From contig JAUQWQ010000203.1 in NCBI GenBank assembly GCA_030835085.1, positions 1 to 34,657 on the forward strand: a DNA stretch of 34,657 bases, read 5' to 3'. The notes under the pieces are model-generated. The model was given only the letters and a program-made list of their open reading frames with translations. It was not told the DNA's origin and did no database searches. Below are positions 1 through 34,657 of the stretch, piece by piece; the stretch's first letter is position 1; every line of letters starts with the position of its first letter. The position numbers and the translations under genes were made by a program. This stretch comes from Ignavibacteria bacterium (GTDB lineage: Bacteria; Bacteroidota; Ignavibacteria; Tepidaquicellales; OLB5).

Positions 1-992
1 ATATCTTCATCTTTGCCGTATTTGGCTTTAGCCCAGATACCGTTAATATAGAATGAACCTATTGATGTAATGATCATAAGTATTCTCATTACAAAGATCC
101 ATGTTAATAATTCTGTCTGGAACATAACATCAGGTACAGCAAGAACTATAAAGCTGATAAGCGCAACGCCTGTTACGCCGTATGTTTCAAAACCGTCAGC
201 GGTGGGTCCAACTGAATCACCTGCATTATCACCTGTACAATCGGCAATAACACCGGGGTTACGGGGGTCATCTTCTTTAATTTTGAAAACAATTTTCATT
301 AAGTCAGAACCGATATCAGCGATCTTTGTAAAGATACCGCCTGCTATTCTGAGCGCTGATGCGCCGAGTGACTCACCGATAGCGAAGCCGATAAAGCTTG
401 CTCCTGCATATTCACGGGGAACAAAAAGCAGGATAATTAACATCATGATAAGCTCAACGCAAATAAGCATAACACCAATGCTCATACCTGCATCAAGGGG
501 AATATTAAGAAGTTTGATAGGTTTCTTTTCAAGCGAAGCAAAAGCCATACGGCTGTTTGCAAGCGTGTTCATCCTGATACCGAATTTTGCAACTCCGAAT
601 GAACCAAGAATACCGATAACCGTCCACATTAAGATCAATGCAACGCCAAGGGCGCCTGTATGGTTCAGAAAGCCGAAATAGAACCCGATACAGATAGCGA
701 TGAAAACAAAAAGAATAGCAATAAATTTGCCCTGCTGGTTCAGGTAGGTTTTGCAGGTTTCGTAAATTATCTGGGCAACATCAAGCATTGACTGGTGAGC
801 CTTCAGTTTTTTTACTTTCACAAACTGAAGTATACCGAATAGAAGTCCGACAACGCAGACCCCAATGCCGATCAACAGCATATTATTCTGATCAGCACTT
901 AGATCAGGAATTTTAAGATCGGCTTCGCTTGCGAAAGCTGTAACCGAGCTTAAGAGAAATAACAAAGTACCAAGTATTATGTTTTTCTTCAT
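1..992 (-). CDS. hppA: Membrane-bound ion-pumping pyrophosphatase, N-terminal part (runs off the window)
   Basis: Translating the minus strand from the ATG at 992 gives an open frame that leaves the left edge; about 330 residues are visible. It starts with a hydrophobic signal-like segment (MKKNIILGTLLFLLS), then several membrane helices, and contains the family signature around DDPRNPGVIADCTGDNAGDS followed by VGPTADGFETYG, which carries the acidic residues that bind Mg-pyrophosphate. These integral membrane enzymes couple PPi hydrolysis to Na+ and/or H+ export. The GDNAGDSVGP variant recalls the K+-dependent Na+ pumps of Bacteroidota, but the residues deciding ion and K+ dependence lie outside the window. 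The start is 8 nt after the pth stop, so it is probably the third gene of an rplY-pth-hppA operon. Confidence 0.93.
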   Translation of the reverse strand, partial: MKKNIILGTLLFLLSSVTAFASEADLKIPDLSADQNNMLLIGIGVCVVGLLFGILQFVKVKKLKAHQSMLDVAQIIYETCKTYLNQQGKFIAILFVFIAICIGFYFGFLNHTGALGVALILMWTVIGILGSFGVAKFGIRMNTLANSRMAFASLEKKPIKLLNIPLDAGMSIGVMLICVELIMMLIILLFVPREYAGASFIGFAIGESLGASALRIAGGIFTKIADIGSDLMKIVFKIKEDDPRNPGVIADCTGDNAGDSVGPTADGFETYGVTGVALISFIVLAVPDVMFQTELLTWIFVMRILMIITSIGSFYINGIWAKAKYGKDED

Positions 993-1000
993 ATTATTGT

Positions 1001-1687
1001 TTAGTTAGAATTATTTTCTTTTTCATTTTCCGGATGTGTACCAGGTTTTTCTTCAGTCTTATTATCAGGCTTACTTATAACTGCTGTGCTGCCGTTGAAC
1101 CTGTTCATTGTATCTGCAATTCCGTTATTAATAAAACTCAATACTGCATTTTTGGCGGTTTCAACTGTGCGCTCAAGTACTTCATATTCAGCCTCTTCAA
1201 ATGCTGAGAGCACATAGTCAGCCAGCGAAAATCCTTCATCACTTCTTTGCTTTTCAAACTCTTCGCCGCCCTTTATCCCGAACCTCAGCCTGGGTATTTC
1301 ACCGGTTTCCATTTCATACATAACGGATTTTATCCCGTTCTGACCGCCATCGGACCCATTGGGCCGCATCCTTAATACACCTAGATCAATGTTAACGTCA
1401 TCATAAATTATAAGGATGTTCTCTTTCGAAATTTCGTACTTTTCGTAAAATTCTTTTACAGCTTTACCGCTCAGGTTCATATAAGTAAGAGGTTTCATCA
1501 AAACAACCTGTTTAGCAATACCCTGTGAATCTTTATGATCTGTTACGGCGTAAAGGTAATTGTTTTCTAATTCAAATGATTCTATTTTAAAGAACTCAGC
1601 CAACTTATCTATGACAAAAAACCCGGCATTGTGCCTCGTATTGTGGTACTTTGCTCCCGGGTTTCCTAATCCAACTATTAAATACAA
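1001..1687 (-). CDS. pth: Peptidyl-tRNA hydrolase
   Basis: Cytosolic esterase that releases peptides from prematurely dropped peptidyl-tRNAs. The N-terminus MYLIVGLGNPGAKY with NTRHNAGF is the family hallmark. Catalytic and substrate residues are present: N9, H19, N71 (YMNLSG) and D96 (YDDVNID), plus the GGQNGIK loop. The core ends near residue 196 and is followed by about 32 hydrophilic residues (TEEKPGTHPENEKENNSN) absent from E. coli Pth (194 aa). The only plausible start is TTG at 1687, with an AGG nine bases upstream supplied by a REP-like repeat; the upstream ATG is out of frame. It follows rplY by 87 nt and precedes hppA by 8 nt; rplY-pth is a widely conserved pair. Confidence 0.96.
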   Translation of the reverse strand: MYLIVGLGNPGAKYHNTRHNAGFFVIDKLAEFFKIESFELENNYLYAVTDHKDSQGIAKQVVLMKPLTYMNLSGKAVKEFYEKYEISKENILIIYDDVNIDLGVLRMRPNGSDGGQNGIKSVMYEMETGEIPRLRFGIKGGEEFEKQRSDEGFSLADYVLSAFEEAEYEVLERTVETAKNAVLSFINNGIADTMNRFNGSTAVISKPDNKTEEKPGTHPENEKENNSN

Positions 1688-1694
1688 TTTGTTA

Positions 1695-1715
1695 ATCCTG
1701 AGCGAAGCGAAGGAT
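1695..1715. repeat. REP-like palindromic element overlapping the pth ribosome-binding region
   Basis: ATCCT and AGGAT flank GAGCGAAGCGA, forming a small stem-loop of a type scattered through many bacterial genomes. It lies between rplY and pth, and its edge supplies the AGG that precedes the TTG start of pth. Confidence 0.5.
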
Positions 1716-1774
1716 CTCCTGAATTAATCATAAATTTTATTCTACAAAATATTCTTCCTTCACACATCAGGAAA

Positions 1775-2428
1775 TTACTTCTTGTCTTCTTCTTCTTCGT
1801 CTTTCTTGCCTTTTGCGATAACTTCGGGTTCAGCTGCTGCTGTTTCGCCTTCTGCTGCTGCGCCTTCAACTTTTTCAACTGCCGGCGGTACAACCGCTAC
1901 TATAGTAGCTGTAGGTGTTCCGTGAATATCGACGTTTTCGATCTTAAGATCGCTGATATGAATTGCATCACCAATTGCAAGCGCCGCAATTTCAACATCA
2001 ATATGAGATGGTATATACATCGGCAGACACTCAACTTCAAGTGAGTGAAGTGTATGCTGAACAACTCCGCCATCTCTCACGCCAACCGGTGCGCCAACAA
2101 GCTTAATTGGTACCTCAACTTTGATCTTCTCATTTTCTGAAATGCCTAAAAGATCGAAATGTATCGGCTTATCGCTTACAGGATCGAACTGGATATCTTT
2201 TATGATACAGTTTTCAGCTTTATCAACACCTTCTATCTGAAGATTGATGATGCTTACTTCTGAAGTGTAAACGAAAGGATTCAAAGCGGTATCTTTTACG
2301 CTTATTGCAACTGCGGGGGAGTTTTTATAATAAAAAACGCCGGGAATGAACCCTTTTTTCCTTGCAGTTTTAGTAGTTGAGTTACCCAGATCTTCTCTTT
2401 TCTGAGCAGATAAATTCACTATAGCCAT
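1775..2428 (-). CDS. rplY: 50S ribosomal protein L25/general stress protein Ctc
   Basis: Binds 5S rRNA in the large ribosomal subunit. The 217-aa length is the long CTC/TL5 form: an N-terminal L25 domain (about residues 1-90, LSAQKREDLGNSTTKTARKK then GFIPGVFY), a second beta domain (about 95-185, VEVPIKLVGAPVGVRDGG, IPSHIDVEIAAL), and a low-complexity Ala/Glu/Lys tail ending KGKKDEEEEDKK. The ATG at 2428 has AAAGG about ten bases upstream. A strong promoter match lies 47-77 bp upstream, giving a short leader. It heads the rplY-pth-hppA run. Acidic tails of this kind are common in the group and are probably disordered. Confidence 0.95.
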   Translation of the reverse strand: MAIVNLSAQKREDLGNSTTKTARKKGFIPGVFYYKNSPAVAISVKDTALNPFVYTSEVSIINLQIEGVDKAENCIIKDIQFDPVSDKPIHFDLLGISENEKIKVEVPIKLVGAPVGVRDGGVVQHTLHSLEVECLPMYIPSHIDVEIAALAIGDAIHISDLKIENVDIHGTPTATIVAVVPPAVEKVEGAAAEGETAAAEPEVIAKGKKDEEEEDKK

Positions 2429-2474
2429 TATATAACCTTTTTATTAAATTGTTTAGCGGAATTGTTACAAACCA

Positions 2475-2505
2475 CAAAAATAGCGAAAAATTGCTTTTTA
2501 GTCAA
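2475..2505 (-). promoter_or_regulatory. Bacteroidota-type promoter for rplY
   Basis: Read on the minus strand, TTG (2505-2503) is followed by exactly 20 bases and then TATTTTTG (2482-2475), matching the -33 TTG / -7 TAnnTTTG pattern of the primary sigma factor in Bacteroidota. Transcription would start near 2468, about 40 nt before the rplY ATG. The assignment is by pattern only. Confidence 0.6.
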
Positions 2506-2598
2506 TTGAAAAGGCTGTATAGTAGGGTTATTTCAATAAATAATCTTATGGTTTAAGTATATGTATAATCAAACTTTAACTAAAAGTAATTTTATTGA

Positions 2599-2612
2599 CT
2601 AACGATCGTTAG
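2599..2612. promoter_or_regulatory. Perfect 14-bp palindrome, possible operator
   Basis: CTAACGATCGTTAG reads the same on both strands. It lies between the end of the TonB receptor gene and rplY, about 95 bp upstream of the rplY -33 box. The A+T-rich, CGATCG-centred form resembles operators of TetR-like dimers, but no regulator gene is adjacent. A chance occurrence or a protein-binding site are both possible; the loop is too short for an RNA terminator. Confidence 0.35.
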
Positions 2613-2680
2613 GAACGTAATCAATTCCTGGGTTTTAGCTCTATTCTTTAAATTCTTAATTCCGAATTCGAAGTTTTCTT

Positions 2681-4927
2681 CTAAAATCTCCAGCTCAATC
2701 CCAGAACAGGAAGTCTTTTAAAGTGTCTGTATTCTTCTGGTTCATTTCTCCCGAAATCCCATCCGTACTGGAAAAGATTTTTCCTGTTTAATACATTCAG
2801 TACTTCAACATACAGTGTCAGCTCGGTATTCCATGGGTGTAAGTGCTGTTCAAACCGCACATCAAGCCTTACGTACTCCGGCATCCTGGACAAGTTATAT
2901 CCACCCTCAACAAAAACACCGCGTCCGAAAATGTACGATAGATCCATATTATACGGAGTATAAGGTCTGCCCCCTGCATATTTAAAATGTCCGCTTATAC
3001 TAAAACCATTTTTAAACTTGTAACCGCCAATCAGATTAAGCTGGTTTCCCGCATCAAATTCAAGAGGCTGATAGTTACCAACCAAAGAGAGGAACTTTGA
3101 ATGTGAATATGAATAAGCCGCGCTCCAGAACATCCCCGCCGCAGGATTTTTCTGTTCTAATATGATATCAATACCTGTGTAATATCCCTTCCCGGCTGAT
3201 ACAGCCATATCAAGGAAATTAGGATATAGAGCTACACCGTTGTTTATGAAAATATATTCAGGATTAAATAAACTCACCGGGTAGTCATAGTATTGCTTCA
3301 GGTATCCTTCTGCGGTAAGTTTTATTGTTTTACCTAAAAAATGCTCTATTCCCAAAACAGCTTCATCACATCTCATGTATTTAAGATCGCGGTTTTCGAG
3401 GTAGTTTACCAGCCAGCCGAGCTCAGGTGCCTGGAAGTATATCCCGGCATTTGCCGTAATATTAGTGTTATCCCAAAGCCTGAATAATGCCCCAAATCTT
3501 GGTGATAAGGATAGCGGTTTATTCATGAATCCGAAATAATCAATTCTTATCCCTGTATTAAGCGTAAGCCTCCCATTCATCAGCGTTGAAGTTAAATTCA
3601 CGCCGCCGTAAGCTTTAAAAGTTTTTACTTCCGTATCAACATACAATTCCGGTACATAATAGTTCGATTCGTTAATGGTAGCTTTGTGCTCAACTTTGTA
3701 TTCCGAAAAATAATATTTCAGTCCCGTAACAGCGTCAAGTGTGAACGTCCTGTTTATATTCAGGCTCAAATATTGTGAGCTCATTACATACCTGTCTTTT
3801 ATATCCAGATCGTATAAATGATACCTTACATCATAGCTGCTTAATGAATAACCCGTGACTGTTGTAAAACTCACATCTTTGAATAAATTAGAATACTTCA
3901 CGGAGCCGTTGAACAAAACCAGATCTACAGTATCCTTTTCGTTGCCTGTCGTTTCCCGGTAAGCTTCAGCGTGGTCAATTATATACGTACCGGTAAATGA
4001 AAGTTTTTCTTTCCCGGATATATCAAAAGAAGCTTTGCCGTTTATATCCCAGAAGTTGGGCACCAAGTCTGTTGCAAGCTGATCTTTTACCAGTTCCAGA
4101 TAACTTTTCCTAACGGCAAACATATACGAACCTTTTTTTGTAAAAGGTCCTTCAAAAAATCCGCCAAAACCGGTAACCGATAGATTTACATCGCGAATAT
4201 GTTTTTTTCTGCTCCCTTCACGGAATTTAATATCCATTACGCTTGAAAGCCTGTCGCCATAACGGGCCGGAAATCCGCCTGTGTAAAAATCAACTTCGCC
4301 GATTAGTTTTGCGTTAATAAAGCTCAGCGCTCCGTTTGATGAGCCGGGCGGACCGTAGTGATTTGGGTTCGGGATCTCAAAACCATCAACAAGCACAAGA
4401 TTTTCAAACGGCGCACCGCCGCGCACAAGAAGCTGGTTATAATTATCATTGCCAGTTACTACACCGGGGGCAGTGGTGTAATACTTCACAACATCTTCAA
4501 ATGAGCCGGGGTTTTTTCTTATTTCTTCGTACTGAGTGTTTATGTAGCTTGTGCTTACATCAACAGCTTTCTTGTAGAATTTGGCGTCAACATCAATTGT
4601 ATCAGTATGCGGTTCGTAAGGTGAGAGTTTAATATCTAAATAAATGGATCTCATACTATCGGATAAATTTACCGAAGTAATAAAGCTGGTGTAATTATCA
4701 AGCGATACAGTAATTGTATATAAACCCGGCTCAGTAATGTTTATGCTGAAGTTCCCGCTTTCATCTGAATGAGTAATTCTGTTTTTACCGTATAATTCTG
4801 CTTTAACGTTTTGCAAAGGATTGCCAAGTGAGCTATCAATAACCACCCCAGAGATACTATATTGAGAAAATAAAATTTCTCCTGAAACAGCGAATAAGAC
4901 CAATAATAAGGAAATAATTTTCGGCAT
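2681..4927 (-). CDS. TonB-dependent outer-membrane receptor with carboxypeptidase-regulatory-like domain
   Basis: 748 aa. Signal peptide at 1-21 (MPKIISLLLVLFAVSGEILF), then a CarboxypepD_reg-like beta-sandwich at about 24-100 (ISGVVIDSSLGNPLQNVKAE), a plug domain at about 125-240 (VVTGNDNYNQLLVRGGAPFE, LVDGFEIPNPNHYG), and a barrel to the end with the terminal aromatic LSWRF used for outer-membrane insertion. Such proteins import iron chelates, vitamins or oligomers using TonB energy; nothing here identifies the substrate. It is divergent from a lipoprotein gene across only 47 bp, so the two may be co-regulated. The lipoprotein could be a surface partner, though it does not resemble SusD. 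Confidence 0.92.
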   Translation of the reverse strand: MPKIISLLLVLFAVSGEILFSQYSISGVVIDSSLGNPLQNVKAELYGKNRITHSDESGNFSINITEPGLYTITVSLDNYTSFITSVNLSDSMRSIYLDIKLSPYEPHTDTIDVDAKFYKKAVDVSTSYINTQYEEIRKNPGSFEDVVKYYTTAPGVVTGNDNYNQLLVRGGAPFENLVLVDGFEIPNPNHYGPPGSSNGALSFINAKLIGEVDFYTGGFPARYGDRLSSVMDIKFREGSRKKHIRDVNLSVTGFGGFFEGPFTKKGSYMFAVRKSYLELVKDQLATDLVPNFWDINGKASFDISGKEKLSFTGTYIIDHAEAYRETTGNEKDTVDLVLFNGSVKYSNLFKDVSFTTVTGYSLSSYDVRYHLYDLDIKDRYVMSSQYLSLNINRTFTLDAVTGLKYYFSEYKVEHKATINESNYYVPELYVDTEVKTFKAYGGVNLTSTLMNGRLTLNTGIRIDYFGFMNKPLSLSPRFGALFRLWDNTNITANAGIYFQAPELGWLVNYLENRDLKYMRCDEAVLGIEHFLGKTIKLTAEGYLKQYYDYPVSLFNPEYIFINNGVALYPNFLDMAVSAGKGYYTGIDIILEQKNPAAGMFWSAAYSYSHSKFLSLVGNYQPLEFDAGNQLNLIGGYKFKNGFSISGHFKYAGGRPYTPYNMDLSYIFGRGVFVEGGYNLSRMPEYVRLDVRFEQHLHPWNTELTLYVEVLNVLNRKNLFQYGWDFGRNEPEEYRHFKRLPVLGLSWRF

Positions 4928-4974
4928 ATTACCGTGTATTTATAAAGATATTTTTATAATTTACATACAATAAT

Positions 4975-6270
4975 ATGAATAAATTTACAAAATCCCTGTC
5001 CATTTATTTATTACCTGTATTGGGGCTTTTACTGTATTCCTGCATTGATGATCCTGTTAGTCCGAACGGGAATTATGTTCATATTTCAATACACGATGAG
5101 TATGGCGAACAATATTATTGGAATAACTCTTTAGATAGATTTTTAATCAGCCCGGGTGATGCACCTATTACAATATTTTATCAATCCGAAATTTTACTTA
5201 ATACCTTTAATTCTCCTTACAGTATTGTTATAACTTCCGAATTAGAGGAAATTATATATAAATATATGAATGTTGCTTCGAAAGATATTAAACCGCTCTA
5301 CTATAACTATTATTCAAATTATAATAATCTTCAATCGTTCAGTATAAGGATCAAAATACCGGAAATTAAAGCAGAAAGAACTGAATATTTTGTAAATTTT
5401 ATTTCAGATCTTAACTACGTGCAGGTAATGAATCAATTTACGATGAGATTTGGTGATTCAATCTTGTACTGTTATTTGAAAATACCTGAAAATAATCACT
5501 CTTATTTCTTGAGTGGAAAAATAATGATATTTGAAGCGGCTAACTGGAGACATGGAAACAAAATAGACTATAGGAAATTCGGGTATAAAGAATCAGATTC
5601 CCTGAGCGAGAACCAAACAGTTGTGTTCACGGAATCAGATCTTGAATACGACCTGCCAGATATATTAACAAATTTTAAAAACATACTGCCTACAGGCAGA
5701 AGCGGTGCCGGAAATCAAATATCAATTTCATTCCCGGGTTACAGCAAATCAGCCGATCTTCTTCTGATTGGAGGTACATCAGATAATTTTGATTTTATTA
5801 TACCCGCCCTGCCGCTTGAAAACAGAATTAAATTTACCGGCAGGTACAGCGGAGGGAACAATTCTGAAAATGCGTTTAGAAGTGAATTGTTTGAGCTGGG
5901 CGAAAATTGTATTATAACCCACAAAGAGCCGATTAGTTTAGTTTCACCGGCTTATGGTGATTCCAATGTAACAGGTTCAACAATATTTAAGATATATGAT
6001 GACCAGCCCGGTGGTGTATATTTGTATGAATTTGATATTAATGCTCCTTACGGTCCTTTGCGGATATATACATCAAAGCAGGAGCTGAAATTTTCAGAAA
6101 TTATCACAAGAGGATTTGAGTGGAGACCGAACAGGCAATATGTTTGGTTTGTCAGAAAATTTCCGGGATTTGCAAATGTTGATGAGCTGTTAAGCTCTCC
6201 TTATACATTAAGTCCGAAATACAATGCAACTCAATCAACAGAACCGCGTTACTTCTACACCGGACCTTAG
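4975..6270 (+). CDS. Putative lipoprotein of unknown function
   Basis: 431 aa, no family recognised. The N-terminus has a lipoprotein signal: a basic start, a hydrophobic stretch (LSIYLLPVLGLLL) and a cysteine at position 23 (YSC), followed by IDDP. The remainder is rich in Tyr, Asn and Ser with alternating hydrophobic residues, suggesting a mainly beta exported protein; a C-terminal part (about 320-431, SPAYGDSNVTGSTIF to RYFYTG) could be a fibronectin-like sandwich. It is divergent from the TonB receptor with a 47-bp shared control region, so a partner role at the cell surface is reasonable but unproven. Its end overlaps the 3' end of the next, opposing gene by 4 bases. Confidence 0.8.
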   Translation: MNKFTKSLSIYLLPVLGLLLYSCIDDPVSPNGNYVHISIHDEYGEQYYWNNSLDRFLISPGDAPITIFYQSEILLNTFNSPYSIVITSELEEIIYKYMNVASKDIKPLYYNYYSNYNNLQSFSIRIKIPEIKAERTEYFVNFISDLNYVQVMNQFTMRFGDSILYCYLKIPENNHSYFLSGKIMIFEAANWRHGNKIDYRKFGYKESDSLSENQTVVFTESDLEYDLPDILTNFKNILPTGRSGAGNQISISFPGYSKSADLLLIGGTSDNFDFIIPALPLENRIKFTGRYSGGNNSENAFRSELFELGENCIITHKEPISLVSPAYGDSNVTGSTIFKIYDDQPGGVYLYEFDINAPYGPLRIYTSKQELKFSEIITRGFEWRPNRQYVWFVRKFPGFANVDELLSSPYTLSPKYNATQSTEPRYFYTGP

Positions 6271-7268
6271 ACGGTTTTCCCGGGCTTTATCCAGCCTTCA
6301 TTTCTGTACCAGTCAATAGTATCTTTAAATCCTGCTTCAAGTGTGAATGATTCCCTAAAGCCAAGCTCGCGTTTAGCTTTTTCTATTGAGCATATCCAGT
6401 ACCTTTGCGTTAGCTCCCGTGATTTTTCTATATTCAGCACAACGGGCTTGGGCGAAAAAAAGCCAAACACCTGCGAAAAGAACGCTGTTGTTTTCACTGC
6501 AAAGTGCGGAATTGTTAGCTTAACGGTTTTCCTGCCGAGCAGTTTTTTCGTTATCTCGCCAACATCGCGCCAGTTATAAAACTGTTCTGAAGAAATAAAA
6601 TAAATACTTGATGATGATATTTCCTTTTCGCCGGCAAGTATGAATCCCCTAACAAGATCAACCCCGTGAATGAGGCTTACCAGCTTATTATCAAATCCTA
6701 TCATTGGCTGCAAGCCCCGGCTCATTGATTTGAAATATTCATAAATAGCATAATCCCTGGGACCATAAACAGCCGGTGGTCTTACAATTGTACAATTGAA
6801 CTTATCAAAGAATCCCATCACAACTTTTTCAGCTTCAACTTTAGACCTGCCATAGGTTGTCAATGGAAAGTAATCGCGGGTTTCATCAATTGGTTTGCCG
6901 TCAAACGAAGGACCGACTGCCGCCTGTGAGCTTACATGCACGAATTTTTTTATACCGGGGTTGTATTTATAACATGCTTCCAGCAGGCTTTTTGTAGCAT
7001 CAACATTTCCGCGGTAGAACTCTTCTTTTTTCTTTGCGAATGTTACTCCCCCAACGTGGTAAATATAATCAACGTCACTTATCGCCTTTTTCAGTACTTC
7101 ATCGGTAAACAGGTCGCCCTCAACGTACTCAACAGGCTTATCTTTCAGCCATTTGGTACTGCTGTTCTTCCTTATCAGAGCTTTAACTTCATAATTCTTT
7201 TTTAACAGCTCATCAATTAAGTGAGAGCCTATGAATCCGGTACCACCTGTTACAAAAACTTTTGCCAT
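6267..7268 (-). CDS. NAD-dependent epimerase/dehydratase (extended SDR)
   Basis: 333 aa Rossmann enzyme. The cofactor motif TGGTGFIGSHL is at residues 7-17, and the catalytic triad appears as S113/S114 (HVSSQAAVG), Y139 and K143 (TYGRSK). The later RPPAVYGPRD and the C-terminal segment ending DTIDWYRNEGWIKP fit the extended SDR family of sugar epimerases, dihydroflavonol-reductase-like and sterol/ceramide reductases. The substrate cannot be read from sequence. It is divergent from a serine-palmitoyltransferase-like gene; in Caulobacter a member of this family reduces the keto group in ceramide synthesis, so that role is a possibility here. A sugar-nucleotide role is the main alternative. Confidence 0.88.
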   Translation of the reverse strand: MAKVFVTGGTGFIGSHLIDELLKKNYEVKALIRKNSSTKWLKDKPVEYVEGDLFTDEVLKKAISDVDYIYHVGGVTFAKKKEEFYRGNVDATKSLLEACYKYNPGIKKFVHVSSQAAVGPSFDGKPIDETRDYFPLTTYGRSKVEAEKVVMGFFDKFNCTIVRPPAVYGPRDYAIYEYFKSMSRGLQPMIGFDNKLVSLIHGVDLVRGFILAGEKEISSSSIYFISSEQFYNWRDVGEITKKLLGRKTVKLTIPHFAVKTTAFFSQVFGFFSPKPVVLNIEKSRELTQRYWICSIEKAKRELGFRESFTLEAGFKDTIDWYRNEGWIKPGKTV

Positions 7269-7298
7269 TAGAAATTATCCTATCAATTGGTAATTATT

Positions 7299-7384
7299 TG
7301 AAATTATAACAAGGAAAATATACTAATCCTGATATTATTAAGTGCATAAAAATCCCAAAAGTGATTTTCCTTGTTATAATTTCA
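7299..7384. repeat. 21-bp perfect inverted repeat with 44-base spacer
   Basis: The arm at 7299-7319 (TGAAATTATAACAAGGAAAA and one more T) is the exact reverse complement of 7364-7384. The spacer is 44 bases. It sits between two divergent genes, about 30 bp from the epimerase start and 110 bp from the PLP enzyme start. A cruciform, a long RNA stem in the leader of either gene, paired regulator sites, or a tiny mobile element are all possible. No target-site duplication is evident and there is no T-run suited to a terminator. Confidence 0.8.
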
Positions 7385-7422
7385 TAAATAAAGTAAATTA
7401 GTACTCAAACATATTCAATTAA

Positions 7423-7458
7423 TTACGTAATTTCAATTTATTACGTTATTTCAATTTA
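7423..7458. repeat. Tandem duplication of an 18-bp unit
   Basis: Two adjacent 18-bp copies, TTACGTAATTTCAATTTA and TTACGTTATTTCAATTTA, differ at one base. They lie 38-73 bp upstream of the PLP enzyme start, within its likely control region, and could be paired binding sites or slippage. Just downstream, AGGCAT (7461-7466) and ATGCCT (7472-7477) form a short stem directly before the ribosome-binding site. Confidence 0.65.
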
Positions 7459-7480
7459 TCAGGCATTTCCTATGCCTAAA

Positions 7481-7486
7481 AAGGAG
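7481..7486 (+). promoter_or_regulatory. Ribosome-binding site deciding a GTG start
   Basis: AAGGAG lies nine bases before GTG at 7496. There is no competing ATG in frame near the expected N-terminus, so this site fixes the start of the PLP enzyme. Confidence 0.75.
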
Positions 7487-7495
7487 CTTTTTTAA

Positions 7496-8692
7496 GTGGC
7501 AGATCTATTTCAAAAGTGTTTTGAGTTCACAAGAGCAGATGAGGTTAAAAAATCAGGGCTTTACCCCTATTTCAGACCAATTGAGGAAAATGAGGGTCCC
7601 GTTGTTCAGATAGAAGGCAAAAAGATGATCATGGCCGGTTCAAACAATTACCTTGGTTTAACAGCCCACCCGAAGGTAAAAGAAGCAGCGATTAAAGCAG
7701 TTGAAAAATACGGTACAGGCTGCAGCGGTTCCCGTTATTTAACAGGTACATTAGACCTGCACATTGAGCTTGAAAAAAGAATGGCAAAATTCTTCGGAAC
7801 CGAAGCTGTTCTGCTTTTTTCAACGGGGTACCAGACTGCACAGGGAATAATTCCAACGCTTGTGCAAAAAGGTGAATATGTAGTATCAGATAAAGATAAC
7901 CATGCCTGTATAGTTGCCGCGGACCTGATGGCAAAAGGCGCTTTTGCGGAGTTCAAGCGCTACAAACATAACGATATGGATGACCTTGAAGTGGTATTGA
8001 ACAAGATACCAAAAGACAGGGGCATACTTATAGTATCAGACGGAGTGTTTTCCACCACAGGAGAGATCGTTCACCTGCCAAGAATGGTAGAGCTTGCCGA
8101 AAAATTCGGCGCAAGGATATTGATAGATGACGCGCATTCAGTTGGCGTAATTGGCGTTGGCGGCAGAGGCACAGGCTCACATTACGGTTTGATGGATAAA
8201 ATTGATATGACAATGGGTACGTTCTCAAAAACGTTCGCTTCACTTGGCGGATTTGTAGCGGGCTCAGAACGGGTGCTGAATTACATTAAACATCATGCGC
8301 CTGCGCTGATATTCAGCGCATCACCAACACCTGCAAGCGTAGCTGCAGCTATGGCTGCCCTTGAAATTCTTGAAGCTGAACCTGAGAGAATTGATAGACT
8401 TATAGCTAACGCAGATTATATGCGCGCGGGATTAAAAGGCCAGGGTTATACTATCATAGAAGGTGTAACAGGAATTGTTCCGGTAATACTGGGTGATTTC
8501 CAGAAGACGCTTATTTTCTGGAGAAAATTATTTGATGCCGGCGTATTTACAAATGCATTTGTACCGCCGGGCGTTCCGCCGCATCTCTCGATGCTGCGTA
8601 CATCATACATGGCTTCCCATGAAAAGGAACATCTCGACAGAATGCTCGAACTCTTTGGCGAAATAGGCAAAGAGCTTGAACTGATAAAGTAG
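7496..8692 (+). CDS. spt: Alpha-oxoamine synthase, serine-palmitoyltransferase-like
   Basis: 398 aa fold-type I PLP enzyme that condenses an amino acid with an acyl-CoA with loss of CO2. Visible features: substrate loop SNNYLGL (49-55), [15 protein letters not shown] (75-89), the ring-stacking H136 (DNHAC), DDAHSVG (211-217) that positions the cofactor, and the PLP lysine K245 ([12 protein letters not shown]). The N-terminal extension ([20 protein letters not shown]) and KHNDMDDLE resemble Bacteroidota serine palmitoyltransferases, first step of sphingolipid synthesis, more than BioF or glycine C-acetyltransferase; those remain alternatives. The start is GTG with a good ribosome-binding site. 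A terminator follows, so it is probably monocistronic. Confidence 0.88.
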
Positions 8693-8748
8693 AATAATAA
8701 ATTAAATTAAGACTGAGATCAATTTAACAATTTAATTATATCATACAG

Positions 8749-8775
8749 CCCACGACTTTAAGTCGTGGGTTTTTT
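8749..8775 (+). terminator. Rho-independent terminator after the PLP enzyme gene
   Basis: CCCACGAC pairs with GTCGTGGG across a TTTAA loop, followed by six T. It is also a common REP-like palindrome type, so it may be a repeat recruited as a terminator. Confidence 0.8.
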
Positions 8776-8793
8776 AATAATACAAATTAAAAA

Positions 8794-8807
8794 ACCGTTT
8801 TAACGGT
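8794..8807. repeat. Short palindrome ahead of the lipoprotein gene
   Basis: ACCGTT and AACGGT flank TT. It lies 11 bp upstream of the ATG at 8819, so it could lower access to that start if folded in RNA, though the minimal loop makes a stable hairpin doubtful. The word also recurs in inverted form in the hairpin near 12.2 kb. Confidence 0.4.
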
Positions 8808-8818
8808 CTACAACTCAA

Positions 8819-9253
8819 ATGAAATATTTACTTATACTATTAATTTCCGCATTGTTCATTTCCTGTTCCAAAGAAGAAACGCCTCAAACGCAGCAAAAAG
8901 TTACTCAGGATGATAACGAGAACCCCGCAGATACGAACCTGACACCGGAAGAGAAATTTTCAGCGGCTATACTTATCGATTTCCTTGACGATAGCGATGA
9001 TGAAGATCTGGGTTCATTCCTTGAAACGGAAATTTATAAAATGGGAGCAAATTACAACGGGGCTTCTGTGGTTGAAGTAACACCAAGTACATGGCTTGTA
9101 TCACTTGAAAAGGACGGGAGTGTAAAAAATTATTTGCTGCAAAAGTATGTTGATCTTAAATCAAATGAATATTATTTCTCATTCAAAGAAACCACATTGA
9201 ATCTAACTGATGTGATATCAAGAGTAAAACCAAAGACTCCGGCCGGTGAGTAG
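8819..9253 (+). CDS. Small putative lipoprotein of unknown function
   Basis: 144 aa. Lipoprotein signal peptide with lipobox LFISC, cysteine at 16, followed by a disordered Gln/Thr/Asp/Asn-rich linker to about residue 42. The remaining hundred residues (EEKFSAAILIDFLDDSDDED to the end) look folded and acidic, with NYNGASVVEVTPSTWLVSLE and a C-terminal YYFSFKETTLNLTDVISRVK. No family was recognised. It follows the terminator of the PLP enzyme and is not clearly in an operon; a short palindrome precedes its start. Confidence 0.75.
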   Translation: MKYLLILLISALFISCSKEETPQTQQKVTQDDNENPADTNLTPEEKFSAAILIDFLDDSDDEDLGSFLETEIYKMGANYNGASVVEVTPSTWLVSLEKDGSVKNYLLQKYVDLKSNEYYFSFKETTLNLTDVISRVKPKTPAGE

Positions 9254-9370
9254 ATCACCTTTTAGTAAAAAGAAGTTGATTCTTTTCAGCTTCTATTGCT
9301 TCTAAAACGGCCTTTTAAAAATGTCGTTAAGAAATTATTCGAGTGAGCGTAGCAAGAAAAAACTTTTTTG

Positions 9371-9398
9371 GTTCTTTTTGTGTCAAGACAAAAAGAAC
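9371..9398. repeat. Intergenic palindrome, 11-bp stem
   Basis: GTTCTTTTTGT (9371-9381) and ACAAAAAGAAC (9388-9398) flank the loop GTCAAG. It sits in the 283-bp gap between the lipoprotein gene and the opposing CoA-binding gene, preceded by GAGTGAGCGTAGCAAG, a word resembling the REP element near pth. It could act as a weak terminator for either convergent gene. Nothing else is visible in that gap. Confidence 0.5.
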
Positions 9399-9536
9399 AA
9401 TCTAAAGATCTTTAAAAATCTAATAAACGATAATTGTACAAGTGAGTTATAATGAGTGTGTGTAATCTAAATTCTAATAGGAGTTTTATCTCCCGATCAA
9501 TAATTTTTCTTGATATTTAAAAAATGGAATTTCCGC

Positions 9537-9941
9537 TCACTGCAAATTCGCATGCTCAACCATAATACACCTGTTCTGCACAACCTTTATTCCTCTTTCC
9601 TCAAGCAGCTTCGCTGCGTTATCATTGTATATCCCCAGCTGAAACCAAACATACTTTGGCTGCGGTGTCATCTGTAAAATCTCCAGCGCATGGTCATCCA
9701 GAAATTCCGGTCTGCGGAATATCAGCACCATATCGATCGGGTCAATTAAACGGTTCACTTTATCAATTACATTCTGCCCGAAGAGCTCCGTGCCTTCAAG
9801 CTTTGGGTTCACGGGAAATATCCTATAATCATGCTGCTGCATGTATAAAGGTACCTTGTATGCATATTCCCACTCATCTTTTTTGGCACCAATAACAGCT
9901 ATAGTTTTGGTGTTTTCAAGCATTTCTTTAATAATTGTCAT
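9537..9941 (-). CDS. CoA-binding domain protein (YccU-like)
   Basis: 134 aa single-domain Rossmann protein of the CoA_binding_2 family. It shows the dinucleotide-like loop IAVIGAKKDEWEYAYKVP (about 14-31), YRIFPVNPKLEG (about 39-50), the aspartate-rich IDMVLIFRRPEF, YVWFQLGIYN, and the conserved ending VVQNRCIMVEH. Members resemble the CoA-binding half of succinyl-CoA synthetase but lack its catalytic partner; the cellular role is not known. It stands alone, convergent with the lipoprotein gene and divergent from the 10.4 kb operon. Confidence 0.88.
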   Translation of the reverse strand: MTIIKEMLENTKTIAVIGAKKDEWEYAYKVPLYMQQHDYRIFPVNPKLEGTELFGQNVIDKVNRLIDPIDMVLIFRRPEFLDDHALEILQMTPQPKYVWFQLGIYNDNAAKLLEERGIKVVQNRCIMVEHANLQ

Positions 9942-10064
9942 ATATTTTAACCTTATTTATAGATACAAACAGATTTATTGCTGATTTTGTTCTGAATTTA
10001 CAGGGGAACAACATGTTTTCAATACACGAGAATATTCTATTATACGAAAAACTGTTGTTTATTT

Positions 10065-10166
10065 CCCTCACCCCCCAGCCCCTCTCCCAGAGGGAGAGGG
10101 GGGAAAATACCTAAAATTTGAAGAATATTTCCCCTCTCCTTTAAGGAGAGGGGATTAGGGGTGAGG
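10065..10166. repeat. Composite inverted repeat with two CCCCTCTCC hairpins
   Basis: The ends CCCTCACCCC and GGGGTGAGG are inverted. Inside are two hairpins: CCCCTCTCCC/GGGAGAGGGG with loop AGA (10079-10101), and CCCCTCTCC/GGAGAGGGG around TTTAA (10131-10153). This dispersed intergenic repeat type is known from many genomes; its G+C content contrasts sharply with its surroundings. Confidence 0.8.
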
Positions 10167-10239
10167 TACTTCATTATTTTCAAATCCCTGCCCTGCTTAC
10201 CTAAAACCCTTTTGCATTGAATTTAAAAGTAACTAAAAG

Positions 10240-10247
10240 TATTTTTG
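10240..10247 (+). promoter_or_regulatory. Possible -7 promoter element for a short RNA or leader
   Basis: TATTTTTG matches TAnnTTTG. A TTTG lies at 10211-10214, but the spacing of 25 is longer than the usual 19-21, so the -33 contact is doubtful. Transcription would begin near 10254, about 105 nt before the terminator. Confidence 0.4.
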
Positions 10248-10326
10248 TATTAATATGATAAGTAATTCAACAAAATTTCTTATATTATTCAGGCTTAAAA
10301 GCAATTTTTTAGAATTCAGAATATGA

Positions 10327-10360
10327 TGTCCCGACTATATAAAAGCGGGACATTTTTTTT
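10327..10360 (+). terminator. Rho-independent terminator upstream of the NIF3-insert-like gene
   Basis: TGTCCCG pairs with CGGGACA across an ACTATATAAAAG loop, followed by eight T. It lies 28 bp before the next start codon and has no gene upstream on its strand, so it ends a short RNA or acts as an attenuator. Confidence 0.8.
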
Positions 10361-10387
10361 ATATACTGCTTCAAACTAAATTTTATT

Positions 10388-11029
10388 ATGAATAACGCAG
10401 CAAATACGGCAAAAAAATATTTTCCGCCAGCAGCAATTAAAAGTATTGAATTCGTTTCACCCGTATTTGCAAGAAAATATAAAATAGTTGTATTTGTTCC
10501 CTTAAAAAATGCAGATGAGCTTACTTTCAAAATGGCGGCATCAGGCGCAGGGAACATTGGTAAATACTCGGTTTGTTCTTTCAGAACAAAGGGTGTCGGT
10601 ACATTTTTAGGTTCAGCTTCATCAAAGCCAAGGGTTGGCAAAAAAGGCAGATTTGAAATGATTGAAGAGATCAGGCTTGAAATGATCTGTGAACAGGAAG
10701 CACTGGATAATGTTATTAACACAGTTTACAGCAATCACCCCTACGAAGAACCCGTATGCGAAATTTACCCTGTGATCGTAAAAGATACCAAAGTGAACAA
10801 AGAAACAGCTCTCGTTCAGCTTAAAAGAGCAGTAAAGATAAAAGACATATTAAAAAAAGCGGGACCAAAAATTTCTATATCAGCACTATCTGCAAAATTG
10901 CTTAATACAGGCGTAACAAGAGCGTTAATTGACCTTACCGGGAAAACACAGTATGAAATAAGCCCCGTCAAAACCAAAACTATAGTAATAAGAAAAAATA
11001 AAAATATAATTAACTTCGAAGTAATATGA
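10388..11029 (+). CDS. Stand-alone NIF3/YqfO insert-domain-like protein
   Basis: 213 aa. Residues about 30-128 (YKIVVFVPLKNADELTFKMA, ASGAGNIGKYSVCSF, KGVGTFLG, VYSNHPYEEPVCEIYPV) match the PII/CutA-like domain found inserted in YqfO-type NIF3 proteins. The flanking NIF3 halves with the dinuclear metal-binding histidines are absent: the N-terminus is only 29 residues and the C-terminal 85 (IKDILKKAGPKISISALS) do not look like NIF3. The role is unknown; a ligand-sensing trimer is a guess. The start is the first ATG, with no clear Shine-Dalgarno. The stop overlaps the next start by 4 bases (ATGA), so the two are translationally coupled. Confidence 0.75.
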   Translation: MNNAANTAKKYFPPAAIKSIEFVSPVFARKYKIVVFVPLKNADELTFKMAASGAGNIGKYSVCSFRTKGVGTFLGSASSKPRVGKKGRFEMIEEIRLEMICEQEALDNVINTVYSNHPYEEPVCEIYPVIVKDTKVNKETALVQLKRAVKIKDILKKAGPKISISALSAKLLNTGVTRALIDLTGKTQYEISPVKTKTIVIRKNKNIINFEVI

Positions 11030-11757
11030 GTATGAAAGAAAGAATTCTGCAGCTTTACAAACTGAACCGTATCGACAGGGAGCTTCATGAACTTATAAGC
11101 TTAAAGGGAGATATTCCCGCGAAGATAGAAGACCTGAGCTCTGAGAAGAACCAGCTTGATGAACGCGCTAATGAGCTGCGGGCGGAGCTTGATGATATCA
11201 TGGCATCAGAAAGCAATGTGCAGACAGAGAACGATCACCTGCTTGAAAAAATTGAAAAGAACGATGAACTGCTCCGCTCGGGAGCTGTAAAATCAAACAA
11301 AGAGTATGATGCGCTTGCCAAGGAAATTGATGACGCAACAAATAAAATTAAAGAGAACGAAAAAGCCGCGAAGGCAGATAACTCCGCCCGGAAATCAGCC
11401 ATCGAAAACGAGCTTGTGCTGATTGCAGGTCAATTGGAAGACGTGAATGTTGAACTTGAGCAGAACCTGAAAGAGCTTGATGAACTTTCAAAGCAGACAG
11501 GTGAAGAAGAGACCGAGCTTAATGAACAGCGCGCTGAACTTTTAAAGAGTATAGAACCTGAAGACCTTTCATATTACGAAAGAATAAGCAGTGTAAAATA
11601 CGGCGAAGCCGTTGCTGTTGTACGCAAAGGTTCATGCCTGGGCTGTTACAGCTCAATACCTCCGCAGAAAACAATTGAAATACGCACTGCTGATAAATTC
11701 TACGCATGCGAATCATGCGGCAGGATACTTATCGCCGAAGAACTTATTACAGCGTAA
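11026..11757 (+). CDS. Coiled-coil C4-type zinc ribbon protein
   Basis: 243 aa. Residues about 1-190 form a long Glu/Lys-rich helical hairpin (YKLNRIDRELHELISLKGDI, LEKIEKNDELLRSGAVKSNK). The C-terminus is a zinc ribbon with C204/C207 and C228/C231 (SCLGC, ACESCG). This is the CT398/HP0958-type family, described as nucleic-acid or flagellar-associated adaptor in some bacteria; the general function is unsettled. It is coupled to the gene upstream and stands 15 nt before RNase HI. In related bacteria this gene usually follows a full NIF3 gene, which makes the short upstream neighbour notable. Confidence 0.9.
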   Translation: MSMKERILQLYKLNRIDRELHELISLKGDIPAKIEDLSSEKNQLDERANELRAELDDIMASESNVQTENDHLLEKIEKNDELLRSGAVKSNKEYDALAKEIDDATNKIKENEKAAKADNSARKSAIENELVLIAGQLEDVNVELEQNLKELDELSKQTGEEETELNEQRAELLKSIEPEDLSYYERISSVKYGEAVAVVRKGSCLGCYSSIPPQKTIEIRTADKFYACESCGRILIAEELITA

Positions 11758-11772
11758 GCGGGCACTGATAAT

Positions 11773-12198
11773 TTGAGCAAAATTAAAGTTTATACCGATG
11801 GCGCTTCGCGCGGAAATCCGGGTGAGAGCGGTATCGGTATTGTAATTTATGATACAACAGGCGCAGTGCTTAAAACATGGAATGAATACACGGGCAGATC
11901 AACCAACAACCAAGCCGAGTATAACGCGCTTTTAAAAAGCATAGAGTTAATTAAAGAATTAAAACAAAACCACGAAATCACCTTTATTGAATTTTTTGCC
12001 GATAGCCAGTTAATGGTAAGGCAGATAAATCTGGAATACAAAGTTAAGGATGCGGGCTTGCTGCCGCTGTTTAAAAAGGCGCAATCTGAATTAAATTCTC
12101 TCAAAATTCCCCACACAATAAAACACATCGAGCGTAAGCTTAACAAAGAAGCCGATAAACTGGCAAATATGGGCATAGATAACAAAAATGCTTTATAA
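11773..12198 (+). CDS. rnhA: Ribonuclease HI family protein
   Basis: 141 aa RNase H fold that cleaves RNA in RNA-DNA hybrids. All four catalytic acids are in place: D9 (VYTDGASRGNPGES), E49 (NNQAEYNAL), D77 (FADSQLMV) and D128 (NKEADKLAN). It is the compact type lacking the basic handle region of E. coli RNase HI. The start is TTG at 11773; the first internal ATG lies after two of the catalytic acids, so the TTG is required, but the ribosome-binding site is weak. Third gene of the 10.4-12.2 kb operon, which ends in an 11-bp hairpin. Confidence 0.92.
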   Translation: MSKIKVYTDGASRGNPGESGIGIVIYDTTGAVLKTWNEYTGRSTNNQAEYNALLKSIELIKELKQNHEITFIEFFADSQLMVRQINLEYKVKDAGLLPLFKKAQSELNSLKIPHTIKHIERKLNKEADKLANMGIDNKNAL

Positions 12199-12200
12199 TT

Positions 12201-12228
12201 CAAAGGAACGGTTTTCACCGTTCCTTTG
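12201..12228. terminator. Hairpin between convergent genes, probable bidirectional terminator
   Basis: CAAAGGAACGG and CCGTTCCTTTG form a perfect 11-bp stem with loop TTTTCA, starting 3 bases after the rnhA stop and 17 bases before the stop of the opposing gene. There is no long T-run, so efficiency is uncertain. Confidence 0.6.
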
Positions 12229-12245
12229 ATGAGAAAACCTTGAAG

Positions 12246-13826
12246 TTATTTAATCAAAAGCATTTTCTTTGTTTCCAAAGGGCTGTTTGTTTTTAAAGTA
12301 TAAAAATATATGCCTGATGAAAAATTAGATGCATTCCATTCATACTCATATTTACCGGGTTTTAATTCTGAACTTATCAGCTTTGTCATTTCTTTTCCTA
12401 ATAAATCAAATATTATAAGTTCTATATTTCCGTCTGTTAAGTAATTTGCATTTGCAGGCACATCAAATTTAATCTTAGTTGAAGGATTAAACGGATTTGG
12501 ATAGTTCTGATACAGATAAAATCTATCAGGTATCTGGTTATTGTTTGCAGTAATCCCGATTGGCTGTGAATATTTAAAAAGTACTATTGAATCATAACCG
12601 TTTTGACCGTTTATTTCAAAATTAGCAGCAATATAAATATCATTATTATCTATTACTATTTCAGCCGGGGTATAGTTATAATTTTCAATTCCTCCAATGT
12701 TAAGAGTCCATAATTTAGTGCCGGTTAATGAATATTTAATTGTTTTCATATACCAGTTAAAGCCGGAATCAGTTCTGGCACCGGAAACATAAAGATTATT
12801 CAGTTTATCTAAAGCGCAGGTATACCCGGGTGAAACTGTATCGGCCCATAAAAACGATCCATTAGAATTATACTTAACTATTGAAGTGCCTACAATTACG
12901 GGTGAATTCGATGAATCTATAAGCATATTATACGGTATATCTGTAAAATACGTTCTTTTAAATTCTCTGGCCCAAATCTCGTTACCCGAAGAATCATATT
13001 TTATTGTGCGGTATTTGGATAAAGTTGATGGTGTTATCATAGTATCTACACTGCCGGTTACATATATATTATTTTGTTTATCAACACCTACATTCATTGC
13101 TTCTGCATCGGCGTTGGTTGAATACTCAGCAACCCACTGTTGAATGCCCGATTGATTGTATTTTACAGTAGTATACTTATAGCGCATATTAGTATGCCCG
13201 CTATACCCTGTTATGTAAACATTACCAGAACTATCGATTGCTATAGCATTTGCAAAATCAGGTGAATTAAAATTATTGTTATATATAGCTTCCCATAAAA
13301 GTGTGCCTGTAGAATCATATTTTAAGGTAACAAAATCTAATGGTGTTGTTGTACCCGTTATATAAATATTTGAATACTTATCCATAACCATATCAGAAAA
13401 ACGATCATCCCCATCACCGGAACCATTATATCTTGCTGACCATATAAGATTATTTTGATTATTATATTTTATTAAAAAAATATCATCCAAATCAATTCCA
13501 AATAATGATCCGCTAACATATACATTCCCTAAACCATCCGTTATACATTTTTCACCAATCCCGGATGATATTGAATCCGTATTCTGATAAATTGTTGACC
13601 AGTTCAAGCTTCCGGATGTATTGAATTTTAATGTTAGAAATTTATATTCACCATAGGGGCGATTATAACCACTTATAAAAATATTCCCAAGATTATCTTT
13701 ACTCATTGAATAAGAAAAACTGTACGGCTTATAAAAACTGGCAGTCCATTCCAGCGTAGGCTGTTGAGCCAGAGAGTTACCGCTTAAAGAAAATAGTAAT
13801 GCAGTAATTAAGGCAATTCTGTTCAT
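12246..13826 (-). CDS. Secreted SBBP-repeat beta-propeller protein with T9SS sorting domain
   Basis: 526 aa. Signal peptide MNRIALITALLFSLSGNSLA. Eight recurring motifs about 50-55 residues apart (GNIFISG, GNVYVSG, SNIYITG, GNVYITG, NNIYVTG, SPVIVG, NNLYVSG, NDIYIAA) are SBBP repeats, which fold as blades of a propeller. After a linker, the last 90 residues are a type A sorting domain (FYLYQNYPNPFNPSTKIKF to MLLIK) that directs the protein through the type IX system for surface attachment or release. Binding target unknown. A good promoter lies 140 bp upstream, and it faces rnhA convergently across a shared hairpin. Confidence 0.9.
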   Translation of the reverse strand: MNRIALITALLFSLSGNSLAQQPTLEWTASFYKPYSFSYSMSKDNLGNIFISGYNRPYGEYKFLTLKFNTSGSLNWSTIYQNTDSISSGIGEKCITDGLGNVYVSGSLFGIDLDDIFLIKYNNQNNLIWSARYNGSGDGDDRFSDMVMDKYSNIYITGTTTPLDFVTLKYDSTGTLLWEAIYNNNFNSPDFANAIAIDSSGNVYITGYSGHTNMRYKYTTVKYNQSGIQQWVAEYSTNADAEAMNVGVDKQNNIYVTGSVDTMITPSTLSKYRTIKYDSSGNEIWAREFKRTYFTDIPYNMLIDSSNSPVIVGTSIVKYNSNGSFLWADTVSPGYTCALDKLNNLYVSGARTDSGFNWYMKTIKYSLTGTKLWTLNIGGIENYNYTPAEIVIDNNDIYIAANFEINGQNGYDSIVLFKYSQPIGITANNNQIPDRFYLYQNYPNPFNPSTKIKFDVPANANYLTDGNIELIIFDLLGKEMTKLISSELKPGKYEYEWNASNFSSGIYFYTLKTNSPLETKKMLLIK

Positions 13827-13966
13827 TAAATTCAGTTAAGTTTAAATTTTTAAAATTGAAGTTTAGTCATATTGTCTGGGCATAAGCCTGGGCTTTCGGC
13901 AAATTATATTCATCAGGTAAAATCATGATCTGATATAATTGGTATTTTTATAACTTAGGTATTAGG

Positions 13967-13998
13967 CAAAGATATTAACAAATTTATGAATTTCCAAA
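13967..13998 (-). promoter_or_regulatory. Bacteroidota-type promoter for the SBBP protein gene
   Basis: On the minus strand TTTG (13998-13995) is followed by exactly 20 bases and TATCTTTG (13974-13967), a full match to TTTG-N19-21-TAnnTTTG. Transcription would start near 13960, leaving a leader of about 134 nt. Confidence 0.65.
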
Positions 13999-14131
13999 TA
14001 TTACCCCCCGTTTTTTATATGTTTAATTATCTATAGTTTATAGTTAAGCCATACACTTAAAAAAACTCTAAAAATGAATTCAAACCCAGTTTGTACAGTG
14101 ATTTTCAATAGAAAGTGAACGATAATAAGGT

Positions 14132-14147
14132 TATTTTTGTATATAAT
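14132..14147 (+). promoter_or_regulatory. Promoter core for RNase P RNA
   Basis: TATTTTTG (14132-14139, TAnnTTTG type) and an overlapping-region TATAAT (14142-14147) stand just before the RNA. The first predicts a start near 14146-14152, coinciding with the P1 stem. No clear -33 TTG at the standard distance. Confidence 0.5.
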
Positions 14148-14151
14148 AAAA

Positions 14152-14544
14152 GGAAAGCTCAGGCAGCCGCTTTCAATGTAGAAATTGAAAGAGGAAAGTC
14201 CGGACACTCAAGGGCAATGCGCCATGTGAAAACATGGGTACAGCAGGGCAAACCTGCTGTAACGGATCAGTGTCACAGAAAATAAACTACCTTCCGGAGC
14301 TCGCTTCGTAAGGAAAAGGTGAAAAGGCGGTGTAAGAGACCACCGTGCAATTAGCAATAATTGCAGCAAGATAAACCCCGCAGGAGTGCAAGGCCGCGTA
14401 AAGTATCATTCTTGGGCTGCCCGTCTGAATCTGCAATGACGGTTTTTCCGTCAATTGCGGTGTGATACAGGGTAGGCTGCACCAGATAAATGGCTGCCCA
14501 GGCTCCGCAAGGAGCCGGTACAGGATCCGGCTTATGAGCTTTCC
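14152..14544 (+). ncRNA. rnpB: RNase P RNA, bacterial type A
   Basis: Catalytic RNA that removes 5' leaders from tRNA precursors. The ends pair as helix P1 (GGAAAGCTCA at 14152-14161 with TGAGCTTTCC at 14535-14544). Conserved cores are in order: GAGGAAAGTCCGGAC (14191-14205), GTGTCACAGAAA (about 14270-14281), GATAAACCCCGC (about 14370) and the final GGATCCGGCTTATGAG region. About 393 nt is normal for the class. Ends were set from P1, so exact termini may differ by a few bases; no strong terminator follows. Confidence 0.95.
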
Positions 14545-14559
14545 GTTTTATTATTTCGC

Positions 14560-14590
14560 TTGCAATTTCTGAATTTGTTTTATATTTTTA
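14560..14590 (+). promoter_or_regulatory. Near-consensus promoter for the cleaved-adhesin-like T9SS gene
   Basis: TTG (14560-14562), 20 bases, then TATTTTTA (14583-14590), differing from TAnnTTTG only at the last base. It is placed about 30 bp before the start codon and just after rnpB. Confidence 0.45.
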
Positions 14591-14618
14591 CTTAACAAAC
14601 AGAGAGGACTTTATACCT

Positions 14619-15524
14619 ATGAAAAAGTCTCAAATAATAATATTTGCCCTGCTTCTGGTTACCTGTAATATTTCTTCCCAAATATTCCTCGAAGATGAAA
14701 ATTTTTCCGATAAGGACTACCCTTTGGTAATATTGAGCGAAGGATTTAATTCACCTGCGTTTCCGCCAACCGGCTGGACAAACCAGATAATTGCAGGTTC
14801 ATATTACTGGTCTTTTGCATACAATGGTGCATATTGCGGCAGTACGGGTTCTGCAAAATTTCCTTTCCATGACGCTTCGTCCGGTTCTATAGCAAGATTA
14901 ATATCACCTTCGTTTGTACCAACATCAGAAGGAAGGGATTCATTGCTGTTTTCACAGGCGTATTGCCAAAGACCCGGTATAACTGATGCGCTGGAAATTT
15001 ACGTTTCTACCAACACAGGCTCTACCTGGCAGCTGTTAACAACCTATACAAGCCCTAACCTGATAACAGCGCCATCAACTTCCGCGAATTTTATTCCAAC
15101 ATGCTCGCAATGGCAGAATAAAAGCATTTACCTGCCTTTGAATACAAACAGGATATTTTTCCAGGCATCCGGCGGTAACGGAAATAACCTTTATCTTGAT
15201 GAAGTACTGGTTAAGCCATCTTATGTTGTGGGAATACCCGAATATTCAAACGAAGTACCGGTGGATTATAAGCTGCACAATAATTATCCTAACCCGTTCA
15301 ATCCTTCAACAAAGATAAGATTCGATATTACCCAAAAGACTAATGTAAAGATAATAGTATATAATTCTGCGGGAATGGAAATAACGGTTCTGGTTAACTG
15401 TGAGCTGAGCGCGGGTAAGTACGAAACATCGTTCACGGCTTTGGATATGCCAAGCGGAGTTTATTTTTATAAGTTAATTACTGATAGCTATACTGATACA
15501 AAAAAGATGATACTGCTGAAGTAA
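14619..15524 (+). CDS. Secreted protein with cleaved-adhesin/choice-of-anchor-J-like domain and T9SS sorting domain
   Basis: 301 aa. Signal peptide MKKSQIIIFALLLVTCNISS. The middle (about 38-200) starts SEGFNSPAFPPTGWTN and contains GSARFPF-like GSAKFPFHD, LISPSFVP, LEIYVSTNTGSTWQLLTTY and NNLYLDEVLV, the order seen in cleaved-adhesin/MAM-like jelly-roll domains. The last 85 residues carry the sorting signal (NNYPNPFNPSTKIRFDI, SGVYFYKL, KKMILLK). Likely exported and displayed or released through the type IX system; ligand unknown. It ends 29 bp from the convergent O-antigen-ligase gene, without an obvious terminator between. Confidence 0.88.
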   Translation: MKKSQIIIFALLLVTCNISSQIFLEDENFSDKDYPLVILSEGFNSPAFPPTGWTNQIIAGSYYWSFAYNGAYCGSTGSAKFPFHDASSGSIARLISPSFVPTSEGRDSLLFSQAYCQRPGITDALEIYVSTNTGSTWQLLTTYTSPNLITAPSTSANFIPTCSQWQNKSIYLPLNTNRIFFQASGGNGNNLYLDEVLVKPSYVVGIPEYSNEVPVDYKLHNNYPNPFNPSTKIRFDITQKTNVKIIVYNSAGMEITVLVNCELSAGKYETSFTALDMPSGVYFYKLITDSYTDTKKMILLK

Positions 15525-15553
15525 GTTTTTCCTTTTATTTACGGTTAATTGTT

Positions 15554-17569
15554 TTACGGAGTTTTAAGTGTGTTTATTTCGTTCAATAGTTTTATTGCAA
15601 ACTGGTTACCGGGTTCTGCTATCAATATCTGCTGACAGTAATTTTTTGCCGTCTCAATGTTCCCTTGCTTAAAGTTCAGGTATGCCGCTGTGAGATATGC
15701 ATCAAGTGATTTTGGCCTGAGCTCAAGTACTATGTTCATTAACTCATCTGCTTTATTAAGGTCACCCTTTTTTATATAATACCTCGCAAGATTAATTCTG
15801 TAAGTAATGCTCACCGGATCTTTTTCCAGTACTTTCAGCTCAAGCGCCTTTGCTTCCTGCTCACGCCCCATTTCGTAATATATCAGCGATAAAAGCGCGC
15901 TGCACTCATTTTTAAAATAGTGTGAGCTTAACAATCCTTCTACCTGCCCTGCTGCCTGGTTCAGCAGGTTCATTTTGGTTTCTTTCGGCATGGTTTCATG
16001 TGAAAATACCTGCCTGTATACTGTATAAGAAAGCATATACTTATAATCAGTGTAATAATCGTTCAGAGCAATAGCCGTATTCATATTGTATACTGCTTCA
16101 GCAAACTTACCCTGTTTTATTAAATTGTTCCCAAGCTTAAAAAAGCGGTCCGCTTTCAGGTCATTGATACTGCTGTAAATATTGTACGAACACAAAATAA
16201 CAAGTAGAACGGATATAGCAGCAATAATATTTGTATTAACTTTTACTTCTTTGGTTTTTATTGTATCAGCCGCTTTAATGGCGGCAATAATAACAAAAAA
16301 GTAAAGCAGAATAGAAACATCATCAAAATTAGTAAGACCGTAAACAGAATATCCAGCAATAAAGGCTGCGAAAGAGATGAACAGTATTTTCTCCGAAGGT
16401 TCTGTACTTCTGAAAATGTTTATTATTGAGCGTCTGAATGACTGTACCAAAATACTTAAATAGGCAAAAAATCCAATGAGCCCCATTGAATAAAGCATAT
16501 ATAAAAAATTATTATGCGGGTGATCAAAATATCCGGTTCTTTCAAGCAATCTAAGCCTGCCGGAGTAAAACTCTTCAAAAGCCGATGAAAATAAAGCGAT
16601 ACCTGTTCCAAATAACGGGTACCTGTAAAAAATATTAAACGATTCCTGCCACAAAACCAGCCTTGGATTATTTGAGAAACTGAATATGCTTAATATCCTT
16701 CCGGAAAGAAAGCTTCCGGGAAAAATTAACATATATAGTATAAGTATCAGTAATGCCCCGCCTGCAATGTACAGAATATTCCTGATATTCTTACCTGTTT
16801 GCAGCCGGGGTCCCTCAGATGCTTTTTTATTTCTGTTAGCCAGGAAATATAGAACCGGTATTACGGCAATTTCCGCAGCAACAGCTAAATAAGCTGATCT
16901 TGTGCCGGATACAATTATACCTCCCAATATAATTACGGGGAGCAGTACTTTAAATATCGTATTACTTTTACCGGAAATATTCAGAGCTGAAAATGGGAAT
17001 ATCAGCACCAGGAATCCGCCGAAGAAAACCGCATTCCCGAATGTTGAACCGGGCCTGTCAATTCCCGGCTGATGGATACCGAACGGATCGCTGCCTGAGA
17101 GCTGTACAAAAGAATACAGTGATACAACTACCGCAATAATTTCAGCCAGTAAAAAAAATATTTTAAATCGTTTTTTATCCGTTAAAATACCGGATGATAA
17201 AAAATAGATAGCTGCCAAATATAGAAATGTGATAAGGCTAATCTGTCTCTGATACTGCCCGAATACACTGACTTTTGGATTTATTGAAAAAATGGCTGAT
17301 AGAACAGCGGCAGTTAAAAATATTAATACGGGAACATCAATTGACCCGTTTATATTAAATGAGAGTTTACTCTTATTTCTTAAATTATCCTCAGTTAGAA
17401 TTATAAGACTGAAAATAATAAAAAAGGAACCCGTTATGATAAACGCGCTCATTTTTACAAGATCAACAGGATTTTCGAAATACATAGATATAGCAAAGGG
17501 TACACTTATAATAAGCAGAACAAAAAAATAAAAAGGAATATAACTTAAAGTATTGGTACGGGTATCCAT
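15554..17569 (-). CDS. O-antigen ligase/Wzy-like membrane protein with C-terminal TPR domain
   Basis: 671 aa. About ten to twelve hydrophobic segments up to residue about 460, with the ligase-family region RLVLWQESFNIFYRYPLFGT and the conserved histidine motif YFDHPHNNFLYML in a periplasmic loop. The last 190 residues are soluble TPR repeats (RFFKLGNNLIKQGKFAEAVY, KALELKVLEKDPVSITYRIN, LDAYLTAAYLNFKQGNIETA). Such proteins join or polymerise surface glycans on lipid carriers; ligase and polymerase cannot be separated by sequence. Last gene of the long minus-strand operon, 2 nt after the MscS gene. Confidence 0.85.
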   Translation of the reverse strand: MDTRTNTLSYIPFYFFVLLIISVPFAISMYFENPVDLVKMSAFIITGSFFIIFSLIILTEDNLRNKSKLSFNINGSIDVPVLIFLTAAVLSAIFSINPKVSVFGQYQRQISLITFLYLAAIYFLSSGILTDKKRFKIFFLLAEIIAVVVSLYSFVQLSGSDPFGIHQPGIDRPGSTFGNAVFFGGFLVLIFPFSALNISGKSNTIFKVLLPVIILGGIIVSGTRSAYLAVAAEIAVIPVLYFLANRNKKASEGPRLQTGKNIRNILYIAGGALLILILYMLIFPGSFLSGRILSIFSFSNNPRLVLWQESFNIFYRYPLFGTGIALFSSAFEEFYSGRLRLLERTGYFDHPHNNFLYMLYSMGLIGFFAYLSILVQSFRRSIINIFRSTEPSEKILFISFAAFIAGYSVYGLTNFDDVSILLYFFVIIAAIKAADTIKTKEVKVNTNIIAAISVLLVILCSYNIYSSINDLKADRFFKLGNNLIKQGKFAEAVYNMNTAIALNDYYTDYKYMLSYTVYRQVFSHETMPKETKMNLLNQAAGQVEGLLSSHYFKNECSALLSLIYYEMGREQEAKALELKVLEKDPVSITYRINLARYYIKKGDLNKADELMNIVLELRPKSLDAYLTAAYLNFKQGNIETAKNYCQQILIAEPGNQFAIKLLNEINTLKTP

Positions 17570-17571
17570 CG

Positions 17572-18381
17572 TTATTTTTTCAGGTTAACATCCATTTGCG
17601 GGAAAGGGATTGTAATGCCATTTTTATCAAATTCAATTTTTACAGCTTCGTTCATGTAAAATCCCAGCTCAACAATATCAACCGTATTTACCCATACCCT
17701 TGACTCAATATCAACCGAGCTTGCCGAAAGCTGCTTAACACCTATCACCGCTTCAGGATCTTTGAGTATTTTGGGATTTGAATTAATTACAGACTGAATA
17801 ACACTTTTGGCTTTTTCTATATCATCAGAATAACTGATTGAAAATACCGTATCTATTCTGCGTGTCGGCTCGAGTGTATAATTTACAATTGTACCTGTTG
17901 AAAGCGGTCCGTTGGGTATAAATACTACTTTATTTTCCAGAGTATTTATTACAGTATTAAAAATGCGCAGCTCCATCACAGTTCCTTTATGTCCCTGTGC
18001 TTCAATGAAATCGCCTTTGCTGAAAGGTTTATATATTAACAGTAATACGCCTCCCGCAAAATGCTGCAGTGAGCCTGATAGCGCCATTCCCAGCGATATA
18101 CCGACCGCGCCAAGCAGCGCAATGAATGAAGTCATTTCTATGCCTATCATTCCCATAACACTGATAAGCATCAGTACTTTTAATATTATTGATGCAAGCG
18201 TTTTGAAAAAGGGCCGCAATGATTCATCAACTTTCCTTGACTCCATTACTTTGCCAAGGAACCTGATGAAAAGCTTTATAAGGTACAGCCCCACAACAAG
18301 CGTTATCAAAGCCAAAGCAAGCTTCGGCAGGTATTCAATTATCTTTTCTGTAAGTACCTCAATTGAGTGATTATCGAGCAT
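17572..18381 (-). CDS. mscS: Small-conductance mechanosensitive channel, MscS family
   Basis: 269 aa, close to E. coli MscS (286 aa). Three membrane helices at about 20-40, 60-80 and 85-115; the pore helix shows the Ala/Gly pattern ALLGAVGISLGMALSGSLQH. It is followed by the beta domain (KPFSKGDFIEAQGHKGTVME, VFIPNGPLSTGTIVNYT) and a cytoplasmic domain ending ITIPFPQMDVNLKK. It releases solutes on osmotic down-shock. Its position among envelope genes suggests general envelope protection; spacing to neighbours is 12 and 2 nt. Confidence 0.93.
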   Translation of the reverse strand: MLDNHSIEVLTEKIIEYLPKLALALITLVVGLYLIKLFIRFLGKVMESRKVDESLRPFFKTLASIILKVLMLISVMGMIGIEMTSFIALLGAVGISLGMALSGSLQHFAGGVLLLIYKPFSKGDFIEAQGHKGTVMELRIFNTVINTLENKVVFIPNGPLSTGTIVNYTLEPTRRIDTVFSISYSDDIEKAKSVIQSVINSNPKILKDPEAVIGVKQLSASSVDIESRVWVNTVDIVELGFYMNEAVKIEFDKNGITIPFPQMDVNLKK

Positions 18382-18393
18382 TAAATATTTTAC

Positions 18394-18867
18394 CTACCTC
18401 ATTTTATTAAAATAAAAATCTATCTTTTTTGTGTTACCGTCTTTACCGGGTCCCTCTATAAATGCATGCAGGTTACCCTCTTCAAGCAGGTAAGTGATCT
18501 TTTTCGGGAAGTCGTGTTCCGGGTTTTCAAATACTGCACTTGTATCACTTACGTTTGTGAGCAGAAATTTAACCGGTGCGGGGTTGTGGGGTACATCCGC
18601 AACATAATATATCCCGTCAGGGGTATTTTCAATTTTCAGTGATTCACTGAATGTCACTTCCCCGTTCTTAATTGTTTTTGAAGAACCTTCATACAAATTG
18701 TCGCCTGTGACCTTCCACTCTTCATAACTTCTGCTGTCGCTGCCATCGGGCGAGACCCAGCTGTCTACTATCCACAAAAGTTTCTGCATCGGGGTTTTTT
18801 CCTGTGATTCTGCCATATTGGTTATAAATAGAATTAATATGAGGTATTGAATTATTTGCTTTATCAT
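18394..18867 (-). CDS. Exported DUF6265-like protein
   Basis: 157 aa. Signal peptide MIKQIIQYLILILFITNMAES. The mature part resembles DUF6265 proteins: WIVDSWVSPDG near the start, EEWKVTGDNLYEGSSKTIKN, a central YYVADVPHNPAPVKFLL, the characteristic FENPEHDFPKKITY (about 113-126) and a final AFIEGPGKDG. Probably a small periplasmic beta-barrel or lipocalin-like fold; function unknown. It sits 9 nt after the glycosyltransferase and 12 nt before mscS. Confidence 0.8.
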   Translation of the reverse strand: MIKQIIQYLILILFITNMAESQEKTPMQKLLWIVDSWVSPDGSDSRSYEEWKVTGDNLYEGSSKTIKNGEVTFSESLKIENTPDGIYYVADVPHNPAPVKFLLTNVSDTSAVFENPEHDFPKKITYLLEEGNLHAFIEGPGKDGNTKKIDFYFNKMR

Positions 18868-18876
18868 ACGGCAAAT

Positions 18877-20004
18877 TTAAGGATTATTGATGATTCTTAC
18901 TATTGATGAATAAATTTCATTTGTATCTATATCGTGCATGCAGTTTGCGCCGAATTTTTCGCCATCGGGAATGAATCCGCCGCATTTACCATTGCTGCAC
19001 AATGAACAGGTTTTTTGTGACTGAATAATTGTATGCATTTCGTCATTTTCATAAATTTTCCACATAATGTCATCATATTTTTCAAGCAGACCAATAGTTT
19101 TTACACCTATTGCTGCGGCAAGATGTCTTGGGCCTGAGTTATGCACAAGTACAGCATCCGCAGTTTTTAGAATACCTGCCAGTCCGGATATTGTATCGGT
19201 TTTTATAAGTGACAATTTATTCTTATATATTTCCTGAAGCGATATTATATACTCCTCATCATATTCACTGTACGCACAAAGGATCTGCAAATCGATTTTG
19301 GCTTTCAACATTTTTACTAATTCCGACATCATAGCAGGAGGCAGCTGCCTGTCTTTATCGCTTGCGCCGGGGTGAATGATAAGAAGCTTTTTGTTCTGGT
19401 TGATTTTTAATTCATCAAGAATTTTTTTTGCGTTTATGATTTCATTATCCGGAATATGATAATATGTTTCCTTACTTTTTGCTGTTACCCCAAGAGGTTT
19501 AAGCAGGTCACAGAAATAATTAAGCACACCGGAATCACTTCGTTTTATCGCAGGCTTATCTGTTAACAGGAATCCAAACTGCTGGCCTTTTTCACCGATG
19601 CGTTTTTTTATTCCCGCAAAAAACGACCATATCACAAACCTGTTCTGCGGAAAGGTCGAAATGACCGCATAATATTTCTGCTTCTTTAAATATTTTATGC
19701 AGTTCCACTCTGCCTTTAGCCTGGCAAACCCTTTAAGGCTGCGCATTGCCCTGCGGTCAAGCTCAAGAACCGTATCAACATTCGGATTATCCCTGAAAAT
19801 TTCCGCAGTGCCGCTGTAATTTGTGTGTTCTATATAAGGGTTACCTGTTGGATCATTATTAATGTATTTCCTGCGGTGAAAAAGCAGGATAGTAATGTTA
19901 ACGCCCGGCAAAGATTCCTTTGCCGCTTTAAGAGCGGGAGTTAATACAATAGAATCTCCCATCTGGCCTTCAGCCAGAAAAAGTATTTTTCTTATCTCCC
20001 GCAA
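18877..20004 (-). CDS. Glycosyltransferase family 9 (heptosyltransferase-like)
   Basis: 375 aa GT-B enzyme. The N-terminal KILFLAEGQMGDSIVLTPAL matches the acceptor-side loop of GT9 proteins; the donor side shows LLIIHPGASDKDRQLP and AVLVHNSGPRHLAAAIG (usually NDSGPMHLA). GT9 enzymes add heptose or related sugars to lipopolysaccharide cores or protein glycans. Near the end is a cysteine cluster CSLCSNGKCGG with a later C in GANCMHDID, which may bind a metal. The start is TTG at 20004; the first in-frame ATG would cut the acceptor loop. It lies 18 nt after the methylmalonyl-CoA epimerase gene. Confidence 0.87.
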   Translation of the reverse strand: MREIRKILFLAEGQMGDSIVLTPALKAAKESLPGVNITILLFHRRKYINNDPTGNPYIEHTNYSGTAEIFRDNPNVDTVLELDRRAMRSLKGFARLKAEWNCIKYLKKQKYYAVISTFPQNRFVIWSFFAGIKKRIGEKGQQFGFLLTDKPAIKRSDSGVLNYFCDLLKPLGVTAKSKETYYHIPDNEIINAKKILDELKINQNKKLLIIHPGASDKDRQLPPAMMSELVKMLKAKIDLQILCAYSEYDEEYIISLQEIYKNKLSLIKTDTISGLAGILKTADAVLVHNSGPRHLAAAIGVKTIGLLEKYDDIMWKIYENDEMHTIIQSQKTCSLCSNGKCGGFIPDGEKFGANCMHDIDTNEIYSSIVRIINNP

Positions 20005-20022
20005 ATAAAAATTATTCTGTTG

Positions 20023-20421
20023 TTAGTGCTGGCAGACTTCTGTCAAAACGCCGCCTATGGATTTTGGATTTACAAAAGCAATAAGCATGTTATCTGAACC
20101 TACTCTGGGTTCTTTATTTATCAACTCGAATCCTTCATCACCTAAACGCTTCAGGTCGCTTTTCACATCATCAGATTCATAGGCAATATGGTGAATACCT
20201 TCGCCGCGTTTTTCTATGAATTTGGATATCGGTGAATCCGGTGATGTTCCTTCCAAAAGCTCTATTGTTGATTCACCAATTGTGAATTTCACAACATTAA
20301 CTTTCTGCTCTGACACAAATTCCGGTTCTGAAGGCTCTGATTGTAAAAGTTTTCTGTAAGTTTCCGATGCTGCTTTAAGGTCTTTTACTGCTATCCCGAG
20401 GTGCGATATTTTGTTTATCAT
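20023..20421 (-). CDS. mce: Methylmalonyl-CoA epimerase
   Basis: 132 aa VOC-fold metalloenzyme that interconverts (S)- and (R)-methylmalonyl-CoA in propionate metabolism. Metal ligands are visible as H7 (ISHLGIAV), H78 (GIHHIAYES) and E128 (VLTEVCQ), with an acidic residue in IELLEG as the fourth. The closing GVLTEVCQ is standard. Unusually it stands inside an envelope-glycan operon rather than beside mutase or carboxylase genes; its ATG overlaps the manC stop by 4 bases, so it is translated in concert with it. Confidence 0.92.
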   Translation of the reverse strand: MINKISHLGIAVKDLKAASETYRKLLQSEPSEPEFVSEQKVNVVKFTIGESTIELLEGTSPDSPISKFIEKRGEGIHHIAYESDDVKSDLKRLGDEGFELINKEPRVGSDNMLIAFVNPKSIGGVLTEVCQH

Positions 20422-21506
20422 ATGTAATCGCTGAGTCCCTTTCTTTTTAAGTAGTCAACTATCTCCTTTACTTCCTGCGTTCTGTCTTTTTTGCATATAA
20501 GCAGTCCGTCTTTTGTATCTATAATTATCAGGTCATCTGCCCCGATAACACCCACAAATCCTTTTGGAGACATTATAAGATTATTATGTGAGTCTTTTAT
20601 AAAGCTATCGCCAATGATGGCATTATTATTTTTATCTTTATTCTTAAGCCTGTATACTTCATCCCAGCTTCCAAGATCGCTCCATTTAAGGTCAGCTTTA
20701 ATAACAAACACATTCTTCGCTTTTTCCATGATACCGTAATCGATTGATATACCTTTTATCTCAGCAAAGACCTGCTCAAGTACCTGTTGGTATTTCTGGG
20801 TATGAATGGCATTTTCAATTTTCTGCATTGCATGATGAAGGTCAGGCAAAAGCTCACTCATTTGTTTTAACATTGTATCCGCACGGAAAATGAACATGCC
20901 GCTGTTCCATAAAAAGTCACCTGATTCAAGGAATATCTTTGCCGTTTCAATCGATGGCTTTTCGGCGAATGTCTTTACCCGGTAAATATTAACGTCGCTT
21001 TTTTCAGCCTTATAAAATGCGTCTTCTATGAACTGAATATAGCCGTAGCCGGTTTCGGGATGTGAGGGAACAATGCCTAGCGTAACAATGGCATCTTTAT
21101 CTTCAACAAACTTCAGCCCGGTATTTACTACCTTTGTGAATTCATCAACATTTTCAATCAAGTGATCGGCGGGTACAACGAACATTTTTGCTTTTTCGTC
21201 ATATTGTTTGAGTATGGTTGAGGCAAGTCCTATACAGGGAGCCGTATTCCTGCCGACCGGCTCACCTATAATGTTCTCTTTTGGGATCCGCGGAAGCTGT
21301 TTTTTAACCAGATCAATATACTGCTTATTGGTAATGATAAAAACCTGGTCCAAAGGTACAATATCTTTCAGCCTTTTTATGGTAAGCTGAAGCATCGTAT
21401 CGGTGGAGTTTGCTATGGGTAAAAACTGTTTGGGCAGTTTTGATGTGCCATAGGGCCAGAACCTTGCTCCAACTCCGCCTGCCATTACAATAGCGTATGA
21501 TTTCAT
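20418..21506 (-). CDS. manC: Mannose-1-phosphate guanylyltransferase
   Basis: 362 aa nucleotidyltransferase making GDP-mannose from mannose-1-phosphate and GTP. The N-terminal loop MAGGVGARFWPYGTSKLPKQ is the GTP-binding signature, followed by IGEPVGRNTAPCIGLA, the metal-binding FVVPADHLI and FAEKPSIETAK. FLWNSGMFIF and IDYGIMEKA are typical of the family. It is the short, single-function form without an isomerase domain. GDP-mannose would feed surface polysaccharide synthesis, consistent with neighbouring glycosyltransferase and ligase genes. Confidence 0.94.
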   Translation of the reverse strand: MKSYAIVMAGGVGARFWPYGTSKLPKQFLPIANSTDTMLQLTIKRLKDIVPLDQVFIITNKQYIDLVKKQLPRIPKENIIGEPVGRNTAPCIGLASTILKQYDEKAKMFVVPADHLIENVDEFTKVVNTGLKFVEDKDAIVTLGIVPSHPETGYGYIQFIEDAFYKAEKSDVNIYRVKTFAEKPSIETAKIFLESGDFLWNSGMFIFRADTMLKQMSELLPDLHHAMQKIENAIHTQKYQQVLEQVFAEIKGISIDYGIMEKAKNVFVIKADLKWSDLGSWDEVYRLKNKDKNNNAIIGDSFIKDSHNNLIMSPKGFVGVIGADDLIIIDTKDGLLICKKDRTQEVKEIVDYLKRKGLSDYI

Positions 21507-21526
21507 ATTATCAATAATTTATTTAT

Positions 21527-23434
21527 TTAGGAATCCGCGAATATTTTTACAGGATTATTCAAATGCTGAACCAGGACGTTAAAATCTTCCGGTTTCCTAT
21601 CTGTCAGGAGCATTTTGAATGTAAAGATTATATATTTAATTATTTGCTGTACTTCAGGCTCCTGCATATCCATCCTGTAATCCTTCACATACTTTAAAAA
21701 CACGTATGTTACCTCGGCAAGTTTCAAAACGTCATTATTTTTTATCGCTGCAGCTATCCTGGCAATAAGCCTTAGCGCATTATTGAGCTCACTTATTTTT
21801 TCCAGGGCTTCTATTTTGCTGTACTCACCTTTTAAATTTCCGATGCTTACAAAACTCTTTTCAAATTCTTTTACAAGATATTTAAGCCTGAATACAGCTG
21901 ATTCCATCTGGGATTTTTTCAATGCCGGTTTTTCAATTATTGGTTTATAAACTTCCTCCGGAAATTGCTGTTCAACACGCTGTTGCTCTTCAATTTTAAC
22001 TTCGGGTAACTCTTCTTCTTTTACAGCGGGCTCCCCGGCAGATTCTTCAGAAACCGGAACGATCTCTTTTTCACGCTCAGTGCTTATATCAGATTTCAGC
22101 TTTTCAATTTTATCAACTATCGTATCATAGTTCAGGTAATCTTCGCCTTTTATAAGGCTGTTAACAAGTGCAAGTGATGAATCAAGCAGCTTTATGCGCT
22201 CATCAGTCAGAAGCTCTGGCTGGCTGATGGATTTTGTAAAATAAATATTCATTGTCAGGAATATATCAGCAGTAAGATCAAACGAAAGCTGCCTGGAAAG
22301 GTTTGAAAGTTCACTTGTAATGCCCATTATCTCGGTCAGGCACTGCAGGCATTTCTCGCTTAGCTTGCCGGGTTCATCTGTCATGCAGTCCCTGTTCACC
22401 GTAGCCAGCAGTTTTTCCAGTATCTTTACTTCCTCAAAGAATCTTGTTTCAAAAGTGTAATAAGCTTCATTTGTTATAGCCTCTTCCTTTACATGGTCAT
22501 CTTCCTGTGAAGTTCCAAGCGGTTTATGAACTTCTATTTCCAGCTCAGGCAGGTCATTGTATATCTCATTCAGCTCAATTGTTCCTTCCGTTTCAGTTTC
22601 AATATCTTCAATGATATGTTCAGATTCCTCTATCTCGTCCGGTGTAAATTCCCCTTCACCACTTCCGGATATCTCATCTGTAAGCTCTGATTGCTTTTCA
22701 TTGATTTCATCTTTATCCAAATCCGGTATATTAACTTCATCCGGTAATTTATCTTCATCTGATATTTTATCTTCATCTGAGAGCTTCTCTTCCTCAGATA
22801 TAATTTCTTCTTCTTTTACAACCAATGATGCTTCTTCTTCTTTATCTGAATTTTCTACTGACTCACTTATGCTTTCAAGCTCAAATACTTCCGCTTCGCC
22901 TGTATAAGTTTCAGCATTTTCAATGAGCGTTAATCCTGTATCACCCGAATCCTCGTCACTTTCAACGGTTTCCATCTCTTCCATTTCAACAAGATTAGAC
23001 ACATTCTCTTCTTCAGTTGTATCTATCTTAATAGTTTCTTTTTGGTCAACAGTGGTGTTGTCTTTTTCAACTGCAATATTATCTGATTTTTCTTCGGTTA
23101 TTTCTTTGATCGCTTCCTGGACATTTTCACTTTTGTAAAGATTTATCTTTGCACATATCTTCGCGATATTTATTTTATCGTATTCAAAATTATCCTTCAG
23201 GTTAAATATGGTTACCTGTGATTTATCAATCTTATCAGATATATACAGCAGGTATTTAAAAAGCAGGTCAAGTCCCGCAGTTTTACCAATGATATAAGTT
23301 ACTTTCATAACATCATCAATTGCAATAATGCTGTCAACAAGTTTGCTCAGCCGGTAGTTTTCTTTAAACTCACTGCCGGGTGCATTAACAACCGTATATA
23401 ACAGGTAATTTATGTAATCTTTTTTAAAAGTCAT
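21527..23434 (-). CDS. Large acidic protein of unknown function with helical domains
   Basis: 635 aa, no signal peptide and no membrane segment, so probably cytoplasmic. A helical N-terminal domain (1-110) is followed by about 210 strongly acidic residues, probably disordered, that include a hexapeptide repeat at about 217-246 (KLSDED, KISDED, KLPDEV, NIPDLD). A second helical region (about 324-450) carries C350, C362 and C365; after another acidic linker there is a third helical bundle (510-635). The bundles recall Hpt-like or scaffold domains but no phospho-acceptor histidine motif was found. It is locked between alr (2 nt) and manC (20 nt). Function not known. Confidence 0.8.
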   Translation of the reverse strand: MTFKKDYINYLLYTVVNAPGSEFKENYRLSKLVDSIIAIDDVMKVTYIIGKTAGLDLLFKYLLYISDKIDKSQVTIFNLKDNFEYDKINIAKICAKINLYKSENVQEAIKEITEEKSDNIAVEKDNTTVDQKETIKIDTTEEENVSNLVEMEEMETVESDEDSGDTGLTLIENAETYTGEAEVFELESISESVENSDKEEEASLVVKEEEIISEEEKLSDEDKISDEDKLPDEVNIPDLDKDEINEKQSELTDEISGSGEGEFTPDEIEESEHIIEDIETETEGTIELNEIYNDLPELEIEVHKPLGTSQEDDHVKEEAITNEAYYTFETRFFEEVKILEKLLATVNRDCMTDEPGKLSEKCLQCLTEIMGITSELSNLSRQLSFDLTADIFLTMNIYFTKSISQPELLTDERIKLLDSSLALVNSLIKGEDYLNYDTIVDKIEKLKSDISTEREKEIVPVSEESAGEPAVKEEELPEVKIEEQQRVEQQFPEEVYKPIIEKPALKKSQMESAVFRLKYLVKEFEKSFVSIGNLKGEYSKIEALEKISELNNALRLIARIAAAIKNNDVLKLAEVTYVFLKYVKDYRMDMQEPEVQQIIKYIIFTFKMLLTDRKPEDFNVLVQHLNNPVKIFADS

Positions 23435-23436
23435 AT

Positions 23437-24585
23437 TTATCCGTTTAAATACACTCTTTCAACTCTATCGGCAACTGCGCAGATCATCTCGTAAGGTATT
23501 TTTCCGCAAAGCTTGCCAAGCTTATCAGCTCCAAGATAGTTTCCGTTCTCTTCACCCATCAAAAGAACATCATCGCCTATTTTGATATTATATCTTTTGC
23601 CCAGGCTGGCCATTATCCAGTCCATAGTGACCGCCCCAATTTGCCTGTACAGCTTTTTGTTGATAAGAACTCTTGCTTTATTGGTAAGCAGTCTTTGATA
23701 CCCGTCACCGTAGCCGATTGGTATTGACCCGATAAACTCATTCTGCTTGGCAAAATACTTTCTGCCGTATGAAACGCTTTCGCGGGCTTCTATTTTTTTA
23801 ATGAACGTTACCTTGGATTTCAGGTTCATTATAGGCTTCAGCTTGATTTTATTGCGCACACCGTTACCGGGATAGTATCCGTATAGCAGCAAACCGGGTC
23901 TGACCATATTGAAATAAGATCCCTTAAGGTCCAGTACCGCTCCGCTGTTTGCTGAGTGCACTATGGGGAATTCAATCCCCGCTTTTTTCAGCTCACCGAG
24001 CAGTTTGTTAAATCTTTTAAGCTGCAATTTAGAGAACGTTTTATTTTTCTCTTCAGATGACGCAAAATGCGTAAATATTCCTTCAAGCTCAATATTCTTT
24101 AAAGCGGCTATTTGCTGGATGGTTTTAAACGCGCCCTTGTAATCCAGCCCTATCCGGCGCATGCCTGTATCAACTTTAATATGTACTTTAAATTTGCTTT
24201 TAAACTTCCTGCTGTAATCGTTAAGGAACTTCGCCGTATCATATGACGCAACTGTTGCGGTCAGGTTATGCTTATGCAGTATAGAAACATATTTTGCAGG
24301 CTCAAGCTTTGAGTGTATCAGGGTACCGAAAACAAGTATCGGTGTATTCGGAATCAGTTTCCTTAAACGAATAGCTTCATCATAGTTTGCTACGCCAAGG
24401 AAATCAATGCCAAGATCAACCAGTTTTTTGCTCACCTCTTCAATACCGTGACCGTAAGCGTTAGCTTTAACCACACCGCATATCTTTATTTTCCGTTTGG
24501 GATACTCGCCGTGTATATGGCGTCGTATCTGCTCAACGTTAAATGCAAGCTTCGCAAAATCTATCTCAGCACGTGTTGGGTTCAA
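23437..24585 (-). CDS. alr: Alanine racemase
   Basis: 382 aa PLP enzyme that makes D-alanine for peptidoglycan. The PLP lysine is K40 in VVKANAYGHG and the second catalytic base is Y273 in SVSYGRKY; MRRIG (142-146), the HSANSGA loop and the MVRPGLLLYG segment are family-typical. The start is TTG at 24585: the frame closes with a TAA three codons upstream and starting later would cut the first beta strand. Two nt separate it from the acidic protein gene downstream. A 123-bp gap with two palindromes separates it from aspA. Confidence 0.94.
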   Translation of the reverse strand: MNPTRAEIDFAKLAFNVEQIRRHIHGEYPKRKIKICGVVKANAYGHGIEEVSKKLVDLGIDFLGVANYDEAIRLRKLIPNTPILVFGTLIHSKLEPAKYVSILHKHNLTATVASYDTAKFLNDYSRKFKSKFKVHIKVDTGMRRIGLDYKGAFKTIQQIAALKNIELEGIFTHFASSEEKNKTFSKLQLKRFNKLLGELKKAGIEFPIVHSANSGAVLDLKGSYFNMVRPGLLLYGYYPGNGVRNKIKLKPIMNLKSKVTFIKKIEARESVSYGRKYFAKQNEFIGSIPIGYGDGYQRLLTNKARVLINKKLYRQIGAVTMDWIMASLGKRYNIKIGDDVLLMGEENGNYLGADKLGKLCGKIPYEMICAVADRVERVYLNG

Positions 24586-24594
24586 TTTCTTTTA

Positions 24595-24614
24595 ATCCCC
24601 GCGAATGCGGGGAT
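24595..24614. repeat. REP-like palindrome
   Basis: ATCCCCGC and GCGGGGAT flank GAAT. This is a very widespread intergenic palindrome that reads IPANAGIHS in one frame. It lies 10 bp upstream of the alr start. Confidence 0.7.
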
Positions 24615-24642
24615 CCATTCTTTCTTCACTTATCAATATTTA

Positions 24643-24679
24643 GTTTCCCAAACTGGTCCGCCCCGGCGGATTGGGAAAC
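24643..24679. repeat. Interrupted palindrome between aspA and alr
   Basis: GTTTCCCAA and TTGGGAAAC enclose TCCGCC/GGCGGA with a five-base bulge (ACTGG). A G+C-rich dispersed repeat type; it could end aspA transcription partially or stabilise the alr message. Confidence 0.6.
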
Positions 24680-24708
24680 AGATTAAAATTATTGTTATTG
24701 TCACAACC

Positions 24709-26106
24709 TTACAATCCCGGTTTAGTCAGCTTCATCAGATCCAGCACCTTATTCAGCTCCTTTTCGGGCATAATGTTCTTTGACCTTATCACGTCCATAA
24801 TAGAACGGTGAGTTTTCACGGATTCCTTAGCAATTTCAGCAGCCCTTGCATAGCCTATTATCGGATTCAGAGCAGTAACAATACTAATCGATTTTTCAGC
24901 ATAGTCACGGCATTTCTTTTCATCGGCTATCAAGCCTGCTACGCATTTATCATCAAATGCCTTCAGGGCATTTTTAAGTATCTCTATCATCCATACAATA
25001 TTGAAGATCATTACGGGCATCATTACGTTCAATTCCAATTGACCCGCCTGTGAACACATCATAACAGTATGATTATTTCCCATCACCTGGTATAATACCT
25101 GGTTCATCATCTCTGCCATTGAAGGATTTACCTTACCGGGCATTATTGATGAGCCTGGCTGAACTGCCGGCATAATAATTTCGGCGAAGCCTGTTGTGGG
25201 ACCCGATGCAAGCAAACGAAGGTCGTTTGTAATTTTGGTCATATCAATTGCAAAATTATTTATCGCGCTCGATAGCTCCATGAACGGCATCATGCTCTGC
25301 ATCGATTCAAAATAATTCTTTGTGGGTCTCAGCTTTAACCCTGATACCTTCGATAGATTCTTAGCCATCAGGTTGCGGTATTTTGCATGTGTATTTAAAC
25401 CCGTGCCAACAGCCGTGCCGCCTATTCCTAGATCTGCAAGATGTTTCTGTGAAGCAAGTATCAGGTCATAATGCCGTGCGACTATTTCAGCGTACCCTTC
25501 AAATTCCTGTCCAAGCGTAATAGGCGCTGCATCCTGAAGGTGAGTTCTGCCTGATTTTATTACCTTTGAAAACTGTTTAGCTTTCTTCTCAAGTGTCTTC
25601 TGGAAATGTTTTATTACCGGCATGAGTCTTTGCGCCATGATAAGCGAAGCAAGTCTCATCGCTGTGGGGAAAGTATCGTTGGTTGACTGCGCCATATTAA
25701 CATGGTCGTTAGGATTGATTATTTTATAATCGCCGCGCTTGCCGCCTAAAATTTCAATACCGCGGTTTGCAAGCACTTCATTGCTGTTCATGTTATGTGA
25801 AGTACCGGCACCTGCCTGGTAAACATCAACCACAAAATGCTCCCTGTGTTTGCCGCTTAATACTTCATCGGCAGCCTTTACAATTGCCCCGGCTATTTTT
25901 TTGTTAAGTAAGCCAAGCTCAGCATTTGTTATTGCGGCTGCTTTTTTGATATATACATAAGCATCAACCATAACCGGATGCGCTTTCCATCCGCTCACGG
26001 GAAAATTTAAAACCGCTCTTTGAGTCTGTACGCCGTAGTATGCATTGTAGGGAATTTCAATTTCTCCAAGTGAATCTTTTTCGATCCTGGATTTTGTGGT
26101 TTTCAT
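24709..26106 (-). CDS. aspA: Aspartate ammonia-lyase (class II fumarase/aspartase family)
   Basis: About 465 aa; interconverts L-aspartate with fumarate and ammonia. RIEKDSLGEIEIPYNAYYGV and QTQRAVLNFPVSG open the protein as in Bacillus-type aspartases; the substrate region reads NMAQSTNDTFPTAM, GRTHLQDA follows, and the signature loop GSSIMPGKVNPSMAEMMNQ carries the catalytic serine. Fumarase C usually has a different sequence after KVNP, so aspartase is preferred, though not certain. The ATG at 26106 is used here; an adjacent upstream TTG is one codon earlier and better spaced from AAAGG. It may lead the long minus operon. Confidence 0.88.
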   Translation of the reverse strand: MKTTKSRIEKDSLGEIEIPYNAYYGVQTQRAVLNFPVSGWKAHPVMVDAYVYIKKAAAITNAELGLLNKKIAGAIVKAADEVLSGKHREHFVVDVYQAGAGTSHNMNSNEVLANRGIEILGGKRGDYKIINPNDHVNMAQSTNDTFPTAMRLASLIMAQRLMPVIKHFQKTLEKKAKQFSKVIKSGRTHLQDAAPITLGQEFEGYAEIVARHYDLILASQKHLADLGIGGTAVGTGLNTHAKYRNLMAKNLSKVSGLKLRPTKNYFESMQSMMPFMELSSAINNFAIDMTKITNDLRLLASGPTTGFAEIIMPAVQPGSSIMPGKVNPSMAEMMNQVLYQVMGNNHTVMMCSQAGQLELNVMMPVMIFNIVWMIEILKNALKAFDDKCVAGLIADEKKCRDYAEKSISIVTALNPIIGYARAAEIAKESVKTHRSIMDVIRSKNIMPEKELNKVLDLMKLTKPGL

Positions 26107-26255
26107 CAAAAACTTCAGCCTTTCAGTAATAATTTGTGATTCAGTGTTAATTCCGCGCTAATTTCGCAAAAATCTACTCGATTAAAGTGATGAATTCCTG
26201 CAAAATATTAGCTAATTTAACAATTAATTATCATTAGTTATATAGAAAAATATCT

Positions 26256-27095
26256 ATGGAAAAACTTTTTTACACTCTCGCAGTTTTATTGCTGATAATT
26301 GCCGTTGAAAGCAGAGCGCAGGAAAACCAGGATTCAACTTTAACACCCGAAGAAAATACAACAATTACTGAGGATTCAACACAATCAACCGAAACGGACC
26401 CGGTCAAGATTGAAGTATCACGCATAGTTAAGGAAGTAAATTCAAGATCATCCGAAATTAATAACATCATTTCAAGCGGTGAGATAAAAATTAAAACACC
26501 AAAAATTGATGAAACAGGCGATATTGAAATTCACGTGAAGAAAAAAGATGACCTGTGGTTTAAGATAGAAGGTCCCCTGGGAATCGATGCGGCAGTTGCT
26601 CACTTCAACCGTGACCGCTTTACTTTTTTTGATGATTTAAACGATGTGGTAACAACCGGCTCAACAACAATACTCAACATAGGCACACTTACAAAAATAC
26701 GCTGCACGTTTGATGACATGCTGAACTCCTTTTCAGGTACGGTAAGGATCTCCAAAGGGAAAAAAGATGAGCTGGCAATGACTGAAGAAGGAAATCAATA
26801 CGTACTTTCGCTAAAACGCGGCACTATTACAAGGAAGTACTGGGTAGATAAGGATAATTACTTTGTATATAAATATGCCTATTACAGCAAAACTGGTCAG
26901 ACACTTATTTCATTTGAGTTCTCAAATTTTTCATACTCAGGAACCAGCACTTACGCGCGGAAAGTTGAAATACGCAGACCCAAACAGAATGAGTATTTCA
27001 GGCTGACAATGGAAAATGTAAGCCTTAACCAAAGTTACCTGGATTTCAAAGTTGACTATCCCTACGGTGATGTAAAGGTAAGAACATGGAAGTAA
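26256..27095 (+). CDS. Exported LolA-like protein, DUF4292 type
   Basis: 279 aa. Signal peptide MEKLFYTLAVLLLIIAVESRA, then a Thr/Glu/Asp-rich linker to about residue 50. The folded part shows a series of beta strands (ISSGEIKIKTPKID, IHVKKKDDLWFKIEGPLGID, KYWVDKDNYFVYKYAY, FRLTMENVSLNQ) like the half-barrel of LolA/LolB and DUF4292 proteins. LolA-type folds carry lipoproteins or other lipids across the periplasm; the precise job is unknown. It lacks a lipobox cysteine. It lies 22 nt upstream of the P-domain protein, so both may share a transcript. Confidence 0.78.
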   Translation: MEKLFYTLAVLLLIIAVESRAQENQDSTLTPEENTTITEDSTQSTETDPVKIEVSRIVKEVNSRSSEINNIISSGEIKIKTPKIDETGDIEIHVKKKDDLWFKIEGPLGIDAAVAHFNRDRFTFFDDLNDVVTTGSTTILNIGTLTKIRCTFDDMLNSFSGTVRISKGKKDELAMTEEGNQYVLSLKRGTITRKYWVDKDNYFVYKYAYYSKTGQTLISFEFSNFSYSGTSTYARKVEIRRPKQNEYFRLTMENVSLNQSYLDFKVDYPYGDVKVRTWK

Positions 27096-27117
27096 AACTC
27101 AAAATAAAGAAACAGAT

Positions 27118-27909
27118 ATGAAAGTACTATTTTCATTTTTAGTTTTTATCATTTATACTGCCGGTTGTATTTCCCAGATAAACACCATTACAGTTTGCAG
27201 GAACAATCTAAACAAAGTTATTCCAAGCAACTCCCCGGTATATGATACTATAAATGTAACAATACCTAACTCAATATCTGTATTGGATGTTAATGTTAAG
27301 ATAGATACAGTTCTTTGTACCTGGGATGCTGTCCTTCAATTCCGGTTATCACATTTATCTGTTGTGGATACACTGATACTCTACCGCGGGGGAAGCGGTG
27401 ATAATTTTATAGGAACAAAGCTGAATGATTCAGCATTAATTCCTGTTTCTTCAGGTATCGCGCCGTTTACGGGAACCTACAGACCCGACGGACCGCTGAG
27501 TAAATTCATTACCCAAAGTCCAAATGGCAGCTGGGTCTTAAGAATATCTGCAGATTCAGGCGGTGATACGGGCTTATTAAAAGCATGGTGCCTTGAAATA
27601 CAATATGATTACGTTACGGGAGTTAATAATAACGGTACAGTACCTGATAAGTTTTTATTATACCAGAATTATCCTAATCCGTTTAACCCTGTAACTTCCA
27701 TTAGTTTTGATATTCCGGGGGGTTCCTTTGTTAAACTCACAGTTTCTGATCTACTTGGCAGAGAAGTGGGCGTGCCTGCAGAAGGATATTACAATCCCGG
27801 TAATTACAAAGTAGATTTTAATGCATCTGAGCTTCCTTCGGGATTATACTTCTATAAATTAACAACAGGTACCTTTACCGATGTTAAAAAAATGGTTTTG
27901 ATAAAATAG
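27118..27909 (+). CDS. Secreted P-domain protein with T9SS sorting domain
   Basis: 263 aa. Signal peptide MKVLFSFLVFIIYTAGCISQ. Residues about 28-170 form a proprotein-convertase P domain (VYDTINVTIPNSISVLDVNV, LILYRGGSGDNFIGTKLND, SPNGSWVLRISADSGGDTG, LKAWCLEIQYD). The rest is the type A sorting domain (FLLYQNYPNPFNPVTSISF to MVLIK). P domains usually accompany a protease or act as binding modules; none is fused here. Probably exported through the type IX system. Confidence 0.87.
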   Translation: MKVLFSFLVFIIYTAGCISQINTITVCRNNLNKVIPSNSPVYDTINVTIPNSISVLDVNVKIDTVLCTWDAVLQFRLSHLSVVDTLILYRGGSGDNFIGTKLNDSALIPVSSGIAPFTGTYRPDGPLSKFITQSPNGSWVLRISADSGGDTGLLKAWCLEIQYDYVTGVNNNGTVPDKFLLYQNYPNPFNPVTSISFDIPGGSFVKLTVSDLLGREVGVPAEGYYNPGNYKVDFNASELPSGLYFYKLTTGTFTDVKKMVLIK

Positions 27910-27937
27910 TGTTAAGGAATAGTTAATTTCTCTATAT

Positions 27938-27966
27938 AAGGGAGCCGGCTGCTCCCTTTATTATTT
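27938..27966 (+). terminator. Terminator after the P-domain gene
   Basis: AAGGGAGC and GCTCCCTT form an 8-bp stem with loop CGGCT, followed by T-rich sequence (ATTATTTTT). Confidence 0.65.
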
Positions 27967-28032
27967 TTAAAATTACCGGTTGTGGATTGTGCTCTTCATT
28001 TATTTTTTTAAGACAAATTAGTATTTTTACAG

Positions 28033-28302
28033 ATGGCAAAAATTAAAACTGAGTGTGCATGCGGAGCAGTGCATGAATTTGAAGGCGCAAATGCTAAGTA
28101 TTTTGAGGGAAATATCCCGGATTATGTAGATTGCAGCGAGTGTCCTGTTTGCAGTCCGGAACTTCTGGATAAACCCGAAAATCGCGAAGATGAAGCCTAT
28201 AAGGAAGAAGTGGATATAGCCGAGCTTGAAAAAGCGCTGGAAGAAGACCCTATTGCGGATATTGATGAATTGGATGATGATTTTGAAGAGGAAGAATTTT
28301 AA
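28033..28302 (+). CDS. Small acidic cysteine-motif protein of unknown function
   Basis: 89 aa, no signal peptide. The first 40 residues contain CAC (C8, C10) and CSECPVC (C34, C37, C40), a pattern that could hold one zinc in a ribbon-like fold. The rest is a strongly acidic helix (EEVDIAELEKALEEDPIADI, ending DDDFEEEEF). Family not recognised. It stands between two terminators, so it is probably expressed alone. The start is the only ATG in frame near the beginning. Confidence 0.7.
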   Translation: MAKIKTECACGAVHEFEGANAKYFEGNIPDYVDCSECPVCSPELLDKPENREDEAYKEEVDIAELEKALEEDPIADIDELDDDFEEEEF

Positions 28303-28308
28303 GTAAAA

Positions 28309-28332
28309 AAAAGGAGGCTAAAGCCTCCTTTT
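28309..28332. terminator. Bidirectional terminator between the small acidic gene and amt
   Basis: AAAAGGAGGC and GCCTCCTTTT form a 10-bp stem with loop TAAA. On the minus strand it is followed by a run of eight T, so it is strongest for amt. Confidence 0.85.
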
Positions 28333-28351
28333 GAATTATAAAACCGAAAAC

Positions 28352-29590
28352 TTATTTTCCATCCATTGCATATGCATCTTCACCATGAAGCACTGCATCA
28401 AGCCCTTCGGCTTCTTCTTTTTCAGAGGCTCTGACCGGTGTAAACAGGTTAATAAGCCACAGCATTCCGTATGTAAAAACGAATGCATAAACACTGCTTA
28501 TCAGTATTGCAAGAAGCTGGACTTTAAAGAATTCCGTACCGCCGTGAAGCAAACCATTGGAGCCTGCTGCGTTTATGGTAACCGTGCCGAAAATACCAAG
28601 CATTACAATACCAATTAAACCGCCAACACCGTGAACGCCCCAAACATCAAGCGCGTCATCCCATTTCAGTTTGTTCTTTAATGCTACAGCAAAGTAACAT
28701 ACTATACCTGCTGCAATACCTATGAACACTGAAGCTTTAAGAGATACATAACCTGCTGCGGGAGTTATTGTTGCAAGTCCTGCAACAGCGCCTGTTAACA
28801 GACCCACAAATTTCGGTTTCTTTTCAAGCCACCATGAAATTAACAGCCATGTAACAGCTGCAAACGAAGCTGCAACATCTGTATTTAAGAATGCGGCAGC
28901 GGTTATGCTGTCAACTGCGAATTCGCTGCCGGCATTAAAGCCGTACCAGCCGAACCATAACAGACCCGTGCCAAGGGCAATTAAAGGAATGCTGTGCATT
29001 CCGGAATCTACAACTTTCCGCCTGCCTATATACAGCACACTGGCAAGCGCAGCAAAGCCAGCAATATTATGAACCACTATACCGCCTGCAAAATCCTTTA
29101 CACCCCAGGAAGCCAGAATTCCGCCGCCCCATATCATATGAACGAACGGGAAATAAACCAAAAGCAGCCACAGGGTTAAAAATATTATATATGCGCCGAA
29201 CTTAACGCGGTTGGCAAATGCACCGGTTATAAGCGCGGGAGTAATAATGGCGAACATCATTTGGTAAGCGATAAACACATATAACGGAATTGACGGATTT
29301 AACGGTGTAGGTGTCGTTGGGCTCACACCCGACAGAAATGCCATGTTCAGATTTCCTATGATTCCTCCAATATCAGTTCCTGATGCCATATCTCCGCTGA
29401 AACACATTGAGTATCCGACGATAAACCATAAAACTGTAGTTATACCCATCGAAACATAACTTTGCATCATAATTGCCAAAACATTTTTCCTGCCAACCAG
29501 ACCGCCGTAAAAAAACGCCAGACCCGGGGTCATAAGCATAACAAGGCTGGTAGCCAAAAGCATAAATCCTGTATTGCCTGTATCAAACAT
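28352..29590 (-). CDS. amt: Ammonium transporter
   Basis: 412 aa inner-membrane Amt/Rh channel with about eleven helices, lacking a separate signal peptide. The two pore histidines are at H174 (GGIVVHNIAGFA) and H320 (DVWGVHGVGG), and D166 (KDFAGG) corresponds to the conserved aspartate of the pore mouth. TPGLAFFYGGLVGRKN near the start is also typical. The ATG has a strong ribosome-binding site. Unlike most amt genes there is no glnK/PII gene next to it; it is divergent from a BBP2 porin. Confidence 0.96.
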   Translation of the reverse strand: MFDTGNTGFMLLATSLVMLMTPGLAFFYGGLVGRKNVLAIMMQSYVSMGITTVLWFIVGYSMCFSGDMASGTDIGGIIGNLNMAFLSGVSPTTPTPLNPSIPLYVFIAYQMMFAIITPALITGAFANRVKFGAYIIFLTLWLLLVYFPFVHMIWGGGILASWGVKDFAGGIVVHNIAGFAALASVLYIGRRKVVDSGMHSIPLIALGTGLLWFGWYGFNAGSEFAVDSITAAAFLNTDVAASFAAVTWLLISWWLEKKPKFVGLLTGAVAGLATITPAAGYVSLKASVFIGIAAGIVCYFAVALKNKLKWDDALDVWGVHGVGGLIGIVMLGIFGTVTINAAGSNGLLHGGTEFFKVQLLAILISSVYAFVFTYGMLWLINLFTPVRASEKEEAEGLDAVLHGEDAYAMDGK

Positions 29591-29600
29591 TATGGATCTT

Positions 29601-29608
29601 ACCTCCTT
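29601..29608 (-). promoter_or_regulatory. Strong ribosome-binding site of amt
   Basis: On the minus strand AAGGAGGT ends ten bases before the amt ATG at 29590. It is the best Shine-Dalgarno match in the window; many neighbours have none. Confidence 0.85.
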
Positions 29609-29679
29609 AAATTATTAAGTTTTTGAGCAAAACAAAAAAATGAATATCTCAAAATTAACTCTTAGCTGGTTTTCTAAAT

Positions 29680-29732
29680 ATGAGAGCCATCATATAATTA
29701 CATGAGATATATCATTTTATGAGATAACTTAT
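29680..29732. promoter_or_regulatory. ATGAGA/ATCATATAATT motif cluster in the amt-porin region
   Basis: ATGAGAGCCATCATATAATT (29680-29699), ATGAGATATATCAT (29702-29715) and ATGAGATAACTT (29719-29730) follow one another between the divergent amt and porin genes. ATGAGATAACT and ATCATATAATT recur near 32.99-33.01 kb. This looks like a repeated binding site; the regulator is not known. Confidence 0.4.
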
Positions 29733-29738
29733 AGCCCT

Positions 29739-29746
29739 TATTTTTG
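29739..29746 (+). promoter_or_regulatory. -7 promoter element for the porin
   Basis: TATTTTTG fits TAnnTTTG and would start transcription about 20 nt before the ATG at 29776. No TTTG at -33; the motif cluster just upstream suggests activation by a regulator. Confidence 0.45.
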
Positions 29747-29775
29747 TACATATTCAGCAATTAAATTATAAAAAA

Positions 29776-30888
29776 ATGAGATATAAGGTTAGCTACATTA
29801 TTGTTCTGATCATTTTGTTAATTGGTTTTATAAGCGCTTCTGCGCAGGAAACAGAAAAAAAGGGGCTTTTCGCAGGATTCCCTGAAGAGCTTACTTTAAG
29901 CGGATATGTTGACGCATATATAGCTTATGATAACGACAAAGGAAGTTCTTTAAGGCAGTTCAGCGTAATTGCACCTTACCGTGATGAATTCAGGATCAAC
30001 ATGGCAGTACTTTCACTCAGGTATTCATCAAAACAGATAAGGAGCAATATTGCCCTTCAGTTTGGTGATGTGCCGAAATTGAACTGGCCGCAGGCACCCA
30101 ATGAATACCTGCAGTATATCCAGGAAGCAAATATAGGAGTATCCCCGTATAAAAATTCATGGATCGATGCAGGATACTTTCTTACGCATATCGGCGGAGA
30201 AGGTATCATACCGAAATATAATTTCTTCACCTCAGTATCATTATGCACATATTATGAGCCAATTTACCAGAGCGGTATAAAATATTCTTATACAGGGAAA
30301 AAGTTCTATACTTCACTGATGCTGTTGAACGGGTATAATGTGCTGGCAGATAACAATAAAAACAAATCATTCGGGCTTCAGATAGGCTACAAACCAAACG
30401 ATAAAGCTGATATAACATTCAACAATATTACCGGTAACGAAATGCCGACAGGCACTGCGGGTAAAACAAGGATATACAACAATCTTGTTATAAAATTATT
30501 CCCTTCAAAAAAACTTGATGTTATATTATGCGGTGATTTCTGCATGCAGGAAAAATCAAAAATTGATGATGCTGAGGCATCCGGTTCAATGTTCTCTGCA
30601 TTCGCATCCATGAAATACCGCGCATCCAAAAATGTTTCGCTGATGTTAAGAGGTGAGATATTCCAGGATAAGGACGCAGTCATGAGCCCGGCATATGTGC
30701 TTTCTGACAGCACCTCAAGCGGCCTGAAAGCTTTTGGCGTAACAGGCGGAGCTGAATTTAACCCGACACCAAATTCATACTTCAGGCTTGAAGGCAGGTA
30801 CCTGGCAACAGATGCTGACCAGAAGATATTTTACGAAGAGAAAAATAACCGTTTTGAAGTAATACTTTCAGGCGGAATAGAATTTTAG
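29776..30888 (+). CDS. Outer-membrane beta-barrel protein, BBP2/porin-like
   Basis: 370 aa. Signal peptide MRYKVSYIIVLIILLIGFIS with SAQ cleavage. After it, ELTLSGYVDAYIAYDN is the usual first strand of BBP2 barrels, and alternating strands (YSSKQIRSNIALQFGDVP, SWIDAGYFLTHIGGEGI, DKADITFNNITGNEMP) fill the protein until the terminal aromatic FEVILSGGIEF. Such barrels are general or nutrient-specific diffusion pores. Being divergent from amt, it may help ammonium or amino compounds cross the outer membrane, but that is inferred only from position. Confidence 0.82.
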   Translation: MRYKVSYIIVLIILLIGFISASAQETEKKGLFAGFPEELTLSGYVDAYIAYDNDKGSSLRQFSVIAPYRDEFRINMAVLSLRYSSKQIRSNIALQFGDVPKLNWPQAPNEYLQYIQEANIGVSPYKNSWIDAGYFLTHIGGEGIIPKYNFFTSVSLCTYYEPIYQSGIKYSYTGKKFYTSLMLLNGYNVLADNNKNKSFGLQIGYKPNDKADITFNNITGNEMPTGTAGKTRIYNNLVIKLFPSKKLDVILCGDFCMQEKSKIDDAEASGSMFSAFASMKYRASKNVSLMLRGEIFQDKDAVMSPAYVLSDSTSSGLKAFGVTGGAEFNPTPNSYFRLEGRYLATDADQKIFYEEKNNRFEVILSGGIEF

Positions 30889-30934
30889 TAATTCATTAAT
30901 TAATTATGCGGGAACTTTGTTTTGATATGACCTT

Positions 30935-31348
30935 TTATTTCAAATTCAAAACAAAGTTCTCTGCATCATGCCTGTAAATAGCGGCGTTGATCATTGTTTT
31001 TATTCCGCAATCATCAACCGGTTTCACCAGGTAACCGTAAGCATTTGCTGACTTCGATTTTTCAATTGTGTTCATGTCATAATTTCCGGTAACATAAATT
31101 ACCGGGATACCGAATTTTTTTCCTATTACCGAAGCTGTTTCAATACCATCCATATCACCGGATAAAGAAATATCCATAAATACCAGGTCAGGCTTAAGCG
31201 CTTCGGCAGCCAGTATCGCTTTTTCGCCTTTTGATTCAATTCCTATAGCTTCATGCCCGGCTTTATTTATTGTTGTCGCCAGGTCCAGTGCAATAATTCT
31301 CTGGTCCTCAACAACAAGTATCCTTGCTTTTTTGAATACATAATTCAT
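30935..31348 (-). CDS. Single-domain response regulator
   Basis: 137 aa receiver domain with no output domain. Acidic pair E14/D15 (LVVEDQ), phosphorylation site D59 (LVFMDIS), T87 (IYVTGNY) and K109 (YLVKP) are all in place. It would act by protein-protein contact or phosphate relay. It starts 11 nt after the stop of the sensor kinase gene, so the two form one unit. Confidence 0.93.
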   Translation of the reverse strand: MNYVFKKARILVVEDQRIIALDLATTINKAGHEAIGIESKGEKAILAAEALKPDLVFMDISLSGDMDGIETASVIGKKFGIPVIYVTGNYDMNTIEKSKSANAYGYLVKPVDDCGIKTMINAAIYRHDAENFVLNLK

Positions 31349-31359
31349 AATCTTAAAAT

Positions 31360-32832
31360 TTAAGTTCTGTAATGCGTTTTATGTTCAATATCCCTGAAAG
31401 TCAGTTTAAATTCCGCCCCTGCACCATAGCTCGTTTCCACTTCTCCTTCTAACTGTTCTACAAGGGTATTGATAAGCAGAATACCCAGCTTTGAAGGATT
31501 TTCTGTGATAACATCATCTGATGCGCCGATCCCGTCATCATTATATATGAACTCATATGACCTGTTATCAAGTCTTAAAATTTTTAGCTGAATACTGCCC
31601 TGCCTGTTACCCGGGAAGGCGTGTTTCAGAGAATTGGTAACCAGCTCATTTATCATAAGTCCGCACGGCAAAGCCGTATCAATTGAAAAATAAATATCTT
31701 TGATCTCGACGGTTACTTTCACTTTATCATCTGTTATGCCGAAAGAAATCTTCAGCTGGTCACAAAGATCTTCCACGTATTCATAAAAATTGATCTTACT
31801 GAAATCCTTTGTTTTATACAGCTGCATATGTATCAAAGCCATCGAGCGGATCCTTTGTTCACTTGCCCTAAGGTATCCAACTGCGGGGTCGCCGGGTATC
31901 TTATTTGATTGTATCCTAAGCAGGCTGGAAACTGTCTGCAGGTTATTTTTAACCCTGTGGTGAATTTCCTGCAGCATTGTCACTTTCTCTATAAGAGATT
32001 TTTCCAGCTCTTCAGTCCTTTCTTTAACCCTTTGCTCAAGTGTCCGGTTAAGCTCCCTTATTTCGTTCTCTATTTTTGTCCTTTGCGTAGTATCCCTTAT
32101 AGCAGCTACAATCTGTATCTCATCTTCAGGATCCGTTTTAATTGGTGAGAGCGATATTTCAACATCAAACTCGGTTCCGTCTTTGCGTTTTGCCTTTAAT
32201 TCCCTGCCTTCACCCATCATTCTTATCTTGGGATTTTTTTTATATTCATCCCGGTGTTGTATGTGGCGCACTGAAAATTTCTCAGGCATCAGCATTTCTA
32301 TGTTCCGGCCGTAAAGTTCATGTTCGGAATAACCAAATAGTTTTATTGTCTGTTTATTTACAAGATTGATCATACCGTTTCCATCCACAATTATCATTGC
32401 ATCAGGAGCTGATTCAATAAGATATCTGAATTTTCGTTCTGATTTACTGATTCTTTCGGAATTCTCTTCCAGCATCGTTAGATCACGGGTGATCTTCGCG
32501 AACCCAATAAGAATACCACTCTTGTTATGAATAGCAGTAATAACACCATTACCGTAAAATTTCGATCCGTCTTTTCGAAGATGCCACCCTGAATATTCTG
32601 CCCTGCCTGTTGAAGCAGCTGTTACCAGAAGTTTCTCCGGAAAGCATGCCGATCTGCTTTCTTCCGGAAAAAAAATGCGGTAATGCTTATGCAGTACTTC
32701 ATCTTCATTGTATCCTTTAATTCTTTCTGCTCCCAGGTTCCATGAAATTATATTCCCGTCGGTATCCAGCATAAAAATGGCATAGTCAGTTATCTCATTT
32801 AAAAAATGTTCATAATCTATTTCAGGTTTCAT
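31360..32832 (-). CDS. Two-PAS sensor histidine kinase, HisKA_2 type
   Basis: 490 aa, no membrane helix, so cytoplasmic. PAS1 at about 8-120 (DYAIFMLDTDGNIISWNLGA, RKDGSKFYGNG), PAS2 at about 135-250 (LIESAPDAMIIVDGNG, MGEGRELKAKRKDGTEFDVE), a coiled coil (255-285), then the HisKA_2 phospho-acceptor EIHHRVKNNLQT (H291/H292) and the ATPase with N box NELVTNSLKHAF (393-404) and G1 box DDGIGAS (430-436). PAS domains sense redox, ligands or light; no cofactor residue could be identified. It probably phosphorylates the following receiver. No DNA-binding output is encoded nearby. Confidence 0.93.
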   Translation of the reverse strand: MKPEIDYEHFLNEITDYAIFMLDTDGNIISWNLGAERIKGYNEDEVLHKHYRIFFPEESRSACFPEKLLVTAASTGRAEYSGWHLRKDGSKFYGNGVITAIHNKSGILIGFAKITRDLTMLEENSERISKSERKFRYLIESAPDAMIIVDGNGMINLVNKQTIKLFGYSEHELYGRNIEMLMPEKFSVRHIQHRDEYKKNPKIRMMGEGRELKAKRKDGTEFDVEISLSPIKTDPEDEIQIVAAIRDTTQRTKIENEIRELNRTLEQRVKERTEELEKSLIEKVTMLQEIHHRVKNNLQTVSSLLRIQSNKIPGDPAVGYLRASEQRIRSMALIHMQLYKTKDFSKINFYEYVEDLCDQLKISFGITDDKVKVTVEIKDIYFSIDTALPCGLMINELVTNSLKHAFPGNRQGSIQLKILRLDNRSYEFIYNDDGIGASDDVITENPSKLGILLINTLVEQLEGEVETSYGAGAEFKLTFRDIEHKTHYRT

Positions 32833-32986
32833 ATACCTAAATTAATTAAACTTTGGAAAATGTTCTTTTTGAAGCGAAAAATCTTTTTTTAAAAAAATTG
32901 TTGACGGGAAGTTACCAGGAATTGAAACTACAATTAGGATTAAACTATATACCTATAAAATTAAATAATTATAATATAAAATTCAA

Positions 32987-33009
32987 ATGAGATAACTATC
33001 ATATAATTT
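32987..33009. promoter_or_regulatory. Motif shared with the amt-porin control region
   Basis: ATGAGATAACT (32987-32997) is followed at once by ATCATATAATT (32998-33008). Both 11-mers also occur at 29719-29729 and 29689-29699. It lies about 155 bp upstream of the sensor kinase start. Confidence 0.4.
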
Positions 33010-33086
33010 CTGATATTAAATGATATTTATCGCGGGACTTAATGTAAACTTATGTATTTATGTAATTAATCTGGTATGGTCAATAA

Positions 33087-33111
33087 AAAAACCCGCAAAT
33101 AGCGGGTTTTT
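33087..33111 (-). terminator. Terminator of the rrf2 operon
   Basis: AAAAACCCGC and GCGGGTTTTT form a 10-bp stem with loop AAATA. The minus strand continues with T, giving a clean terminator 23 bp after the rrf2 stop. Confidence 0.85.
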
Positions 33112-33134
33112 GAAATTCTGTGTTGTAATTTAGC

Positions 33135-33602
33135 CTATAACCGAATTGTTTCTGCTGTATTAATGTTCGCGATCTGTGAAACAACACCTTCATTTGCAAT
33201 AAGGTCTTTTATTGTCATATTCTTCAGCACACCATCAACAGCACTTTGCAGCATTTGCCATAACGAGCGAATTGAGCAATCAACAGAATGAGTACAGATA
33301 TTTTCAGAACCGCTGTGATCATTGCAGAACTCCGCATCAAAAAGCTTTCCGCCAAGGAAATCAAGAACATCCTTCACAAGAATTTCATCAGCGGGACGGC
33401 TGAGTGTATAGCCTCCTATCTGACCGCGCGAGCTTGCCAAAAAACCGCCAAGCCTTAAGGCACGCAGTATCTTTGCGGTGTTGTGCGTAGTGATTCCTTC
33501 AGCTTTGCTGATCTCGGGAATAGTCATTCCCTTTTCACACTTTTCGCCGGCTACTCTAAGCAAACAGCGCAATCCGTATTCTTCCTGTGTACTGAATTTC
33601 AT
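33135..33602 (-). CDS. Rrf2-family transcription regulator with three cysteines
   Basis: 155 aa. Winged-helix N-terminus (MKFSTQEEYGLRCLLRVAGE, IPEISKAEGITTHNTAKILR, GQIGGYTLSRPADEI) as in IscR/NsrR/RirA. C93, C103 and C109 (EFCNDHSGSENICTHSVDCS) lie where Fe-S-binding Rrf2 proteins hold their cluster ligands; spacing X9-X5 differs from IscR (X5-X5). It likely senses iron, nitric oxide or redox state. Its ATG overlaps the stop of the DUF4160 gene by one base (TAATG), so it is translated with that gene and probably autoregulates the operon. Confidence 0.9.
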   Translation of the reverse strand: MKFSTQEEYGLRCLLRVAGEKCEKGMTIPEISKAEGITTHNTAKILRALRLGGFLASSRGQIGGYTLSRPADEILVKDVLDFLGGKLFDAEFCNDHSGSENICTHSVDCSIRSLWQMLQSAVDGVLKNMTIKDLIANEGVVSQIANINTAETIRL

Positions 33603-33868
33603 TATACTAAAGGCTCTATTTTCTTCAATGGTTCACTGTTTAATATTCTACTCCAGTTGTCTCTTAATTCGTTTTGATGTACTCTGCCCCATTCTTTGAT
33701 CAATGATACTGCATGTGAAGGCAGCTTACCGCTCATAATTTCCAAATCCTCAATTCTGAATTTCGCATCATATTCATTATATCTTACATGGAAATGTGGC
33801 TCCTCATTAAATCCTTCTCTGTAATACATTATTACAAGCATACCATAAAAACGGCTTATGGTGGGCAT
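33602..33868 (-). CDS. DUF4160 protein
   Basis: 88 aa. MPTISRFYGMLVIMYYREGF then EEPHFHVRYNEYDAKFRIED is the DUF4160 hallmark, and the C-terminus (SHAVSLIKEWGRVHQNELRD) is helical. It is nearly always found beside a DUF2442 gene and the pair has been treated as a toxin-antitoxin-like module, although a clear biochemical activity is not established. One-base overlaps (TAATG) join it to the DUF2442 gene upstream and rrf2 downstream. Confidence 0.85.
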   Translation of the reverse strand: MPTISRFYGMLVIMYYREGFNEEPHFHVRYNEYDAKFRIEDLEIMSGKLPSHAVSLIKEWGRVHQNELRDNWSRILNSEPLKKIEPLV

Positions 33869-34122
33869 TATGCATGTTCCTCAATAGATGTTTTTATCTG
33901 TGTATATACTGTTTCAGGATCTATCTCCAGATCTTCATTCCAGGCAATTCCAAATGTTTCTTTGTTAATAAAGACATCAAAAAAATTATTGTCTTTATCC
34001 CAGAATTTAAAAATACCTTTACCTGCGGAATCCGAGAGGTCGGCTTCGCCTGAAACGCCATCTTCAAATTCAGCTTGTATAACGTATTTTCTGATTGCTG
34101 CAACTCTGACAGGTTTGATCAT
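33868..34122 (-). CDS. DUF2442 protein
   Basis: 84 aa. VRVAAIRKYVIQAEFEDGVS, then GEADLSDSAGKGIFKFWDKD and GIAWNEDLEIDPETVY, are the conserved parts of DUF2442, whose beta-rich fold is shared by NE0471-type proteins. Partner of the DUF4160 gene. Start ATG at 34122, 21 nt after the bacilliredoxin stop; the intervening AT-rich spacer has no obvious terminator, so it is probably cotranscribed. Confidence 0.85.
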   Translation of the reverse strand: MIKPVRVAAIRKYVIQAEFEDGVSGEADLSDSAGKGIFKFWDKDNNFFDVFINKETFGIAWNEDLEIDPETVYTQIKTSIEEHA

Positions 34123-34143
34123 CTTTTTGAATAATTTTAAAAA

Positions 34144-34657
34144 TTAATTGCCGCTGTATTTCGGTATTTTTGAACCGCATGCTTTAGCATGCAGTATTGC
34201 ATCATATTGTTCTTTAGGAACTGAAGGACCTTCAAACGTGCAGTGTTCATTAAACGCAGCAGTAAGCTCTTCAGCAACCATATCGGCAGTTTTACCTTCT
34301 ATGTTCATTCTCTGCATCAAAAAAACAACTTCACCATCTTTGAATAATGCCATGTATGGTGATGATGGCGGAATGCCGGGTAAATATGCATTCCTTAAAT
34401 GATCAACTGCATCCCTATCCTGGCCTGCAAAAACGGTAACAATCCTGTTGGGGATAACTTTATTCTGCAAAGCAAGCGTTACACCGGGTCTTGCGCTTCC
34501 TGCAGCACAGCCGCAAACTGAATTAATCATAACAAGCGTTGTGCCTTCTTTTTGCCCGAGGAAAGTATCCACATCAGCGGGTGTTAACAATTCAACAAAT
34601 CCTGCTGCAGTTAATTCATCCCTCATCGGCTGAACCGCTTCGGGATCGTATATCGGT
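34144..34657 (-). CDS. Bacilliredoxin (BrxA/BrxB family), 5' end beyond the window
   Basis: Thioredoxin-like protein that removes bacillithiol or other low-molecular-weight thiols from oxidised proteins. The CGC active site (NSVCGCAAGSARPG) is intact, and PGIPPSSPYMALFKDGEVVF and the C-terminal CTFEGPSVPKEQYD are family-typical. An ATG at 34626 is in frame, but the frame continues upstream as PIYDPEAVQP to the window edge, matching the usual N-terminus, so the true start lies outside and the gene is partial. It heads the visible part of the DUF2442-DUF4160-rrf2 operon. Confidence 0.9.
   Translation of the reverse strand, partial: PIYDPEAVQPMRDELTAAGFVELLTPADVDTFLGQKEGTTLVMINSVCGCAAGSARPGVTLALQNKVIPNRIVTVFAGQDRDAVDHLRNAYLPGIPPSSPYMALFKDGEVVFLMQRMNIEGKTADMVAEELTAAFNEHCTFEGPSVPKEQYDAILHAKACGSKIPKYSGN

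Follow-up and report, generated by a model that had tools for sequence, protein, structure and literature searches.

A gene pair with DhiT/DhiA-type domains inserted into the SUF operon of an Ignavibacteria lineage

Gene content at the contig end and its continuation on a second contig

The window, by which we mean the entire 34,657-nucleotide stretch of DNA analyzed, is one complete contig (C117) of a 4.05-Mb Ignavibacteria draft genome, and searching with its Rrf2 protein identifies Ignavibacteria MAGs as close relatives. One end of this contig carries four genes on the minus strand. The first, brx (34144..34656), encodes a BrxA/BrxB-type bacilliredoxin with a CGC active-site motif (PF06491, TIGR04191). 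A 21-nucleotide spacer (34123..34143, minus strand) forms the leader of the next gene, which encodes an 84-amino-acid DUF2442 protein carrying a DhiA-type antitoxin domain (33868..34122; PF10387). There follow the gene for an 88-amino-acid DUF4160 protein with a DhiT-type toxin domain (33602..33868; PF13711, NF048015) and rrf2 (33135..33602; PF02082), whose product belongs to the Fe-S type of Rrf2 regulators. All four proteins score above the curated Pfam cut-offs (E=1e-56 for PF06491, 1e-6 for PF10387, 2e-18 for PF13711 and 7e-27 for PF02082). The DUF2442/DUF4160 and DUF4160/rrf2 junctions both read TAATG with a one-base overlap. The coordinates and Pfam assignments therefore bear out the gene layout given in a preliminary description of this DNA, and the arrangement agrees with its proposal that the genes form one operon, although the full operon extends well beyond them onto another contig.

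A hairpin followed by a run of T nucleotides, resembling an intrinsic terminator, is located 3′ of rrf2 (33087..33111, minus strand; RNA fold, -14.7 kcal/mol, z = -4.35) and likely represents the end of the operon. Downstream past this hairpin, on the same strand, is a gene for a PAS-PAS-HisKA_2 histidine kinase (31360-32832). Such a kinase gene is also present 3′ of rrf2 in three related loci (L041, L043 and L044), and lies more distantly in a fourth (L046).

The 5′ end of brx is cut off by the end of the contig, and the remainder of the gene sits on contig C228. The last 141 bases of C117 exactly match the end of C228, and this 141-base stretch is unique in the genome. The join is an assembly overlap rather than one made from reads, and is backed by the same gene order in congener G002 (L142). 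The operon genes on C228 run from sufB through a DinB_2 gene, sufC, sufD, sufS and sufE to a DUF59 gene (FeS_assembly_P, sufT-type), such that the joined order is sufB-(DinB-like)-sufC-sufD-sufS-sufE-DUF59(sufT)-brx-[DUF2442-DUF4160]-rrf2-terminator. This single gene run holds sufB, sufC, sufD and sufS together with sufE, where either sufE or sufU completes a SUF operon, and congeners share its order. The locus forms the 3′ end of an Ignavibacteria SUF operon for Fe-S assembly, of which rrf2 is the last gene. What had been taken for a four-gene redox system is the part of this operon that remains visible at the contig end, and its redox genes belong to the SUF operon.

The DinB_2 gene between sufB and sufC (L160:5412-5870; C228:13411-13872) is a second patchy member of the operon, beside the DUF pair. 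It occupies the same position in L142, L145, L147 and L148, and was not detected in the rest of the congeners that were compared.

The bacilliredoxin, the Rrf2 regulator and a conserved site upstream of sufB

The brx gene lies immediately upstream of rrf2 in 49 of the 71 loci that encode relatives of the window Rrf2 protein. When proteins encoded near rrf2 were clustered for the 67 analyzable loci, with the family names verified by Pfam on L042 and L053, members of the DUF59 (58/67), SufS (55/67), SufB/D (54/67) and SufC (51/67) families were recovered. The bacilliredoxin appears to be a standing member of the Ignavibacteria SUF operon. Its match to TIGR04191 (187 bits, cut-off 100) places it in the BrxA/BrxB family, and it is the only PF06491 protein of the genome, as the two PF06491 hits are the two halves of brx. 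The genome also carries bacillithiol synthesis genes for BshC (360 bits) and BshA (532 bits), both above cut-off. Because BshA and BshC are encoded and brx is the sole PF06491 gene, the probable role of the bacilliredoxin is to repair thiols in support of Fe-S assembly.

The assignment of the regulator to the Fe-S type is upheld by its cysteines, which are spaced C93-X9-C103-X5-C109, with all three (CX9CX5C) present in each of the 67 aligned relatives that have the region. A similar protein, RisR of Myxococcus xanthus, is an Fe-S repressor acting on suf and isc, carries its cysteines at C92, C102 and C108, falls in a group (IS6) that includes Chlorobi, and recognizes the site TtGAC-N7-GTCC(t/a) (PMC9973013). 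Judging from cysteine spacing, genomic context and the comparison of sites given below, the window Rrf2 protein is predicted to be RisR-like.

The preliminary description suggested searching for an Rrf2 operator upstream of the bacilliredoxin gene. None was seen there; the spacer between DUF59 and brx is AT-rich and lacks a conserved block, and a promoter scan of the window tail gave no excess over shuffled sequences. Instead, a conserved site precedes sufB. This site, AATCTTGACTTTTTTGTATAGAT (C228:11882-11904, in L160), conforms to the pattern AATCTTGAC-N6-kTmyAGATT, which is located upstream of sufB in 23 of 23 genomes examined from the genus, family and class (leaders compared include L160, L142-L151 and L168-L179). 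The TTGAC half site, identical to that of RisR, is present in all 23, and the second half is GTACA, GTATA or TTCCA at a spacing of N6 rather than N7. The consensus is an imperfect dyad, with 7 of its 12 pairs matching (P of about 0.02 against shuffled sequences). Such symmetry alone is weak evidence, and it is the conservation of the site that constitutes the strong part. The only exact copy in the genome is the one before sufB, with other hits requiring two to three mismatches; a reversed control pattern likewise gives two genomic hits. In several genomes the site is followed by a TAnnTTTG-like element, which would place the site between promoter elements.

An inserted pair related to DhiT and DhiA

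The preliminary description considered the function of the two DUF proteins to be unknown, a view that the literature and NCBIfam have overtaken, since DUF4160 and DUF2442 are the domain pair of DhiT and DhiA (PMC8198452; PMC12724237). In Dickeya dadantii 3937, dhiTA encodes an experimentally demonstrated type II toxin-antitoxin system in which DUF4160 and DUF2442 are the toxin and antitoxin domains, respectively. Overproduction of DhiT inhibits growth and DhiA relieves this effect; both genes share a transcript, and the complex acts as repressor at its own promoter (PMC8198452). A toxin-antitoxin-like module of DUF4160 and DUF2442 from a Thermus plasmid raises plasmid persistence, and a derivative without the second ORF could not enter its host (PMC12724237).

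Both window proteins exceed the Pfam cut-offs for these domains and are encoded by adjacent genes on the same strand, in an order reversed relative to dhiTA. The DUF4160 protein matches the DhiT model NF048015 with E=2e-18 across positions 1-80 of 84, yielding 66.5 bits against an equivalog cut-off of 100. The DUF2442 protein matches the DhiA model NF048016 with E=3e-4 across positions 1-66 of 160, yielding 21.2 bits against an equivalog cut-off of 200, and lacks the C-terminal part of DhiA. As both fall below the NCBIfam equivalog cut-offs, they are relatives of DhiTA at the level of domains and not equivalogs. By its sequence, the pair is related to an established toxin-antitoxin family, and its location is unusual.

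The order of the pair is also uncommon. The genome carries five DUF2442/DUF4160 pairs, and the other four have the toxin gene first. In IMG/VR, 48 of 52 DUF4160 loci have an adjacent DUF2442 gene, again with the toxin first in all 48. Toxin first is the rule among relatives, and antitoxin-first pairs were seen in the window, L042, L022 and L023. The pair of L022 (L022:1227-1761, congener G010) adjoins, upstream and on the same strand, a candidate Sua5/YwlC-type gene as read from its sequence.

In an alignment of 20 DUF4160 sequences, residues F7, H25, H27, W60 and W72 are invariant and H64 is nearly so. The AlphaFold2 model of the window DUF4160 protein is confident (pLDDT 96). Foldseek returned no match for this model at E<=0.001, and the best result of a VIA fold comparison (Z 4.2) neither supports nor opposes a known toxin fold. 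Sequence searches of the PDB gave no credible match for DUF4160 and a weak match to 2auw (E=0.007) for DUF2442. PADLOC reported no defense-system hit for the pair, and a limited literature search found no case of a toxin-antitoxin pair inside a suf operon.

Alignment to related loci (L041-L050), with empty sites such as GGCAATTAATAA-ATGAAATTC in L041, reveals that the pair and its 21-nucleotide leader constitute an insert of ~540 base pairs between the brx stop codon and the rrf2 start codon. The GC content of the insert is 36%, versus 39-44% for the operon genes. A survey of gene neighborhoods separates the locus into two parts. The linkage of brx and rrf2 proposed earlier holds up, as documented above, but the DUF pair is absent from 70 of the 71 loci and from 10 of 12 congeners, where the gap between brx and rrf2 is 0-80 nucleotides. 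The pair is present in one locus (L042, the same sequence as congener G002); a further congener (G006) was left out of this tally, as its rrf2 is only partial. Conservation at this locus thus covers the bacilliredoxin beside rrf2 but does not extend to the DUF pair.

In a tree built from seven operon genes, the window genome clusters with L143 (G012, empty site) and L142 (G002, filled site) at 99% support. Within this group, the window genome is sister to the empty L143, also at 99%, and the filled L142 is outside. Therefore, if the segment was gained once, it was either lost again with precision from L143 or transferred between lineages. Two unrelated insertions are argued against by the identical site and the related leader.

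Interpretation and comparison with known systems

We conclude, with a probability of about 0.75, that a dhiTA-like module is inserted between brx and rrf2 of a SUF operon under RisR-like regulation, and is transcribed from the sufB promoter. Most likely, Fe-S-loaded Rrf2 would repress the operon at a site overlapping the promoter before sufB, and a shortage of clusters would raise expression of all the operon genes, the inserted pair and rrf2 among them. The sufB promoter is also the most likely source of transcripts for the pair, given that the pair nearly lacks a separate leader and encodes a short antitoxin. Antitoxin and then toxin would be made from one mRNA, with translation coupled through the TAATG junctions from the brx message into rrf2. 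By analogy with the homologues described above, the DUF4160 protein would be toxic, and the DUF2442 protein would bind and neutralize it.

A less probable yet serious alternative is that the pair is a hitch-hiking and partly decayed remnant, in which the antitoxin has been kept, the toxin is inactive, and neither has a role in the operon. The confinement of the pair to two species is in keeping with such a history, as is the state of the second copy. In L042 (L042:4735-4998) ATA stands where the DUF4160 gene should have its ATG start, and initiation at either of the following in-frame start codons (GTG at codon 9, ATG at codon 10) would drop the invariant F7 residue. Its 3′ junction is ATGA in place of TAATG, from which it appears that coupling to rrf2 is retained while initiation of the toxin may be impaired, leaving a toxin that is poorly made or defective. 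However, the window copies of both genes have intact frames and ATG starts, and its DUF4160 protein keeps PHFH, W60, H64 and W72. Comparison of the window with L042 yields a dN/dS of about 0.07-0.12 for DUF2442, whereas DUF4160 has a value of 0.17. Selection on the toxin gene is thus the weaker of the two, but both values are far below 1, as expected for real genes, and both genes are under purifying selection.

It is unlikely that the module has been co-opted under the Fe-S-sensing Rrf2 protein such that the ratio of toxin to antitoxin tracks Fe-S status and cluster damage leads to slower growth. The position of the pair between brx and the regulator gene, with no space for a promoter of its own and with coupling into rrf2, would suit this arrangement, as would a short antitoxin without the C-terminal part of DhiA and the purifying selection on both genes. 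Weighing against it, only two species carry the pair, and two proteins made from one polycistronic message would rise in parallel upon induction, such that toxin should not be left free unless the antitoxin turned over at a different rate. Slightly more doubtful still is the fuller proposal that the SUF regulon has recruited the antitoxin-first module as a functional component that restrains growth upon Fe-S cluster damage under control of the RisR-like repressor.

The original proposal, that the DUF proteins act with the bacilliredoxin and Rrf2 in a redox or nitrosative-stress system, draws on the translational coupling, the common transcript orientation and the plausible redox link of brx and an Fe-S-type Rrf2 protein, but is very improbable given that the brx-rrf2 unit is old and exists without the pair in the congeners and related loci counted above, that DUF pairs occur elsewhere without brx or rrf2 (the four others in the genome and those on viral contigs), and that the four-gene unit has no conserved neighborhood in related genomes, an outcome set in advance as refuting it.

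The supposed undescribed redox system therefore resolves into two known things, which illustrates how false systems can arise at contig ends. Should the toxin be active, the reading we favor would make a toxin-antitoxin pair subject to the control of an operon for Fe-S biogenesis, and the Ignavibacteria lineage permits direct comparison of empty and filled sites. The Ignavibacteria SUF operon more generally appears to share the conserved site before sufB, a last gene for a RisR-like regulator and a bacilliredoxin, whose standing membership points to a link between bacillithiol and Fe-S assembly in this group.

Among known regulators, IscR of E. coli resembles the window Rrf2 protein in its family, its Fe-S ligating cysteines and its Fe-S assembly regulon, but the window protein falls short of both IscR equivalog cut-offs, with 61.5 bits against 207.6 and 53.8 bits against 275. 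The cysteine spacing of IscR, CX5CX5C, also differs from that of the window protein. A closer parallel is the risR-sufBCDSUT operon of Myxococcus xanthus, which has in common a C-X9-C-X5-C Rrf2 protein, SUF genes with sufT, and a TTGAC half site at a position that would overlap the promoter of the suf genes (PMC9973013). In the Ignavibacteria operon, however, the regulator gene is last rather than first, sufE replaces sufU in this genus, a bacilliredoxin gene is included, and the half sites are spaced by 6 nucleotides (TTGAC-N6-GTACA) rather than 7. The inserted pair shares with dhiTA its DUF4160 and DUF2442 domains and its small adjacent or overlapping genes, but has the antitoxin first, an antitoxin of 84 amino acids versus the 160 positions of the DhiA model, and a location inside a SUF operon, whereas dhiTA is free-standing. 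The Persistence Enhancing Module of Thermus thermophilus, in which loss of the second ORF is not tolerated, combines a DUF4160 protein of 87 amino acids with a short DUF2442 protein of 92 amino acids, sizes near those of the window proteins, but is plasmid-borne and has the toxin gene first (PMC12724237).
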